Shown here piece after piece: positions 1 through 64,000 of a stretch of 64,000 nt of DNA (positions are counted from its first letter, which is position 1; each line of letters begins with the position of its first letter). The position numbers and the translations under genes are program-made. Source of the stretch: Armatimonadota bacterium. Its GTDB lineage: Bacteria; Armatimonadota; Fimbriimonadia; Fimbriimonadales; Fimbriimonadaceae. Location of the stretch: positions 1 to 64,000 of the forward strand of contig JAEURN010000008.1 in the NCBI GenBank assembly GCA_016789105.1, in the 5' to 3' direction. The notes beneath the pieces were generated by a model. The model saw nothing but the letters and a program-made list of their open reading frames with translations, searched no databases and had not been told where the DNA came from.

Positions 1-996
1 TCACCCGCCCAGCGGGTCGTCGTCGATCTCCCGGTAGGGGCCGCCGTTCCGGATGGCAATTGATGATGGGGTGAGGGCCGCCAGATCCAGGCTCCGGCGC
101 CCCAAGTAGGCGATCTGGGCCCGCCGCTTGTAAGAATCCACCAACTCTGGGAAGTTCGGATCCTCACGCGCAAGGTAGCGGGGTTTGGAATGGTAAAGGT
201 GGAATGTCGAAAGCCAAGTCCGCTCCTCATCCGTGCGCGCCAATGCAACCGCTTGAGCATAAAGGGCTTCATCGCACTTCAAATCGTTGAAGTAATCCAC
301 GTAAAACGCCTGGTAGGCAACCGGCACATACCACTCTGGGAACAAGGCGTGGGCTTTGTTCGCCGCCGCCAGTTGCGCATCCCAATCCCCTTCCATCGCC
401 TCCAACATCGTCACCGCTGCCTCCAACCGGTTGGGGGTGAACGCCCAAACATCCGCTTTGGGGTCATCGTGGAAGAGCACCAATATCGGGAACGGGTCAG
501 CGTCATACCCGTGCGGGCTTTTCCTCATGCTGTTCACCCGGGTCGAAAGCGTGTCCAAGAACACCGTGTAAACGTCCTGCGCATCTTGTAGCCGGTTCTG
601 CCGAAGCAAGAGCCTGATGTACTGCGGATAGAACTGGAAAGTCGATCCGCCCCCCCCCATGCCGTAAAAGCTATCCCCCCGCAATGCCCATTTGTATGCC
701 CGGGCCGCATGGGCATCCATGCCCAACCCTTCATAGGCTGTTCCGAGGTAATAATAGAATGTGGTACTTGGAAACCATGTGCTTTCCTTGTAATAGCGTA
801 AGGCCGCGTCTTTGTGAGAAATCACTTCTTGATATTTTTTGTCTGATAAAAGTAGATACATCAAGCTTTCTTCGTGACTGGCAAGCTGGAGCCGCTCATA
901 TTTTTCCGCCGAGGTCAATTCTTGTGCTAAGGCCGGGTTGTAGGCCAAGGTTGCAATAATTGCGAGAGCTGCGGTTTTGAGTTTGACTTTTTTCAT
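1..996 (-). CDS. Secreted TPR-like protein of unknown function
   Basis: 331 residues, complete (TGA at the very left edge). The N-terminus is a signal peptide: KK charges, a hydrophobic stretch and a cleavage site near NPALA-QE (about residue 25). The rest is helical with repeats of the type 'YYYLGTAYEGLGMDAHAARAYKWAL' spread over residues 50-300, as in tetratricopeptide-like solenoids, so a periplasmic or surface scaffold is likely. It lies 21 bp downstream of another secreted-protein gene on the same strand and is probably cotranscribed with it; if that gene is phase-variable, polar effects are possible. No catalytic motif seen. The TPR assignment is pattern-based; no specific function can be named. 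Confidence 0.7.
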   Translation of the reverse strand: MKKVKLKTAALAIIATLAYNPALAQELTSAEKYERLQLASHEESLMYLLLSDKKYQEVISHKDAALRYYKESTWFPSTTFYYYLGTAYEGLGMDAHAARAYKWALRGDSFYGMGGGGSTFQFYPQYIRLLLRQNRLQDAQDVYTVFLDTLSTRVNSMRKSPHGYDADPFPILVLFHDDPKADVWAFTPNRLEAAVTMLEAMEGDWDAQLAAANKAHALFPEWYVPVAYQAFYVDYFNDLKCDEALYAQAVALARTDEERTWLSTFHLYHSKPRYLAREDPNFPELVDSYKRRAQIAYLGRRSLDLAALTPSSIAIRNGGPYREIDDDPLGG

Positions 997-1017
997 TGTC
1001 CTTTCCTTCTTCTTTTG

Positions 1018-2664
1018 TTACGGCACATAGAACTGAAATCCTTGGAAATACATGATCCGAACCCACGTTGGATGGTCATCGGTATCTTGTCCGCTAGTAG
1101 AAGCAGATGGCATCCCGTTTACATCCCAGTCTGTCGTTTCTGTCCGAGAAGCGTTTCCGTTCCAACTCCATTCGTGTGTCCGAATCGGCACCCACATGAC
1201 GTTGTGGCCATCAATCGGAGGAGGCAAGTACATGATGTAATCCGTAAAAGAATCGTTCGCAGTCGCCCCGCTCCAATAGTCGGTTAAGTTATCGCTCACT
1301 GGACGCGAAAATGTTTGTAGGGGATTATCTGTGATCGAAATTTCTGACCCGATACTCGAAAATTCACCCGAGAAAGAATGTCCCTTTGTGAATGTGTACG
1401 GATAGCCAATATCAAGCCACTGGAGGCCGTTTGCCGGACTGATAATATATGTTTGGGAAGCGCCACTGATGAGTTTGCGGGTGTTCGAGCGGCTGAAATT
1501 CGCCATTTGCGCAAAACAAGCTTTGCCGACATTGCCAAAATCTGGGATGTCGTTGAACGTAGACAGGACTTCAGCCCCGACTTGCACGCTTGCCCCCTGC
1601 GGCACCAGCCCAATCGGCCCAAACCCATCTTGCGAATTGTTTGTGTAGCGTTTGACTTCTCCTGCGACAACTGCGTTACTACTGGTACTCGGTTTGACGG
1701 AAACGACTATTTTTGATTTCGCAAGGAATGGGAGCCACATGCCTGGTTCGTCAATAAAGACATTACATTGCACCTGCAATTTGCCACCCGCAGCAGTGTA
1801 GAAATTGAAATCTGTTGCGTGGTAGTCGTTAGAAACGAACAAATCAAGCGGATTGGATAAGCGCTCAGGGAAGTAGCCTTTGAACACTTTGAGGTTTAAA
1901 CCAGGAGCCACCCAAACGCGGTCGGCAACCGCGACCCCAGAAAGCCCGGGCAACACGACATTGGGGTCGGATGGGGCCAAAGCGGTTCGCGCCTTGATCT
2001 CTTGACCGGTCAAAAATTTGTCACCGGTACTAAAGTGCGTATACCCACTGAGAGTCACGACCGGGGCCAACACCCGGCACTGGTAATCCACCCGGGCAGA
2101 ACAGCGGCCCGCCGTTGCGCAGGAGGCCGATGCCGAGGGCGAAAATGTCACCGTGACCTGTTGGCCACCGGCAAGAGACCGGACCCGGCGGCCAGCCCTG
2201 TACCCTGCAACCACGTTGCCCATACCTGTTTCGACGAGCGGCGAACCCATCCCGTTATCGCAACTGCCCGTGCCGTTGCCAACCATCGGATCCGCCTCGT
2301 ATTGGGCATTACAGTACTCCTCGATGACGACGGTGGCGGGAGGCTTGTCGTTGGAATCTGGTGTCTGCGTTCCGGGCAGATTGTCTGGTACCCACTGGAA
2401 GATCATTGAAATCTCGCCGGTGCAGGTAGCAAAAGACGCCGTGGAATTGTTCGGCGACAGATAAGACGCCTCGCCAATACAGTTAGGAGAAACATGCGAA
2501 TATCCGGCGGTGCCGCTTGGATTTGTTGCAACCCCTCCTGAGCTTGAGGAAAATTCATAGTGCCCGGCAAAAGCCTGGACGCAAAAACTAATGGCGCAGA
2601 CTAACCCGACAACCCGACAACCCGACAACCCGACAAAACCATACGCGGAACCCTCATGCACCAC
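1018..2664 (-). CDS. Large secreted protein of unknown function, possibly phase-variable
   Basis: The open frame encodes up to 548 residues. A hydrophobic segment ending in an AFA-G cleavage site lies at about residues 16-34, followed by a Ser/Thr/Gly/Asn-rich extracellular-type body with several cysteines and no recognised domain. The only in-frame start before the signal peptide is GTG at 2664, which has no Shine-Dalgarno and gives an n-region without positive charge. A well-spaced GAGGG (2651-2655) instead precedes ATG at 2640-2642, and another ATG lies at 2655-2657. Both are in a frame that stops at TAG just after an 8-bp x4 repeat (2603-2634). Removing one repeat joins these ATGs to the long frame and gives a textbook signal peptide. 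So as sequenced the gene may be in an OFF state, or be read poorly from GTG. Likely heads a two-gene unit with the TPR gene downstream. Confidence 0.6.
   Translation of the reverse strand: MVHEGSAYGFVGLSGCRVVGLVCAISFCVQAFAGHYEFSSSSGGVATNPSGTAGYSHVSPNCIGEASYLSPNNSTASFATCTGEISMIFQWVPDNLPGTQTPDSNDKPPATVVIEEYCNAQYEADPMVGNGTGSCDNGMGSPLVETGMGNVVAGYRAGRRVRSLAGGQQVTVTFSPSASASCATAGRCSARVDYQCRVLAPVVTLSGYTHFSTGDKFLTGQEIKARTALAPSDPNVVLPGLSGVAVADRVWVAPGLNLKVFKGYFPERLSNPLDLFVSNDYHATDFNFYTAAGGKLQVQCNVFIDEPGMWLPFLAKSKIVVSVKPSTSSNAVVAGEVKRYTNNSQDGFGPIGLVPQGASVQVGAEVLSTFNDIPDFGNVGKACFAQMANFSRSNTRKLISGASQTYIISPANGLQWLDIGYPYTFTKGHSFSGEFSSIGSEISITDNPLQTFSRPVSDNLTDYWSGATANDSFTDYIMYLPPPIDGHNVMWVPIRTHEWSWNGNASRTETTDWDVNGMPSASTSGQDTDDHPTWVRIMYFQGFQFYVP
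2603..2634 (-). repeat. 8-bp tandem repeat (GTCGGGTT x4) in signal-peptide coding region
   Basis: Four perfect copies of GTCGGGTT on the minus strand, 8-40 nt downstream of the Shine-Dalgarno-linked ATG of the secreted-protein gene. The unit is not a multiple of three, so each gain or loss changes the reading frame, as in known contingency loci that vary by slipped-strand mispairing. The repeat itself is open in the long-ORF frame; the ATG-linked frame ends at a TAG directly after it. Confidence 0.85.
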
Positions 2665-2665
2665 A

Positions 2666-2695
2666 ATAGTAGTGGCAACCGCCCTTGACTGTCAA
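2666..2695 (-). promoter_or_regulatory. Sigma70-type promoter for the secreted-protein gene
   Basis: On the minus strand, TTGACA (2690-2695) is followed after 18 bp by TACTAT (2666-2671). Transcription would start near 2659, which is downstream of the GTG at 2664 and just upstream of GAGGG and the ATG at 2642. This argues that the GTG is not the natural start. Predicted by consensus only. Confidence 0.5.
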
Positions 2696-2728
2696 CCCGC
2701 TCGGAAAATCCCGCACAAGATTTAACAA

Positions 2729-3727
2729 ATGGCCGACTTCCTCTTCGAACCCGACACAAATCCCGAACTCATCCAGGCCAAAAAAGTAGCCGTCATCGGC
2801 TACGGGAGCCAGGGCCGTGCCCAAGCCCTCAACCTCCGCGAAAGCGGAGTACAAGTCACAATCGGCCTCTACCCCGGGTCAAAATCCCGCGCCCAAGCCG
2901 AAGCCGATGGCTTCCCCACCCAGGACACTTGCGAAGTGGTGCAGCGGGCTGACGTCGTGATGCTTTGCACCCCCGATGTGCCGATGGCGCAGATCTACCG
3001 CGAGGATGTGGCCCCGTTCCTCCGCTCCGGCATGACCCTGCTGTTTGCCCACGGCTTCAACATCGTCTATGGCACCATCGCCCCGCCACCGGGCATCGAT
3101 GTCGCCATGGTCAGCCCCAAAGGGCCGGGGCCGGGGCTGAGGGCCGAATTCATGGCTGGGAAGGGCCTGCCCGCGCTGGTCGCCGTCCACCAAGATGCCA
3201 CCGGCCAGGCCGAAGCCCTCGCCCTCAGCTACGCCTGGGGGATCGGCTCGGCGCGGGCGGGCATTTTGCGCACCACATTCCGCGAGGAAACCGAAACCGA
3301 TCTCTTTGGGGAACAGGCCGTCCTTTGCGGAGGGATCCCCGCCCTCATCGAAGCCGGAGTCCAAACGCTCATCGATGCCGGATACACCCCGGAAGTCGCC
3401 TATTTCGAATGCTTGCACGAAACCCGGCTCATCGTCGAACTGCTCTACCGGGGCGGGCTGACCCACATGAACAAGCGCATCAGCGACACCGCCGAATGGG
3501 GCGGATACCTGGCCGGAAAGCGGCTCGTCACCGATCAGACCAGGGCTGAAATGAAAGCAATCCTCGCCGAAATCCAATCGGGCCAGTTTGCCCACGGGTG
3601 GATCGCTGAAAACGAGGCCGGGCTCCCTCATATGCAGGCGTTCCGGCAGCAGACCCCCAACCTGCCGACCGAACAGGTGGGCCGCCGCGTCCGCCGAACC
3701 CTGCCCATCATCGAAGAAGAAGATTAG
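2729..3727 (+). CDS. ilvC: Ketol-acid reductoisomerase
   Basis: 332 residues, the usual length for class I enzymes. It catalyses isomerisation and NAD(P)H reduction of acetolactate or acetohydroxybutyrate in valine, leucine and isoleucine synthesis. The Rossmann motif GYGSQG lies at about 25-29, catalytic His in FAHGF at about 108, metal-binding acids in DLFGEQ and in FECLHE, and the substrate Ser in ISDTAEWG. Oddities: Arg30 replaces the common His of GSQGHA, and Tyr48 sits where many NADPH enzymes have Arg in the beta2-alphaB loop (GLYPGSKS). It stands alone without ilvB/N/D; the next gene starts 34 bp downstream. ATG at 2729 has no strong Shine-Dalgarno. Confidence 0.95.
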   Translation: MADFLFEPDTNPELIQAKKVAVIGYGSQGRAQALNLRESGVQVTIGLYPGSKSRAQAEADGFPTQDTCEVVQRADVVMLCTPDVPMAQIYREDVAPFLRSGMTLLFAHGFNIVYGTIAPPPGIDVAMVSPKGPGPGLRAEFMAGKGLPALVAVHQDATGQAEALALSYAWGIGSARAGILRTTFREETETDLFGEQAVLCGGIPALIEAGVQTLIDAGYTPEVAYFECLHETRLIVELLYRGGLTHMNKRISDTAEWGGYLAGKRLVTDQTRAEMKAILAEIQSGQFAHGWIAENEAGLPHMQAFRQQTPNLPTEQVGRRVRRTLPIIEEED

Positions 3728-3761
3728 CGAACCCTCACCCCGGGAACGCGTCAACCCATCC

Positions 3762-4328
3762 ATGACACTTGCGGCCCTGGCCGGATTGATCGCCACCCAA
3801 AGGGCGCAGACCCCGCAAGTCGGCGAGTTTGCTCCCGGTTTCACGCTCAAACGGATGGGGAGCAAAGAAAACGTCAGCCTCGCCGATTTCAAAGGCAAAC
3901 GCCCGGTTGTGCTCATCTTCGGTTCTTATACGTGACCCCCGTTCCGGCAACATGCCGAGTATCTGAACCGGTGGTTCAGCGAAGAAAAATCCAAAGCCGA
4001 ATTCCTGATCGTCTACGTCCGCGAAGCCCATGCGACCGACGGCCAACAAGCCCAACAAAACATCCGCGACGGCGTTTTGGTCGCCAACCACAAAACCATT
4101 GAGGAACGGGAAGAAGCCGCCAAACATTGCGCCGCAGAACTCGGACTCAAAATCCCCATCCTCATGGACAGCATGGATGACAAAACCGAAAAAGCCTACC
4201 AAGGCTGGCCAGACCGGCTTTATGTGGTTGGCAAAGACGGCAAAATCGCCTACGCCGGGGAAAAGGGGCCCCGGGGATTCGACCCGCCCCAGGCAAGGGA
4301 GGCTCTCCACAACCTAGCCGGCAGATAA
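3762..4328 (+). CDS. Iodothyronine-deiodinase-like thioredoxin-fold protein, probable selenoprotein (in-frame TGA)
   Basis: Reading through one TGA (3933-3935, codon 58) gives a single 188-residue protein ending at TAA 4328. The TGA sits in FGSYT-(TGA)-PPFRQ, which matches the active-site motif of the deiodinase family (FGSxT-U/C-PPF), where the residue is selenocysteine or cysteine. The sequence after it keeps family-typical segments (VYVREAH.TDG, EEREEAAKHC, PILMDSMDD, YQGWPDRLYVV, DGKIAYAGEKGP.GF) with no further stops, so it does not look decayed. A hairpin starts about 6 nt after the TGA: GTTC 3941-3944 with GAAC 3965-3968, and CGGCA 3945-3949 with TGCCG 3953-3957. This could serve as a bacterial SECIS, though the ACA apical loop lacks the usual G. 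TGA serves as an ordinary stop elsewhere here. Alternative: a TGC/TGT-to-TGA nonsense mutation. The enzyme is probably a redox enzyme; substrate unknown. Confidence 0.75.
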
Positions 4329-4344
4329 CCAGTAGAATCTTCCC

Positions 4345-5163
4345 ATGGTTGTCCTTATCTGCGTCGACGGAGCCCGGCCCGATGGCATCGCCCGCGCGGC
4401 CACGCCCAACCTCGACCGGATTGGCCATGAGGGGTCGGTCTGCTTCCATATGCAGCCTGTCCATCCCAATTTGCCGCTGGCCGGGCAACAATCGCTCTTC
4501 CGCAGCGTTCCACCGGATGTCCATGGGGCAACCGGAGCCGAACTCAACGGGTTCAAGCGGACAATCCCAAGCCTGATCGACACGCTGGCGGCCGCCGACC
4601 TCAAGGTGGGCATGTTCTATACCATCCCCAGCTTGCGGGAAGTCAGCCTCCCCGATTCGTCCTCCGTCAACTATTGCAATGCCCGGACCCACACCAGCGA
4701 TGGCGACAACCACATTGTCGAAATGGCCATCCGCACCGCCGCCATGGAAGACTTCGACTTCCTGTTCGTCAATTTGGGCCATGCAGGTTATGTGGGTGCT
4801 CACTACGGCTGGCATTCCGACGAATACATCCAGGCCATGACATTCACCGATGCCTGCATCGGCAAGTTCACCGATGCCATCATCGCCCTCCACCAGCCGG
4901 TCGACTTTATTGTGGCCAGCAACCACTCCGGTGGCGGTGAGGCCGACGAAGACCTTCCGCTCTACATGTGGGGTTACCGCATGGTTCAGGGGATCAAGGT
5001 CGAGCAGCCGGTTTCGCTGCTCGATATCGCCCCAACCATCGCGTACCTTTACAGCATCGACCCCCCACGCGAGTGGCAGGGCAAACTGATTGCCGAGGCC
5101 ATCAAAGACACGCCAGAATCGGAAGCCCGGAGCCAATCCACCGTCTTCGGCTTGGAAGACTGA
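4345..5163 (+). CDS. Alkaline-phosphatase-superfamily protein (NPP/phosphodiesterase-like), altered active site
   Basis: 272 residues, short for the family. The start VVLICVDGARPDG, then TPNLDRI, PPDVHG, a GH-containing loop near 143-160 and a SxHSGG loop near 192 follow the order of nucleotide pyrophosphatase/phosphodiesterase domains. Asp8 and His residues of the metal sites are kept. However, the second-site Asp appears as Asn in VNLGHAGY, the 'SDHG' Asp appears as Asn in ASNHSGG, and no Thr/Ser aligns with the nucleophile ahead of AGQQSLFRS. It may be inactive, or use a different chemistry. No signal peptide, so cytoplasmic. The gene begins 16 bp after the deiodinase-like gene and 10 bp before a membrane-protein gene. 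Confidence 0.7.
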   Translation: MVVLICVDGARPDGIARAATPNLDRIGHEGSVCFHMQPVHPNLPLAGQQSLFRSVPPDVHGATGAELNGFKRTIPSLIDTLAAADLKVGMFYTIPSLREVSLPDSSSVNYCNARTHTSDGDNHIVEMAIRTAAMEDFDFLFVNLGHAGYVGAHYGWHSDEYIQAMTFTDACIGKFTDAIIALHQPVDFIVASNHSGGGEADEDLPLYMWGYRMVQGIKVEQPVSLLDIAPTIAYLYSIDPPREWQGKLIAEAIKDTPESEARSQSTVFGLED

Positions 5164-5173
5164 CCGGGATTCA

Positions 5174-5818
5174 ATGGCAGTCGACCCCAGCCCCTATTGG
5201 AGCCCGGTTGGCAGCCGCACGGTCGGCTACCGCTTGGGAATCCTCTGCAGTGTGGTGGTGATCCAAATGGTAGGGGCCTATTTGGCCGTCGCGCTCGCCC
5301 AAGGGATTGCCCATCGCATGGCCGGAGATTCAGCCAAGATCGTTTGGCTCTACGGTTTGGGGATGGTTGCCACACGGTTCATCTCACGAGGTTTCATAGA
5401 CTTGGCGACGAGCGACCGACTCGGGGTCATGCCGGGCGAAAGAGTCACCGCGGCCATCTATTTCTTGGCTATTGCCCTCCGCGGTGCCCCCCATGCGCTG
5501 TTCCTCACTTGGCTCGGGGCGTTGATGGGGGCGGTCGATGACTTTCCGGATCCCGTTTTGTTCGCCACGCTGCTTGCCACCTTGCCCCTGCTCTTTTTGG
5601 ACCGGATCCGGCGCATGCCGACTGTTGCCATCAGGAATCCAAGGCAGCTCCTGCTCGACCGGGGCTCCCCGCTTTACCGGGACGTGGCGAACCGCCTTAA
5701 ACAACCGGGATGGCTCGAGACTGTCAAATATGTCCGGAAACAAACCGGCCTTTCCGTCCGCGACGCCCTCATGCTGATGGCCCTCATCCGGAACGACGCC
5801 AAATCCCGCGGCTTCTGA
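5174..5818 (+). CDS. Membrane protein of unknown function
   Basis: 214 residues from ATG 5174. Three or four hydrophobic segments (about 20-45, 55-70, 92-115 and 125-143) are followed by a soluble C-terminal tail. The last ~35 residues (WLETVKYVRKQTGLSVRDAL) resemble the helix-turn motif of ribosomal protein L7/L12 C-terminal-like domains, seen in other bacterial membrane proteins; this is a weak resemblance. It is cotranscribed with the phosphatase-like gene upstream (10-bp gap). No enzymatic motif seen. Confidence 0.6.
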   Translation: MAVDPSPYWSPVGSRTVGYRLGILCSVVVIQMVGAYLAVALAQGIAHRMAGDSAKIVWLYGLGMVATRFISRGFIDLATSDRLGVMPGERVTAAIYFLAIALRGAPHALFLTWLGALMGAVDDFPDPVLFATLLATLPLLFLDRIRRMPTVAIRNPRQLLLDRGSPLYRDVANRLKQPGWLETVKYVRKQTGLSVRDALMLMALIRNDAKSRGF

Positions 5819-5884
5819 CAGGGCAACGGCCGCGCCCGTCCCAGAGTATCCAAAACGGGGCGTTTCACAATAAAGCCCAAGCCC

Positions 5885-7375
5885 ATGAGCGCCAAGGAAT
5901 TCCGACTCTACGATTCTCTCAGCCGGCAAGTCAAACCGATCACGCCTGCTGAACCCGGACACCTTCGCCTCTACTCTTGCGGGCCTACCGTCTACTCGTA
6001 CGCCCACATCGGCAACTTCCGCACGTTCGTCACCACCGACTTGATTGTCCGGACGGCCCGCTCCCTCGGTTGGCGTGTCACGAGCGTCAGCAACATCACC
6101 GATGTCGGGCACCTGACCGAAGACAACGTCGCCGACGCCACCGGCGAAGACAAAATGGCCCGGGCCCTCCAATCCAAAGACGGCGAGGACTTTGCCAACG
6201 TTTGGGATCTTGCCCGATACTATGCCAACGCCTTTGAGCAAGACTGGGCCAGCCTCAACCTACTGCCACCCACCATACGCCCCCGCGCCACCGAGCACAT
6301 GCGCGAACAAATCCTGGCTGTGCAAGACCTCATCCAAAAGGGGCACGCCTACGAAACCCCGACCGGCGTGTACTTCAGCGTCGAAAGCTTTGGCGATTAC
6401 GGCAAACTCAGCGGCAACCGGGATCGGGAAGACCTCCAGGTGGCCGTGAGGGACATCGTCCAAGACGACAACAAACGCAACCCCGCCGACTTTGCCCTAT
6501 GGAAAAAGGACGACAAGCACCTGATGCAATGGTTTAGCCCTTGGGGTTGGGGGTTCCCCGGGTGGCACATCGAATGTTCCGTCATGGCCCAGAAATACCT
6601 TGGCGACACCATCGACCTCCACGGTGGGGGCGAAGACCTCCGGTTCCCCCACCACGAATGCGAGATCGCGCAATCGGAAGCCGGTTCCGGCAAACCGTTT
6701 TGCAACCACTGGTTCCACGTCACGTTCTTGCAGGTCGAGGGCGAAAAAATGTCCAAATCCAAGGGCAACTTTTTCACGGCCCGGGATATTTTTGAACAAG
6801 GATTCAGCCCCTTGGCGTTGCGGCTCGCCCTGATCAGCGTCCCCTACAACAAACCGCACAACTTCACCCGGCAAACCCTGCGCGACTCACAAAACCACTT
6901 CGAACGGTTCCAAGAATCCCTCGCCAGGATTGCCGCCCAAGGCGTCGACCCCGAAGCACTTGAGGACACCTTTTCGCCCGAACCGCTCTTTGCCGACCTC
7001 TACGGAGAGGCCCAAGAGGCCATGCTCAACGACCTCAACACATCCGTTGCCGTTGCCAAGGCGCTGGAAGGCAACAAACTTATCCTCCGCGACCCGCTCA
7101 CCCCGCACTCCGCCCAAAACGCAGCCTGGTTCTTGAAAAAAATCAACGACCTCTTGGGAATCGCTTATAACACCCAAGCGGCAGAAACGGAAGGCCCTGA
7201 TGAGGCCGAACCGGTGATTGACGGGCACCCGATCAGCGAACTCATCGTGCATCGGGCCGAGGCCAAAGCGGCCAAAGACTTTGCCCGGGCCGACGCCATC
7301 CGCGCTGCCGTCGAATCGGCTGGGTTCGAACTCCGGGATTCTCCCGAAGGCACAACCTGGCGAAAATCGACGTGA
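5885..7375 (+). CDS. cysS: Cysteinyl-tRNA synthetase
   Basis: 496 residues, class I synthetase charging tRNA-Cys with cysteine. The zinc ligand Cys of SCGPTVY is near residue 31 and the HIGH-type motif is HIGN just after it. The other zinc site residues are in GWHIECSVMA and HHECEIAQSE, and KMSKSKGNF (about 293) is the KMSKS loop. The C-terminal DALR-like/anticodon region follows from about 340. ATG 5885 follows a 66-bp gap without a clear terminator. All catalytic motifs intact. Confidence 0.97.
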   Translation: MSAKEFRLYDSLSRQVKPITPAEPGHLRLYSCGPTVYSYAHIGNFRTFVTTDLIVRTARSLGWRVTSVSNITDVGHLTEDNVADATGEDKMARALQSKDGEDFANVWDLARYYANAFEQDWASLNLLPPTIRPRATEHMREQILAVQDLIQKGHAYETPTGVYFSVESFGDYGKLSGNRDREDLQVAVRDIVQDDNKRNPADFALWKKDDKHLMQWFSPWGWGFPGWHIECSVMAQKYLGDTIDLHGGGEDLRFPHHECEIAQSEAGSGKPFCNHWFHVTFLQVEGEKMSKSKGNFFTARDIFEQGFSPLALRLALISVPYNKPHNFTRQTLRDSQNHFERFQESLARIAAQGVDPEALEDTFSPEPLFADLYGEAQEAMLNDLNTSVAVAKALEGNKLILRDPLTPHSAQNAAWFLKKINDLLGIAYNTQAAETEGPDEAEPVIDGHPISELIVHRAEAKAAKDFARADAIRAAVESAGFELRDSPEGTTWRKST

Positions 7376-7416
7376 CCGATTGAAACCTTCCCGGCCCCTT
7401 TCGCGTTCCGGATTTC

Positions 7417-8430
7417 ATGACGCGCAAGAGCATGGGGCTGGCCATCCTTGCCGTCACGAGCATCGCCTTTGCCGGGCTCATCGCCATCATCGCATCCGAA
7501 CCCTCTCCCAAAAAGGCATCGGGCGTCGTCTCAAAAATGCGGGTTGCCCCTGCCGGGCGGTTCGACCAAAAAGCCTGTGCGTCAAAAGTCGCCGCGATTT
7601 GCGGCTATCACGACCAGTACAAGAATTTTCCGACCGCCTCCATTTTGGCCCTCGACCTGATCCGAGAGATCGACGCATCGGATGCTACGGCCGGAGACTT
7701 GGTCGACTCCTTTGAGGGCATCGACCGCATGCTCGACCTGGTCGGCGGCCGCGGGGGGTGCGACAGCGCCCTCCAAGAAGCCTTATTTGCTCGATGCGGC
7801 CAAGGGTTCCGCCTTGAGCCGCGGCAGTATGGATCCGCCTTGCGCATGTTTGAAGCCATGGTGAAGTCCAACCGGTCCACCGGCAGGCTTTTGCCCATCT
7901 TCTTGGCGTTTGGCCAACTCGACCGCTCGCCCGACTGGCAATCGGCCCTCGCCCGTGCGGCCGAAACCAAGACTGTCATTGAGACTGAAAAGGCCGACCT
8001 GCGGTTTGCCTGGGAAGCCTGCGCCCAAATTGGGAAAGTGCTGCCGATGAGGCTCGAATCATGGCCTGGGACGCCCAAAGCCATGGCCGTCCAAAACCTC
8101 CCCGTCACGGTTCTGCTTGCCCGCGCCCCGATCCGCTATCAGCGGTTGGCCCGGCTGGCGGATGCTTCCAAAGGAACTTCCCGGTTGGTCTCGGCAACCC
8201 TGTTTGACAGCCAGGGCGGCCAGGAATTCGCAAAACTGGCCGAATATTGCCGGGTTCCCCTCTACCGAGCCGAAGGGGGCCTGGCAGACAACCTCCCCAA
8301 CGAAGTCGATTACATCGTTTTTTACTGCGATCCCCAAATGCGGCTTTTGGCCATGGATGATGGGCTCCTGTTGACCCGGGCCAAGGAGAACGGACGGTTC
8401 CCGCCTTCAAGTCAAACTTTGCGGCGGTAA
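7417..8430 (+). CDS. Membrane-anchored protein of unknown function
   Basis: 337 residues. Residues 8-27 form one hydrophobic segment (LAILAVTSIAFAGLIAIIAS) that serves as an anchor or uncleaved signal, so the body is outside the cytoplasmic membrane. It contains six or more cysteines and helical segments but no motif I recognise. It follows cysS by 41 bp in the same direction and converges with the TPR gene, the two stop codons overlapping by 19 bp. No function proposed. Confidence 0.65.
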   Translation: MTRKSMGLAILAVTSIAFAGLIAIIASEPSPKKASGVVSKMRVAPAGRFDQKACASKVAAICGYHDQYKNFPTASILALDLIREIDASDATAGDLVDSFEGIDRMLDLVGGRGGCDSALQEALFARCGQGFRLEPRQYGSALRMFEAMVKSNRSTGRLLPIFLAFGQLDRSPDWQSALARAAETKTVIETEKADLRFAWEACAQIGKVLPMRLESWPGTPKAMAVQNLPVTVLLARAPIRYQRLARLADASKGTSRLVSATLFDSQGGQEFAKLAEYCRVPLYRAEGGLADNLPNEVDYIVFYCDPQMRLLAMDDGLLLTRAKENGRFPPSSQTLRR

Positions 8431-9329
8431 AGGACTTCTTGCGAGGCGATCGGGTGTTGCGGGTCGATCTCCAATGTCCGGCGGAACGCGGACATGGCCG
8501 CCTCCTCGTCGCCCATCCGGCGGGACGCGACCCCCATCAACGCATAGGCTTCGGCGTAATCGGGGTTTGCGGCAATCGCGGTTTGGAAAGCCTTTTTCGC
8601 CCCATCGAGGTTGTCCAATTCCAATTGGGCTTGGCCGAACCGGATATGCACATCCGCATAAGACGGCGCGATCCACGAGACCGCTTGAAACAATTCGGCC
8701 GCGGCTTGCCAATCCCCCTTTTTGGCCAGGGCATCCCCTTCTGAAAGTAGTTGGTGGATATCTGATCCGCGCGGTTCGATTTGGGCGAATGCTGATTCCG
8801 CCGCCGCATAATCGCCCTCGCGGAATGCCCGCTCACCGTCCACCCATTCCTTGCCTGCCAACCGGTGGTCAATCCGCACCCCCTCTTCCACCGAAAGGAA
8901 CCCCAATTGGGGTTCAGCAGCGTGCATCAAAATCACGCCGCGCAAAACCAAGGCGGCCCCATATTCCGGGTTGATGGAAAGCGCTTGCTCCACCGACTGG
9001 CGCGCCTCGTCCCAACGGCCAAGAGCCTTTTCGATCCGCGAACGCAACAACCACAGGTCGGCAAACCCCGGCCGCGTCTCCGTCGCCTCGGCAGCCAGCC
9101 GATGGGCCGAATCGAAATCCCGCGCCTCGAACATCCGGCGGGCCAAACGGCCGAGCGATCCCGCCAAGTAGCTTTTGGCCCGGTCACGGATCGAACGATC
9201 AGCCGCCCCCATGGCACTGGAGCGGAAGAAACCCGCCGCCTCTTCAAACTCTCCGCGCTCAAACGCCCGGACACCGTCGTCAAACGCGGCATCGTGGCCA
9301 AAACCAAACCATTTGCTCACAAAAGCCAT
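8412..9329 (-). CDS. TPR-repeat protein
   Basis: 305 residues from ATG 9329; the open frame continues upstream but that part lacks TPR sequence and crosses the transaldolase promoter region. At least six TPR units are visible. The clearest are the last ones, with the A-G-Y/F-A-P pattern (for example ADVHIRFGQAQLELDN, then AEAYALMGVASRRMGDEEAA and DPQHP). No signal peptide, so a cytoplasmic protein-protein scaffold is likely. It is divergent from tal, from which it is separated by 157 bp, and overlaps the 3' end of the gene on the other strand. Confidence 0.75.
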   Translation of the reverse strand: MAFVSKWFGFGHDAAFDDGVRAFERGEFEEAAGFFRSSAMGAADRSIRDRAKSYLAGSLGRLARRMFEARDFDSAHRLAAEATETRPGFADLWLLRSRIEKALGRWDEARQSVEQALSINPEYGAALVLRGVILMHAAEPQLGFLSVEEGVRIDHRLAGKEWVDGERAFREGDYAAAESAFAQIEPRGSDIHQLLSEGDALAKKGDWQAAAELFQAVSWIAPSYADVHIRFGQAQLELDNLDGAKKAFQTAIAANPDYAEAYALMGVASRRMGDEEAAMSAFRRTLEIDPQHPIASQEVLYRRKV

Positions 9330-9486
9330 TGGAACCCAATGCCAATTCTCGGCTGGCCCGTCCAAAAAACAAAAGCCGTCCTTGGCCGCTCGCCCGCCAT
9401 TCCCTTGGCCATGGTTCCAGACGCGCGATATGTGGCAAAAGCCGCCCCCCCTTTTTGGCAAGGACCGTAAAATAACCAAGACGCCC

Positions 9487-10575
9487 ATGAACCCCATCCA
9501 AATGCTCCCGCAGTTCGGCCAATCGCCATGGCTCGATTTCATCCGGCGTGGGTATATCGAAGATGGCAGCCTGCAACGCATGGTCGGACTCGGCATCCGG
9601 GGCGTCACCAGCAACCCCGCGATTTTTGAAAAAGCCATTGCCGGCAGCCAAGACTATGACGGGGCCATCGTCACCCTCACCGGAGAAGGGCTGACCCCCG
9701 AGCAGATCCTGGACACGCTGAGCATTGAGGACGTCGGCCGGGCCGCCGATGTTTTCCGACCGGTCTATGAAAGCACCGGGGGGTTGGACGGCTATGTCAG
9801 CTTGGAAGTGAGCCCCCATTTGGCCGACGATGCCGATGGCACGGTTGCCGACGGACTCCGGCTTTGGCAGGCTCTGAACCGGCCCAATGTGATGATCAAA
9901 GTCCCCGCGACCCGTGCTGGAGTGGAGGCCTTCCGGCAGCTGACCGCCGAAGGCGTCAATGTCAACGTCACACTGCTGTTCAGCGTTGAACGGTATCGCG
10001 ATATCGCCACCGCCTACATCGAGGCGTTGGAACACCGGCAGGCGAACGGGCTACCCCTCAACCAAGCCTCCGTCGCCAGTTTCTTCGTCAGCCGCGTCGA
10101 CACCCTCCTTGACCCACAACTCGAAACAATCGCCCCTGGGCTTGCCGGCAAAATCGCCATCGCCAACTGCCACATGGCTTACCAGGTCTACAATCATCTA
10201 TTCAAGACCGAACGGTTCCAAACGCTTGCCGATTCTGGGGCCAGGCCGCAGCGGCTGCTTTGGGCGTCCACCTCGGCAAAAAACCCGGCGTATTCGCCGG
10301 TGCTTTATGTTGAAACTCTCGTTGGCCCCGACACCGTGAACACGATGCCCATCGAAACCATCGACGCCTACCTCGAATCTGGGAGCCCGGCCGACCGCCT
10401 GACTGGCCAATACCCGGCCCAAAAGGACCTAATGGACCAGCTTGCCAAAGCCGGAATCGATATCGAAGATGTGGCGGCAACCCTGCAAACGCAAGCCATT
10501 GAAAAGTTTGTCGAGCCGTTTGAAAAGCTGCTGGCCGCCCTGCAAGCCAAACAAGAATCCATCGTGGTGGGCTAA
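9487..10575 (+). CDS. tal: Transaldolase
   Basis: 362 residues from ATG 9487, the long actinobacterial/cyanobacterial type. It transfers a dihydroxyacetone unit between sugar phosphates in the non-oxidative pentose phosphate pathway. Hallmarks: GVTSNPAIFEKAI near the N-terminus, the NVMIKVPAT segment with the Schiff-base Lys (about residue 140), and NVNVTLLFS. It is followed after 4 bp by the glucose-6-phosphate isomerase gene. In many bacteria the two are one fused protein; here they remain separate but clearly coupled. Confidence 0.93.
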   Translation: MNPIQMLPQFGQSPWLDFIRRGYIEDGSLQRMVGLGIRGVTSNPAIFEKAIAGSQDYDGAIVTLTGEGLTPEQILDTLSIEDVGRAADVFRPVYESTGGLDGYVSLEVSPHLADDADGTVADGLRLWQALNRPNVMIKVPATRAGVEAFRQLTAEGVNVNVTLLFSVERYRDIATAYIEALEHRQANGLPLNQASVASFFVSRVDTLLDPQLETIAPGLAGKIAIANCHMAYQVYNHLFKTERFQTLADSGARPQRLLWASTSAKNPAYSPVLYVETLVGPDTVNTMPIETIDAYLESGSPADRLTGQYPAQKDLMDQLAKAGIDIEDVAATLQTQAIEKFVEPFEKLLAALQAKQESIVVG

Positions 10576-10579
10576 GCCG

Positions 10580-12217
10580 ATGAACCAAGACCAGGCCCTG
10601 GCCCTCGTCGCGGAATCCGGTTGGGATCTGCAACAAACCGCCGACAAGATTTACGCCAAAGATCCCTCACTCTGGAGCAGCGACCCTGCGGTGCAGCGGG
10701 ACATCGCCGCTTTCTTGGGTTGGGTCGATGCCCCGTTGCGCACCCGCCGGCTCGTGCCAGATATCGTGGGCTTTGCCGAAGAAGCCAAGACTGCCGGATT
10801 CACCGACGCCGTCGTTTTGGGAATGGGCGGTTCCAGCCTCAGTAGCTTGATGTTTGCCCATGCCTTCCCCGATAGCGGCGGGCTCAAGCTCCACGTTCTG
10901 GATAGCACCGTTCCGGGCGATGTCCTCCGGGTCAAAAGATCGGTCAATCTAAAAAGAACCTTGATCCTCGTCGCCAGCAAGTCCGGGACAACCATCGAAC
11001 CGCTGGCTTTTGAAGAGTACTTCTTCGCCGCCTTGCAAGAAGAAGTGGGCAGGAATGCCCCGTCCCACATGGTCGCCATCACCGATCCAGGCTCGCAGAT
11101 GGAAGCCCGGGCAAAGGAACGTGGTTACCGGCATGTCTTCCTCGGGGAACCGGAAGTCGGCGGCCGATTCAGCGTGTTCACCGTGTTTGGGATGGTGCCG
11201 GCGGCCCTGGCCGGGCTGCCAGTTGCCAGCATCCTGGATGACGTTTGCGGGTTGCTCGAATCCCATGACACCCACGGATTCGAAAGCGGCCTGTTCTTCG
11301 GCGTCCTGGCAAAAGCCGGAGTCGACAAGGTCACATTTGCCACCCCTAAACATTTGGAAGGCGTCGCCCTCTGGGCCGAGCAGCTCATTGCCGAATCCAC
11401 TGGGAAAAACGGGGTTGGTGTCTTGCCTTTGGCCACCGAACCGTTAGGTCAACCGGAATCCTACGGCCCAGACCGCCTGTTTTTCGCCGTGACCGATGGA
11501 AGCCACGCCTCACAACCCATTCCTGGCCCGGTTCAATCGCCCCAAGTGACCGCCCATATCGACTCCCCACAAAAGCTGGGCAAAGTCCTCATGTGGCTGG
11601 AACTCGCCACTGCGGCCGCCGGGGCCGTGCTCGGTGTCAACCCGTTCGATCAGCCCAATGTCCAAGCGGCCAAAGACATTGCCAAAAGCGAACTCGTAAA
11701 GATCCAACAATCTGGGCGGTTGCCCGACGTGCGATTCGACATCGAGGACGACATCCTCGCCATTTCTGGATCGAACGGTCAAACCGTCGGACAGGCGCTT
11801 TCTGCCTTCATTAACCAGGGCCAAATCGGCGACGTCGCCACGTTCCTGGCCTTTTTGCCCGAAAGCCCCCAAACCACCGCCCACATCCAAACGATGCGGG
11901 CCGCGATCCGCGACCGCCTTAACCTGGCAACCGCGTTCGGTTATGGCCCGCGCTACCTGCACAGCACCGGCCAATATCACAAAGGCGGGCCCAACAACGG
12001 CCTCTTTATCGTCCTCACCGCCCAAGATGCCGAGGATCCCGCCATCCCCGGGATGGGCGCGACATTCGGGCAACTCAAAATGGCCCAGGCCATCGGCGAT
12101 ATTGGCGCGTTGCGCGCCAATGGCCGGCGCGTGGTGCATGTTCATCTCAAAACAGACGATGTGGAACGGGCCCTGGCCCAGCTCAGCGATGCCCTGCACA
12201 TCGCGTCCGCTCCCTAA
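10580..12217 (+). CDS. pgi: Glucose-6-phosphate isomerase (transaldolase-linked type)
   Basis: 545 residues from ATG 10580. Two SIS-type sugar isomerase subdomains are visible: GMGGSSLSSLMF (about 75-86), VASKSGTTIEP (about 132-142), and a second half containing the QYHKGGPNNGLFI segment near 465, typical of the PGI part of transaldolase/PGI fusions. The enzyme interconverts glucose-6-phosphate and fructose-6-phosphate. Only 4 bp separate it from tal, implying translational coupling. Its stop overlaps the convergent tetR-family gene by 4 bp. Confidence 0.88.
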   Translation: MNQDQALALVAESGWDLQQTADKIYAKDPSLWSSDPAVQRDIAAFLGWVDAPLRTRRLVPDIVGFAEEAKTAGFTDAVVLGMGGSSLSSLMFAHAFPDSGGLKLHVLDSTVPGDVLRVKRSVNLKRTLILVASKSGTTIEPLAFEEYFFAALQEEVGRNAPSHMVAITDPGSQMEARAKERGYRHVFLGEPEVGGRFSVFTVFGMVPAALAGLPVASILDDVCGLLESHDTHGFESGLFFGVLAKAGVDKVTFATPKHLEGVALWAEQLIAESTGKNGVGVLPLATEPLGQPESYGPDRLFFAVTDGSHASQPIPGPVQSPQVTAHIDSPQKLGKVLMWLELATAAAGAVLGVNPFDQPNVQAAKDIAKSELVKIQQSGRLPDVRFDIEDDILAISGSNGQTVGQALSAFINQGQIGDVATFLAFLPESPQTTAHIQTMRAAIRDRLNLATAFGYGPRYLHSTGQYHKGGPNNGLFIVLTAQDAEDPAIPGMGATFGQLKMAQAIGDIGALRANGRRVVHVHLKTDDVERALAQLSDALHIASAP

Positions 12218-12813
12218 AAACCGGTGTTGACCGCGATGCCTTCGATCGCCGAATTGGCGACCTCGAACACCCGGTCGCGCGGCACCTTGGCTTTTTGAAG
12301 GACGCGCATCGCCGTTACCGCATGCGCCAAAGCCCAAGCACTCCGCCGACAATCGACCCCGGCTGGCAGGTCGCCGGACGCCACTGCCGATTCCAGACTC
12401 TTTTGGAACCGCGCCGCATAGGCGTCCCAAAACTCGTGGACCAAGCTGGCGACCTCGGCATCTTCCCCGCCAAATTCGCAGGCCGCAATCACCATCAAGC
12501 AGCCTGGCGGCATTCCTGGGTCGGGCCCGCCGCCGATCGCCAACAGGCAGTCGCACAGGGAATCATAGGCCGAACTGGCGACCCCCAACCGCTTGTCGAG
12601 CCGGTCCAATTCGCTTTCCCCGTACTTTTTCAGGACTAGCAAGAAGAGTCCCCGCTTATCCCCAAAAACGTTGTAGAGGCTCTGCCGGGCCATTTGGATA
12701 TGCTCCAAAAGCGCCGTCAGGCCAGTTCCTTCGTAACCGCGCCGCCAAAAGATCTCGGTGGCTCGTTCGAGCACGATTTGCTCGTCGAAGGTTCGCGGGC
12801 GGCCGGCGGACAT
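12214..12813 (-). CDS. TetR/AcrR-family transcriptional regulator
   Basis: 199 residues. The N-terminal helix-turn-helix is at about 10-55 (RATEIFWRRGYEGTGLTALLE, then MARQSLYNVFGDKRGLF), the normal TetR pattern. The C-terminal ligand domain has a 'PPGCLMVIAACE' element found in the TetR_C subgroup related to AcuR/ComR-like repressors. It is monocistronic between two convergent or terminated units; no adjacent target gene is divergent from it, so its regulon is unknown. Confidence 0.88.
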   Translation of the reverse strand: MSAGRPRTFDEQIVLERATEIFWRRGYEGTGLTALLEHIQMARQSLYNVFGDKRGLFLLVLKKYGESELDRLDKRLGVASSAYDSLCDCLLAIGGGPDPGMPPGCLMVIAACEFGGEDAEVASLVHEFWDAYAARFQKSLESAVASGDLPAGVDCRRSAWALAHAVTAMRVLQKAKVPRDRVFEVANSAIEGIAVNTGF

Positions 12814-12850
12814 AACGGACTAGACGGTCAAGATTGGGCGAAAGCACCAA

Positions 12851-12881
12851 AAAAAACCCGGGCCGATCGGCCCGGGTTTTT
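12851..12881. terminator. Bidirectional rho-independent terminator
   Basis: A 20-bp perfect palindrome (CCCGGGCCGATCGGCCCGGG, 12857-12876) is flanked by A6 on the left and T5 on the right. It ends transcription of the metalloprotease gene on the minus strand and separates it from tetR. Confidence 0.9.
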
Positions 12882-12885
12882 GCGG

Positions 12886-15800
12886 CTAGCCGCCCCGCAG
12901 CAGATCGAGCAGACTGGGAGAACCCCCACCCGATGCCCCGACGGTCGGCTTTGCGTCCAATGCCATGCCGATTCGTGTGGACAGATCAGCGTAGTGCAGA
13001 GCCGTCTGGGGATCTTTGTTCGCCTTTGCCGCTGTCGCCAAGCTGCCCCGCAATTGAGTGAGCTCATAGCGAGCGAGGATTAACGCGTCAGCCGGCACGA
13101 CCTGTTTTTCCAGCACCATCGCGATCAAAGAGTCCACATAGCTCTTTTGCAAATCGCGCCGCAAGGGGTCAACCGCACCGTTGCCACCCAATTCCACCCA
13201 AATTGCCTTGTGCAACGATTGGAACAGGTCGACGATCGTCAAGACCTTCTCATTCGGTTCGGCTTTGTACTCCTGGTTGACCAACCGGGCCATCGTGCCA
13301 GGATCCAGCAATGAATCAAGGGCGGCCGATTGCAATCCGCCCAAGACGTCTCGAACCGGGTAGTCGTCGGAACCGGCCAACATTTGTTCGATAAAGTCGG
13401 CCTTTGGGTTAACCGTGAAATTCTTGAAGAACCCTTTGGGAAAACTCAAGGAATCTTTTGCGAACACCATTTTGACCACTTGGTCTAATGCCGCCTTCTG
13501 CGTGGTGGCCGGGATCGTCACAATCGGCTTCTTCCCGCCAGGGTCTGATGGGTACGACGGGCTGCGCCGGACACCCCCGATAAACCGAGTCAGTTCGATT
13601 GCAGACTGGCCATACATGCTGAACAGCCTGTCGAACTCGCGGGTGAAGGTGTAGTAGCTTTCGCCCGGCCTCAGCGTTGTCGCCGGAAGATCCAGCATGA
13701 GCTGGCGGCTGACCGAGCCCATCTTCGTCCAATAGGCCAGCGGGTCGGCACCCAGGTCGAACCGGGTGACATACGGGTCGACGCCATCAGCATATTCGTC
13801 GCCCAGCCAGGCCAGCCCTTCGCGGGCGCCTTGCTGCGCAATCTGGTACAGGTCGTAACGCTCCCCGCCGGTCGATTTCCCGGCAAACGGCGTGTAGCCG
13901 AACTTGATCGCCCACTTGTCGTACCGGCCAACCGTCTGGCTGAAGAAGTCCGCTTCGGGATTCTTCAAAGCCGAAGGGTTGAACGCGACGTAATCCATCA
14001 CCGAGGCCGCCGTGCCTTCTTTATCGACGGTTGCTGGGTTCCCCAGTTGGTCGAGCGAGAGGAGCGTGGAGGCCACAAAATTGTGCCGCAAGCCCATCAA
14101 GTGCCCAACTTCGTGGCTGACAACCCAATGGACGAACTGGTTGACATACTCGCTCCGGGAAACCCCCGCCATTTGAGCGGCGGCCGTCATCCCCGTCAGC
14201 ATGGACAGGTTGCCATCGGTGAGCAAATCGCACCGGTTAGGGCTGCAGCCGTTGGCGGCCAAGCTAGCCAAGCGGCGCTTCACCCGGGCCTGCCAGGCTT
14301 CTGGACGGATGAACACGCCATATTCCCCGGCAAATGTCCGGACGATGTTGGCGTCGACGGTCACCGAAGCATTGAGGATTTCACCCGTCAACGGGTTCGC
14401 CCGCATCAGCGCAATCGCATAGGCAGCATCCGGGGAAGCCACCCACCGCACAACGTTATAGCGCATGTCGGCATGGTCGAAGTCGGCGTCGTCCGGCATC
14501 TGCTTGGCGATGACGGCATTGCTGAACCCGGCTTCGAGGAACGCGGCGTTCCACCCTTCGATTCCAGCCTTGACGGCTTCGCGGTATTCCGGCGGAGTAG
14601 CGTTGTCGATCCAAAACACAATCGGCTCAACCGGGTCGCTCACCGCTGCTGAGGGGTCTTTTTTGACCAGGTTCCAACGGTTGATGTACTGGACCTTCAA
14701 ATCATTGGCGGTCGGGTCGTCGTACGATGTGAAGTCGGTGGTGAAGAACCCGACGCGGCTGTCGTACATCCGGGGTTGGTACCCATTTTCCACCGGCAAG
14801 GCAAAAAGGTTGTATTCAACAGAAAGGACGACGCTGCGGTCATCAGCCGGGCGGCCACCCGTGCTCAAGAGGGATCCCAGACCCCCACCCCCGCGGCCGA
14901 TGAAGTTGAGAGTCGCCCGAACAGAAAGGTTCTTTGGGAAATTTGCCACGGACGCGAGGTAGGAATTCTCCCGATCCAGGATGTAGGGGGTTCCTCCCCC
15001 ACCCAGGATCGGGTTGCCACCGCCAGCGAGGATCTCGGCGACCCGGCCCAAGTCGCCCCGGAACATGTCCGAAACATCGATCAACACCGAATCACGGTCG
15101 GCTTGCTCCGCTTCGATGTCGAAACTTTCGACCAGCGAATCGGGGAATGACCGGCGCACCGCCCGGGCGATCGCCAAATTGTTGTCGGCCCGGTAAAGGT
15201 AGTTGGGCACATACATCGCAAGCCGGTTGTTGGGCAAACGGCGGAATTCGAAGACAAGGTCGTTGATCGGGTCGCCGGCCGTCAGCCGGCCATCGGCCAA
15301 CCCGGTCGAAGCGGTCGTTTGCAGCATCATGGCCGTGCCGAACTGCGACTTTTTGACTTCTAGCTTCAAAACGGTTTTGCCGCCATCGGACTTTTTATAG
15401 AGCGTCAAGGCGCCATCCAGCTTTTCAAAACCCTCAACGGCTTGGTCGATCGCGCCGGCATCCTGGCCACCTTCCGGTTTGTTGGTGTCAGATTTGACCA
15501 GGCCCCCGCTTGTCCGCCCGGTTTTGCTCTCAATGGACAAAACAACCGGTTCGCCCAGTCCAAAATCGAACTTCGCCCCGGTGACCTTGGACTCGATTTT
15601 TATCGCGTCGCCGCTTGCGATTTCGATCCATTGCGTTGAAGAGACCTTCATCGCCGGGCTGCCCGATTTTTCGGACCAGTCCATCTTGATCTTTGCGCAG
15701 GCGACCCCATCCACCTCTTCAAACCCGATCACGGTGAATGTCGCCGAAGCTGCCGCAACCTTCAAGTCCGCCGACTCTGGGTAATCGTGGGTCCAAGTGT

Positions 15801-16260
15801 CGCCCGCCCCGATTGGCTCCGATTTGAAAATGAGGGCAGTGCCGACGGCCACGGAGTTCTCCAAACGGATTTGGAGTTCGTCTTCGATCTCCGGGTTGTG
15901 CTTGACCGCCAAGATCTGGCCGTTGCGCGCAAAGGTGGTATCCGTTGTGCTGTCGTCGGGGTCGGATTCGAGCGGATCCCCGTTGATCGTCGTCTTGGAA
16001 GAAACCGTTTTTGACCGCAAAACGGATTTTTCGGCATCGGACGAGACAACCTCGGTCTCAAAGACACTGCTGTCTTCGATCACGATTTGCTGGCCCTGGG
16101 CTGAAAAGGTGATTTTGGAGGCGTCTTTGGACTTGGCCGACTGCCCCGCCTCCGGTTTGAACTCCAAAAGAACCTTTTCTTGCCGTTTGACCGATCCGGC
16201 CAGGGCAGGGGAAACACAAAGGGCCATTGCCAGGGCCCAAACGCAGACGCGCAACTGCAT
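12886..16260 (-). CDS. Large secreted zinc-dependent metalloprotease
   Basis: 1124 residues with a signal peptide (cleavage near LAG at about 21). Residues ~25-250 form a beta-rich domain resembling the small secreted protein at 41268-41966. The middle carries DUF5117-like segments. The metallopeptidase core has SHEVGHLMGLRHNF near residue 710: an extended zinc motif HExxHxxGxxH with a following Met-turn-like stretch (SVMDYV), as in metzincins. A DUF5118/5117-type arrangement with a helical C-terminal end (to LRGG) fits the large bacterial 'zinc-dependent metalloprotease' family. Active probably in the periplasm or outside. It sits alone between a thioesterase gene and a strong terminator. 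Substrate unknown. Confidence 0.85.
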   Translation of the reverse strand: MQLRVCVWALAMALCVSPALAGSVKRQEKVLLEFKPEAGQSAKSKDASKITFSAQGQQIVIEDSSVFETEVVSSDAEKSVLRSKTVSSKTTINGDPLESDPDDSTTDTTFARNGQILAVKHNPEIEDELQIRLENSVAVGTALIFKSEPIGAGDTWTHDYPESADLKVAAASATFTVIGFEEVDGVACAKIKMDWSEKSGSPAMKVSSTQWIEIASGDAIKIESKVTGAKFDFGLGEPVVLSIESKTGRTSGGLVKSDTNKPEGGQDAGAIDQAVEGFEKLDGALTLYKKSDGGKTVLKLEVKKSQFGTAMMLQTTASTGLADGRLTAGDPINDLVFEFRRLPNNRLAMYVPNYLYRADNNLAIARAVRRSFPDSLVESFDIEAEQADRDSVLIDVSDMFRGDLGRVAEILAGGGNPILGGGGTPYILDRENSYLASVANFPKNLSVRATLNFIGRGGGGLGSLLSTGGRPADDRSVVLSVEYNLFALPVENGYQPRMYDSRVGFFTTDFTSYDDPTANDLKVQYINRWNLVKKDPSAAVSDPVEPIVFWIDNATPPEYREAVKAGIEGWNAAFLEAGFSNAVIAKQMPDDADFDHADMRYNVVRWVASPDAAYAIALMRANPLTGEILNASVTVDANIVRTFAGEYGVFIRPEAWQARVKRRLASLAANGCSPNRCDLLTDGNLSMLTGMTAAAQMAGVSRSEYVNQFVHWVVSHEVGHLMGLRHNFVASTLLSLDQLGNPATVDKEGTAASVMDYVAFNPSALKNPEADFFSQTVGRYDKWAIKFGYTPFAGKSTGGERYDLYQIAQQGAREGLAWLGDEYADGVDPYVTRFDLGADPLAYWTKMGSVSRQLMLDLPATTLRPGESYYTFTREFDRLFSMYGQSAIELTRFIGGVRRSPSYPSDPGGKKPIVTIPATTQKAALDQVVKMVFAKDSLSFPKGFFKNFTVNPKADFIEQMLAGSDDYPVRDVLGGLQSAALDSLLDPGTMARLVNQEYKAEPNEKVLTIVDLFQSLHKAIWVELGGNGAVDPLRRDLQKSYVDSLIAMVLEKQVVPADALILARYELTQLRGSLATAAKANKDPQTALHYADLSTRIGMALDAKPTVGASGGGSPSLLDLLRGG

Positions 16261-16305
16261 CCCTTACTTTAGCTGGTTTGACCCGACCCGAGTGCGCCAA
16301 CCGCG

Positions 16306-16716
16306 TCAGCTGGCGCCTTTTTCAACCAATTCTCGAAAGAACGGCGGGATTGTTGCCGCTTTCATGCTTTGGTCCACGCACACCTGCCAGGTGTAACCCT
16401 CTGTCACAACCTTTCCGGTCGATTCGTTGGTGATCTCATACAAAAACTGGATGGCCGCCCGGCGGACCTCGCCGACCCAAATCGCCACCGCGATCACGTC
16501 GTCGTATTTCACTTCCCCCCGGTACTTGGCCCACACCTCCACAACCGGAAGCTTGAAGCCCGACTGCTCCATCTCCAAATAGGAAAATCCCCGTTCGCGG
16601 CACCAGGCCGCACGGGCCTGTTCAAAGTAGAGCATGTAATTGCCGTAGTAGGCGTGCCCCATCATGTCCGTCTCCCCATACCGGACCCGGATCCGCTCGA
16701 CCGTCCGTTGCCCCAT
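16306..16716 (-). CDS. 4-hydroxybenzoyl-CoA-type (YbgC/FadM) acyl-CoA thioesterase
   Basis: 136 residues, a single hotdog-fold domain of normal length. RVRYGETDMMGHAYYGNYMLYFEQAR near the N-terminus contains the conserved Asp/Tyr and the helix typical of YbgC-like thioesterases that hydrolyse acyl-CoA. The substrate range cannot be read from sequence. It is upstream of and codirectional with the metalloprotease gene (45 bp gap), and divergent from ftsE. Confidence 0.88.
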   Translation of the reverse strand: MGQRTVERIRVRYGETDMMGHAYYGNYMLYFEQARAAWCRERGFSYLEMEQSGFKLPVVEVWAKYRGEVKYDDVIAVAIWVGEVRRAAIQFLYEITNESTGKVVTEGYTWQVCVDQSMKAATIPPFFRELVEKGAS

Positions 16717-16799
16717 CCAACCAGGTTTACCCGGACCGGCACACCCTTCCGGAACCTCCAGGCGTCCCGATGGGTAGCATCTCTCGGGATCCAGACGAC

Positions 16800-17567
16800 A
16801 TGGCGAACGACCCCTACATCGCCCTCCAAAGAGTGGAGGTGGCCTACAACGATTACGTCGCCGGATTGCGCGGGGTCAGCCTCACCGTTGAACGGGGGGA
16901 ATTCGTCTTCCTCTGCGGGCAAACCGGGAGCGGCAAATCCACGATCATCCGCGTCCTCAGCGGGCAAATCAAGCCAACCAAAGGCGAAGCGGTTTTGGAC
17001 GGGCGCCCACTCAGCCTCCTCAAGCCGGAGGACATCCCGGAGATCCGGCGCAAAATTGGGATCATCCCCCAAGACTTCGGGCTGCTCCCCAACAAAAAAG
17101 TCTGGGAAAATGTCGGCTACGCCATGCGCGCCGTTGGCCGGACCAAACTCGAAGTCAGGGAACAAGTCCCGGAAATCTTGGAACGAGTCAATATCCTCCA
17201 CCGGGCCGACGCTTATCCCGGTGAGCTCTCTGGGGGCGAACAGCAACGCGTCGCCATCGCCAGGGCGCTCATCAACAATCCTCCGCTGCTTTTGGCCGAC
17301 GAGCCCACCGGCAACCTCGACCCCGCCCACAGCGACGAGATTATCAACATCCTTTTGGAGCTCAACTCCCAGGGCACGACCGTCATCGTCGCCACCCACG
17401 ACATCACCCAAGTCGCCCGGGCCAACAAACGGGTCATCCTTATGTCGGCCGGGTTGATCGAGGAGCAGGGGGACGACACGACCATAGCCGCAACGGAAAC
17501 CCAGGAACACCAGGAAGACCGGGAAGACCAAGGCGCCAACGGAAGCCAAGGGGGAAGCCATGCTTGA
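16800..17567 (+). CDS. ftsE: Cell-division ATP-binding protein FtsE
   Basis: 255 residues from ATG 16800; an alternative in-frame ATG at 16770 adds ten residues not typical of the family. Walker [10 protein letters not shown] (about 38-46), Q-loop [10 protein letters not shown], signature [15 protein letters not shown], Walker [13 protein letters not shown] and H-loop ATHD are intact. FtsE drives the FtsEX complex that activates septal murein hydrolases. The C-terminal tail (~25 residues, [18 protein letters not shown]) is an unusual acidic, hydrophilic extension. It overlaps ftsX by 8 bp. Confidence 0.93.
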
Positions 17568-18447
17568 CCGGCTGGAGTTCTTGGTCAGCGAGGCCATCGT
17601 CAGCCTCCGCCGGAACCGGGGCATGACCTTTGCCTCCATCATCGCCTCTTCGCTGGCCCTGGTCATCGTCGGCGGGTTCACCCTCACCTATATCGGCCTT
17701 TCCAAATATGTCGCCGCCCAGGGATCCCGCTTTGAAATGAGCGTCTTCGCCCGTGACGACGCCACCCCCGACCAGGTGCGCACCCTCGGCGACAACATCG
17801 GCAAACTCGATGGCGTTGACAAAGTCACCTTCAAAAGTAAGGCCGAGGTCTGGGCGGAATGGAAAAAGAAAAACCCCTCCATTACGAGTGGTCTGGAACT
17901 TGAAAACCCCATGCCCGACACCTTTGTGGTGACCTTCAAAGACCTGCGCAAAGTCGATTCCGTCTCGAAGCTCGTCGGGCACATGCCCGAAGTCGCCCCA
18001 AAAGACGGCGTCCAGCTCATGGGAGAAGTCCAATCCCTGCTGGAAAGCGTCATCAACTCCATCCGGTGGCTGGGAATCGGCCTGGGCATCGTCACCCTCC
18101 TCACCGGCGGGATCCTTATTTACAACACGGTCCGGCTCACCATGAACGCCCGCCGCCGCGAAATCCGGATCATGGAGCTTGTCGGCGCGAACCGATCCAC
18201 CATCGAAATCCCGCTGCTCATTGAAGGCATCACCCACGGCGTCCTCGGCTCCCTCATCGCAACCCTGGTATTGTGGGTGGGGTTTGGGATCGTCTCCAAA
18301 GCCATCGGCACCATGCCGATGATCCATACAGAGCCCTTCCCGGCCGCGTGGACGACCGCGTCCCTGGCTTTGGCCGGTGCCGCCTACGGCTACGTTTGTG
18401 GCGCACTCGCCATTCGTGAAAATCAAAAGGAAGCCATCCCCAGATGA
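17560..18447 (+). CDS. ftsX: Cell-division permease-like protein FtsX
   Basis: 295 residues with four transmembrane helices: about 22-45, 170-190, 222-245 and 262-282. An extracytoplasmic loop (50-160) is the part that contacts the murein hydrolase activator. The C-terminal FtsX domain contains the cytoplasmic [15 protein letters not shown] segment that touches FtsE. It lies between ftsE (8-bp overlap) and the EnvC-like gene (4-bp ATGA overlap), which confirms the role. Confidence 0.93.
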
Positions 18448-19583
18448 AACGAATCGCCTCCATAGCTCTTGCCCTCCTGCTCACCGCAGGAATGGTCTCC
18501 TTTGCCCAACTTTCCGCAACGGAAAAGAAAAAAAAGACCAGCCTTTCGCAATCCCTTAACAAAGTCAAAGACAAGCGAAACGCACTCCGAAAACAGCTCA
18601 ACGCCAAACGCGCCGAAGTCGGCGACGCCATGGACGCCGTCCATGCGGTTGACAACAAAATGTCATCCGTCCAAGACCAACTCGACAAAACCGAGAGGGA
18701 ATTGGAATCCGCCAAGCGCGAGCAACAGAAACTGGCGACCGAATTGCGCGAACAAACCGAAAAGCTAGAACAGATCAAAATCAGGGTCGGTCACCGCATC
18801 CGGGCCATGTATGTGCAAGGCGACGGCTCACCCATCGCCCTCCTTTCCGAATCGGAAAACCTCAGCGACCTCGCTGCCCGCAAAGCCTTGCTGGAGCGCA
18901 TCGCCGACAAAGACCGTGAAATCTTCACCGAAGCGCGTGTGCTCCGGGATACCGTCCTCGCCAAGAAAAAGGAACGCGACGCCAAAGTCATCCAAGTCGC
19001 CGCGCTGATTGAGCAAAGAACGAAGCAATTGGCCGAACTTGAATCAGTCCGGGCCGAAAAGAAAGCCATGTTCGCCTCACTCAAGGCCGAAGAAAACGAT
19101 CTTGAAGACCGGTACGACGACATGCTCAAAGAGAGCCAAAAGCTGGAGGCGCAAATCGCCGCCCTCCAAGCTAAAGCATCTGGCTCGACCCCGATTTTCA
19201 GCGGCAAGTTCATCCTCCCGGTTAACGGCCGGTTCTCCAGCGGCTTCGGCTACCGAGTCCACCCGATCAGCGGAGTGCGGAAAATGCACACCGGTCAAGA
19301 TATCGCGGCCCCATCGGGGACGGCCATCAAAGCCGCCGGATCTGGCAAAGTCATCACCGCCGCTTACCTCAACGGGTACGGCAACACCGTCGTCATCGAC
19401 CATGGCGGGGGCGTCTCCACCCTTTATGGGCACTGCAGCCGGCTGTTTGTTTCGGTTGGGCAAACCGTCAGCCAAGGCCAAAAGATCGCGGCCGTCGGCT
19501 CCACCGGGTACAGCACTGGCCCCCACCTCCATTTCGAGGTCCGCATCAACGGCAAGCCGGTCAACCCGCTCGGGCGTATCTGA
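18444..19583 (+). CDS. EnvC-like murein hydrolase activator / M23 peptidase
   Basis: 379 residues: signal peptide (to about 21, SFA-Q), a long coiled coil (about 25-245) and a C-terminal LytM/M23 domain (about 255-379). The M23 zinc ligands appear present: HTGQDIAAP (H and D), YGHCSR and GPHLHFEVR (HxH). It may therefore cleave peptide cross-links itself, unlike E. coli EnvC, which is degenerate. The coiled coil is the FtsX-interacting part. The 4-bp overlap with ftsX makes a compact ftsEX-envC operon. Confidence 0.9.
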   Translation: MKRIASIALALLLTAGMVSFAQLSATEKKKKTSLSQSLNKVKDKRNALRKQLNAKRAEVGDAMDAVHAVDNKMSSVQDQLDKTERELESAKREQQKLATELREQTEKLEQIKIRVGHRIRAMYVQGDGSPIALLSESENLSDLAARKALLERIADKDREIFTEARVLRDTVLAKKKERDAKVIQVAALIEQRTKQLAELESVRAEKKAMFASLKAEENDLEDRYDDMLKESQKLEAQIAALQAKASGSTPIFSGKFILPVNGRFSSGFGYRVHPISGVRKMHTGQDIAAPSGTAIKAAGSGKVITAAYLNGYGNTVVIDHGGGVSTLYGHCSRLFVSVGQTVSQGQKIAAVGSTGYSTGPHLHFEVRINGKPVNPLGRI

Positions 19584-19646
19584 CCAACCTGGAGCCCAGT
19601 CAGGTGGATCGAGTAACATTCTGCCTAACCAAACAAGGGATCCACT

Positions 19647-20216
19647 GTGGCAATCGATACCAGCAGCTTCCGGCCCGGCGTCGCCTTCTATCTTGATGGC
19701 GAAGTGCACCAGATCTTAGAGTTCCAACATGTCAAACCGGGCAAGGGGCCCGCGTTCGTGCGGACCAAACTCAAACGGCTCAAAACCGGCGCAACCTTTG
19801 AAAAAACCTTCCGCTCGGGCGAGAAATTTGATGACGCCTTTCTTGAAAAGGTGAATTACCAATACCTTTACCGGCAAGGGAATGAACTCGTCCTCATGGA
19901 TTTGGACACTTACGAACAATTCCCGGTCGACGAATCGGTGTTTGGCGACCAGGCGAAATTTCTGAAGGAAGAAATGGAAGTCATGGCAACCCGCGTGGGC
20001 GACGAGATGATCGGTTACGAAATCCCCAACTTCGTCGAACTCGAAGTTGTCCAAACCGACCCGGCCCACAAGGGCGACACCGTGACTGGCGGCAGCGGCA
20101 AACCCGCCACACTGGAGACCGGGGCCGTCGTCAACGTCCCTTTCTTCGTCAAAGAAGGAGAGGTCGTCAAGGTCGATACCAGAACCGGCGAATACCTGGA
20201 ACGCGTCAAAAAGTGA
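19647..20216 (+). CDS. efp: Elongation factor P
   Basis: 189 residues starting at GTG 19647, preceded by AAGGGA at good spacing. EF-P helps ribosomes through polyproline stretches. The KOW-like first domain carries the tip loop KPGKGPAF with Lys33 at the position that is modified (lysylated) in E. coli; no epmA/epmB is in the window. OB domains II and III and the C-terminal GEYLERVKK ending are normal. Confidence 0.96.
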   Translation: MAIDTSSFRPGVAFYLDGEVHQILEFQHVKPGKGPAFVRTKLKRLKTGATFEKTFRSGEKFDDAFLEKVNYQYLYRQGNELVLMDLDTYEQFPVDESVFGDQAKFLKEEMEVMATRVGDEMIGYEIPNFVELEVVQTDPAHKGDTVTGGSGKPATLETGAVVNVPFFVKEGEVVKVDTRTGEYLERVKK

Positions 20217-20227
20217 TGTAACCCTCG

Positions 20228-21328
20228 ATGGCCAGACCGAACCCCCAGAATTTCAACAACAACCCCATCGGCGATTCAGCCGCTGGGTTCATGGATGGGC
20301 TGGCCAAAGCCCTCTTCTACGGCGGGGCGGTCGCAACGGTCATCGGAGTCGGAATTCTGCTCTATCAAATCTTCGGATCCGGCACCGCCGGCTCAGAAGC
20401 CATCGAGCAAGCCCTCAAGTACCAGGACTACTTCCGCATGTCCGCCCTTTGGGGTGTCCTTTCCATGTCACTGGGGGCTGCGTGGCTGTTCTGGGGGGAA
20501 GAAGTCGCAGGCCCGATCATGCTGATCATCGGGCTCGCATTGGCCTTTGCCCAGGCCTATATGCCCGCCGCACTCGGCAGCGGGGTTAACCAACTCAACA
20601 CCAACGCGGTCAACTTCCTTTCGCAATCCGGATACCCCGCCATCTTGGTCGGGATCATCCTGATTGTCGCCGACGTCATCACGCGGGCCCGGATCCGCAT
20701 GATTGAAGGCGCAAAAGCCGAACAAATGAAGTACGGCAAAGGCATGAAGGAAGAGCGAGATGTCCGCGACGTCTTCATGGGCAAGTGCTGGCAGCTCCCC
20801 TATTGCCGCAAATTCGTCCGCGAACGGTGCCCCATCTACCACACCAAGCGCACCTGCTGGAAAGAGCGGGTCGGCTGCATGTGCGAGGAAAGCGTCATCA
20901 AAACGGCGATGGAGGGCAAAACCCTCTCCAAAGACATGGTTGCCGCCGCCAAATTCATCCCCCAAAACAGCAAACTCAGTGCGGCCGCAAAGGCCGAACG
21001 GTGCCGCCAATGCGTGATTTACAACGAGCACCAAAAGCATAAATATAAGCTGTTTTTGCCCATCATCGTGGTCGGTGTCGCCGCCATTTACATCGGGCTC
21101 CGCCCTGTCCTTGCCGGCGTTATCCAGGGAGGGCTGCAAACCATTGACAACATCTACAAGGGCGTCACTTTGCAAAACGGGAAGCCCGTGGATCCCTCCG
21201 TCCAGGCCACGTCCATCACCGGTGGGACAATTCCTTACAACGAGATCATTCTGTTTGTCTTGACCCTGGTCGCTATGGCCTACGCGATCAAAGTCCTCGA
21301 ATTCCTGGTCTGGAAACTCAAAGTCTGA
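20228..21328 (+). CDS. Integral membrane protein with eight-cysteine cytoplasmic/periplasmic loop, unknown function
   Basis: 366 residues. Hydrophobic segments are at about 28-50, 72-90, 95-112, 136-152, 275-295 and 343-362. Between the fourth and fifth lies a soluble region with Cys187, 193, 201, 210, 217, 219, 259 and 262, spaced C-x5-C-x7-C-x8-C-x6-C-x-C-x39-C-x2-C. Such a cluster suggests bound metal (two Zn sites or Fe-S clusters) rather than disulfides, since it is surrounded by basic residues expected on the inner face. It begins 11 bp after efp and ends 16 bp before rtcA, so it may share an operon with both. I do not recognise the family. Confidence 0.7.
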   Translation: MARPNPQNFNNNPIGDSAAGFMDGLAKALFYGGAVATVIGVGILLYQIFGSGTAGSEAIEQALKYQDYFRMSALWGVLSMSLGAAWLFWGEEVAGPIMLIIGLALAFAQAYMPAALGSGVNQLNTNAVNFLSQSGYPAILVGIILIVADVITRARIRMIEGAKAEQMKYGKGMKEERDVRDVFMGKCWQLPYCRKFVRERCPIYHTKRTCWKERVGCMCEESVIKTAMEGKTLSKDMVAAAKFIPQNSKLSAAAKAERCRQCVIYNEHQKHKYKLFLPIIVVGVAAIYIGLRPVLAGVIQGGLQTIDNIYKGVTLQNGKPVDPSVQATSITGGTIPYNEIILFVLTLVAMAYAIKVLEFLVWKLKV

Positions 21329-21344
21329 GGCCAAATTGCCCGCC

Positions 21345-22403
21345 ATGCGCACGGCCGATGACCCGATCACTCTCAACGGCAGCCATGGCGAAGGCGGGGG
21401 AGCCCTGCTCCGGACGGCGCTCTGCCTGAGCGCCCTGACCCAAAAGCCCGTTGTCGTTGACCAAATCAGGGGGGCCACCCGCAAGCCGGGGCTCGCGGCG
21501 GAAGATTTTGCCGTCTTGGCCGCCCTTTCCCAGGCTTGCAACGCGCCGACCGAGGCGGAAATCGGCGATGCCAAAGTCGCATTCTCGCCCAAACGGCTGC
21601 CAAAACCCATCCACTTCGAACACGACATCCCCCGCTCCGGATCGGGCCGGTCACCCGGCAACACGCTTGTTGCGGCCGAAACCCTGGCCCCCTTGTTGGC
21701 CCGATCCGGAGCCTATTCGACCCTGACCCTGTTCGGCGAAACCCACAACAACAACACCCTGGGCTTTGATGCGTTCGAACTCTGCTCCGCCCCGGCCCAC
21801 CTCGCCCAAGGGATCGGCATCTACCCACACATCCACCTGGCGGGATTCGGGTACGCCGGGCGGGGAAAGGTGGTCGTTGAAGTCGAGCCGTCCGAGATCG
21901 TGCCCATCCATTGGCCGAATCGGGGATCCTTGGCCGCCGCCGGTGCCCGGGTTTCGGCGTGCGAAGTCCATTCCCAGGCGGTTGCCGACGCCGTTTCCGG
22001 TTGCCTAAAACTCCTGCAAGACCGTGGCCTGGGCGACCAGGTCGACCAGATCGAGCTTTCCGGCCCGGAACCTGGACTCAGCATCACGTTTTGGGCCCGG
22101 TTCGAACGGGGCGCCGGGTCGGCCTCTGCCTGCTGGAGCCGGGGGGGGAGCATTGCCAGCACGATCGAAAAAGCGTGGGCGGAGTTTGAGGCGTTCCTCC
22201 GGTCCGAGGCGACTGCCGACCCGCACTTAGCGGACCAGCTCCTGGTGCCCGCTTGCCTGGCTGAAGGGCTCACCACCTACACAACGCCCAACATCACCCG
22301 TCGGCTCAAAACCATGGCTTGGGTCGTCAAGCAATTCCTGCCCATTGCCATTACCATCAAGGGTACGGAAGGTGCCCCGGGATTGGTCACCATTGAAAGG
22401 TAG
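21345..22403 (+). CDS. rtcA: RNA 3'-terminal phosphate cyclase
   Basis: 352 residues from ATG 21345 (TTG 21336 is also in frame). RtcA converts RNA 3'-phosphates to 2',3'-cyclic phosphates using ATP through an enzyme-AMP intermediate on histidine. Seen: GEGGGALLRTAL near the N-terminus, the KPGLAAED segment, and DPHLADQLLVPACLAEG near 300, which holds the nucleophilic His. The RtcB ligase and RtcR regulator that often accompany it are absent nearby. Confidence 0.92.
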   Translation: MRTADDPITLNGSHGEGGGALLRTALCLSALTQKPVVVDQIRGATRKPGLAAEDFAVLAALSQACNAPTEAEIGDAKVAFSPKRLPKPIHFEHDIPRSGSGRSPGNTLVAAETLAPLLARSGAYSTLTLFGETHNNNTLGFDAFELCSAPAHLAQGIGIYPHIHLAGFGYAGRGKVVVEVEPSEIVPIHWPNRGSLAAAGARVSACEVHSQAVADAVSGCLKLLQDRGLGDQVDQIELSGPEPGLSITFWARFERGAGSASACWSRGGSIASTIEKAWAEFEAFLRSEATADPHLADQLLVPACLAEGLTTYTTPNITRRLKTMAWVVKQFLPIAITIKGTEGAPGLVTIER

Positions 22404-22471
22404 GGACTTTTCTCACAAAATACGAAACGCAGCGTTTACTTTTGGCACCTGTATGGCGTAGAACCGCCTTG

Positions 22472-23077
22472 ATGGAACAGGAACTCACCGTAACCCAGGC
22501 GGCCCACGCCCGAAATTCGATCCGCAAATACACCGACGAGCCGATTAGTGACGACACGATCCGGGAACTCGTCTCCGTCGCCGGGCTCGCTCCGAGCCCC
22601 TGGAACATCCAACCTTGGCGCGTGGTCGCCGTCAAAGACCCCGAAACCAAAGGCAAACTGATGGAAGCCGCTTATGGCCAGCCCCAAGTTGGCGCTTCTG
22701 CCGTCACGTTTGTCATTTGGACGGACATGGCCGAAGCGATCGACAACGTGGAAGACACCATCCACCCCGGCATGAAGGAACGGGAAGCCGAAACCGCCAA
22801 GTCAATCCGCGACCACTTTGCGGGTTATTCGGAGTCTGATTTCCACTGGTGGGGGCGAGCCCAAGGCTACACGTTCATGGGATTCCTGCTGCTTGCCGCC
22901 CAATCTCACGGCTATGCCACCAGCGCGATGCTCGGTTTCGACCCGGAAAAGGTCAAAGCCCTGTTGGGATTGCCCGAAAAAGCGCAGATCCCCGCCATCG
23001 TCGCCATGGGCCGGCCGGCCGAAGACGGGTTCCCCCACTACCGGCACGGGTTTGACCGGTTCGCCAAAATCGTCTGA
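22472..23077 (+). CDS. Nitroreductase-family FMN oxidoreductase
   Basis: 201 residues from ATG 22472. The FMN-binding start RNSIRKYTDEPIS, the APSPWNIQPWRVVAV segment and the C-terminal GRPAEDGFPHYRH stretch are typical. It uses NAD(P)H to reduce nitro compounds, quinones or similar; the true substrate is not evident. It is followed by a hairpin terminator and a convergent tRNA-Lys. Confidence 0.88.
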   Translation: MEQELTVTQAAHARNSIRKYTDEPISDDTIRELVSVAGLAPSPWNIQPWRVVAVKDPETKGKLMEAAYGQPQVGASAVTFVIWTDMAEAIDNVEDTIHPGMKEREAETAKSIRDHFAGYSESDFHWWGRAQGYTFMGFLLLAAQSHGYATSAMLGFDPEKVKALLGLPEKAQIPAIVAMGRPAEDGFPHYRHGFDRFAKIV

Positions 23078-23095
23078 CAGGGATCTTGAACAACG

Positions 23096-23125
23096 ATGGC
23101 CCGGCTACTTTGGCAGCCGGGCCAT
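23096..23125 (+). terminator. Hairpin terminator after the nitroreductase gene
   Basis: An 11-bp perfect stem (ATGGCCCGGCT, 23096-23106, with AGCCGGGCCAT, 23115-23125) has an 8-nt loop and is followed by TTCC. It may also stop transcripts coming from the tRNA on the other strand. Confidence 0.75.
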
Positions 23126-23138
23126 TTCCATTCAAAAG

Positions 23139-23213
23139 TGGTGAGTCGTCTGGGATTCGAACCCAGGGCCCACGCCTTAAAAGGGCGTTGCTCTACCGCT
23201 GAGCTAACGACTC
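23139..23213 (-). tRNA. tRNA-Lys (anticodon UUU)
   Basis: On the minus strand a full cloverleaf is present. The acceptor GAGTCGT pairs with ACGACTC, the D arm is GCTC/GAGC, and the anticodon stem ACGCC/GGCGT carries loop CTTTTAA (anticodon TTT). The T arm is CTGGG-TTCGAAT-CCCAG. Discriminator A and an encoded CCA (23139-23141) follow. Confidence 0.97.
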
Positions 23214-23296
23214 ACGCCCCAGTACGATACCCAACCCGTCCAACGGCCCAGGGGATTTGGGGCTTTCCTGGGCCGGGCCAGGGGTACAGTCCAACC

Positions 23297-24334
23297 ATGG
23301 AATCGGGCCAGGACTACTCCGCTGCCGGTGTCGACATCGAAGAGGCACAGGCCTCCCTGGATTCCGTGCGCGAGGCCGTCAATGCCACCCATACGGAGCA
23401 AGTCATCGGCGGCATTGGGGCATTCGGGGCCATGTTCCGCGCCGAGTTCGGTGGCATGGATCGGCCGATCCTCGTCAGTTCGATCGACGGGGTCGGCACA
23501 AAAACCAAAGTCGCCCAAATGACGGGCGATTATTCGGGGCTTGGGCACGACATCGTCAACCATTGCGTCAACGACATCCTTTGCCAAGGGGCGCGGCCCC
23601 TCTTCTTCCTCGACTACTTTGGGTGCAGCAAACTGGAGCGGGCTGTTTTCAACCAGGTCGTGACCGGCGCTGCCGATGCCTGCGCGGCAGTTGGGTGTGC
23701 CTTAGTCGGCGGGGAGACGGCCGAAATGCCCGGCGTTTATCTGGATGCCGAAGTCGATATCGTGGGATGCATCGTCGGCGTGGTCGATGAGGCCCTGCGG
23801 CTGCCTCGGCCCCCGGTCGTGGCGGGCGACCGGTTGATCGGATTGGCCAGCAACGGCTTGCACACCAACGGCTATTCCCTGGCCCGCAAAGTCTTTTTCG
23901 GCGACCACGGGCTCTCGGTTCGCGACCCGCTGCCCGGAGACCCGGATTCCACGATCGGTGCCGTGCTCATGCGGCCTCACACGTGCTATTTCGACGCCGT
24001 CCATAGCCTGATCGGCCAGGGCCTGATCAAGGCGGCCGCCCACATCACCGGCGGGGGGCTGACCGATAACCTCCCCCGGGTGCTCCCGCTGAATGTCCAA
24101 GCCAAAATCAACCGCCGGGCTTGGCAGCCTTTGCCGGTGTTCGAAGCAATCCAGGCGCTCGGCAACATCGACGACGCCGAAATGTACCGGGCGTTCAATA
24201 TGGGCATCGGCATGGTGCTCGTCGTCGACTCCGACAATGCCGAATCAGTCGTTCAGGCCGTCAACGAGTCTGGGATCCCCGCCGCAGAAATCGGCAAACT
24301 CCAATCCGGGCCGCAAGACGTCCAGATCGTCTGA
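23297..24334 (+). CDS. purM: Phosphoribosylformylglycinamidine cyclo-ligase (AIR synthetase)
   Basis: 345 residues from ATG 23297. It closes the imidazole ring of AIR with ATP in purine synthesis. Seen: DYSAAGVDIE at the N-terminus, SIDGVGTKTKVA, the HDIVNHCVNDILCQGARPLFFLDY region, GGETAEMPG and THGxG-type ITGGGLTDNLPR. Length is normal. It is isolated from other pur genes; the tRNA lies 83 bp upstream on the opposite strand. Confidence 0.97.
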   Translation: MESGQDYSAAGVDIEEAQASLDSVREAVNATHTEQVIGGIGAFGAMFRAEFGGMDRPILVSSIDGVGTKTKVAQMTGDYSGLGHDIVNHCVNDILCQGARPLFFLDYFGCSKLERAVFNQVVTGAADACAAVGCALVGGETAEMPGVYLDAEVDIVGCIVGVVDEALRLPRPPVVAGDRLIGLASNGLHTNGYSLARKVFFGDHGLSVRDPLPGDPDSTIGAVLMRPHTCYFDAVHSLIGQGLIKAAAHITGGGLTDNLPRVLPLNVQAKINRRAWQPLPVFEAIQALGNIDDAEMYRAFNMGIGMVLVVDSDNAESVVQAVNESGIPAAEIGKLQSGPQDVQIV

Positions 24335-24361
24335 GCCCATTGAAAACCGGTCCACCCCGGT

Positions 24362-24829
24362 TCAGCTCACCCGGAAGACGAACCGGGCATTGCCAAACGC
24401 GATCTCATCGCCGTCGGCCAGTTCGGATTCGGCTACCCGCTGGAATTCCCCGTCGCGGAGGATGTACACCCCGTTTGAGCTCCCCAGATCCTGAATCGAA
24501 AAGACGCCCGCGTCCTCGGTGATCTTGGCATGTTTGCGGGACACATAGCCGCCTTCCTCGATGTTCCCCAAATCCACGTCGATCGGGCCGACGCTGGGGT
24601 CGAACCGGCCGATAGTCGCCGGTGCGGCGATCGGGAACTCCTCGCCGGTTTCCACTCCCTGGCGTTTGACAATAAGGCGCGGCCTCGGCTCGGTTGCCGA
24701 TTCAATCGATTCTTCGACTGCCTCAGCCCCGCTGGAATCGGCTTCCATTTCGGCAACTGCAGAATCTTGGGGATCGACGGTCGGCTCGGTTTGGGGTTCG
24801 TGGTCAGTCATGTCGTGCGGGGTGGTCAT
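24362..24829 (-). CDS. FHA-domain protein
   Basis: 155 residues. An acidic, low-complexity N-terminus (about 1-50) is followed by a forkhead-associated domain (about 52-150): TIGRFDPS, YVSRKHAKI, and DLGSSNGVYI, the residues that bind phosphothreonine. It is probably a reader in Ser/Thr phospho-signalling; no kinase gene is adjacent. It is convergent with purM and codirectional with the pyrophosphokinase gene upstream. Confidence 0.88.
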   Translation of the reverse strand: MTTPHDMTDHEPQTEPTVDPQDSAVAEMEADSSGAEAVEESIESATEPRPRLIVKRQGVETGEEFPIAAPATIGRFDPSVGPIDVDLGNIEEGGYVSRKHAKITEDAGVFSIQDLGSSNGVYILRDGEFQRVAESELADGDEIAFGNARFVFRVS

Positions 24830-24914
24830 GGTCTCGTACTGTTGCGGCGGGGCCGTCCTGTTAAGTCTATCGGTATTAGGACGTAATCCAAAAGGCCAGG
24901 TGTTTCAAATCGGG

Positions 24915-25541
24915 TCAATGCCACGCCAACGGCAAGGAATCCAAAATCGCCATGACCACCCCCTGATCCACCCGGATTTCCAACCGGTCTCCAGCGAATT
25001 CGTTGCTCAAACTGAACCCGGAACTAAATGAGACTGTGCGGTCTTGCATTTCCCACCTGGCGCCCCGGGTTGAGACAAGCGCCCCATCCAGCGACAAAAG
25101 CGAAAAAACCTGGCCCGGGGACGCCCGGAAGGCGAGGCCGGCCCCAGCCCGGCAAAAGACACCAAAACCCTGTTGGAGAAGGATCCTTGGCGATAGGCCG
25201 CTACGGGCGATGCTTGAAAGGCTGGTGACCACATGGTCGAACCGGTCGCCTTCAAGCCCCGCCATCACCAAGTCGACTTCTCCCAGGCCGCGGACTTCGG
25301 CCAGCAGCTTGTCGCAATCGCTGTGGTCTTGGTCGGGGCGCTCCCGATATTCGACCCCGGGCATGCGTTCGGAGACACTGTCCAAATCGCCCACGACCAC
25401 ATGGGGCAAGAACCCGTTGGCCAGGCAGACATCCTGGCCCGAATCTGCCGCCCAGACCGCATCGGCCCCTTGCGCTAAATCGGCCAAAGATTGGAACGGA
25501 GGGGTTCCCCCGGCAAGGACGCACAAGACCCGCAAACCCAT
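24915..25541 (-). CDS. Thiamine pyrophosphokinase
   Basis: 208 residues. The catalytic half has AADSG, VVGDLDSVS, RPDQDHSDCDKLL and GLEGDRFDH, the ATP/Mg and thiamine-binding motifs of the TPK family, which transfers pyrophosphate from ATP to thiamine. The C-terminal beta domain (about 130-208) is present but divergent. It is upstream of the FHA gene on the same strand and divergent from dnaA across a 299-bp gap. Confidence 0.87.
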   Translation of the reverse strand: MGLRVLCVLAGGTPPFQSLADLAQGADAVWAADSGQDVCLANGFLPHVVVGDLDSVSERMPGVEYRERPDQDHSDCDKLLAEVRGLGEVDLVMAGLEGDRFDHVVTSLSSIARSGLSPRILLQQGFGVFCRAGAGLAFRASPGQVFSLLSLDGALVSTRGARWEMQDRTVSFSSGFSLSNEFAGDRLEIRVDQGVVMAILDSLPLAWH

Positions 25542-25840
25542 CGCTCACCGCAGTTTAACAGTTCTGCCGCAAAATGCATCACTCGCAACTTTTGTGTTAA
25601 GCAAAGGATAGGTAGGGCCCAGGGACATGGGGATGGGTAGCCGTTTGTCGAATTTTGTTTTCTTTTTGAGGGGTTGACATTAAACCTGTTCACCCCCCCA
25701 GGCACGAGATGTTTCGGCCCAGCTTAGAGGTTCTTCGAAAACCCCGGCCAACCTTGCTTTTGCAACGAAAATCCATGGGGGGGTCTGTGTATACTGCCCC
25801 CACTTGATTGCCCCGATATCCGGGGTTTTTGCTTGCAGAA
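25542..25840. other. Intergenic region upstream of dnaA
   Basis: 299 bp between the divergent thiamine pyrophosphokinase gene and dnaA. It holds a TTGACA at 25674-25679 without a good -10, and a TATACT at 25790-25795 about 45 bp before dnaA that could be its -10 element. No DnaA box of the TTATCCACA type is visible, so I see no evidence for a replication origin here. Confidence 0.45.
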
Positions 25841-27217
25841 ATGTCAGACCAGCACACGCTCATGGACCACGAAGACCTCGTCGCCCTCAAGACCGCCTGG
25901 GACAAAGTCCTTGACGGCCTGAACGGCCAAGTCCCCGAAACCGTGATGAACCGCTTTTTGCAGCGGCTCGTCCCGGTGGAACTCCGCGAAGATTGCGCGG
26001 TCTTTTCCGCCCCCGGACGGTTTGTCTACGAATGGGTCAAAGAGCGGTACCACGACAACCTCCAGGCAAGCCTCAACCAACATCTTGACCGGGCAGTCAA
26101 ATTAGAGATAGTCGTTGCCAACAGCCAAAAACCGGCCGCTAGCACCCATGCGGTCGCCAGCGTTTCCCCCCGGGCGTCCGAGCCTGGCCGGTTTAAACCC
26201 CAAGAGCGGCTCACGTTTGAAAATTTCGTCGTCGGGCAATCCAACCGGATGGCGGTGGGGGGAGCAAAGGCCGTTTCCAGCGCACCCGGTACCCGGTACA
26301 ACCCCTTGTTCATCTATGGGCCCAGCGGGTTGGGCAAAACCCACCTCCTCCACGCCATCGCCAACGAAATCCTGGAACGCGACCCCTATCACAGCATCAT
26401 GTATGTGACGGCCGCCCAATTCATGGAGGACTTCGTCACCGCGCTCAAGAACAACCAGATTGAGCGGTTCCGGCGGCAGCAAAGGGGCGTCAACGTCTGG
26501 CTTTTGGACGACATCCAATACGTTGCTGGCAAAGACAAAACTCTGGAAGAGATCTTCCACACGTTCAACTACCTTCAATCGCTTGGCAAGCAAATCGTCC
26601 TCTGCTCCGACCGGCCCCCGCGCGACCTGCTCCTGATGGATGAGCGCCTGCGATCCAGGTTCGAAAGCGGCCTCGTCGTGGACGTGCAACACCCCGATAC
26701 CGAAACCAAGTGCGCCATCCTACTCAAACGGTCCGAAGTTGAAGGGATCGCCTTGGATCAAGAAACCGCCATGATCTTGGCCGAGGGCGTGAACGGGACC
26801 GTGCGCCACCTGGAAGGCGCCCTGCACAAATTTGCCGCCCAGGCCAGCCTCACCGGCCAACCCATGGATGCCGCCTTGGCCAACGAGATTGTCGAACGCT
26901 ACTACGCCAACCTCGTCATCGCCAAGCCGACTTTCGATCAAATCATCGCCAGCGTCGGTAAGCATTACCGCGTGGATGGGGAAGAAATCCTTGGCATCAG
27001 CCGCAAAGCCCACATCGCCCAAGCACGGCACGTGGCCATCTACATCACGCGGGAAATCCTCGGGGACAGCTGGAAACAGATCGGGTCCTTGTTTGGCAAC
27101 AAAGACCACACATCCATGATGCACGGGTACAAAAAGGTTCGCGCCATGATGAACCAAAGCCGGGAAATGAACGCCAGCGTCCGGGCCCTCATCAGCGACC
27201 TCTACCCCAACCAATGA
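25841..27217 (+). CDS. dnaA: Chromosomal replication initiator protein DnaA
   Basis: 458 residues from ATG 25841. Domain I is at about 12-90, a linker with Ala/Ser follows, and the AAA+ domain III has Walker A GPSGLGKTH (about 160-168) and Walker B VWLLDDIQ. Sensor 2 lies in the helical lid (GTVRHLEGAL). The C-terminal DNA-binding domain ends with SRKAHIAQARHVAIYI and the DHTSMMHGYKK DnaA-box signature. dnaN is not downstream; the next gene, starting 2 bp later, is a creatininase-family gene. Confidence 0.97.
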   Translation: MSDQHTLMDHEDLVALKTAWDKVLDGLNGQVPETVMNRFLQRLVPVELREDCAVFSAPGRFVYEWVKERYHDNLQASLNQHLDRAVKLEIVVANSQKPAASTHAVASVSPRASEPGRFKPQERLTFENFVVGQSNRMAVGGAKAVSSAPGTRYNPLFIYGPSGLGKTHLLHAIANEILERDPYHSIMYVTAAQFMEDFVTALKNNQIERFRRQQRGVNVWLLDDIQYVAGKDKTLEEIFHTFNYLQSLGKQIVLCSDRPPRDLLLMDERLRSRFESGLVVDVQHPDTETKCAILLKRSEVEGIALDQETAMILAEGVNGTVRHLEGALHKFAAQASLTGQPMDAALANEIVERYYANLVIAKPTFDQIIASVGKHYRVDGEEILGISRKAHIAQARHVAIYITREILGDSWKQIGSLFGNKDHTSMMHGYKKVRAMMNQSREMNASVRALISDLYPNQ

Positions 27218-27218
27218 C

Positions 27219-27974
27219 ATGGTGCTCTCCGAGCTGACCTGGCCAGAAGTCTCCGCCCTCGATGCGGCGTCCACCGTCGTGCTCATCCCCACCGGGGCGG
27301 TGGAACAGCATGGGCCCCACCTGCCGCTCGGAACCGACACCTATCTGGCCACGGCAGCCGCCCAGGAGATTGCTGCCGCTTGCCCAGATATCGCCCTTGT
27401 CACCCCCTGCCTTTGGATGGGGGCCTCGCTCCACCATATGCCGTTTGCCGGGACCGTCAGCGCCAGTTTTGAGGGATATGCCGAAGCTCTGCGTCGGGCC
27501 GTGACCAGCCTTGCTGACCATGGGTTCATCAAATTCATGGCCGTCAACGGCCATGGGGGCAACTGCGACAGCAACCGCATCGTGTTCCGCCAGCTCCGGC
27601 ACGAGCGCCCGACGCTCCAACTTGCGGCCGCTAACTACTTCGATTTCATCGAACCCGGACTCCTCGATTCCACCATGGAGGGGGCGCTCAAATCCATCCG
27701 CCACGCGTGCGAAGCCGAAACGAGCCTCATGATGCACAAGCACCCTTCTTTGGTGAAGGTGGAGAAACTCCGCAACGACGGGCTTGCCGCCTACCCCGAC
27801 ATCCCAGGCTTGGTCTCCAATTTTGACGAAATCACCGAGCAAGGCTCCTATGGTTTTGCCACCCTGGCTTCGGCCCAAAAAGGGGAGGCGTTCTGGGCTT
27901 CCATCATCCAAAACGGTGCCCAAGCCGTCCGGGATTTCTCGGCCGGGTTTGCCTACCTCGGCATCGATCAGTGA
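27219..27974 (+). CDS. Creatininase-family amidohydrolase
   Basis: 251 residues. PTGAVEQHGPHLPLGTD (metal-binding E/H and D), MGASLHHMPFAGTVSAS and VNGHGGN are the metal-site motifs of the creatininase fold, which also includes mycofactocin MftE and archaeal riboflavin FAPy deformylase. The substrate cannot be chosen from sequence. Starts 1 bp after the dnaA stop, so is probably cotranscribed with dnaA, an unusual partner. Confidence 0.87.
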   Translation: MVLSELTWPEVSALDAASTVVLIPTGAVEQHGPHLPLGTDTYLATAAAQEIAAACPDIALVTPCLWMGASLHHMPFAGTVSASFEGYAEALRRAVTSLADHGFIKFMAVNGHGGNCDSNRIVFRQLRHERPTLQLAAANYFDFIEPGLLDSTMEGALKSIRHACEAETSLMMHKHPSLVKVEKLRNDGLAAYPDIPGLVSNFDEITEQGSYGFATLASAQKGEAFWASIIQNGAQAVRDFSAGFAYLGIDQ

Positions 27975-28012
27975 ACCCTGGCAACGTTGCCGGGCGTCAT
28001 TTGGGTAACTTT

Positions 28013-28573
28013 ATGATCATGCGCAACCGACTCTGCCTCTTGGCCGCCGCGGCCCTCACCATCGCCCCCCTGGCCGCCCAAGCCCAATACGACCAATATG
28101 TGGGGCCCGAAGTCGGTGTCTTCCTCCCGACCGATGGCAACTTGCGCGGCGCCCTCGGCAGCCAATGGTGGTCGATCGGGGTCTCCACCATGAAGCAAGG
28201 CACCATGCTGACCCGCAAGGTCGGCACAAACATGAACTTGATCAGCCAGTCTAAAAACGGCAACAAGGTGTTCATGGGCAGCTACACGTTCGGGATCGTT
28301 GTGCCGTTCAACCAAGACATGCGCAAGGCCAATTCCGATTTCCAACCCTACTTTGCGGTCCGCGCGGGGCTCAACTACACCGACTATGCCATCACGTTCA
28401 ACAGCCAGCGGCTGGGCGGCAAAAATCTGGGATACAACGCCAATGCGGAATTCGGCATCCAGTTCGGCGACCGGTTCACGGTCGCGGCCCGGTACGACAT
28501 CTCGCCGGATTACGACGGCTTCAACTTTGACGGGCTGAGCTTCTCGCTCCGCTATGGCATCGTCAAGTTCTAA
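28013..28573 (+). CDS. Secreted beta-barrel-like protein of unknown function
   Basis: 186 residues from ATG 28013 (28019 is an alternative). The signal peptide (RNRLCLLAAAALTIAPLAAQA-Q, cleavage at about 25) is followed by a Gly/aromatic-rich sequence with alternating strands and a C-terminal aromatic ending (FSLRYGIVKF). Such an ending is typical of outer-membrane beta-barrels of the OmpA/OmpW size. Function unknown. A clear terminator follows. Confidence 0.7.
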   Translation: MIMRNRLCLLAAAALTIAPLAAQAQYDQYVGPEVGVFLPTDGNLRGALGSQWWSIGVSTMKQGTMLTRKVGTNMNLISQSKNGNKVFMGSYTFGIVVPFNQDMRKANSDFQPYFAVRAGLNYTDYAITFNSQRLGGKNLGYNANAEFGIQFGDRFTVAARYDISPDYDGFNFDGLSFSLRYGIVKF

Positions 28574-28591
28574 CGCCTGACCTATCGAAAG

Positions 28592-28626
28592 CGCCCGGTT
28601 GTCTCAGCTAGCCGGGCGTTTTTTTT
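28592..28626 (+). terminator. Rho-independent terminator
   Basis: Stem CGCCCGG (28592-28598) pairs with CCGGGCG (28612-28618) across a 13-nt loop and is followed by T8. It ends the unit containing the barrel-like gene. Confidence 0.92.
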
Positions 28627-28644
28627 GTTTTCAGGATTCGCCTT

Positions 28645-29133
28645 TTGCCGATAGACTCTCACTCAGTGGAGTTTTTATTCCGCCCAATTCAAATCAGCAT
28701 CCCTTGGAAGGCCATCGCGAATCTCCTCGTGGCCAGCATCGGTTTTGTGTCCGGGGTGTTCACGGTTTGGTCGACGCCAGGCCTTGCGTTTTGGGTCGTG
28801 CCTCTTTTTGTGGGCAGTGTGTTCTTTGCGTTTGCAAACTATCGCCAGTCTGCCTTGCGCCATGTATCGGGGCTTTACCTCACCCCTTGGATCGCCATCG
28901 GCATCTGCTGCCTCGCCCCGCAAATGGCTTTCAAACCCGATTTAGGCTCACGCCTCGACCCGAGGATGTCCTACTTCCCCTTTTTTGCAGGGATCGCTGG
29001 GTGCATCTGGCTCCTTGTTTTGCCTTGGCTGAGCCGCAACCAAGATTGGAAGGGGTTCGCCCTCGCTGGCCTGATGTTGCCGCTGACCGTGGCGATCAGC
29101 CTTTCTTGGACTGGCACAATCGCCTTTTCTTGA
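28645..29133 (+). CDS. Small membrane protein of unknown function
   Basis: Up to 162 residues. The TTG at 28645 or the GTG at 28666 could be the start; neither has a strong ribosome-binding site. Four hydrophobic helices are apparent (about 22-42, 45-65, 80-95 and 110-128, with a fifth near 140-158). No family recognised. It is convergent with mtaB, 5 bp apart. Confidence 0.5.
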   Translation: MPIDSHSVEFLFRPIQISIPWKAIANLLVASIGFVSGVFTVWSTPGLAFWVVPLFVGSVFFAFANYRQSALRHVSGLYLTPWIAIGICCLAPQMAFKPDLGSRLDPRMSYFPFFAGIAGCIWLLVLPWLSRNQDWKGFALAGLMLPLTVAISLSWTGTIAFS

Positions 29134-29138
29134 GTTCG

Positions 29139-30452
29139 CTAGTTCACTAACACCAACGAACCCGGCCGCTCGGGAACCGAAAGCTCCCCATAAGCGACCC
29201 CGTCCCGCTCGTCGTCCAGGCGCACCCACTGCAGCGACTTCTTCATCAAATCCGGCCCCGCGAACTTGACCGTGATCCAGTTGTCGCTGGTGCCTTCGAG
29301 CAAGCCATCCTTGCCGCGCCGTTCAGCCAGTACCCGCACCGAACGCCCCAAGAACCGCCGGACCTGCTCGCGCCCAGTTTGTTCGGTGAGCGCGCTCAGC
29401 CGCCGGGCGCGATCCTGTTTTTCCTGGGGGCTCACCGGGTCACCCCACTGGTCAGCTGGGGTGCCGAACCGCGGGCTGAACCGGAACACGTGCGCTTTGA
29501 GGTACCGCACGTGCTCGCACACCGCCAAGCTGCTTTGGAACCGTTCTTCGGTCTCCGTGGGGAAGCCGACCATGATGTCGGTCGTGATCTGCAAATCGGG
29601 AAGCTCCGCGTAAAGCCGGTCGCAAAGATCCAGATAATCCTGCTGGCCGTACCGGCGGTTCATGTCCTTCAGCACCCCAGTGTCCCCGCTTTGCAAGGGG
29701 ATGTGGAAGTGCGGGACGACGGATCCATGCCGGACCAGGTCGATGATCGGGGCGGTGACCTGGTGCATTTCGATGCTGCTGATGCGGATGCGGGGGAGAC
29801 CGCTTTCTTTGCTCAGCCGGGTGACGAGTTCCTCGAATTCCGGGCCGCCGCTCCCGGTTTCGGGGCCATATGCGCCGATCAGCACGCCGGTCAGGATCGC
29901 TTCGTGATAGCCCATTTCGGCCAGGCGCTTGGCTTCCTCTAGAACCTCATCAGCAGGGCGGCTGACCATTCCCGGCCGAGTGAAGGGGATTGAACAATAG
30001 CTGCACATCACGCTGCACCCATCCTGGATCTTGAGGGTCGCGCGGGTGCGATTCGCCCTCGGGTCGGGCACGGTGGGGAACGGCTCCGCTTTGGCCCATG
30101 CCTCCATTTCCGGAAACGCCCGGTAAAAGTGCTTCTTGGCTTCCAGCTTTTCCGGGTTGGGGACGAACACATCCCCTACTTCGAACCCCGTGCCCTTGTT
30201 GATCCCCATCTGAACCGCGCACCCGGTCACCACGATTTTGGCGGCCGGATTGGTCCGGGCGGCTTTGCGGACGGCATACCAACTCTTTGATTCAGCTTGG
30301 CTGGTTACACTGCACGTGTTGACCACGTAGACGTCAGCCGGCGATTCGAACGGGACCACCTCGAAACCATCTTCGACAAACGAGTCGAGGATCCGTTGGG
30401 TTTCGTACTGGTTGACTTTGCAACCGAGCGTCGTGAAGGCAGCCTTGGGCAT
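29139..30452 (-). CDS. mtaB: tRNA t6A37 methylthiotransferase (MtaB type)
   Basis: 437 residues. The N-terminal UPF0004 domain holds the three cysteines of the auxiliary 4Fe-4S cluster (TLGCKVNQ, NTCSVT, VTGCAVQ). The radical-SAM core has CSVMCSYC, the CxxxCxxC cluster motif, at about 147-154. A C-terminal TRAM-like segment follows. The TLGCKVN start favours MtaB, which makes ms2t6A, over MiaB or RimO. Convergent with the small membrane-protein gene; 22 bp downstream of a codirectional hypothetical gene. Confidence 0.88.
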   Translation of the reverse strand: MPKAAFTTLGCKVNQYETQRILDSFVEDGFEVVPFESPADVYVVNTCSVTSQAESKSWYAVRKAARTNPAAKIVVTGCAVQMGINKGTGFEVGDVFVPNPEKLEAKKHFYRAFPEMEAWAKAEPFPTVPDPRANRTRATLKIQDGCSVMCSYCSIPFTRPGMVSRPADEVLEEAKRLAEMGYHEAILTGVLIGAYGPETGSGGPEFEELVTRLSKESGLPRIRISSIEMHQVTAPIIDLVRHGSVVPHFHIPLQSGDTGVLKDMNRRYGQQDYLDLCDRLYAELPDLQITTDIMVGFPTETEERFQSSLAVCEHVRYLKAHVFRFSPRFGTPADQWGDPVSPQEKQDRARRLSALTEQTGREQVRRFLGRSVRVLAERRGKDGLLEGTSDNWITVKFAGPDLMKKSLQWVRLDDERDGVAYGELSVPERPGSLVLVN

Positions 30453-30474
30453 CTGCGCCCCCTAGTTTACGGGA

Positions 30475-31113
30475 TCAGTCGGCGGAAGTCCCGTACACTT
30501 GCATGGCCGAACGCACCTGCCCCGAGTAGAACGACCCGTTTTCCGCCGCATCCAGTTGGGCCAAAAGGTCGGCGGGGTCTTGCCCCCGTGCAGCTGCGGC
30601 GTATGCCCGGCCCATGACCACCTCCAAGGGGTCGTCGCCTTCGGCGGTCAGCTCGGCAGCCCGGTCAAACCGTTCCGCGGCGGTTTCCGCATCGCCACTG
30701 GCCCAATCGAAAGCACCCACCAGCCACTCGGCGCGCCCCAAGGGCACCCCGGTTTTGCCGAGCCGACGAGCCAATTCGATATTGCGTTCGGCATAACGGG
30801 CCGCATCCCGCTCCATCTCCGGCGAAACCGTGACATCGGAATCCCCCCAGCCGCGCCAACAAAAAGCGGCCCGGTTGAAACACACGGCCTTGAGCCCCGC
30901 AAGGACTTCCGGATCAGCGGAATCCCCGGCAAACCGTTCGGCCATCTCGCAAGCCCGGATCACACCCGTCAAATCCTTTTCCTCCCAGCGGAAATGGATC
31001 ATCAACTTGTTCAACCCCTGGATCGCTTCTGGAAGCGGCAAATCCGTCACCGTCGCAAGAACCTGATCCCAGCCACCTTCCACGTAAGCCGACACAACCG
31101 CATGCCGTTCCAT
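30475..31113 (-). CDS. Helical repeat (TPR-like) protein of unknown function
   Basis: 212 residues from ATG 31113; an ATG at 31125 would overlap the lpxK start. Amphipathic helices with A/E/R-rich repeats (for example ARYAERNIELARRLGKTG, AETAAERFDRAAELTAEGDD) suggest a cytoplasmic TPR-like scaffold. It is divergent from lpxK with only 10 bp between start codons, so the two must share an overlapping promoter region. Same-strand partner is mtaB. Confidence 0.6.
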   Translation of the reverse strand: MERHAVVSAYVEGGWDQVLATVTDLPLPEAIQGLNKLMIHFRWEEKDLTGVIRACEMAERFAGDSADPEVLAGLKAVCFNRAAFCWRGWGDSDVTVSPEMERDAARYAERNIELARRLGKTGVPLGRAEWLVGAFDWASGDAETAAERFDRAAELTAEGDDPLEVVMGRAYAAAARGQDPADLLAQLDAAENGSFYSGQVRSAMQVYGTSAD

Positions 31114-31123
31114 CAGAGCAATC

Positions 31124-32110
31124 ATGCCACAATCCGCCTTGCGCGTGAAGCAGTTTTTTGAACGCATTTGGGAGCAAAAGGGCCACCCGGCTTGGATTCT
31201 TTCGCCGCTCTCCCTGATTTACCAAACGGGCTGGCGTGGGTATCTGGCCACCTACCAGCTCGGGCTGAAAATAAGGTACCGGCCCACAGTCCCCACCGTC
31301 TGCGTCGGCAACTGCACGGCCGGAGGGTCCGGCAAAACCCCATTCACTTTGTATCTGGCCGAAAACCTGGTCACAAGGGGACACAACGTTGTGGTCTCCA
31401 CTTCTGGCTATGGGTCGCCGCACTATTCCGGGGCAACCCTGGCCCCCGATGGCCCGCTGGATGTCCGGCAATGGGGGGACGAATCGACCATGTTCCGAGA
31501 ACTGCTCCCCGATACGCCCCTCATTGTGGGGCATTCGCGCGTGCAAACGGCAAAAATCGCAGAAGATGGGTTCCCTGACCACATCCTTGTGATGGATGAC
31601 GGGTTCCAACACCTTCCCTTGGAGCCTTGGATTTCCCTGGTCATCGAGCCCCATCTCGAAAACGACTTCTGCTTCCCCGCCGGCCCCTACCGGGAACCTC
31701 CGGGGCTGGGCGCAAAACGGGCCAGCCGCGTGCTGACCTACGATCGGGACATCCACCCACTGCCGCTCACCGTAAGGACGCCCGACGGGGTGACCCTTCC
31801 CAAAGGGCCTGTGCAGGTTCTTTGTGCCATAGCCCACCCGCAAAGGCTGATCGACAGCCTGGCCCTTGCGGGATACCCGTCCAAACGGGCTGTGACCCTC
31901 ACCGACCATGACCCGATGGATGCTGGTAACCTGCTTGAACGGTTCGAACCGGGCATCCCGCTCGCCGTCACCGCAAAAGATTACGTCAAACTCAAGCACC
32001 ATCCGGATCTGGCGCGTTTTTTGACCGCCTTGGTCGATTACCGGGTGGCCCCCCGCGAACCCGATGAGTTCTTCCAATGGCTCGAACATAAAATCCAAGA
32101 GCTCCGCTAG
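31124..32110 (+). CDS. lpxK: Tetraacyldisaccharide 4'-kinase
   Basis: 328 residues. LpxK phosphorylates the lipid A disaccharide at the 4' position on the inner membrane. The P-loop is VGNCTAGGSGKTPFT (about 61-75); FPDHILVMDDGFQH holds the conserved DDGFQH; AVTAKDYVKL is the C-terminal motif. An N-terminal hydrophobic amphipathic helix is present. It begins an operon with lpxL and heptosyltransferase-like genes, implying a diderm envelope with lipid A. Confidence 0.92.
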   Translation: MPQSALRVKQFFERIWEQKGHPAWILSPLSLIYQTGWRGYLATYQLGLKIRYRPTVPTVCVGNCTAGGSGKTPFTLYLAENLVTRGHNVVVSTSGYGSPHYSGATLAPDGPLDVRQWGDESTMFRELLPDTPLIVGHSRVQTAKIAEDGFPDHILVMDDGFQHLPLEPWISLVIEPHLENDFCFPAGPYREPPGLGAKRASRVLTYDRDIHPLPLTVRTPDGVTLPKGPVQVLCAIAHPQRLIDSLALAGYPSKRAVTLTDHDPMDAGNLLERFEPGIPLAVTAKDYVKLKHHPDLARFLTALVDYRVAPREPDEFFQWLEHKIQELR

Positions 32111-32993
32111 GAAAGCGGCCCTGGGCAAAGCCGCCGAGTCGTTCATGCGGTATCTGGTGCGCCGGGTCGGCGGCAAATCACCGGCCCAGGTCGAGCAGAT
32201 GGGCCGGCGGTATGGCCAGCTCATGTGGTCATTCGCCGGTAAAAGGCGGCAAAGGACACGCGAAAACCTTCGGCTCGCATTCCCCAACCGGGACAGCCGG
32301 GAAATCGAGCAGATCGCCCGTGGCGTGTTCATCCATTTCGGGAGGACCTCCATGGACTTTTTGGCCGGCGCAAACCGCACCAAGGAAGAGATCGAAGCCA
32401 CGACCCACATCCAAGGATTAGAACACCTGGATGCCGCCCTGGCCAAAGGGAAAGGGGCTTTGCTGATCACCGGGCACCTGGGCAACTGGGAGCGAGTTTC
32501 CGCCTGGCTCAGCCTGAGCGGCTACCCGCTCAACGTCATCGCCCGGGATGCCGACGACGAAGGCGTCAACAGCATCGTCAACGAAATCCGAAAACGGCCG
32601 GGGACGAAGGTGATCTCAAGGGGGCAGGCCGCCCGCCAAGTCCTGCTCAAACTCCGGGGTAACGAGATCGTCGGGATCCTGCCCGACCAAAACGCCTCAG
32701 ATATCTTCATCCCCTTCTTCGGGGTTCCGGCCGGCACAGCCCTCGGCCCAGGAGTCTTCCAATCCCGGACCCAGGCGACCGTCGTGCCCGTTGCATGCGT
32801 CTACAATGCTACAAACCGGTACACGATGACCTTTTATCCGCCGCTCGAACCCCATCAACCTGAAACATCCCCGGGCGAGGGTTTGATGCGGGCCATCAAC
32901 GCCTGGTTGGAAGATCGGATCCGGGAAACCCCTGAGCAGTGGCTTTGGATGCACGACCGGTGGAGGAATGCCCGCCGGAAGGGGTTGATTTGA
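32064..32993 (+). CDS. Lipid A biosynthesis lauroyl/myristoyl acyltransferase (LpxL/HtrB family)
   Basis: 309 residues from ATG 32064, overlapping lpxK by 47 bp; an in-frame ATG at 32145 would avoid the overlap but shorten the N-terminus. The catalytic motif ITGHLGNWE (HxxxxE) is near residue 138, and NLRLAFPN and the DQNAS...PFFG segments match the family, which adds secondary acyl chains to lipid A. Membrane-associated. Next gene overlaps the stop codon. Confidence 0.85.
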   Translation: MSSSNGSNIKSKSSARKAALGKAAESFMRYLVRRVGGKSPAQVEQMGRRYGQLMWSFAGKRRQRTRENLRLAFPNRDSREIEQIARGVFIHFGRTSMDFLAGANRTKEEIEATTHIQGLEHLDAALAKGKGALLITGHLGNWERVSAWLSLSGYPLNVIARDADDEGVNSIVNEIRKRPGTKVISRGQAARQVLLKLRGNEIVGILPDQNASDIFIPFFGVPAGTALGPGVFQSRTQATVVPVACVYNATNRYTMTFYPPLEPHQPETSPGEGLMRAINAWLEDRIRETPEQWLWMHDRWRNARRKGLI

Positions 32994-33937
32994 AACCAAA
33001 AATCCTCGTCGTCCGATTCAGTGCCATGGGCGATTGTGTGATGGCGGCATGGGCCCTGACGGGCCTCAGGAACGTTTTGCCCCAAGCCCACATCACTTGG
33101 GCCGCCATGGATCGGTTTGCTCCCGTGATCGACCGGTCGCGGCTCGTCGACGATGTTGTTTTTGCCGACACGGCCGCTTGGAAGCGGCGGCGGGCCGCCC
33201 CCACCACCTGGCTTGCCCAGTTCCGGACCTTCGCCGGGCTCCGCAAAGAGGGTTTTGACGTTGGATTCGACCTGCAAGGGCAAGTCAAAACGGCCCTGTG
33301 CCTCCGGCTTTCGGGGGCGAAGCGGCGGATCGCCACTCAAACGGCCGACGGCATGGCTCGCAGGCTGAACCCGGCATTCGATTGCCTCTCGGGATCGGTC
33401 CACGAGGTCGAGGCGGCCCATCGGCTGCTGAGCCAGTGGCACGAATGCCCCATCCCCGCCAAACCGTTGATGCCGCCCGTGCACGAAATGCCGAATGGGC
33501 AAGTCGTCATCCAAACCGGTTCTGGCCACCCCCACAAAAAACTTTCCCAAGGCCGGTGGCACCAAGTGGCCAAAGAGCTCCTCACGCTGGGGTTCCCGGT
33601 CACTGCAATCGGCGGACCCGGCGACGACCCGGTCTATACCGAGGGTGTCACCAACCTCGTCGGCCAGCTCAGCCTCGAAAAATCACTCAACTTGGTTGCC
33701 AACTGCCGCATCCACATTTCCGCTGACACCGGCACGGCCCATGCGGCTAGTGCTTATGGTGTTCCGGTTGTCACGGTATTCGGCCGCACCGACCCCAACC
33801 GCTATCGGCCTTTTGGGCCCCAAACCACCGTGATCCGGCCGGGGCCAGATCCCGATGCCGTGACGGCCGGCGAAATCATCCGTGCCGCCATGCCCTATTT
33901 GGGAGGTCGCCCATCCGCTTCCTTGTTAGTCGACTAA
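32990..33937 (+). CDS. Glycosyltransferase family 9 (heptosyltransferase-like), first copy
   Basis: 315 residues from TTG 32990, the TTGA overlapping the lpxL stop. KPKILVVRFSAMGDCVMA is the standard GT9 N-terminus, and ADTGTAHAASAYGVPVVTVFG with TDPNRYRPFG is the nucleotide-sugar-binding C-terminal half. The enzyme probably adds a heptose (ADP-heptose donor) to the lipopolysaccharide core; the donor is inferred from the nearby adenylyltransferase. It overlaps the next GT9 gene by 25 bp. Confidence 0.85.
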   Translation: MKPKILVVRFSAMGDCVMAAWALTGLRNVLPQAHITWAAMDRFAPVIDRSRLVDDVVFADTAAWKRRRAAPTTWLAQFRTFAGLRKEGFDVGFDLQGQVKTALCLRLSGAKRRIATQTADGMARRLNPAFDCLSGSVHEVEAAHRLLSQWHECPIPAKPLMPPVHEMPNGQVVIQTGSGHPHKKLSQGRWHQVAKELLTLGFPVTAIGGPGDDPVYTEGVTNLVGQLSLEKSLNLVANCRIHISADTGTAHAASAYGVPVVTVFGRTDPNRYRPFGPQTTVIRPGPDPDAVTAGEIIRAAMPYLGGRPSASLLVD

Positions 33938-34818
33938 GCGCCCTTGGCGATGTCGCCTGCTCACTGCCCGTGGCCGGTTCGCTACGGCAAACCCATCCCG
34001 ATTGCGAAATCATTTGGCTATGCGACCGGCGGTTTGCCCCCTTGGCCCGGCTCTGCCGGAATATTTCGCACGTTGTCGAACTCGAAAAGGATTGGAAAGC
34101 ATGGCGCGCCCAGATTGCGACCCTCGGCGAATTCGATTGCGCCATCGACTTGCAAGGCTTGCTGAAATCGGCTCTCCCCGTCGCCCTCAGCCGCGCCAAA
34201 TCCAAACTGGGGTACCACTGGCAGCGCGAAGGATCCCGACTGTTCACGCAGCCCGTGATCCCTTGCCCGACCTCAATCCACGTCGTCGAGCAATACCTCG
34301 ATGTCGCCCGCGCCGCCGGTGGGGGCGACACCGTTGATTTTGGCCTGGTGCCAGATGCCCAGGCCGTCGCTAACGCCGAAGCCCTTATCGGCCAACTCCC
34401 GTCCGGGAAACAGCTCGTTGTGTGCCACGCCGGGGCGGGATGGGCAACCAAAAGATGGCCGGCCGCCAACTTTGCTGCCCTTGCGGATGCCTTGTCGGGC
34501 CAGGCCAACATCTGCTTCATCGGGACAAAGGCCGATGGCCCAGCCGTCCGTGAGGTCTTAGACCAATCAGTCCATATGCCCGTAGACCTCCTTGGCAAAA
34601 CCGACATCCCCACCCTGGCGGCCCTGCTTGCCCGGGCAGACCTGCATATTGCCGGAGACACCGGCAGCATCCACATTGCGGCCGCACTCGGCACGCCCTG
34701 CATCGGCCTTTACACCTTGACGCGCCCCGAACGGTCTTGCCCCTTTGGACAAATAGGGCGATGCCGCGAGCTCGGTTTGGATGCCGTGGTCGAAACGGCC
34801 CGGGAGATCCTGGCATGA
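33913..34818 (+). CDS. Glycosyltransferase family 9 (heptosyltransferase-like), second copy, probable ATC start
   Basis: 301 residues if read from ATC 33913. The family N-terminus ([19 protein letters not shown]) begins exactly there, and GGGAGGT at 33901-33907 is a strong Shine-Dalgarno with 6-nt spacing to the ATC. No ATG, GTG or TTG occurs in this frame further upstream. The first canonical start, GTG 33970, would remove the RxSxxGD motif. The C-terminal half has [14 protein letters not shown] and [21 protein letters not shown]. It overlaps the first GT9 gene by 25 bp and the adenylyltransferase by 4 bp. ATC initiation is inferred; a substitution or sequencing error from ATG is possible. 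Confidence 0.8.
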
Positions 34819-35279
34819 CCGACACCTTGGCCCAAATCGCAGCCGCCCGCCGGGGGAAAACCCTGGTCTTCACCAACGGCGTTTTCGATATCCTCCATGC
34901 CGGGCATGTCCGCTACCTGGCGCAAGCTCGGGAATTGGGAGACCTCCTCGTCGTCGGCGTCAACACCGACGAAAGTGTCCGGCGCCTAGGCAAAGCACCG
35001 GATAGACCCGTGAATCCATTAGAAGACCGAATTGCCGTGCTTTCCGCATTGAGGGCTGTGGATTTTGCCATTCCGTTCAGCGAGGACACCCCCGAAACCC
35101 TCATCGCCCAAATCAAGCCAGACATCCATGTCAAGGGCGGCGACTACACCATCGACCAACTACCCGAATCCCCGCTGGTGCAAGGATACGGCGGAAAAGT
35201 TGTCATCCTTCCATTTTTGACCGGAAAGTCAACAACCTCCGTGATCGAAAAGATCCGCGGAACTATTTTGCCGGACTAA
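34815..35279 (+). CDS. rfaE2: D-glycero-beta-D-manno-heptose 1-phosphate adenylyltransferase
   Basis: 154 residues from ATG 34815, ATGA overlap with the GT9 stop. [17 protein letters not shown] holds the HxGH nucleotidyltransferase motif, and [13 protein letters not shown] is the second signature. It makes ADP-heptose from heptose-1-phosphate. Only the adenylyltransferase domain is here; the kinase (HldE N-terminal half), GmhA, GmhB and HldD must be elsewhere. Its 3' end overlaps the convergent gene by 17 bp. Confidence 0.92.
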
Positions 35280-36501
35280 ACCGCGGCGATAGCCAAGTAC
35301 CCCCGCTTGTGACCTTGGTCTCCGAAGACCCGTCGGCGTTCACCCGGTAGATGTCGATGTCCTTGCCATCCTGTTTGAGATAGGCGAGCTTGGTGCCATC
35401 CCCAGACCAACTCGGTGAACTGACCCGGCCCTGCACAACCGGTTTTGCCTCGGCCCCGCCATTGACCTTGAACGGCATCACCAGCATCACGGCCGGCTCA
35501 AAGCCGCCCCCTTCGGTTTTTGCCCCAACGACCACCGCGATCTGCAACCCGTCGGGGGAGATGGCAAAGTCGCCAACTGCCTCAGGGGCATCGGGGCCGA
35601 CGACGATCACCGCTTCGGATGCCGGTTTGCCATCCGGGCCGATCGTCACCCGGAAAAGAGCCGAACTGAACGGCTTCACGACCTTGCCGCCCTTGATGAA
35701 CTCTTTGGGGACATCTTGGTAGGGCGGGAATTGGAAGCCGCGGACGAGGACAGCCCCGACCCCGTTGGGGTCGGTTTCAAAATCCACAATCTGCCCGCGA
35801 TACATCTCGATCGGGCGCAAGGGCTGGCCCATCGCATCGACACCGACCGGCTGGAAGACCATCGTGTACCCCTCGTCGTTGCGCATCAGCCCGTAGATCA
35901 TCTCTTTTGAACCGGCATACCGCGCTTTGGTGAAGGCGGTGCCAAAGCGGTCGTACCCCTCCATCGACCCCTTGGCACCCTCCTCGCCAACCGAAATCCG
36001 CTCCCCGGGCGGTGGCAAAATTTGGCCCAAGTCGCCCGTCTTCACGTCGAGTTCGAAAATCTGACCCCCGGTTTGGAGCAGCCCCAGATTCTTGGCGTCC
36101 GGGTCGCCCGCCGGGCCGAACCACGGGGCCCCTTGACTGCGGGTGCCCTTAGAGCGCCGCATGAATTTCTGGTCTCCGGGATTCCATCGGTAAACGTTGT
36201 AGGCATTGGTCTCCCGGTTGGAGCTGACAAAGATCCGGCTGCCGTCCACCGCCCAGCTGACCTCCCGGTCGTCGTAGGTGGCCTTGCTGGGCTTGGGCGG
36301 GTCGATCCGTTTGCCGGCCTCGTCAAACAAGGCGAGCCGGCCCCCATCGCGCGTTTGCTCAATGGCAACGATCTGGCCGGAAGAATCATAGGCCCCCACA
36401 TCGGGATCCTGGACAAAACTCTTGATGAAATTGAACGAGATCAAAAGCGCCGCAATGATGAGCGCGCCAATGATGAACCGCTTCGTGATCTGGTCTTTCA
36501 T
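35263..36501 (-). CDS. Membrane-anchored beta-propeller (TolB/PD40-like) protein
   Basis: 412 residues. Residues 8-25 form a single hydrophobic anchor, and the rest has repeated blades with motifs such as [24 protein letters not shown] and [11 protein letters not shown] near 85, 315 and 375, as in PD40/WD40-like propellers. The final blade ends with SPRFSPAK. It is likely periplasmic, with a binding rather than catalytic role. It is downstream of fmt? No: it lies before fmt on the same strand order (30-bp gap at 36502-36531), with its own start after that gene's stop. Confidence 0.72.
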
Positions 36502-36531
36502 GGATGGGTGACACTCATTGTGAAGGATTTC

Positions 36532-37449
36532 CTATCGCAGAAAACGCATGCCTGAGGCCAGTCGTGCCCCGTTCAAGAATTCTGCCGCGTCCATGCGCTT
36601 GCGGCCCTCGGCCTGCAGTTCCAGGATATCCAAGGCCCCACCGGCTAGTGCCACCATTATCCGGCCATCGGAGATGGTGGCGGAACCCGGCTGGCCAAAT
36701 TCCCCCGGCAGGGCCCTTGCTCGGTGGATCTTGACCACCCCAAGCTCCGTCGTGGCAAATGCCCCCGGAACCGGGGTGAAGGCGCGGAACCGGTTGTAGG
36801 CCGTCGCCAACCCAAGGTCAGCCGTGATTTCTGCCTCGGCCTTTTCCACTTTGGGCGCGTGCGTTGCAAGCGAATCATCCTGGGGAGTGCAAAAGTAGTC
36901 GTCGTACCAAATCCGCGGCATCCAATTGATCGTCATCAACCCCGCCAGTTGGGCGAGCTCGCCATAGACCTCGCCGGCCGTGGCATCCGGCTCGATAACG
37001 GTTTTTGTGATGGCCACGATGTCGCCGGTGTCCAGGCCCTTGTCCATCTGCATGAGGGTCACCCCCGTTTCGGTGTCCCCGGCTTCGATAGCCCTTTGGA
37101 TCGGGGCGGCCCCTCGCCACCGGGGCAATACGGAGCCATGCAGGTTGAAGCACCCGATTTTGGGGATATCCAGAACCGCCTGGCTCAGGATTTGCCCGTA
37201 TGCGGCAACCAAAAAAACGTCCGCCTCTTCCGCCGCCAAAACCTCCAAGAACTCTGGGGACCGGCTCTTTTCCGGAGTCTCCACCCGCTTCCCCAGTTCA
37301 AGGGCCTTGGCCTTGACCGGTGAGGGCTGCAGGGCCATCCCCCGGCCTTTTGGCCGATCCGGCTGGCTGACGACCAATTTGACATCCGGCGATGCCGCTT
37401 CCAAGGCTGGAACGGCAAAATCGGCCGTGCCGAAGAAAACAATCCGCAC
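36532..37449 (-). CDS. fmt: Methionyl-tRNA formyltransferase
   Basis: 305 residues from GTG 37449, 2 bp after the def stop; a TTG at 37482 would add 11 residues overlapping def. It formylates initiator Met-tRNA with 10-formyl-THF. Seen: RIVFFGTADFAVPAL, the SQPDRPKGRG segment, NLHGSVLPRWRGAAPIQRAI with the catalytic Asn/His, and the C-terminal OB-like domain (about 205-305). def-fmt order, as in most bacteria. Confidence 0.94.
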   Translation of the reverse strand: MRIVFFGTADFAVPALEAASPDVKLVVSQPDRPKGRGMALQPSPVKAKALELGKRVETPEKSRSPEFLEVLAAEEADVFLVAAYGQILSQAVLDIPKIGCFNLHGSVLPRWRGAAPIQRAIEAGDTETGVTLMQMDKGLDTGDIVAITKTVIEPDATAGEVYGELAQLAGLMTINWMPRIWYDDYFCTPQDDSLATHAPKVEKAEAEITADLGLATAYNRFRAFTPVPGAFATTELGVVKIHRARALPGEFGQPGSATISDGRIMVALAGGALDILELQAEGRKRMDAAEFLNGARLASGMRFLR

Positions 37450-37451
37450 GG

Positions 37452-37976
37452 TCAGCGGTTCTCCGGATTCGGGTCTTGCCAATGCAGAGTTTTTTCATCG
37501 ACTTTATCGATGAAAAGCACCCCATCCAAGTGGTCGATCTCGTGTTGCACGATGATCGCGGCATACCCTTCCATGTCGTAATCTACGGGGCGGCCTTTGA
37601 TGTCGTAGGCTTCCACAACAACAGAAAGCGCCCGCTCCACATCCCCATAAAGTCCAGGGATGCTGAGACACCCTTCTTCGCCGATTTGCGTCCCCGAACT
37701 TTCGGTGATGCGCGGGTTGACCAATACGATCGGCTTCTTTTCCGGGGCGATGACGATGATCCGCTCGCTCACACCGACTTGGGGCGCAGCGATGCCGACC
37801 CCGCGCGCCTCCTTCATGATGCGGATCATGTTTTCGGCGAGTTTGGTGTGCCTTTTCGAAATTTTCTCGATTGGCGCCGCCTTTTGCCGCAAAACAGGGG
37901 CCGGGATCTTAACGACCGGGCGTTCCGCGCTTGTTTCATAGAGGTGCGCGTATTCGGCTGGGACGACGATCTCCAT
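37452..37976 (-). CDS. def: Peptide deformylase
   Basis: 174 residues from ATG 37976. It removes the formyl group from nascent proteins. All three metal motifs are present: GVGIAAPQVG (about 59-68), EEGCLSIP and QHEIDHLDG. Lies directly upstream of fmt (2-bp gap) and 13 bp downstream of prmC in the same direction. Confidence 0.96.
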   Translation of the reverse strand: MEIVVPAEYAHLYETSAERPVVKIPAPVLRQKAAPIEKISKRHTKLAENMIRIMKEARGVGIAAPQVGVSERIIVIAPEKKPIVLVNPRITESSGTQIGEEGCLSIPGLYGDVERALSVVVEAYDIKGRPVDYDMEGYAAIIVQHEIDHLDGVLFIDKVDEKTLHWQDPNPENR

Positions 37977-37989
37977 CGGGCAGTGGGAA

Positions 37990-38835
37990 TTATGACAGCC
38001 GCCCGACAACGTCTGCGGGGATGAACGTGAGGGTGCGAACGATCCGCCCCAGGTCACACATCGCATCCACCAACTGCCACCCGTATTCGGCAAAAACCGC
38101 TTCCACAGCCGGTTGCTGGCCCATGCCAATTTCGACGATCAAGGCCTCGCACCCCGTTGCCAGATAGGTCTCGGCGGCCAAACGGCGGTACATGGCCAAT
38201 CCGTTGGCGTCGGCGAACAAGGCGTCGTGCGGTTCAAAATCGCGGACTTCCGGGGGAAGGTCGTCGGCATGAGCAACATAGGGCGGGTTGCTCACCACCA
38301 GCTGGTACCTCCGCTTTGGAAGCTTGTGGAACAGGTCTGAATGGACGAATTGGTCGATCCGGGCTTCCAAGGCATCCGCGTTTTTGCTGGCGACCCGGAG
38401 GGCGTTCATCGATTTGTCCAAGAGGGTCACCCGGCAGCCGGGGCACTCGAGGGCCAGCGTGATGCCAATGCAACCACTGCCGGTGCCCACATCCAACACG
38501 GTCCAATCGCCGCCCCCGTGCATCCAGAGCTTGGCCCGTTCAACCACAAATTCGGTTTCTTGGCGGGGGACCAAGACATCGGGGTCGACGAAAAATTCCC
38601 GCCCATAAAACTCGCGTTTGCCCGTGATGTAAGCCAACGGCTCCCGGTTGAGCCGTCGGCGGAGCAAACTGCTGAGCCCGGAATCGGCAACCGATTCTTC
38701 TGGGTGGGAAAGAACCCAGCTCCGATCCCGGCCCAGGGCGTGGGCGGCCAGAATCTGGGCATCCAGACGGGGCGAATCGACACCGGCTTCAGCCAGCTCT
38801 TCTGCCGCGCTATGGATCCATTCCGCCAGCCTCAT
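37990..38835 (-). CDS. prmC: Peptide chain release factor N5-glutamine methyltransferase
   Basis: 281 residues. PrmC methylates the GGQ glutamine of RF1 and RF2. The helical N-terminal domain is at 1-75; the SAM motif LDVGTGSGCIGI is near 115; the catalytic VVSNPPYVA near 180. Its start overlaps the hflX stop by 4 bp. prfA is not adjacent. Confidence 0.93.
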   Translation of the reverse strand: MRLAEWIHSAAEELAEAGVDSPRLDAQILAAHALGRDRSWVLSHPEESVADSGLSSLLRRRLNREPLAYITGKREFYGREFFVDPDVLVPRQETEFVVERAKLWMHGGGDWTVLDVGTGSGCIGITLALECPGCRVTLLDKSMNALRVASKNADALEARIDQFVHSDLFHKLPKRRYQLVVSNPPYVAHADDLPPEVRDFEPHDALFADANGLAMYRRLAAETYLATGCEALIVEIGMGQQPAVEAVFAEYGWQLVDAMCDLGRIVRTLTFIPADVVGRLS

Positions 38836-40127
38836 CGTTCTTTGACCGCGTACGCCTCCAGTTTCCCCCGGTGTTCGGCAACCACTTCGGCTTCCAGGTA
38901 TATGCCGTCGTCGCGGTATTCCTTCTTTAAGACGCGGCCAAAGTCGTAGGCGCGTTCGACCAAATTGGTTTCTGAATAAGGAACCAAAACCTTAACGATT
39001 GAAAGCCGGTCGCTGACCAGGCGCCGGACCATGGCCAAAAGATCTTGGATCCCTTCGCCGGTCAAAGCGCTGATGGCCACCGCGTCCGGATGTTCCAACG
39101 CCAACCGCCGGACTCCCTGTGGGTCTTCGGCCGCATCAATCTTGTTGAAGACGGTCAGGACGGGGATGTCATCGCCACCAATGCCGGAGACCGTCTGCAA
39201 CACGGCCTCGACCTGCATCTCCCATTCCGGGTTACTCACATCCACCACGTGCATCAGCAGGTCGGCATAAAGGAGTTCTTCCAGGGTCGCCCGGAACGCG
39301 GCCACCAACAGGGTCGGCAAGTTGCGGATGAACCCGACGGTATCGCTGAGGAAGAACCGGTAGCCGTCCGGCAAGTCCACGAGGCGCGTCGTCGGGTCCA
39401 AGGTGGCAAACGGCATGGCGTCGGCAAGCAGGTCGGTTTGGGCCAACCGGTTCATCAACGTCGATTTGCCCGCACTCGTGTAGCCGACGATCGCCACCAC
39501 CGGATACGGTTGATCCCGCCGCCCTTCGCGTTGCAAGGTTCGGTGTTGTTTGACCACGTCGATCTCCCGTTTGAGCCGGGCGATGCGGTCGCGCACCATG
39601 CGGCGGTCGCTTTCTAGCTTCGTCTCCCCCGGACCGCGCATCCCGATGCCCCCGCGTTGCCTTTCGAACTTGGTGTAAACACTCATCAGTCGGGGCAGCC
39701 GGTAGGTGTATTGGGCCAGCTCCACTTGGAGCATCCCTTCCCGGGTGCGGGCCCGGTTCGCAAAGATGTCCAGGATCAGTTGCGTCCTATCCAAGACCCG
39801 GAGTTTGATTTGCTCTTCCAGATTTTTGATGTGGATGCCGCTGAGCTCGCAGTCGAACACCACGGCGTCGGCGCCCAGTTCGGCCGCCATCGCGGCGACT
39901 TCGCCAACTTTGCCCGACCCAATGTAGGCCGCCTTGTACGGCCGTTCGATCCGCTGGCGGATTTGCCCGACCGGTTCCCCCCCGGCGGCATCGACCAGGC
40001 CTTCCAGTTCGGCCTCGGCATAGGCATCTTCTTCGGCCTCGGGATTCACGTAAACGAGCAAGAGCTTTTCGCGCTCTTCTGAATTGATCTGAAACTGCTT
40101 GTCTTTCTTGTTTGATTCTTCAGGCAT
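38832..40127 (-). CDS. hflX: GTPase HflX
   Basis: 431 residues from ATG 40127, preceded by GAGG. HflX splits stalled or stressed ribosomes. The N-terminal domain carries GSGKVGEV and the ERQRGGIGMRGPGETKLE signature; the G domain has G1 VGYTSAGKSTLMN, G3 DTVGFIRNLP and G4 FNKID. The C-terminal domain ends at about 431. First gene of the minus-strand run hflX-prmC-def-fmt. A shortened C-terminal domain compared with E. coli is normal for many phyla. Confidence 0.94.
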   Translation of the reverse strand: MPEESNKKDKQFQINSEEREKLLLVYVNPEAEEDAYAEAELEGLVDAAGGEPVGQIRQRIERPYKAAYIGSGKVGEVAAMAAELGADAVVFDCELSGIHIKNLEEQIKLRVLDRTQLILDIFANRARTREGMLQVELAQYTYRLPRLMSVYTKFERQRGGIGMRGPGETKLESDRRMVRDRIARLKREIDVVKQHRTLQREGRRDQPYPVVAIVGYTSAGKSTLMNRLAQTDLLADAMPFATLDPTTRLVDLPDGYRFFLSDTVGFIRNLPTLLVAAFRATLEELLYADLLMHVVDVSNPEWEMQVEAVLQTVSGIGGDDIPVLTVFNKIDAAEDPQGVRRLALEHPDAVAISALTGEGIQDLLAMVRRLVSDRLSIVKVLVPYSETNLVERAYDFGRVLKKEYRDDGIYLEAEVVAEHRGKLEAYAVKER

Positions 40128-40328
40128 GGAGCCTCGGTTGGGATTTGCGGACGGGGGCGCGGGCCCGGCGGCACCTGCTGAACGTAAGATGCCCCATAAA
40201 CCCATGCCGTTCCATTGGAACAGGTGTGCAGGCCCAAAATTCGACGACAATATCCGATCCAGCCTGCACAAATGGGTTAGAGCTTCATGATGCCGGTAGT
40301 GTACCAGCCCGGTACCATCGGATGGGAG

Positions 40329-40655
40329 ATGCCCATTTTTGAGTTTCGATGCCGGGAATGCGGCAAAAAATTTGAAGCGCTCCTTGGAGCAAACGAAGAC
40401 CCCGCGGCCGAGCCCTGCCCTGGTTGCGGCGCAACAGGGTGCGCCAAACTCGTCAGTCGATTCCGACGCATGAGGTCCGAAAACGACCGGATCGATGCCA
40501 TAGCCGACCAACTGGAATCCATGGATGAGCCACAATCGGCTTCCGCAATGCGGGAATACGTCAAAGAAATGGGCCGCGCCACTGATGACGACATGAGCGG
40601 GGAACTGGAAGAAATGTTCGAAGCAGACCTCGAAGGGGCCATGGGCGACGAATGA
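40329..40655 (+). CDS. FmdB-type zinc-ribbon regulatory protein
   Basis: 108 residues from ATG 40329, GGGAG just before it. MPIFEFRCRECGKKFEALL with CPGCG at about 29-33 forms a four-cysteine zinc ribbon as in the FmdB/CxxC_CXXC_SSSS family; the remainder is acidic and helical. The role is unknown in most members. It overlaps tdk by 4 bp. Confidence 0.8.
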   Translation: MPIFEFRCRECGKKFEALLGANEDPAAEPCPGCGATGCAKLVSRFRRMRSENDRIDAIADQLESMDEPQSASAMREYVKEMGRATDDDMSGELEEMFEADLEGAMGDE

Positions 40656-41227
40656 AAAAATGTGGGCACCTGGCCGTCATCTGCGGCAGCATGTACGCTG
40701 GTAAATCGGAAGAACTCATTCGGCGCGCCCGCAGGGCGCTTTATGCCAAAAAGAAGGTCCAAGTCTTTAAACCCGCCATCGATAACCGCTTCGACGAAGA
40801 GCATGTCGTCACCCACATGGGCGTCAAGCATCCCAGCCGGAGGGTGGGCGGTGCGGCGGAACTTGCGTCACTCATCGATAAGGACAGCGACGTCGTCTGC
40901 GTCGAAGAAGTCCAATTTTTTGACCGGTCGGTCGTCGAGATCCTGATCCAGCTCGCCGATTCCGGTAAGGAAGTCGTCGCCGCCGGGTTGGATCAAGATT
41001 TTCGGCGCCAACCATTCGGCCCGATGGCCGAACTCTTGGCCGCTGCCGACGAAGTCGTCAAGCTCAGAGCCATTTGCATGCAGTGCGGACGGCCTGCCAG
41101 CCACACGCAAAGGATCATCGATGGCAAGCCGGCCAAGTGGGATGACCCCATCGTCCTGATCGGGGCCACCGAAAGCTATGAGGCGCGTTGCCGAGCCTGC
41201 CACCGCATTAACGCGCCAAAAAAATAG
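40652..41227 (+). CDS. tdk: Thymidine kinase
   Basis: 191 residues, type II (Tdk/TK1-like). P-loop GSMYAGKSEELIRR is near 12-25, the DExQ-like VCVEEVQFFD near 81, and the lasso/zinc ribbon is formed by CMQCGRPA and CRACH near the C-terminus. It phosphorylates thymidine in the salvage pathway. Overlaps fmdB-like gene by 4 bp; a terminator follows immediately. Confidence 0.95.
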   Translation: MKKCGHLAVICGSMYAGKSEELIRRARRALYAKKKVQVFKPAIDNRFDEEHVVTHMGVKHPSRRVGGAAELASLIDKDSDVVCVEEVQFFDRSVVEILIQLADSGKEVVAAGLDQDFRRQPFGPMAELLAAADEVVKLRAICMQCGRPASHTQRIIDGKPAKWDDPIVLIGATESYEARCRACHRINAPKK

Positions 41228-41256
41228 CCCCCGACCCGAAAGGGGTCGGGGGCATT
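41227..41256. terminator. Bidirectional hairpin terminator
   Basis: GCCCCCGACCC (41227-41237), tetraloop GAAA, then GGGTCGGGGGC (41243-41253) with a short ATTT tail. It separates tdk from the convergent secreted-protein gene. Confidence 0.85.
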
Positions 41257-41267
41257 TGCCACTCAAC

Positions 41268-41966
41268 CTATTCGACGAGTTCGGCCTTCCACTTCCCGTC
41301 CAGCAACATGCCTTGTTGCGGCATGTTTTTGAACGTGAAATCGCTGAAAACCGAGATCCCGGTTTTGATTTCCACTGCAAAGGTTCCGGAGATCGAAATC
41401 GGAGAAGCGCCAGTTTCCATTTGGTCGACCTTGAACACCAAGACATCTTTGCCTTTCATGTCTTTGCGCTCAACGACTTGGTACTTGCATTTCAGTTCGA
41501 CAAGGCCGAGCTTCTCGTCGGCCGGGATCGTGAATTCATAGGTTTCGCCCACCTTCACCGGTTTATCCGGGAAGAAGAAACTGAACGCATTGCCCAAACG
41601 GGCTTCATCACCGCCGCCGAACGATTCGCCGGTCACCTTGACCAGGCGCCCCCGTTCGGTTTGTACTGCGGTCGATTCGGTGTCGGGTTGCTCCATGGTT
41701 TGCCCGCCGCCGATGTCGATTACCAGATCCTTGGTCTGGCTGAGCAGGGTGATCATCCCATCTTTCACCGATTTGCAGGTCGTGATAGCGGTTGCCGTCA
41801 CGTCGATCGGCGTGCCTTGAAAATCGATGTTGGCAGAGACCTTTTGCTTGTAAGACTGACCCTCTTTGAGGTTCCATTTCAGGTCGAATGTGTCTTCTTT
41901 GGTGGCGGCGACCGCCCCCATTGCCGCAGCAATTGCGGCCAAAACCAGTGCACGTTTCAGCATCAT
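41268..41966 (-). CDS. Secreted beta-rich protein of unknown function
   Basis: 232 residues. ATG 41966 has AAGGAGT at 8-nt spacing, a strong ribosome-binding site. The signal peptide is cut near AVA-ATK (about 21). The mature protein has a pattern (LKWNLKEGQSYKQK..., GRLVKVTGES, PVKVGETYEF) also seen in the N-terminal domain of the large metalloprotease at 12886-16260, suggesting a common domain (DUF6263-like). Role unknown. Confidence 0.72.
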   Translation of the reverse strand: MMLKRALVLAAIAAAMGAVAATKEDTFDLKWNLKEGQSYKQKVSANIDFQGTPIDVTATAITTCKSVKDGMITLLSQTKDLVIDIGGGQTMEQPDTESTAVQTERGRLVKVTGESFGGGDEARLGNAFSFFFPDKPVKVGETYEFTIPADEKLGLVELKCKYQVVERKDMKGKDVLVFKVDQMETGASPISISGTFAVEIKTGISVFSDFTFKNMPQQGMLLDGKWKAELVE

Positions 41967-42210
41967 GTCGGGTACTCCTTGCGCAAGCGAGTCAATCCGT
42001 CTTACCGGATGGGGGGTTCACCGGTTTGCGACTCGGCCTTCAATTGGGACGTTTTGCCAGGCCGGCGATTTCACACCGCAACCTAGCCTTGCCGAATGGT
42101 GCGGGATGACAGGTTTTTCCCTCCATAATCCTGGTTCGGAACCCCTCGGGGCCGGAATTGAGCGCGCGGGCTCAAAGGCGCGGTTTAACCGGTCGGTATC
42201 TTATGGGGGA
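41967..42210. other. Intergenic region between divergent genes
   Basis: 244 bp between the divergent secreted-protein and HAD genes. I see no riboswitch, tRNA or recognisable sRNA; a CGGTCGGT-type segment and GGGGGA precede ATG 42211. Confidence 0.4.
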
Positions 42211-42900
42211 ATGAAGTACGGGGCGGTCAGTTTCGATGCGGCAGGAACGTTGATCGATGTCGCCTGGGATCCCGCCGCTATCGCCGTGGAATCCGCCCTC
42301 CTGGCCGGGCTCGACCTGCCCGACCGGCAGGGAGCCGGCGAAACCTATGGCCGCATGCTCCACTCGCGGTGGGGAACATTCCAAGAACTCAACCGCCAAC
42401 GGTCACCCGAGATCTGTGACGGTTTTTGGCGCGAGCTCGGGGTCGATTGGCTCGCCCGGATCGGCCAACCCGCGGAGGCCATCGGAACGGTTTCGGCCAT
42501 TGCCGACCGGCTCATCTTTGGGCCGGGGTCAAAAGTCTTCCGCCTCTTCCCCGACACCCTCGGGTGCTTGGCGGAAATCAAAAGCCATAGCGTGCCGATG
42601 ATCCTCCTCTCCAATTGGGATGTTAGTTTGCACCGGGTTTGCGGCATGCTTGGGCTCACCCCTTTCTTCGACCATGTTATCGCGAGTTTGGAAGAAGGGG
42701 TGGAAAAACCGCATCCCGGGCTGTTCCAAATCGCCCAAGAGCGGGTCGGCACATCCACGGTGCTCCACATTGGGGACGACCCGCTTGCCGATGTGCACGG
42801 GGCCCGCTCGTTTGGTTGGGATGCCCTTTTGCTGGATCGATGGAGCCCCTCCGCCCCCGGTCAAATCCAATCGCTTGGGGAGGTGGCAAGCCACCTTTGA
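42211..42900 (+). CDS. HAD-superfamily hydrolase
   Basis: 229 residues from ATG 42211. SFDAAGTLID (motif I with the nucleophilic Asp; the second acid is Ala, as in some Dreg-2-like members), ILLSNWD (motif II), EKPHPGLF (motif III Lys) and HIGDDPLADVHGA (motif IV) are all in order. A helical cap lies at about 18-85. Phosphatase or dehalogenase-like activity; substrate unknown. Its stop overlaps the queA start. Confidence 0.85.
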   Translation: MKYGAVSFDAAGTLIDVAWDPAAIAVESALLAGLDLPDRQGAGETYGRMLHSRWGTFQELNRQRSPEICDGFWRELGVDWLARIGQPAEAIGTVSAIADRLIFGPGSKVFRLFPDTLGCLAEIKSHSVPMILLSNWDVSLHRVCGMLGLTPFFDHVIASLEEGVEKPHPGLFQIAQERVGTSTVLHIGDDPLADVHGARSFGWDALLLDRWSPSAPGQIQSLGEVASHL

Positions 42901-43907
42901 AAACCAACGACCTCGACTACGCGCTGCCCGAGGAGTTGATCGCCCAAACGCCCCTAGCCGAACGGGATGCCAGCCGGATGCTCCACATTGAGCGGGCAAC
43001 CGGAACGATCTCCCACCGGATGTTCCGCGATTGCATCAGCCTCTTACAACCAGGCGACCTCTTGGTCGCCAACAACACCCGGGTGACGGCCATAAGGCTG
43101 TTTGGCAAAAAATCAACCGGCGGAAACGTCGAGGCGCTGTTGCTCCGCGAAACCGCCCCCGGGGAATACCTCTGCCTGCTCCGGCCGGCCAAAAGGTTGA
43201 AGCCTGGCTCCCCGATCGTCTTTGAAGGCGGCCTCACCGCCTCGGTTGTGCGTGAAGAGGATGGAGGCCAACGCGTCATCCGGTTCGACGACTCGCCCGG
43301 GTGGAAAGAGCGCTTGCAAGACGTCTCCTTGGCCCCGTTGCCGCCGTACATCCAAACCCCACTTGCCGACCAAACCCGGTACCAAACCGTGTATGCCGGG
43401 CCAGGCGGATCCTCCGCAGCCCCAACGGCGGGGCTCCATTTCACCGATTCTATTTTAGAAGCTTTAGTCCAAAAGGGGGTCAGCCGGGCAGATGTCACCC
43501 TCCACGTCGGACTGGACACCTTTCGACCAATCCAGACGGAACGGGTCGAAGATCATTCAATGACCGGGGAAATTTGCGAAATCCCGCCAGAAACCGCAGA
43601 AGCAGTAGGCAAATGTCGCGGTCGGATAGTTGCGGTCGGCACAACAACTGTCAGGACGCTGGAAACCTTTGCTACCGGGAAAAAGACGGTGGCTTCCGGC
43701 AAAACCACTTCGAAGCTGTTCATCACCCCAGGCTACGAGTTTCAAATAGTAGACGGGATGTTCACCAACTTCCATATGCCTAGGACTTCCATGCTTTTGA
43801 TGATTTCCGCCCTTGCAGGGGCCAATCCCGTGCGATCTGCTTACAAACAGGCAGTCCAGGAGCGATATCGCTTTCTATCGTTCGGCGATTCCATGCTGAT
43901 CCTGTAA
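42897..43907 (+). CDS. queA: S-adenosylmethionine:tRNA ribosyltransferase-isomerase
   Basis: 336 residues from TTG 42897, TTGA overlap with the HAD stop. QueA transfers the ribosyl part of SAM to preQ1 in tRNA to make epoxyqueuosine. Seen: YALPEELIAQ.PLAERDASRML, LLVANNTRVTAIRL, the SSAAPTAGLHFT motif and the C-terminal FHMPRTSMLLMISALAG. AGGTGG (42881-42886) and CCACCT (42891-42896) form a hairpin that includes part of the Shine-Dalgarno just before the start. Confidence 0.96.
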   Translation: MKTNDLDYALPEELIAQTPLAERDASRMLHIERATGTISHRMFRDCISLLQPGDLLVANNTRVTAIRLFGKKSTGGNVEALLLRETAPGEYLCLLRPAKRLKPGSPIVFEGGLTASVVREEDGGQRVIRFDDSPGWKERLQDVSLAPLPPYIQTPLADQTRYQTVYAGPGGSSAAPTAGLHFTDSILEALVQKGVSRADVTLHVGLDTFRPIQTERVEDHSMTGEICEIPPETAEAVGKCRGRIVAVGTTTVRTLETFATGKKTVASGKTTSKLFITPGYEFQIVDGMFTNFHMPRTSMLLMISALAGANPVRSAYKQAVQERYRFLSFGDSMLIL

Positions 43908-43957
43908 AGATCGTCCCTTTTTGACCTCGGTGATTTGTGTAATATACGGATTCGACC

Positions 43958-44458
43958 ATGCCGACAAAGGAATTTGACCCGCTGGCCTATATTGAGAACG
44001 CTTTCGAGGAGGCCCCCAAGGCCACAAATGGGGTCGCCAAGAACGGCAGCGCCCACGGATCGAAGTTCCGCAAGACCAAACTCAGCGCCCCCCGGCCCCG
44101 CAAAGCCGCCCAAGCGACCGAAGCCGCACCCGTCCTGGACGACGACCTCCGGTTTATCCTGGAAAGCCTCCCCAAGAACATCGAATTCCTCGGCACCTTT
44201 TTTACCGACTCCGTGACCAGCAAGTACTACCAAGGTGACTTCAAAGAATCCCGGGAAGACTTGATTAGAAGACTGCTCAATCCAGAATTAACCTTGGAAG
44301 AAGCGTCCCGTCTGCTCGGGGTCTGCCCCGCCACCGTGCGGCGATACACCAACCGGGGATGGCTGGCCCATCACCGGACCAAGGGCGGGCAACGGCGGTT
44401 CCGCCTCAGCGGCATTGTGCGCTTTGTCGAAGAACACGGCCGCCTGCCTGAGGAATAA
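43958..44458 (+). CDS. MerR/BldC-like helix-turn-helix DNA-binding protein
   Basis: 166 residues. Residues 1-60 are basic, Ala/Lys-rich and probably disordered; 60-105 are helical; 108-155 form a winged helix-turn-helix (TLEEASRLLGVCPATVRRYTNRGW, then the wing GGQRRFRLSGIVRFVEE), as in BldC and other MerR-like DNA-binding domains. No ligand domain. A transcription factor is likely; targets unknown. Confidence 0.82.
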   Translation: MPTKEFDPLAYIENAFEEAPKATNGVAKNGSAHGSKFRKTKLSAPRPRKAAQATEAAPVLDDDLRFILESLPKNIEFLGTFFTDSVTSKYYQGDFKESREDLIRRLLNPELTLEEASRLLGVCPATVRRYTNRGWLAHHRTKGGQRRFRLSGIVRFVEEHGRLPEE

Positions 44459-44466
44459 TCCCACCT

Positions 44467-45642
44467 GTGGACAGCGGCCCCCTGAGTGTCGCGATCTTTT
44501 CGGATAGTGCGCTCCCGATTTTGAACGGGGTCAGCGTCAGCGTCCACGCGCTCGTTGAAGGGTTGCGCGAGCGTGGCCATTCCGTCCACCTCTTTACATC
44601 CGGTTACCCCGGGCACCGCGACCAAGACCCCAACATTCACCGGTTCTTTGCCGCCTACACCCCCTTTGCCAAAGGGTATCCGTTGACTTTGCCGCCCTTC
44701 TTCCCGATGCTCCGCGAGTTCCGCCAGCACCGGTTCGACATCATCCACACCCACACGCCCTTCACCGTCGGGTTTGTCGGCTTGCGGTGGGGCGAATCCC
44801 ACGGCATCCCCTTGGTTTCGACTTACCACACCATTTACGACAAGTACACCCATTACATCCCACTGGTGCCGGATCCCTACCTCAAATACAAAATCGCCAA
44901 ACACACCAACTACTATTACAACCGGTTTGCCCAAGTCATCACACCCAGCAAATTTAGCCGGGATTGGCTGCTGCGACACCAGATCCGCACACCCATCACC
45001 GTCGTTCCCACCGGGGTGCCAGAGCCCGATCCGATCCCGCGCAACGTTGCACGGGCAGCCTTAAAGACGAGCCCGGACCTGGTCGTCGCGCTTTATTGCG
45101 GGCGCATTGCCGTTGAAAAAAACCTTGACTTGTTGATCAACGCGGTGGCCAAACTCGCCCACACCAACCCCAAGCTCAGACTTTGGGTGGTAGGTGATGG
45201 CCCGGCTCGGGAACAATACCGCCGGCTGGCCCGAGACCTCGGCGTCGGCGACGTCGTCCGGTTCTTCGGGTTCATCGACCGGGATCGCATCGGCCAGTTC
45301 TACTCGGCGGCCGACCTCTTCTGTTTTGCTTCGCAAACCGAAACCCAGGGTCTCGTCATCCAAGAAGCGATGTCCTATGGCCTGCCTTGCGTGGTTGTGG
45401 AAGGCGGAGGGGCCGACGACACCGTCATTAGCAATGAGAACGGCATTGTGACCTCCAATTCCAGCACCGAATTCGCCGCTGCCGCCCATAGGGTTTTCAG
45501 CGACGTCCGATTTGCGCAAAGGCTGAGTGCCGGAGCGTTGACGACTTTCCGGGAGCACACGGTGGGACAGATGGTCGCCCGGATCGAAGGGGTGTACTAC
45601 CAAGCGCGCGGGCAACACGCCCGGGAGGTTGCAATTGTCTGA
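44467..45642 (+). CDS. Glycosyltransferase family 4
   Basis: 391 residues from GTG 44467. The N-terminal GT-B half has SDSALPILNGVSVSVHALVEGL, typical of diacylglycerol/phosphatidylinositol mannosyl- or glucosyltransferases. The C-terminal half has the GRIAVEKNLDLLI segment and the acidic EX7E motif (TETQGLVIQEAMSYGLP). A glycolipid product is likely; the acceptor is not certain. It overlaps the membrane-protein gene by 14 bp. Confidence 0.88.
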   Translation: MDSGPLSVAIFSDSALPILNGVSVSVHALVEGLRERGHSVHLFTSGYPGHRDQDPNIHRFFAAYTPFAKGYPLTLPPFFPMLREFRQHRFDIIHTHTPFTVGFVGLRWGESHGIPLVSTYHTIYDKYTHYIPLVPDPYLKYKIAKHTNYYYNRFAQVITPSKFSRDWLLRHQIRTPITVVPTGVPEPDPIPRNVARAALKTSPDLVVALYCGRIAVEKNLDLLINAVAKLAHTNPKLRLWVVGDGPAREQYRRLARDLGVGDVVRFFGFIDRDRIGQFYSAADLFCFASQTETQGLVIQEAMSYGLPCVVVEGGGADDTVISNENGIVTSNSSTEFAAAAHRVFSDVRFAQRLSAGALTTFREHTVGQMVARIEGVYYQARGQHAREVAIV

Positions 45643-46642
45643 AACCCCAGACCAAACACAAATCGGGACGCCGGACGAATCCCCCACTTGGAGACCAAAG
45701 GCCCCGCTTGCCTGGTTCTTTGGTTGCGCCGCCTTGTTGTTTATCCTCCGGGCGGTTCTGGCTTATGTCGCATTGCCCCCGGCCGCTGCCGCCGTGGCCA
45801 GCGTGTTCACAACCGGCATCTTCATCGTTGTCCCGTTTGCCGGCCTGTTCTGTGGCGCGGCCTTTGCCTGGAGGCCCCCGCAAGCCTGGGTTCTGACCTT
45901 GGCCGGAATCATCCTCCACGGCGGATCGCTTGCCGCCCTCCAAAGTCTCAAACCCCCGCCGGCAACTGCCCTCGTCTTGGGCAATTTCATGCAAGTTGGG
46001 ATGCTCGGGTGGACACTGGGGCTCGGGGCGTTGGTTTCCATCCTCATCAAAGAACGCAACATGCTGCTGCCCATTGCGATCTTCCTGGCCGGCATGGATG
46101 CCCTCCTGATCCTCACGCCTTTCACTCCGCAAGCCCAAATCGCCATGAACAATCCGCAGGTCGTCGGCAACCTGGGGCTCAAGGTGCCTGCCGTCAAATC
46201 GAGCGGAGCCGAGCAACTGCCGCTTGCCGTTAACGACATCTTGTTCGTGGGGCCGGCAGACCTCTTCATTAGCGCGATGTTTTTTGCCGCCATGTTCCGC
46301 TATGGGTTGAGGGCCAGGCAGACGGCAACCTGGCTGATCCCGGTTTTGGTCGGCTACCTGTTCCTTGTCCTGCTGACGCATATGCCCTTGCCAGCCCTTG
46401 TGCCGATCGGCCTGACCGCGCTCATCGTGAACTGGAAGGAGTTCCGCCTTTCAAAAGATGAAAAGGCCGCGACGGGCTTGGTCTTGGCCATCGCCCTCGC
46501 CATGGCCGCTTACGGGGCCTACGCTAAAGCGACTTACAAGCCGCCAAAACCGCCAGCTGGCTCTTTGCCGTCGCCGGACGGCCAAGCACCTGGAGAACCG
46601 GGGCAGAACACCGGGCCAACGCTTCCAGGTCAACACCGGTAG
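45629..46642 (+). CDS. Polytopic membrane protein, possibly presenilin-like aspartyl protease fold
   Basis: 337 residues from TTG 45629 (TTG 45635 also possible). Eight or nine hydrophobic helices are visible. Asp157 (AGMDALLIL) lies in one, Asp211 (VGPADLFISAMFF) in the next, and LPALVP near 254-258 in the last. The order D...D...PAL resembles the presenilin/signal-peptide-peptidase layout, but GPAD is not the canonical GxGD and the loop is short, so this is tentative. The Pro-rich tail (about 304-337) overlaps HMG-CoA lyase on the opposite strand by 119 bp. Confidence 0.6.
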   Translation: MQLSETPDQTQIGTPDESPTWRPKAPLAWFFGCAALLFILRAVLAYVALPPAAAAVASVFTTGIFIVVPFAGLFCGAAFAWRPPQAWVLTLAGIILHGGSLAALQSLKPPPATALVLGNFMQVGMLGWTLGLGALVSILIKERNMLLPIAIFLAGMDALLILTPFTPQAQIAMNNPQVVGNLGLKVPAVKSSGAEQLPLAVNDILFVGPADLFISAMFFAAMFRYGLRARQTATWLIPVLVGYLFLVLLTHMPLPALVPIGLTALIVNWKEFRLSKDEKAATGLVLAIALAMAAYGAYAKATYKPPKPPAGSLPSPDGQAPGEPGQNTGPTLPGQHR

Positions 46643-47435
46643 CAAGGCCGGACCGCTCGGCAAAGTAGACCAAATCTTCGGTCGCCAAATTGCCGCCGGC
46701 ACCGGGGGCATAAGGGCACCCGCCCAAGCCCGCAGCACTCGAATCAAATGAGCGGTAACCGCGGTCCAACATCGCAGACACGTTCGCAATGGCCGTGCCC
46801 CGGGTGTCGTGAAAATGCCAAGCAATCTTAGACTGACTGGTCACTTTTTCAACCTCCCGAGCAACTCCCACCACCTCGGCTGGGATCGCGACGCCGATGG
46901 TTTCGCCGAGGCTGACTTCGTCGCAACCCAATTCAAAGAGCTTCGCCACGAGTTCGGCAACGCGGCCCGGAGAGACCCGGCCCGAAAAAGGGCACTCGAC
47001 GACCGTGCTGAGATACCCCCGGACAAACCCGTTTGGGATCTGGCCACGATAACTTTGGATCACACGGTCAAAAACCGCAAGCGACTCGTCCACGGTCATG
47101 TTGATGTTCTTTTGGACAAATGCCTCGCTGGCCGCCGTGAACACCGCAATCGCTTGGACTCCCAGGCCGACGGCCCGTTCGAGCCCTTTCTCATTAGGAA
47201 CCAAGGTCGAAATGCGGACTCCCGGAATGGGGCCGAGCCCGGTCAGCAGGTCGGCGGCATCGGCCAATTGCGGCACCCATTTGGGGTGGACAAAGCTCGT
47301 GGCTTCGATCTCTCGGAGCCCGGCTGCCGCCAGACTCCGGATGAATTCGGCTTTGACTGGAGTTGGGACGACTTCAATCTCGTTTTGCAGCCCATCCCGC
47401 GGGGCAACTTCGATGATGCGGATCTGGTCAGGCAT
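46524..47435 (-). CDS. Hydroxymethylglutaryl-CoA lyase
   Basis: 303 residues from ATG 47435. It cleaves HMG-CoA to acetyl-CoA and acetoacetate, the last step of leucine breakdown. EVAPRDGLQNE (metal-binding Asp and catalytic Arg), the HFHDTRG segment and the G-loop GLGGCPYAPGAGGN with the catalytic Cys are intact. Its start overlaps the biotin carrier gene by 8 bp. Convergent with the membrane-protein gene, with a 119-bp overlap. Confidence 0.92.
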   Translation of the reverse strand: MPDQIRIIEVAPRDGLQNEIEVVPTPVKAEFIRSLAAAGLREIEATSFVHPKWVPQLADAADLLTGLGPIPGVRISTLVPNEKGLERAVGLGVQAIAVFTAASEAFVQKNINMTVDESLAVFDRVIQSYRGQIPNGFVRGYLSTVVECPFSGRVSPGRVAELVAKLFELGCDEVSLGETIGVAIPAEVVGVAREVEKVTSQSKIAWHFHDTRGTAIANVSAMLDRGYRSFDSSAAGLGGCPYAPGAGGNLATEDLVYFAERSGLATGVDLEALARCSAPVLQVLGRPATAKSQLAVLAACKSL

Positions 47436-47868
47436 CGGCCTTGGCCACCTTGACCAAAACCTGCCCATCGGTCACCTGGTCGCCGGGTTTAACGCCGAGC
47501 CCTTCGACGACCCCGTCGAAATCGGCCTTGACGGGCTGCTGCATCTTCATCGCTTCCATCACGATCAAGGTTTGGCCGGCAATCACCTGATCGCCATTTT
47601 TCACCAGCACTTCCACGATTTGGCCGGGCATCGGGGCGCGCCCTTCGCCATTTCCTGCCGCTTGCGATTTCAGGCGGGCCGACGACGCTTTTGCCACTTC
47701 GTAAACGCGGCCGTCGACGCTCACAAACGTGGAGTCGCCATGGGTGACGGCAACCGCGCTTTTGACGCCCTGGGGAGTGGCGATCCGCAACCGGTCGCCG
47801 TCGCGGGTCACCTTTGCCCCGGTTACGGCACCCAGCTCTGTCTCAACTCCGTTCACCAAGACTTTCAT
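47428..47868 (-). CDS. Biotin carboxyl carrier protein
   Basis: 146 residues. The C-terminal biotinyl domain (about 75-146) has VMEAMKMQQPV, the Lys of EAMKM being the biotin site. The N-terminal ~70 residues resemble the BT region of acyl-CoA or pyruvate carboxylases rather than AccB. Next to HMG-CoA lyase it is likely the carrier of an acyl-CoA (for example methylcrotonyl-CoA) carboxylase whose other subunits are not here. Confidence 0.9.
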   Translation of the reverse strand: MKVLVNGVETELGAVTGAKVTRDGDRLRIATPQGVKSAVAVTHGDSTFVSVDGRVYEVAKASSARLKSQAAGNGEGRAPMPGQIVEVLVKNGDQVIAGQTLIVMEAMKMQQPVKADFDGVVEGLGVKPGDQVTDGQVLVKVAKADA

Positions 47869-48566
47869 ACGCGGGCCGCCTTGGCCGCAATCACGGCTTG
47901 GACAAAGGCCTCAAACAAGAGGTCGGATTCCGGCACGTCGCTGCGCTCCGGATGCCATTGCAAACCCAAAAACCAGCGGCCTTCCGTGCTTTCGATCGCT
48001 TCCACGGTCCCATCTTCGTGCCAGGCGCTGACCACGAGTCCCCGGCCGGTACGCGCCACCGCCTGGTGGTGCGAGCTATCTCCCCGGGCTTGGGGGCCGA
48101 CAATGCCGGCCAATCGCGAGCCTTCCACGACCCTGTAATCCTGCATCCCGACTTTGCGGTGGTCGTCGTGGCCCAGGCGGTCGGGCATATGTTGTTCCAG
48201 TGAGCCGCCCAAAATCACGTTGACCAACTGGCACCCGTAGCAAATCCCCAATACCGGGGCTTCCGGCCGGAGGTTGGCGAAGACTTCCTGTTCGATGGCG
48301 GTCCGCCCGGGGTATTCCAAATCGGCCTCGGGGTGGAGCGGTTCCCCCCACGCGGCCGGATCGATGTCATTGCCACCGGGGATCACCAACCCGTCAAGCA
48401 GGGGTCCGATGGCCGCGCCATCGATCCCCGGCGGAATCAGAACCGGGGCGCCGCCGGCGGCGGCGACACGATCCACATAGTTCCGCTCGATGTAGATGCG
48501 CCCGTTTTCGAGCCCGGTCCGGGGGCTTGTCATTGTGGCGCAGGTGATCCCAATGATCGGTTTCAC
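47865..48566 (-). CDS. Class-I glutamine amidotransferase-like gamma-glutamyl hydrolase (peptidase C26)
   Basis: 233 residues. VIPGGNDIDPAAW, LGICYGCQ (catalytic Cys) and LQWHPERSD (His, Glu of the triad) match the PuuD/peptidase C26 family. The residue after GIC is Tyr instead of the usual Arg. It likely hydrolyses gamma-glutamyl amides. Overlaps BCCP by 4 bp and the E2 gene by 4 bp, in a four-gene minus-strand unit. Confidence 0.85.
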   Translation of the reverse strand: MKPIIGITCATMTSPRTGLENGRIYIERNYVDRVAAAGGAPVLIPPGIDGAAIGPLLDGLVIPGGNDIDPAAWGEPLHPEADLEYPGRTAIEQEVFANLRPEAPVLGICYGCQLVNVILGGSLEQHMPDRLGHDDHRKVGMQDYRVVEGSRLAGIVGPQARGDSSHHQAVARTGRGLVVSAWHEDGTVEAIESTEGRWFLGLQWHPERSDVPESDLLFEAFVQAVIAAKAARV

Positions 48567-50026
48567 GAACAGAGCCCGCGGATCCCCGCCACGTTGTCCC
48601 GGATCGCATTCAGGAACTCAGCCCCGCCGACTCCGTTGATGAGCCGGTGGTCGATGGTGATGCCCACGTTGGCGCAGCGCATGACTTTGAACTCGCCGGG
48701 GACATCATTGGCCAGGCCGTTATAGGCTTCGCCCAAGAAAATGGTCGCGACACCGGGGGGGACGACAACGGCCATCGCCTCGCGGATCCCATGCCCGGCC
48801 ATGTTGGTGATGCTCAGCGTCACCGATTCGTCGGCTTGGTCCTTGCCGCCCCTAGCTTCGTTGATCCGTTCGCGGGCTTGGCTGGCAAACTCTTCCCAAC
48901 CCAGGGAGTCGGCATCGCGGACGACGGCCACCACCAATTCATCCCCGGGCAACGCCACCGCGATTCCAAGTTGCAGGTTGTCATAGGTCCGGATGACGTT
49001 GTCGCCGACCAGGGTAGACCGCATGACGGGGTGGGATGCCGCGGTTTTGGCGACGGCATAGGCGAAGTAAGTGAAACTGCTGGGCTGGAAGTCGCCGCCT
49101 TTGGCCTTTTGCTCTTCGCGGAGTGTTTCGATCTGCCCCCAATCCACAACCACCGACATCATGCCCGGCACAACGATCTGGTTGCCCCGCTGCAGGCGGC
49201 TCGCCAAAACCCTTTGTTTGCCGCCCATCGGCTGTTCGGAATAGTTCCCGCCACGGCTTGGGGCGGCGGATTTGGCACCTCCGGCCAAAAAGGCGTCAAT
49301 ATCGGCGGGCATCAGTTTGGCCCCCGCTGCGGGAACGGATTCCAGCTGTTCGGCCGTCAACCCTTTTTCTTTGGCATAGGATCGGGTGCGGGGCGGGATA
49401 TCGCGCCGGCGCCCCCCAGTGGCTGCCGATTGGGCTGGAGGGGCAGATGGCGCGGATGCCGGGGCGGGCGCGGCAGCAGAGCTTGGTTCCCCGACAGCAT
49501 CGCCGGTCCGGAAGCGGGCGACTTCGGCCCCGATCGGCAAGACGTCATCAACTTGAGCAAGCCATTCCATGACCTCACCTTCATAAGGGCACTCCACATC
49601 CATGACGGCTTTGTCGGTTTCAATTTGGTAGACCGCCTCGTCCCGCCTGACCGGTTCGCCCACTTGCTTCAAAATCGCCACCAGCCGCGCTTCTTGGAGA
49701 CCTTCCCCGATGGCCGGGATGCGGAGGCTGACTGTGCCCGCAGGTTCCCTTGCCGGCGCGGGCGCAGGTTGGGATGAATCGGATTCCGATGAATCCACGA
49801 CCAAGATGGGCGCGCCGATCGCCAACACGTCATCGGGGGCGGCAAGCCAACGCACTACCCGGCCGGAAACCGAAGACTCGACGTCCATCACCGCCTTGTC
49901 GGTCTCCATCTGGTAGATCGCTTCGTCGCGCGCGATCATTTCGCCGGGCTGCTTGAGCAGCGCGACAACCCGCGCCTCTTGCAACCCTTCGCCGATGGCG
50001 GGGATCGATAGTTGAATCTCTGGCAT
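48563..50026 (-). CDS. 2-oxo-acid dehydrogenase E2 (dihydrolipoamide acyltransferase)
   Basis: 487 residues. Two lipoyl domains (about 1-78 and 97-176) each carry ETDKAVMDVE, the lipoyl-Lys motif. An Ala/Pro linker and an E1/E3-binding segment (PPRTRSYAKEKGL near 210) follow, then the acyltransferase domain from about 260. The catalytic motif reads IDHRLINGVGG: the usual HRxxDG Asp is Asn, so catalysis may be weakened. No E1 or E3 gene is nearby. First gene of the minus-strand unit E2-C26-BCCP-HMG-CoA lyase, suggesting branched-chain amino-acid breakdown. Confidence 0.87.
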   Translation of the reverse strand: MPEIQLSIPAIGEGLQEARVVALLKQPGEMIARDEAIYQMETDKAVMDVESSVSGRVVRWLAAPDDVLAIGAPILVVDSSESDSSQPAPAPAREPAGTVSLRIPAIGEGLQEARLVAILKQVGEPVRRDEAVYQIETDKAVMDVECPYEGEVMEWLAQVDDVLPIGAEVARFRTGDAVGEPSSAAAPAPASAPSAPPAQSAATGGRRRDIPPRTRSYAKEKGLTAEQLESVPAAGAKLMPADIDAFLAGGAKSAAPSRGGNYSEQPMGGKQRVLASRLQRGNQIVVPGMMSVVVDWGQIETLREEQKAKGGDFQPSSFTYFAYAVAKTAASHPVMRSTLVGDNVIRTYDNLQLGIAVALPGDELVVAVVRDADSLGWEEFASQARERINEARGGKDQADESVTLSITNMAGHGIREAMAVVVPPGVATIFLGEAYNGLANDVPGEFKVMRCANVGITIDHRLINGVGGAEFLNAIRDNVAGIRGLCS

Positions 50027-50073
50027 CGTTGCTCCCTGGAACTGGTTTTAGTTTGGCACAGCGGAAAGGGCCC

Positions 50074-50424
50074 TCAAGAGCCCGAATCCGGGACGCCGAA
50101 CCCGCCGAGGCGGCCGCCACCCAGCAAATGGGCGTGGAGGTGGGGCACGGTCTGGCCCGCGTTCTCTCCCTGGTTGATGACCAACCGGTATCCCTCGCCA
50201 GCAATCCCCTGCTCTAAGGCGATTTTGCGAGCAGCATTGAAGATGTGGGTGTGGTCGCCTTCTACCGGCACTTCGGCCAAACCCGAGATCTCGGCCCTGG
50301 TGACGATGAGGATGTGGACAGGGGCTTGGGGTTGGATATCCCGGAACGCCACGACCCACTCGTCTTCATAGACGATGTCGGCTGGGATCTCCCGCGAGAT
50401 GATCTTGGAAAAAATGGTCGGCAT
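50074..50424 (-). CDS. HIT-family nucleotide hydrolase (HinT-like)
   Basis: 116 residues from ATG 50424. FSKIISREIPADIVYEDE at the start and GQTVPHLHAHLLGG (HxHxH) at the end are the HIT signature. It hydrolyses AMP-linked substrates such as aminoacyl-adenylates. Monocistronic, 47 bp upstream of the E2 gene on the same strand. Confidence 0.94.
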   Translation of the reverse strand: MPTIFSKIISREIPADIVYEDEWVVAFRDIQPQAPVHILIVTRAEISGLAEVPVEGDHTHIFNAARKIALEQGIAGEGYRLVINQGENAGQTVPHLHAHLLGGGRLGGFGVPDSGS

Positions 50425-50591
50425 GCCCCAGAGTCTATCTCGGAATGCGCGGGCAACACGCCTTGGCCGCCGGGTCCCGCAAGCCGAGCCCCTAAAGAGG
50501 CATAATCCCGGGTTGCGACCCCGCATCGAGCGACCAGGCTGACGCTTCCACAGCCCATGGCCCTAGGCGGACACAGTACAGAGAAATCGCC
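50425..50591. other. Leader region between HIT and rplK genes
   Basis: 167 bp between divergent genes. I see no tRNA, SRP RNA or ribosomal-protein leader that I can name; it must contain the rplK promoter. Confidence 0.35.
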
Positions 50592-51017
50592 ATGGCAAAA
50601 AAGATCCTTTCTGTCATCAAGTTGAACATCGACGCCGGTAAAGGCAACCCGGCGCCGCCGGTCGGGCCTGCACTCGGCCAAGCCGGCATCAACATGATGG
50701 AATTTTTGAAGAAGTTCAACGACATGACCGCCAAGCAGATGGGGTTCAAACTCCCCGTCGAAATCACGGTGTTCGAAGACCGATCCTACACCTTTGTCGT
50801 TAAAGAACCCCTGATGAGCGCCCTCATCAAAAATGCCGTCGGCATCCAAAAGGGCAGCAGCAACCCGAGCAAAGAGACCGCCGCAATCCTCACCAAGGAA
50901 AAGGCGATCGAAGTGGCCAAATTGAAAATGCCCGACCTGAACACCGACGATGTCGAAGAAGCGATCAAAATCGTCGCCGGAACTGCCCGGTCGATGGGTA
51001 TTGACACCAACTTCTAA
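50592..51017 (+). CDS. rplK: 50S ribosomal protein L11
   Basis: 141 residues, full length. KLNIDAGKGNPAPPVGPALGQAGINMMEF is the N-terminal motif (RNA and thiostrepton region), and the C-terminal domain ends with GTARSMGI. Usually rplK is followed by rplA and preceded by secE/nusG; none of these is here, so it stands alone with its own terminator. Confidence 0.97.
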   Translation: MAKKILSVIKLNIDAGKGNPAPPVGPALGQAGINMMEFLKKFNDMTAKQMGFKLPVEITVFEDRSYTFVVKEPLMSALIKNAVGIQKGSSNPSKETAAILTKEKAIEVAKLKMPDLNTDDVEEAIKIVAGTARSMGIDTNF

Positions 51018-51053
51018 GCGGATTGCAACCAAAAAGGTCCCGACAACGATAAC

Positions 51054-51102
51054 AAAACCACCGGATAAACATCCAATATGATGAAAGGGCCGGTGGTTTT
51101 GG
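51054..51102 (+). terminator. Hairpin terminator after rplK
   Basis: AAAACCACCGG (51054-51064) pairs perfectly with CCGGTGGTTTT (51090-51100), with a 25-nt loop, ending in TTTT. The long loop makes it less certain than the other terminators. Confidence 0.6.
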
Positions 51103-51128
51103 CCCGTTAACTGCCGGTTCGAACAAAG

Positions 51129-51695
51129 ATGCGCATCCCGCTCACCGCCTTTGCGACACTCGCGCTGGTTGCCGCCGCCTTCGGCGGGCCGGACACCGAG
51201 TCGTTTGGCCCGGGCCAAGCCATTGCCGACGAAATTAAGACCGTCGCGGGGGCCGACATCGCCTGGATCCCGGCGGGGATGCTGGAAGAAGAAGCCAAGG
51301 GCGACCTTTCCACTTATTTGAAATTCGGTACCGACGAAATCGCTGTCGTCTCCCTCACTGGCGAGCAGGTCAAGCTGGCGCTTGAAAAATCCGCCAACCT
51401 TTACCCCTCGCCCAACCCCAGCTTTTTGCAAGTCTCGGGGCTCGAGGTCTCATTCTCCAAGTCGGCCCCGGCCGAAAGCCGGATCAAGGCGGTCATGGTC
51501 AACGGCGCCGAATTGAATCCGAAGCAAAACTACGACGTTGCCATGCCCGTCACCATTGCCCGGGGCGGACTCGGGTTCTTCACGGTCTGGAAGAAGACTT
51601 CCATCACCCGGACAATGTCGGGCGTAACCTTGGAAAACGTGCTCAAAGGCAAATCGGGATTCGTCCGCACCGCCCGCTGGAAAGTCGTCGACTAA
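51129..51695 (+). CDS. Secreted 5'-nucleotidase C-terminal-domain protein
   Basis: 188 residues with a signal peptide (MRIPLTAFATLALVAAAFG, cleavage near 20). The mature part follows the 5'-nucleotidase C-terminal domain: GPGQAIADEIKTVAGADIAWIPAGML, then VVSLTGEQVKLALEKSA, SFLQVSGLEVSFSKS and the KNYDVAMPVTIARGG region. The metallophosphatase half found in full 5'-nucleotidases is absent, so it cannot cleave phosphate by itself. It may bind nucleosides or be a partner subunit. Own transcription unit between rplK and gyrB. Confidence 0.78.
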   Translation: MRIPLTAFATLALVAAAFGGPDTESFGPGQAIADEIKTVAGADIAWIPAGMLEEEAKGDLSTYLKFGTDEIAVVSLTGEQVKLALEKSANLYPSPNPSFLQVSGLEVSFSKSAPAESRIKAVMVNGAELNPKQNYDVAMPVTIARGGLGFFTVWKKTSITRTMSGVTLENVLKGKSGFVRTARWKVVD

Positions 51696-51823
51696 CGCCG
51701 GCCCAAAGCCAATCGGCGCATCTCCCGGGGACTTTGCAACGTCCCTTCCAATGCCTCGGGAACCAGGTAGAATTCAGGTTCATTTCAACCTGATTTCCCG
51801 ACTGCGGAATCTGGACATTTTCC

Positions 51824-53893
51824 ATGAGCGAAACGCCCGAAGAGAACATCGACCTAAACCCCGGACAACCCGAGGTCACGAGCCGAGAGGCCACTGAAGA
51901 GGACAAGCTCACCAAAAAGGTCGAGGCCACCTACGACGCCAGCAGCATCACTGTTTTGGAAGGGTTGGAGGCGGTTCGCAAACGCCCCGGCATGTACGTG
52001 GGCGACAACGGCAAGAAAGGCCTCCACCAAATGTTCCGCGAGGCGCTGGATAACGGCGTCGATGAGGCCATGGCCGGCCACGCCGACCAGATCGACGTCA
52101 TCCTCTACACCGACGGTTCGATCAGCGTGGAAGACAATGGCCGCGGCATCCCGGTCGGCATCCATGAAAAAGAAGGGATCTCGGCCCTTACCGTCGTCAT
52201 GACCAAGCTCCACGCCGGAGGAAAATTCGGCGACGGCGGCGGCTACAAAGTCTCCGGTGGGTTGCACGGGGTCGGGATTAGCTGCACCAACGCTCTCTCG
52301 GAATGGATGGTCACCACCGTCACTCAAAAGGGCGAAATCCACCAACAGCGGTTCGAAGCCGGTGTCCCGGTGACCTCGGTCGAAGTCATCGGTAAATCCA
52401 AAAAGCACGGCACCAAACAACATTGGAAGCCCGACCCCACCGCCCTGACCACGGTGGAACACGACCCCACCATCATCCGCCGCCGGCTAAAGGAGCTCGC
52501 CTACCTCAATCCCAAAGTCACGTTCACCCTGGAAATCCAAGGGTCTGAAGAGGCCAAAGAAACCTTCTTCTTCGAACGGGGGATCGTCCAATTGGTTGAA
52601 GATGTGAACGATGCCGAAACGGTCATCCACAAGCCCATTTACTTCCACCGCGTCCGAGAAGACATGGAGCTCGAAGTCTCCCTGCAATACAACACCGGGT
52701 TCCACACCAACATCCTCGCCTATTGCAACAACATCCACCAACCAGATGGTGGAACTCACGTTTCCGGATTCGGACAGGCCCTGACCCGGGTCATCAACAG
52801 CTACGCCCGAAAGATGAACCTCCTCAAAGAGAAGGATCGTAACTTCACCGCCGATGACGTGGCCGAAGGGGTCACCGCCGTCATCTCGCTCAAAATCCAA
52901 AACCCCAGCTACAACTCGCAAGACAAAGTCAAACTGGTCACCCCGGAAGTCCAGGGTGCCACCAACTCACTGGTCGGCGACGGGCTCAGCACCTATTTGG
53001 AAGAAAACCCCGCTGTCGGCAAGCGCATCGTCGAAAAGGCCCAACTCGCCCAACAAGCCCGCGAAGCCGCCCGCAAAGCGGCCGAAGCCGTCAAGAGGTC
53101 TTCTGCAATGGAGGCCTTTGGCCTGCCCGGCAAACTTAGCGACTGCGTAAGCCGCAATCCAGCCGAGTGCGAACTGTTCCTGGTTGAAGGGGATTCGGCC
53201 GGCGGCACGGTTAAACAAGCTCGCGACCGCATGACCCAAGCCCTCCTGCCCCTCCGCGGCAAGATCCTCAACGTCGAACGGGCCCGCATCGACAAAGCCC
53301 TGGATAACGAGGAAATCAAGTCGCTCATTGCCGCCCTCGGCGCCGGGGTTGACATCCACACCAGCCGGGCCACCGATGTCGACGGGGAACAACCCGCCGA
53401 CGAAAAACAAAGCGAGCACTTCAACATCGAAAAGCTCCGCTATCACAAAATCATCATCATGACGGACGCCGACGTGGACGGCGAACACATCCGCACCCTG
53501 CTCCTCACATTCTTCTACCGGTACATGAAGCCGCTGATCACCCACGGCAATCTCTACTTTGCCCAGCCGCCGCTGTTCGTCATCCGGGCCGGCAAGGACG
53601 AGCGGTTCTACGCGATGGACGAAGAAGAACGCGACAACATCGTCCGCGAACTCAAAAAGAAGAACTACACCATCACCCGGTTCAAAGGCCTTGGTGAAAT
53701 GAACGCCGAAGAGCTTGAAGAAACGACCATGAACTCCGAATCGCGCCGGCTCATCAAAGTCGGCTACGAAAAAGAGTTCGACAGCGATGTCGAACAGATG
53801 TTCATGAGGCTTATGGGAGACAAAGTCGAACCCCGGCGCGACTTCATCATGAGCCACGCCAAGGAAGCCGAAGACCTCGACTGGCACTATTGA
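51824..53893 (+). CDS. gyrB: DNA gyrase subunit B
   Basis: 689 residues. GHKL ATPase: RKRPGMYVG, the ATP-binding ALDNGVDEA (Asn/Asp) and GLHGVGISCTNALS; TOPRIM: EGDSAGGTVKQARDR and TDADVDGEHIRTL; C-terminal KGLGEMNAEELEETTM. It supplies ATP-driven supercoiling together with GyrA, which is not in the window. The first ~35 residues are an acidic extension. Closest homologue by context could be ParE, but the length and missing partner leave GyrB preferred. Confidence 0.93.
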   Translation: MSETPEENIDLNPGQPEVTSREATEEDKLTKKVEATYDASSITVLEGLEAVRKRPGMYVGDNGKKGLHQMFREALDNGVDEAMAGHADQIDVILYTDGSISVEDNGRGIPVGIHEKEGISALTVVMTKLHAGGKFGDGGGYKVSGGLHGVGISCTNALSEWMVTTVTQKGEIHQQRFEAGVPVTSVEVIGKSKKHGTKQHWKPDPTALTTVEHDPTIIRRRLKELAYLNPKVTFTLEIQGSEEAKETFFFERGIVQLVEDVNDAETVIHKPIYFHRVREDMELEVSLQYNTGFHTNILAYCNNIHQPDGGTHVSGFGQALTRVINSYARKMNLLKEKDRNFTADDVAEGVTAVISLKIQNPSYNSQDKVKLVTPEVQGATNSLVGDGLSTYLEENPAVGKRIVEKAQLAQQAREAARKAAEAVKRSSAMEAFGLPGKLSDCVSRNPAECELFLVEGDSAGGTVKQARDRMTQALLPLRGKILNVERARIDKALDNEEIKSLIAALGAGVDIHTSRATDVDGEQPADEKQSEHFNIEKLRYHKIIIMTDADVDGEHIRTLLLTFFYRYMKPLITHGNLYFAQPPLFVIRAGKDERFYAMDEEERDNIVRELKKKNYTITRFKGLGEMNAEELEETTMNSESRRLIKVGYEKEFDSDVEQMFMRLMGDKVEPRRDFIMSHAKEAEDLDWHY

Positions 53894-53900
53894 CGGGGGA

Positions 53901-54224
53901 TCATTCCCGCCCCTTGTTGATCTGGTCGATCAATTGGTTCACGGCGGCTTGATTCATGTTGAGCTGGACGATCTCCTTTTCTTCACCCGTCAACTCGCTG
54001 ATCATCGAAAGGTGCACTTCGTACATGGCCTCGTCGGTCTTGTAGGAGTCGACTTTGTCGACCAAATCCGGGTTGATGGCAAACACCCGGTCTTCATAAG
54101 TCACCTTGATCAGTTTTGATTTGGGGCCAGACTTGGCCAGTTGGACTTGGGATCCGGCAGGGACAGCGGCAATAAGGACAACGGCCGCAAGAGCCAAAGC
54201 GACAAACGGGAGGGTTCTGGGCAT
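53901..54224 (-). CDS. Small secreted protein of unknown function
   Basis: 107 residues from ATG 54224 with a signal peptide (PRTLPFVALALAAVVLIAAVPAGS, cleavage near 25). The remainder is short, acidic and helical (VHLSMISELTGEEKEIVQLNMNQAAV). No family recognised. Convergent with gyrB (7 bp apart), downstream of tsaE on the same strand. Confidence 0.6.
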   Translation of the reverse strand: MPRTLPFVALALAAVVLIAAVPAGSQVQLAKSGPKSKLIKVTYEDRVFAINPDLVDKVDSYKTDEAMYEVHLSMISELTGEEKEIVQLNMNQAAVNQLIDQINKGRE

Positions 54225-54300
54225 TTGCAAGTCAGCGTATCCGGGGTTCCTGGATCGGGTCAATATCCCGGCAGAGATTCCATCCAGGCTTTTGGCGGCG

Positions 54301-54711
54301 TCACTTGTGGGGGTCGGCGACCGAAACGAGCCTCCCATCCCCTTCAAACTCGATCTGAATCCGCCAGCACTTTGCCCCATCGATCAGATCCCCCAACCGG
54401 TCTGGCCATTCGATCAGGCACAGGTGGTCGTCAAAGTACTCCTCCAAACCGATTCCCGTTGCCGAAGCAACCCGGTACAAATCGGCGTGCATCACCGGCA
54501 CTTTGGTTGGATATATCTGCATCAGGTTGAAAGTCGGCGACCGGACGGCACCTTCCCAATTAAGGCTTTCCATCACTCCCCGGACAAGCGTCGTTTTGCC
54601 TGCCCCCAAATCGCCAAACAGCAAAACAATATCTCCGGCATGCCACAACGCCGAAAGCTCTTGACCAAGGGCCACCATTTCCCGCTCCGAACCGACAAAC
54701 CGCGTATCCAC
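54301..54711 (-). CDS. tsaE: tRNA threonylcarbamoyladenosine biosynthesis protein TsaE
   Basis: 136 residues. P-loop GDLGAGKTTLVRG (about 33-45), VRSPTFNLMQIY and MHADLYRV are the family motifs; the ATPase drives the TsaBD complex in t6A37 formation. tsaB, tsaC and tsaD are not adjacent. MtaB (29139-30452) acts on the same t6A37 base. A terminator separates it from flagellin. Confidence 0.94.
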   Translation of the reverse strand: MDTRFVGSEREMVALGQELSALWHAGDIVLLFGDLGAGKTTLVRGVMESLNWEGAVRSPTFNLMQIYPTKVPVMHADLYRVASATGIGLEEYFDDHLCLIEWPDRLGDLIDGAKCWRIQIEFEGDGRLVSVADPHK

Positions 54712-54738
54712 AGGAGCAAAAGTCTAACCCAACGCAAA

Positions 54739-54777
54739 AAAAGACCTGCCCGGGTGGAGTGTCCCGGGCGGTCTTTT
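54739..54777 (-). terminator. Rho-independent terminator after flagellin
   Basis: GCCCGGG (54748-54754) pairs with CCCGGGC (54763-54769). The stem extends through AAAAGACC/GGTCTTTT with one bulge, and the run of A's at 54736-54742 gives U's on the minus strand. It is symmetrical enough to work both ways. Confidence 0.9.
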
Positions 54778-54811
54778 CACGTTATAGGGTGGTTGAAATT
54801 TCACTGCATCA

Positions 54812-56269
54812 TTATCCTCGCAGCAGGCTGAGCACGCCTTGCGGCGCCTGGTTGGCTTGAGCAAGGACGCTCAGGCCGCTTTGCTGGAGGATCTGCAGCT
54901 TGGTGTAGTTGGTCATTTCTTCGGCAACGTCCACGTCGCGGATTGCCGATTCGGTGGCCGTCAGGTTTTCTTTGGCGATGCCTAGCGAACGGACATTGCT
55001 TTCCAAGACGTTGCGCATGAACGAGCCAATCTCGCCCCGTTTGCGGCTGAGTTCGCTGATCGCGTTCTCAATCGCACCCATGGCCGTGTTCACCCCGTTG
55101 GCGGTGGTCAGGTCCAGGCCATCGATCTGCAAGGTCGAGCTGAGGAAGCTGCCAATGCTGAGCGTGGCGCGCTGGCCGGCGTTGCCGCCGGTTTGGAACT
55201 GGGCTGAACCCACTTGGACATAGCCAGCGGTGGCAATGGTCACCGGGGCGGCGATCGGTTGGACCGAGATCACGTTGCCATCGGCATCGGTCAAGGTCAA
55301 GCCGTCGTGGCCCATCAGGCCGCCGGTGAACGTCACGGTGTCGCTGCCGATAGTGACGTCGGCAACGGCATCCACACCTTTGGTCGCCGTCGTCTTGGTT
55401 TCAATCAGCCCGGCAGAGCTCAACAGCACGCCGCTATCCGAAACCACGAAGTCGCCTTTGGTGCCAAACGTGGTGCTGCTGAGTTTGATCGAACCTTCGC
55501 CAGCCGCTGTGACGCCATATTGGGCCTCGGCCACAACGCCGGTTTGGGCGCTCCGTTCGTTGATCCGGGCCACGACGTCGCCCCAGGTTTCGTTGGCGCC
55601 GACCACAAAGGTCGTCCCGTTGATTGAGAACTGACCGGAAGACGTCCCGACCGCAGTTCCGAGATAGGCCCCAATGTTGGCCGCGGCCACGCCGTTTGTG
55701 CCTTGGGCGGTTGCCTTTTTGGCAACGGTGGTGATGTCGACGCCGATTGCGCCATTGGTGGTGACCGATTTGCCGTTGAAGACGCCGGTCAGGCTGATGT
55801 TCTTGACATTAGCCAAGTCGACGACGCTCGCATTGACACCGCTCGAACCATCCAACAACCGTTTGCGGCCGAATTGGGTTTCTGTGGCAATGCGGTTGAT
55901 CGATTGGACGATCAAGTTCCATTGGTTTTGGTTGGCTTGGATCTGGTTGGCATCGAGCAAAGCCGAGTTGCCGCTTTGGACGGCAAGCTCGCGGCCATCC
56001 CGCAGGAGTCGGGCGATTTCGTCCAGTGACCCTTCCGCAGTTTTCGCGTAGTTCAACGCATCTTGGTTGTTGCGGATGGCTTGCGTCACGCCCCCGATCT
56101 GGGCTCGGAAGTTCTCGCTGACGATCAAGCCAGCGGGGTCGTCGGCGGCGCTGGTGATGCGCATGCCAGTGGAAAGTCGGTTGATGCTTTTGTTGAAAAG
56201 CGTGCCGGTCATGTCGAGGTTGCGCAAGGCACCCATGGCGGCCGTGTTCGAGTTGATGCGAAAAGACAT
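54812..56269 (-). CDS. Flagellin
   Basis: 485 residues from ATG 56269, preceded by GGAGGA at 8-nt spacing. The conserved D0/D1 helices are at both ends: MSFRINSNTAAMGALRNLD...LSTGMRITSAADDPAGL and C-terminal ESNVRSLGIAKENLTATESAIRDVDVAEEM...LLRG. Residues ~140-400 form the variable, Thr/Gly/Ser-rich D2/D3 surface region. Exported by the flagellar type III apparatus. No other flagellar gene is in the window. Confidence 0.96.
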   Translation of the reverse strand: MSFRINSNTAAMGALRNLDMTGTLFNKSINRLSTGMRITSAADDPAGLIVSENFRAQIGGVTQAIRNNQDALNYAKTAEGSLDEIARLLRDGRELAVQSGNSALLDANQIQANQNQWNLIVQSINRIATETQFGRKRLLDGSSGVNASVVDLANVKNISLTGVFNGKSVTTNGAIGVDITTVAKKATAQGTNGVAAANIGAYLGTAVGTSSGQFSINGTTFVVGANETWGDVVARINERSAQTGVVAEAQYGVTAAGEGSIKLSSTTFGTKGDFVVSDSGVLLSSAGLIETKTTATKGVDAVADVTIGSDTVTFTGGLMGHDGLTLTDADGNVISVQPIAAPVTIATAGYVQVGSAQFQTGGNAGQRATLSIGSFLSSTLQIDGLDLTTANGVNTAMGAIENAISELSRKRGEIGSFMRNVLESNVRSLGIAKENLTATESAIRDVDVAEEMTNYTKLQILQQSGLSVLAQANQAPQGVLSLLRG

Positions 56270-56378
56270 GTGTGTTTTCCTCCGTGATCCCTGGCGGCGC
56301 GGTCGCCACTCCATTGGCTCCGCTTTTGTGCCCTCAGGGGGTCAACACGAGTCTTGTTCCCTGTCAAAACTACGGGTA

Positions 56379-56406
56379 CACCTAGTATAATTACTAGTAT
56401 TAGGTG
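56379..56406. promoter_or_regulatory. AT-rich dyad upstream of flagellin
   Basis: CACCTA (56379-56384) and TAGGTG (56401-56406) form a perfect inverted repeat around an AT-rich centre (TATAAT-like on one strand, TATACT on the other at 56384-56389). It lies 110-137 bp upstream of the flagellin start and 17 bp from the end of the codirectional dapA-family gene. It could be an operator, or part of the flagellin promoter; no sigma28-type promoter is obvious. Confidence 0.4.
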
Positions 56407-56422
56407 ATTTTGCGGGGTTTTT

Positions 56423-57307
56423 TCAATCCCCGTATTCTCCCGGGGGGATCCCGAGGTTGTTGCGGTTCATCCCCAAGCGTGACTCGATGGTTTCCGCCAA
56501 GAGGCATTCGCTATCCGCGAGCAGGGGGAGCCGGACATCGGGCCGGGAGATCACGCCCCACCGGTGGAGCACTGCCTTGTTGGCGGCCGGTTGGACTTCC
56601 GCCCGAATGGCCTGGACCACCGGGAGAACAACCTCGAACGAAACGCCCTTCGGCTCGCTGACGCACTGGCACAGCCAATTGGGGATCAGGTTGGCGGCCC
56701 CACTGATGCATCCCTGCCAACCGGCTTGCCCAGCTTCGACCGCCAAGGTCTCGTCGCCGACCATCAAGGCGGCATCGGGGGCCATGAACCGGAACATCGC
56801 CAAATTGGCCCGATCGCCGCTAGAATCTTTGAACCCCTGAATGTTGGGGTGCCGGGCCAACGCCTTGACCACGTCGGCATCGAACGTGAACCCGGTGTAT
56901 TTGGGAAAGTTGTAGGCCACCACCGGAACCGGGCTGGAATCGGCGACGGCCAACATCCAATTCACCACACCTTTGGCGGAAGCATTCCGAAAATAGCCGG
57001 GGGCCATCAGCAAAACTCCAGCGGCCCCGCACTTCCCGGCCTGTTCCGCCAGCCAAACGGCCTCGGTGAGGCTGGGCATCGCAATCCCGAGCAGGCAAGG
57101 CATCTCCGATTTGACCGCCAACCGCAAGAGGTCTCGCTTTTCCACGGCGCTCAGGCTCGGCCCTTCGCCATTCGTACCGGCGACGACAACCCCTTGGCAC
57201 CCAGAGGCGCGGAAAAATGAGAGGAGCCGGATGAGGCTCGGCCCATCGACCGCCCCCTCCGAATCGAACGGCGTCACCGCCGCCGGCCAAACGCCGTGCA
57301 TGTCCAC
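56423..57307 (-). CDS. Dihydrodipicolinate synthase/N-acetylneuraminate lyase-family aldolase
   Basis: 294 residues. TIM barrel: VTPFDSEGAVD, VAGTNGEGPSLS (Thr-Thr-type pyruvate site, here TNGEG), YNFPKYTGF (catalytic Tyr) and GFKDSSGD with the Schiff-base Lys. It is a pyruvate-dependent aldolase; the family includes DapA, KDG aldolase and sialic-acid lyase, and the specific role cannot be decided. The dap pathway genes are not nearby. Confidence 0.87.
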   Translation of the reverse strand: MDMHGVWPAAVTPFDSEGAVDGPSLIRLLSFFRASGCQGVVVAGTNGEGPSLSAVEKRDLLRLAVKSEMPCLLGIAMPSLTEAVWLAEQAGKCGAAGVLLMAPGYFRNASAKGVVNWMLAVADSSPVPVVAYNFPKYTGFTFDADVVKALARHPNIQGFKDSSGDRANLAMFRFMAPDAALMVGDETLAVEAGQAGWQGCISGAANLIPNWLCQCVSEPKGVSFEVVLPVVQAIRAEVQPAANKAVLHRWGVISRPDVRLPLLADSECLLAETIESRLGMNRNNLGIPPGEYGD

Positions 57308-57421
57308 GGTGCCAGTTTAACCAAGCCCAATCCGGTGATCTGCTACAATAGTGCCGCCAATGAGCGACGACCCCGTTCCGATACGGCCCCGCCGCCGGAC
57401 ATCCGCCATGGCCCCCCGGCC

Positions 57422-58723
57422 ATGAGCGACTTGGTTTTTGCCCTCGTCGGGCTTCTTTTCTTTGCCGGATCGGCCTTTTTCGTCGCTGCGGAATACGCTT
57501 TGGTCTCGGCCCGCGAGAGCCGCATCGCCCCTGCGGCAAAAAAGGGGAGCTCGGCCGATAAACTCGCCCTCAAAGCGATCAGCGAACAATCGCGGTACGT
57601 TGCCGGTAACCAGGTCGCGATTACCTTCCTCAACATCGCCATCGGCGCGGTGCTGGAACCGTGGCTGAGCCGCAAGCTCGAACCGCTCTTCCCCCTTTCG
57701 TTCCCCGAATGGGCGATCAGCCTGTTTAGCATTGTCATTGTCAGCTACCCGCTCGTCGTGCTTGGCGAACTCGTTCCCAAATACCTCGCGCTCAAATTCC
57801 CTGAAGCCATCCTCCGGCTCGTGGTCCGACCGCTCGGCTGGGCTGTCACCCTCCTCAAGCCAGTCATTTGGCTCTTCCAAAAATCTGGCGAGTTGGTTCT
57901 CAGGGTCCTCAACATCCCCACGGACGACGGTGGTGCGGCCATCAGCCGCGAAGAACTGCACTTCATGATCCGGAGCGGGGAGGAATCGGGCGGGATCCAC
58001 GAAGACCATGCCGACGTCGTTTCTAAGGCCCTGCGGCTCGACGAACTGGACGCCGAAGACGCCATGCTGCACCGGCTCGACATCAAATGGCTGGATGCCG
58101 GTGCCACAAAGGAAGAGGTCTTGGAGCAATTGGCCCAGATCGGGCACAGCCGGATCCCGGTCTGCCGGGGGGATGTCGACGACATCGTCGGGATCGCCTA
58201 TCTCAACGACATCGTCATCCATTTGCAAAAACCGGATTTCAACCTCGAAGCAATCGCACGGCCCGCCGTCTATGTTCCAGAGAGCCTGACCTTGAACAGA
58301 TTGGTCGAAGTTATGAGGGAGACGAAGACCCAGATCGTTATTGTCCAGGACGAATACGGCGGAACCCAAGGCCTCGTCACCCTGGAAGACGTCATCGAAG
58401 AGATTTTTGGCGATTTGGAAGATCGGCTGGAAAGCGATCGGCCCGCCATCGAACGCACCAGCCCCAGCCGGATCAGCCTCCGGCCCGATGTGCGCTACGA
58501 CGAGCTGATCGACTTTTTGGAATGGGATGACGACAGCGATGCCGGGTTCAACAGACAGACCTTGGCCGCAATCATCGTCGAAAAACTGGAGCGGACTCCC
58601 AAATTGGGCGACACGGTCGAAATCGCCATCGGGCGGCTCCGCGTGGAGCAGGCGGCCAAAAGCCGGATTACCCGCATCGGCTTCTACCCGGTGGAACGGG
58701 TGTTCACCGGCGAAGGCGAATAG
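57422..58723 (+). CDS. CorC/HlyC-family hemolysin-like membrane protein with CBS domains
   Basis: 433 residues from ATG 57422. The CNNM/DUF21 transmembrane domain (four helices, 1-190) is followed by paired CBS domains (about 205-330; ISREELHFMIRSGEESGGI precedes them) and a CorC_HlyC transporter-associated C-terminal domain (about 340-430). The family is linked to Mg2+/Co2+ efflux. 34 bp upstream of serS in the same direction. Confidence 0.92.
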   Translation: MSDLVFALVGLLFFAGSAFFVAAEYALVSARESRIAPAAKKGSSADKLALKAISEQSRYVAGNQVAITFLNIAIGAVLEPWLSRKLEPLFPLSFPEWAISLFSIVIVSYPLVVLGELVPKYLALKFPEAILRLVVRPLGWAVTLLKPVIWLFQKSGELVLRVLNIPTDDGGAAISREELHFMIRSGEESGGIHEDHADVVSKALRLDELDAEDAMLHRLDIKWLDAGATKEEVLEQLAQIGHSRIPVCRGDVDDIVGIAYLNDIVIHLQKPDFNLEAIARPAVYVPESLTLNRLVEVMRETKTQIVIVQDEYGGTQGLVTLEDVIEEIFGDLEDRLESDRPAIERTSPSRISLRPDVRYDELIDFLEWDDDSDAGFNRQTLAAIIVEKLERTPKLGDTVEIAIGRLRVEQAAKSRITRIGFYPVERVFTGEGE

Positions 58724-58756
58724 GTCGCCGGGCGGCAGGCTGGTACATTCCCGCCT

Positions 58757-60037
58757 ATGCTCGACCGCAAACTTATCCGCGAAAACCCCGACCTCGTGCG
58801 GGCCGGATCCCTGCGAAAAGGGGTGGATGCCCCGGTCGACCAATTCCTGGCCCTGGATGCCGAATGGCGGGCAACCATCCACGACCTGGAACTCAAAAAG
58901 GCCGAAATGAACCGCCTCAGCAAGTCCATCGGCCAACTGATGGGGCAAGGCGACAAGGCCGGGGCCGATGCCGCCAAGGCCCAAACCGGCGAACTGAAGG
59001 AAGCCATCAAGGCGTTGGAACCAAAGGTCAAGGAGCAAGAAGATGCCCTGCGCGACCTGGAGCTCAGATTCCCCAACCTCCCCCACGAAACTGTCCCTGA
59101 CGGCAAAACTGCCGACGACAACGCCGAAATCAGGACATGGGGGCAGCAGCCTACCGGAACGTTCAAACCCCACCAAGAAATCGCCGAAGAGCTCCAATTG
59201 GTCGATTTTGCCGCCGGGGCCAAAGTTAGCGGCTCGGGATTTGTGGTTTACACCGGTTGGGGCGCCAAGCTCGTCCGGGCGCTCATCAGTTTCATGCTCG
59301 ACTTTCAGACCGAGCAGAACGGCTACAAAGAAGTGTATCCCCCGGCACTGGTCTTGACCGAGAGCCTGGTGGGAACGGGCAATTTGCCCAAGTTCGCCGA
59401 AGACCTCTACCAAACCAGCGACGACCTCTGGCTGATCCCCACTGCCGAAGTCCCGGTCACCAACCTTCTGCGGGATGAGATTTTGGAACCGTGGATGATG
59501 CCGGTCAAATATGCCGCATACACGCCGTGTTTCCGCAAGGAGGCCGGGGCCGCCGGCCGCGACACCCGCGGGATTTTGCGCATGCACCAATTCGACAAGG
59601 TGGAGTTGGTCAAGTTCGTCCGCCCCGAAACCAGCTACGACCACCTGGAGGAGCTTGTGGCCGACGCCGAAGGAGTCCTGCAGGCCCTGGGGCTCCATTA
59701 CCGGGTTTTATTGCTCTGTGCCGGCGACATGGGGGACAAAGGTTCGAAATGCTACGACTTGGAAGTCTGGGCACCGGGAGAAGGCCGATACCTCGAAGTC
59801 AGCAGTTGCACCAACTTCGAGGCTTACCAATCGCGGAGGGCCAACATCCGGTTCCGGCCCGAACCGGGGGCGGCTCCGGAATTTGCCCACATCCTCAACG
59901 GATCCGGACTTGCCGTGCCCCGGCTGATGGTGGCCCTGCTCGAAACCTATCGGCAACCTGATGGATCGGTTTTGATCCCCGAGCCGCTTCAACGGTATAT
60001 GGGTACGGATGTGATCCCAGTTCCGGTCGGGAGTTGA
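58757..60037 (+). CDS. serS: Seryl-tRNA synthetase
   Basis: 426 residues, class II synthetase. The N-terminal coiled coil that grips tRNA-Ser spans about 25-100. Motif 2 (FRKEAGAAGRDTRGILRMHQFDKVE, about 262-285) and motif 3 (NGSGLAVPRLMVALLE, about 380-395) are present. It ends 3 bp before the convergent RNase E/G gene. Confidence 0.97.
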   Translation: MLDRKLIRENPDLVRAGSLRKGVDAPVDQFLALDAEWRATIHDLELKKAEMNRLSKSIGQLMGQGDKAGADAAKAQTGELKEAIKALEPKVKEQEDALRDLELRFPNLPHETVPDGKTADDNAEIRTWGQQPTGTFKPHQEIAEELQLVDFAAGAKVSGSGFVVYTGWGAKLVRALISFMLDFQTEQNGYKEVYPPALVLTESLVGTGNLPKFAEDLYQTSDDLWLIPTAEVPVTNLLRDEILEPWMMPVKYAAYTPCFRKEAGAAGRDTRGILRMHQFDKVELVKFVRPETSYDHLEELVADAEGVLQALGLHYRVLLLCAGDMGDKGSKCYDLEVWAPGEGRYLEVSSCTNFEAYQSRRANIRFRPEPGAAPEFAHILNGSGLAVPRLMVALLETYRQPDGSVLIPEPLQRYMGTDVIPVPVGS

Positions 60038-60040
60038 CGT

Positions 60041-61852
60041 CTAACCCCGCAACGCGCCTTTGCCCGGAATGACGACATCCGCAACGGCAAAGGCCCGGCG
60101 GATGTCTTGGAAAACCACTTTCACCCGGCTGCCGACGAGGTCGTGCCCATCGAGGAGTTCGACGTAATAGCCTTTGTCGGTCCATCCGATTGCCCGGGCA
60201 TCACCTTCGGCATGGGATGACCGCACATTGCACTCGACAACCTGGGTGCGTCGGAACCCCATGTGCTCGGCATCGAATTCTTCGATCGTGCCCCCCATCA
60301 CCTCGAACTCGTCGATTTCAAAATCAAAGTTCGCGCGCAGGTAAAGGCCCCGCCGGAGTTCGTGCTCCAATTCTTCAATCCCCTCCCCGTCGGCCCCGAT
60401 CACATTTTCAACCACGGCAGGGTGGCAATGGATGGCAAAGGCGTTGCCGGGTTCGCCGACCCGGCGTCGCATTTCGCGCTCGATCCACAAGCTGATAGTG
60501 TCCACGCTCGGGATCCTCGCCCGTCCCTCGCAAGTCGGGCAGACGGTAGTGATCAATTCGGTCACGCTTTCCCCGGTGCGCTTGCGGGTGATTTCAACCA
60601 ACCCCAGGCTAGAGACTTTGCCGACCCGGGTGCGGGCCCGGTCCCGCTCCAACCCCTTTGTGAAATGGTCAAGGAGCTTTTTCTTATCGTTTTCATCTTC
60701 CATGTCGATGAAGTCGATGACGATGATGCCGCCCATATCTCGGAGCCGCAGCTGGCGGCACACCTCATCGGCGGCCTCCATGTTGGTCTTGAGGATGGTG
60801 TCGTTTAGGCTCTTACTGCCGACCTGCTTGCCGGTGTTGATGTCGATCGCGGTCAACGCCTCCATCTGGTCGATGACCAGGTAGCCACCGCTCCGGAGCC
60901 GCACGTGGTGCTCCATCAGGTCGTCGAGGTCTTTCTCGATCTTGTAATGGTCAAAAACGGGCTCTTCCTTGTCGTAGAGCACGATTTTGTCCTTCAGCTT
61001 GGGGGCCACCATCCCAGCCACCAACGAGACTTTTTCGTACTCGTCGGGGTCGTCGATGACAAGCCGGTCGATCTCGTCGCCAAAAACGTCGCGGATCGTC
61101 CGGTAAAGGAGGGTTTGGTCGCGGTGGACTACGGCCGGGGCCCGAAGCTTTTTGGCCGCTTCCAAAACTTGAATCCAAAGCTGTTGCAAAAACAGGACAT
61201 CGGCGCGGAGTTCGGCTTCCGTGCGGCCCTCGCATTCGGTGCGCATGATGAGCCCGAAGTTGGTGGTGAGCAGCCTTTCGCCGATCTTGCGGAGCCGTTC
61301 GCGCTCCTTTCGGTCTTCGATCTTGCGGCTGACGCCCAAATGGCCGCCTTCGGGAACCAACACGACATAGCGGCCCGGCAGGCTGATGCGCGTTGTGACC
61401 CGGGCGCCCTTTGTGCCCCGAGGGCCCTTGGTCACTTGGACCATGAGCTCTTGCCCGGGCCGAATCAATTCTTTGATCTTGCGGCGGCGCAGTTCGCTGC
61501 GCTTGACGCTGGCCGGGCTGGTGTCGTCGCCTTCTTCAGGAACGATGTCGCCGACGTAGAGGAAGGCGTTGCGCTCCAAGCCGATGTCGACAAATGCCGC
61601 ATCCATCCCCGGCAGGACGTTTTGGACGATGCCTTTGAAAATCGAGCCCACGACGCGTTCTTCCCGCTCAACGCGGTACTCCATCAGCTTGCCGTCTTCA
61701 AGGAGGGCGATCCGGGTTTCGCGGTTCGCCGAGTTCACGACGATGTCGATTTGGCCGGGAGCCCGGCTGCGGGTGGCGGCAGTGGCGCGCACGGGGCGGC
61801 CGGTCGTTGTTTTGGGGGAGCGGCTCCGGCTCCGGGTTGTCTGTTTTTTCAC
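60041..61852 (-). CDS. Ribonuclease E/G
   Basis: 603 residues. A basic, disordered N-terminus (1-32) precedes the S1-like segment (about 60-140), the RNase H-like and 5'-sensor regions (KGPRGTKGARVTTRISLPGRY) and the DNase I-like catalytic core with the Mg2+-binding Asp pair (ALTAIDINTGK and IIVIDFIDME). The CPTCEG zinc-link is near 432. The ~100-residue C-terminal extension ends in a TRAM/S1-like segment. Length lies between RNase G and RNase E, with no long scaffold tail. Cleaves AU-rich single-stranded RNA. Confidence 0.93.
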   Translation of the reverse strand: MKKQTTRSRSRSPKTTTGRPVRATAATRSRAPGQIDIVVNSANRETRIALLEDGKLMEYRVEREERVVGSIFKGIVQNVLPGMDAAFVDIGLERNAFLYVGDIVPEEGDDTSPASVKRSELRRRKIKELIRPGQELMVQVTKGPRGTKGARVTTRISLPGRYVVLVPEGGHLGVSRKIEDRKERERLRKIGERLLTTNFGLIMRTECEGRTEAELRADVLFLQQLWIQVLEAAKKLRAPAVVHRDQTLLYRTIRDVFGDEIDRLVIDDPDEYEKVSLVAGMVAPKLKDKIVLYDKEEPVFDHYKIEKDLDDLMEHHVRLRSGGYLVIDQMEALTAIDINTGKQVGSKSLNDTILKTNMEAADEVCRQLRLRDMGGIIVIDFIDMEDENDKKKLLDHFTKGLERDRARTRVGKVSSLGLVEITRKRTGESVTELITTVCPTCEGRARIPSVDTISLWIEREMRRRVGEPGNAFAIHCHPAVVENVIGADGEGIEELEHELRRGLYLRANFDFEIDEFEVMGGTIEEFDAEHMGFRRTQVVECNVRSSHAEGDARAIGWTDKGYYVELLDGHDLVGSRVKVVFQDIRRAFAVADVVIPGKGALRG

Positions 61853-62008
61853 CGGTGTGAATCCTTGTTGTTTTTCGTCCGGGGTCGATCGGCGTGGCGG
61901 AAGGACAGATGGTCATCGCGGCTTGCCGAGCCCGCACCGGACCCGCTTATCTTACCGGTTGACGAGTGGCAAGGGTGTGACTGGCCCGCCAACCGGTAAA
62001 GTCTGAAA

Positions 62009-63133
62009 ATGCTGGACCCCCGCGTCACCCAACTTGCCGAACTGATCTGCGGCCATTCGACCTCCCTCGGACCTGCGGACAGCGTGCTCATCCACGCATT
62101 CGACATCCCCGAAGAATGCGTCGCCGAATTCGTCCGGGTCGCCCAATCCAAAGGAGCAAAGGTGGCCCTCAGGCTCGAATCCAACCGGATCCGGCGACAA
62201 TTGATGCACGGGATGACCGAAGCGAACGCCGATATGATCGCAGAGATCGAACTGCACGAGATGAAGCAGATGACCGCCTACATCTCACTCCGGGGCGGGC
62301 ACAACTCCGCCGAACTCAGCGACGTCCCCTCCGCGACCAACGCCATGTGGCAAACCCGGTACGGCATCCCCGTGGTCCACGGCCAGCGGGTTCCCCACAC
62401 CAAATGGGCCGCCCTCCGGTGGCCCAACCCCAGCATGGCCCAGATGGCTTCCATGCCGACCGATGCGTTTGAGGACTTTTACTTCCGGGTTTGCACTCTG
62501 GATTACAAAAAAATGGAGCGGGCCGCAAAGCCCCTCTCCGAACTCATGGACAGGACGGATCGGGTCAGGCTGGTCGGCCCTGGGACTGACCTGAGCTTCA
62601 GCATCAAGGGAATCGGATCCAAAAGCTGCCATGGCGAGCGGAACATCCCCGACGGTGAGTGCTTTAGCTGCCCGGTCAAAGATTCCGTGAATGGCGTGGT
62701 GCAATACAACACGGTCAGCCTCTACCAAGGTAAAGATTTCAAAGACATCCGGTTCGAAGTCAAGGACGGCAAGATCATTGATGCCACGGCGGGCGCCTTG
62801 ACCCAGGAGCTGAACGACATTCTGGACACCGACGAAGGCGGACGGTACTTTGGCGAATGGAGCCTGGGATACAACCCGCACGTCCTCCATCCGATGCGAG
62901 ACACCCTCTTCGACGAGAAAATCGCCGGATCATTCCACCTAACGCCGGGCAATGCCTACGAAGGCCCCGGCGGGAACAACAACCACAGTGCCATTCACTG
63001 GGACATCGTTTGCATCCAGCGGCCCGAATATGGGGGCGGCGAGGTGTGGTTCGACGACGTGCTGATCCGCAAAGACGGCTTGTTCACGTTGCCCGAGTTG
63101 GCCGGATTGAACCCCGACCAACTCGGGAACTGA
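62009..63133 (+). CDS. M29-family aminopeptidase
   Basis: 374 residues. The two-metal ligands of thermophilic aminopeptidases (AmpS/AmpT) are visible: ERNIPDGECFSCP, RYFGEWSLGYN, FHLTPGNAYEGPGG and SAIHWDIVC, in the standard order. Cuts N-terminal residues of peptides in the cytoplasm. It is divergent from RNase E/G across 156 bp and convergent with the lipoprotein gene. Confidence 0.92.
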   Translation: MLDPRVTQLAELICGHSTSLGPADSVLIHAFDIPEECVAEFVRVAQSKGAKVALRLESNRIRRQLMHGMTEANADMIAEIELHEMKQMTAYISLRGGHNSAELSDVPSATNAMWQTRYGIPVVHGQRVPHTKWAALRWPNPSMAQMASMPTDAFEDFYFRVCTLDYKKMERAAKPLSELMDRTDRVRLVGPGTDLSFSIKGIGSKSCHGERNIPDGECFSCPVKDSVNGVVQYNTVSLYQGKDFKDIRFEVKDGKIIDATAGALTQELNDILDTDEGGRYFGEWSLGYNPHVLHPMRDTLFDEKIAGSFHLTPGNAYEGPGGNNNHSAIHWDIVCIQRPEYGGGEVWFDDVLIRKDGLFTLPELAGLNPDQLGN

Positions 63134-63136
63134 GCC

Positions 63137-63370
63137 CTAGTAGCCGCCTGAATCGCCGTGGTTCAGTTGCTGCAGACCCGAGTTCGAGGAATCGGCCTGG
63201 GCTGCACCAGAGGCATCCGCGGCACCTGTCGGTTGGGTAGCGGAGGGCTGCGCCTGGGTTTGCGGCTGGGGTGTGACCGCCGGGCTTTTGGGGGCGGGCT
63301 CGGCCGCCGGTTGGCAGGCAACCAACGCTCCCAACAACGCCAACAGGATCAAAACGCGACTTGCCATCAA
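63137..63370 (-). CDS. Small lipoprotein with Pro/Ala/Gln-rich tail
   Basis: 77 residues. The lipobox LGALVAC puts the acylated Cys at about 19, and the mature part is a disordered P/A/Q/T/S-rich sequence. The start is ATG 63370 or 63367. It overlaps the pilin-like gene by 4 bp and so is translated with it. No function can be read. Confidence 0.65.
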   Translation of the reverse strand: MMASRVLILLALLGALVACQPAAEPAPKSPAVTPQPQTQAQPSATQPTGAADASGAAQADSSNSGLQQLNHGDSGGY

Positions 63371-64000
63371 CCGGTCGTCCCGTCAAATGGGTTGTCAGGG
63401 ACGAAAGCCGCCGGATAGAAAGTCGGCCCGGCAATCCACCCTCGGATGAACGCGCCGGGAACCGCCGGGATCTGGCCCTTGCTGTTCAAGAACTGCCACG
63501 GCTGTTGGGCCCGCAACCTCTCGTTCCCGCTCGATTGGTTGCCGTTGCCATAGGGAATGTACTTGGCGCTGGTATCCGCCATCACGTGCACCGATCCTTG
63601 ACCAAAGGCGTGCCAAGAGGGGCCTTCGATCTCAAAGGCCATGCCATATGCCGAACCTGAAGGCGCATCCTGCGGCCTTCCGGCTGGGTTGTATTGGCAA
63701 ACGACACCCTGGATCGGGCAGTTGAGCCGGGGACTCACCGCCACAAAGCCGTCATAAGTGTATGTCCCCATCCCGGGCCAAATCATCGTGAGTTTGCTGA
63801 TGGCCGTGAACGAGTTCTGGCTCATCCCCTGCAAAAACCCGTTGTAGCTGAAATTGGACCCTTTGGGCTCGGCGACCCTGGCTCCGGAGGCAAAGCACCC
63901 TGCCAGAGTTCCCGAAGAGAACGTTCGGCGGTCGTTGCCCGGATTCAGCATTTCGTAATTCTTACGGTAAGGGTTGGTGGCATTGTGCCAAACCAAGGCC
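63367..64000 (-). CDS. Prepilin-like (type II secretion pseudopilin family) protein, 5' end outside window
   Basis: The open frame runs off the right edge, so the N-terminal methylation/cleavage site is not seen. The ~210 visible residues have features of prepilin-type proteins common in Armatimonadota and Planctomycetota: a NDRRTFSSGTLAGC-like loop, HAFGQGSVHVMADTSAKYIPY near the end (the 'H-x-ADGH-K' type strand) and a glycine/aromatic body. TTG 63996 is only the first in-window start candidate. Overlaps the small lipoprotein gene. Confidence 0.65.
   Translation of the reverse strand, partial: ALVWHNATNPYRKNYEMLNPGNDRRTFSSGTLAGCFASGARVAEPKGSNFSYNGFLQGMSQNSFTAISKLTMIWPGMGTYTYDGFVAVSPRLNCPIQGVVCQYNPAGRPQDAPSGSAYGMAFEIEGPSWHAFGQGSVHVMADTSAKYIPYGNGNQSSGNERLRAQQPWQFLNSKGQIPAVPGAFIRGWIAGPTFYPAAFVPDNPFDGTTG

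Follow-up and report, generated by a model that had tools for sequence, protein, structure and literature searches.

A deiodinase-family gene with a conserved in-frame TGA, very probably encoding a bacterial selenoprotein, in a near-complete Armatimonadota genome

We found that the gene at positions 3762–4328 of the window (the whole stretch of 64,000 nucleotides that was analysed) very probably encodes a bacterial deiodinase-family selenoprotein, with selenocysteine (Sec) inserted at residue 58. This reading draws on the open frame, the Sec machinery of the genome and the conservation of both the TGA codon and the catalytic network, and a modelled fold points the same way.

An open reading frame with TGA at the catalytic position

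3762..4328, plus strand: candidate Sec-containing deiodinase-like gene, 188 amino acids with Sec58, TAA stop at 4326–4328
3933..3935, plus strand: TGA predicted to be read as selenocysteine (residue 58); same column as Sec170 of Dio3, TGA in 30 relatives and Cys in 5

The frame contained a single in-frame TGA (codon 58), preceded by 57 codons and followed by 130. When the part downstream of the TGA was shuffled by mononucleotides, only 1.4% of trials were free of stops, and homology was detected on both sides of the TGA, over residues 18–183 for the Pfam family T4_deiodinase (PF00837) and residues 24–180 for the PDB entry of Dio3. The open frame is therefore not a chance occurrence, and the continuous, family-like frame with no other stop that the first-pass annotation had described was confirmed. 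Third-position GC was also alike upstream (0.68) and downstream (0.67) of the TGA. The match to PF00837 was strong (E 2e-33, 116 bits vs a cut-off of 27), and alignments to mouse Dio3 (4tr3, E 4e-20) and Dio2 (9h48, E 2e-17) placed the TGA in the column of the catalytic Sec, which bears out its earlier assignment to the Sec/Cys position of the family. Genome-wide recoding of TGA was ruled out; as had been claimed, this codon is an ordinary stop for neighbours, and the next gene (4345–5163) terminates with it. Judged by eye, that gene resembled alkaline-phosphatase-superfamily proteins, and the gene on the other side (2729–3727) was ketol-acid reductoisomerase-like. These flanking genes are 16–34 nt from the deiodinase-like gene and an operon is possible. 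No conserved gene neighbourhood was seen by eye.

Fold and catalytic residues

An AlphaFold model based on 22 family sequences had a mean pLDDT of 93, and its best PDB matches were Dio2 and Dio3, with ResA and peroxiredoxins next. Ser55, residue 58 (Cys or Sec), Pro60, Phe61, Tyr85, Glu88, His90, Arg116 and Arg152 were invariant across the family, and Thr57 was nearly so. Alignment of these invariant residues gave Ser167, Sec170, Tyr197, Glu200, His202, Arg225 and Arg260 as their Dio3 counterparts, which make up the catalytic network that has been described for deiodinases (PMC7506546, PMC11592359). Other positions differed: Trp207 of Dio3 was replaced by Gln95 in the window protein and Tyr257-Phe258 by Trp149-Pro150. 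His110 occupied the position of Dio3 His219 and was not conserved in the family. Besides, the protein matched positions 174–340 of the NF038285 (deiodinase_rel) profile with E 7e-54. This match covered only the C-terminal half of the profile, the N-terminal half having no counterpart in the window protein, and its 183.6 bits were below the curated cut-off of 250.

Relatives and distribution

A scan of the class identified 12 more gene copies across 10 other genomes, each with one TGA, and additional scans covered Planctomycetota, Hydrogenedentota, Verrucomicrobiota and other Armatimonadota. Counted as non-identical sequences, 30 relatives from Armatimonadota, Planctomycetota, Hydrogenedentota and Verrucomicrobiota had TGA at the identical codon, in the motif FGSxx*[PG]PF, and 5 had Cys (TGC/TGT); the comparison with relatives suggested in the first-pass annotation thus revealed both forms. 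In a tree of 34 rows the Cys forms clustered, although support was weak and a long-branch warning applied. Disabled copies were not seen among the relatives. Weak same-genus matches (L062, L070 and L071) were considered as such copies and rejected, being ordinary peroxiredoxins. All 11 gene-bearing genomes of the class contained selA, vs 60 of 113 overall (hypergeometric P 6e-4, with kinship ignored). Seven other genomes (species) of the same genus had selA and lacked the deiodinase-like gene, so the gene is dispensable and has been lost or transferred in the course of its history.

Two further arrangements were also observed. One locus (L107/L043, G059:C134:3046-4951) carried three divergent tandem deiodinase-like genes, all of which had TGA as the Sec codon. 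In other Armatimonadota, the Cys form of the domain (FGSISCPVF or FGSLSCPVF) occurred in larger proteins with an open frame of at least 500 amino acids (L135–L138).

Sec machinery of the genome

The source genome (2.75 Mb in 11 contigs, 99.96% complete) was searched family by family for Sec machinery beyond the window, a check proposed together with the original prediction. It encoded selA (E 1e-129), selB (E 2e-87, over the cut-off), selD (E 6e-105, with an in-frame TGA of its own) and tRNA-Sec with a UCA anticodon; since all four were found, the reading cannot be dismissed for want of Sec machinery. The selD gene (L010, G000:C8:168775-169692, minus strand) had its in-frame TGA in the motif SGUAGK and an 8-bp hairpin with the loop CCG, so that in this genome SelD itself is a predicted selenoprotein, and its SECIS loop is atypical. 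No in-frame stop was found in the formate dehydrogenase of the genome.

Hairpins downstream of the TGA

3945..3957, plus strand: SECIS candidate 1, 5-bp hairpin CGGCA-ACA-TGCCG, loop from 15 nt after the TGA, without G
3963..3979, plus strand: SECIS candidate 2, 7-bp hairpin CTGAACC-GGT-GGTTCAG, loop from 35 nt after the TGA, starting with GG

The two-part hairpin at 3941–3968 that had been proposed as the SECIS element was not the minimum-energy fold; RNAfold instead gave two separate hairpins at 3945–3957 and 3963–3979 (−14.9 kcal/mol, z about −1.7 vs shuffles). The accompanying remark that the usual loop G is lacking applied to the first of these (loop ACA) and not to the second (GGU). In a synonymous recoding test of the window gene, P was 0.16 for hairpin 1, 0.06 for hairpin 2 and 0.012 jointly, i.e., its hairpins exceeded synonymous recoding only weakly, and hairpin 1 by itself did not. 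Free energy alone discriminated poorly across the family (Stouffer z of −4.9 for the SECIS stretch and −3.8 for the upstream control), and we therefore used a positional test, in which perfect hairpins with stems of 5 bp or more were counted in 6-nt bins along 23 Sec genes. A hairpin centred +18 to +23 nt from the TGA was present in 18 of the 23, and nearly all other bins held 1–5. Hairpins just 3' of the TGA were strongly enriched across the family, as is the case for bacterial SECIS elements. Many of their loops were AGGU/AGGC or GGUC, the latter resembling the loop of E. coli fdhF. The window gene was at the edge of this pattern, with a SECIS weaker than most. The Rfam model SECIS_1 (RF00031) had no match in the genome, and control genomes likewise gave none, which makes this negative uninformative.

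The SelD genes of the class had a covarying stem (e.g., GCTGGG..CCCAGT and AATTGGG..CCCAATT) and a loop that often lacked G in its first two places, so an element without an early loop G could still function here. A natural control for this hairpin was provided by the same-genus genome G092, whose SelD (L088) used TGT (Cys) instead of TGA and had lost the SECIS stem. Within our explanation, the chance that the second hairpin (3963–3979) is the working SECIS and the first a vestige appears to fall a little short of even. The second has the stabler stem and the GG at the loop start, and it also occurred in two of the three tandem G059 copies with compensating changes (CTG/CAG vs CTC/GAG); yet its loop is 35 nt away from the UGA, whereas most family members have a hairpin centred at about +18 to +23, and hairpin 1 may suffice if the SelD elements of the clade, as it seems, do without the early G. 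We tentatively suggest, with more doubt than confidence, that SelB of this clade does not require the apical loop to open with G, or else that the window gene uses the displaced hairpin at +35. If so, some selenoproteins of these Armatimonadota would escape the usual SECIS-search rules.

The weak SECIS of the window copy and the patchy occurrence of the gene within the genus would also fit an inactive remnant, in which the TGA either terminates translation or is a misread TGC/TGT codon, and the sequence beyond it is decaying. We consider this very improbable: 30 relatives from four phyla share the TGA at this position, the catalytic residues 3' of it are intact, third-position GC is equal on either side of it, and the genome has full Sec machinery.

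Export and proposed function

3762..3818, plus strand: short hydrophobic N-terminus MTLAALAGLIATQRAQTPQ, which appears to correspond to the signal peptides found in relatives and is weak when taken alone; pLDDT 60–79

Many relatives had N-terminal signal peptides as judged by eye, that of the window protein being short, and the family is probably exported. In planctomycete and verrucomicrobial members (L026, L028, L030 and L033), DxDxDG repeats similar to the calcium-binding motifs of EF-hands were noticed by eye upstream of the deiodinase domain.

For the functional selenoprotein, we infer the following scheme. SelB with GTP and Sec-tRNA(Sec) would bind the stem-loop just 3' of the UGA, and the ribosome would place Sec where the first helix of a thioredoxin/peroxiredoxin-like fold begins. 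The selenolate of this Sec would be held by Ser55, Thr57, Tyr85, Glu88, His90 and Arg116, a network conserved from animal deiodinases; it would reduce the substrate and then be regenerated by thiols, perhaps via Cys123, which is present in most relatives. The most likely function appears to be that of a selenol oxidoreductase that is exported and regenerated by thiols, and the likeliest class of substrate a peroxide or an oxidised thiol.

Dehalogenation by the window protein is possible, although we regard as unlikely a true bacterial reductive dehalogenase or deiodinase that uses the animal mechanism on halogenated aromatics. It would agree with the fold, which is closest to Dio2/Dio3, and with the retention of the proton-relay Ser, Thr, Tyr, Glu and His plus His110 (for their roles, see PMC7506546 and PMC11592359). 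However, thyroid hormone is not expected in these bacteria, as has also been argued previously (PMC1088965), Trp207 of Dio3 is not retained, the counterpart of His219 varies within the family, and no halogen-metabolism genes were seen in the neighbourhood.

Relation to known proteins and significance

Bacterial deiodinase-like proteins, in Sec and Cys forms, have been known since a 2005 report on the Sargasso Sea (PMC1088965) and were described again from GOS in 2008 (PMC2398784), and such selenoproteins appear in current reviews (PMC9312934, PMC13188914). Thus, a bacterial Sec form is not unusual, contrary to the first-pass annotation, and the window gene is a solid further example of a group known from sequence since 2005. 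We did not find a paper in the open-access literature that ties bacterial deiodinase-like proteins to Armatimonadota. The window gene shares PF00837, the in-frame UGA, a bacterial SECIS-like hairpin and the existence of Sec and Cys forms with the Sargasso Sea and GOS proteins (PMC1088965, PMC2398784), but the Armatimonadota genome in which it is located is near-complete and has the whole set of Sec genes, its motif is UPPF rather than the UxxC given in reviews, and its first SECIS loop is G-less. With vertebrate Dio2/Dio3 it has in common an aligned core of ~157 residues, the Sec column and the motifs SxTU, EAHxxDG and HxxxxxR; in contrast, it lacks the long N-terminal transmembrane anchor and the Trp and Tyr-Phe positions noted above, and its SECIS is bacterial and within the reading frame. 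ResA and the peroxiredoxins (AhpC, Bcp and AhpE), the second-best structural group of the model, appear to share the thioredoxin fold, whereas the window protein has no CxxC and is far nearer to deiodinases in sequence.

The SECIS loops in this clade are unusual, a warning that SECIS-based searches may overlook genes. The present gene links a deiodinase-family selenoprotein, represented so far mostly by metagenome fragments, to near-complete genomes with all Sec genes. The catalytic network of animal deiodinases is near-invariant in bacteria that should encounter no thyroid hormone, and with such genomes at hand the original function of the family becomes testable.
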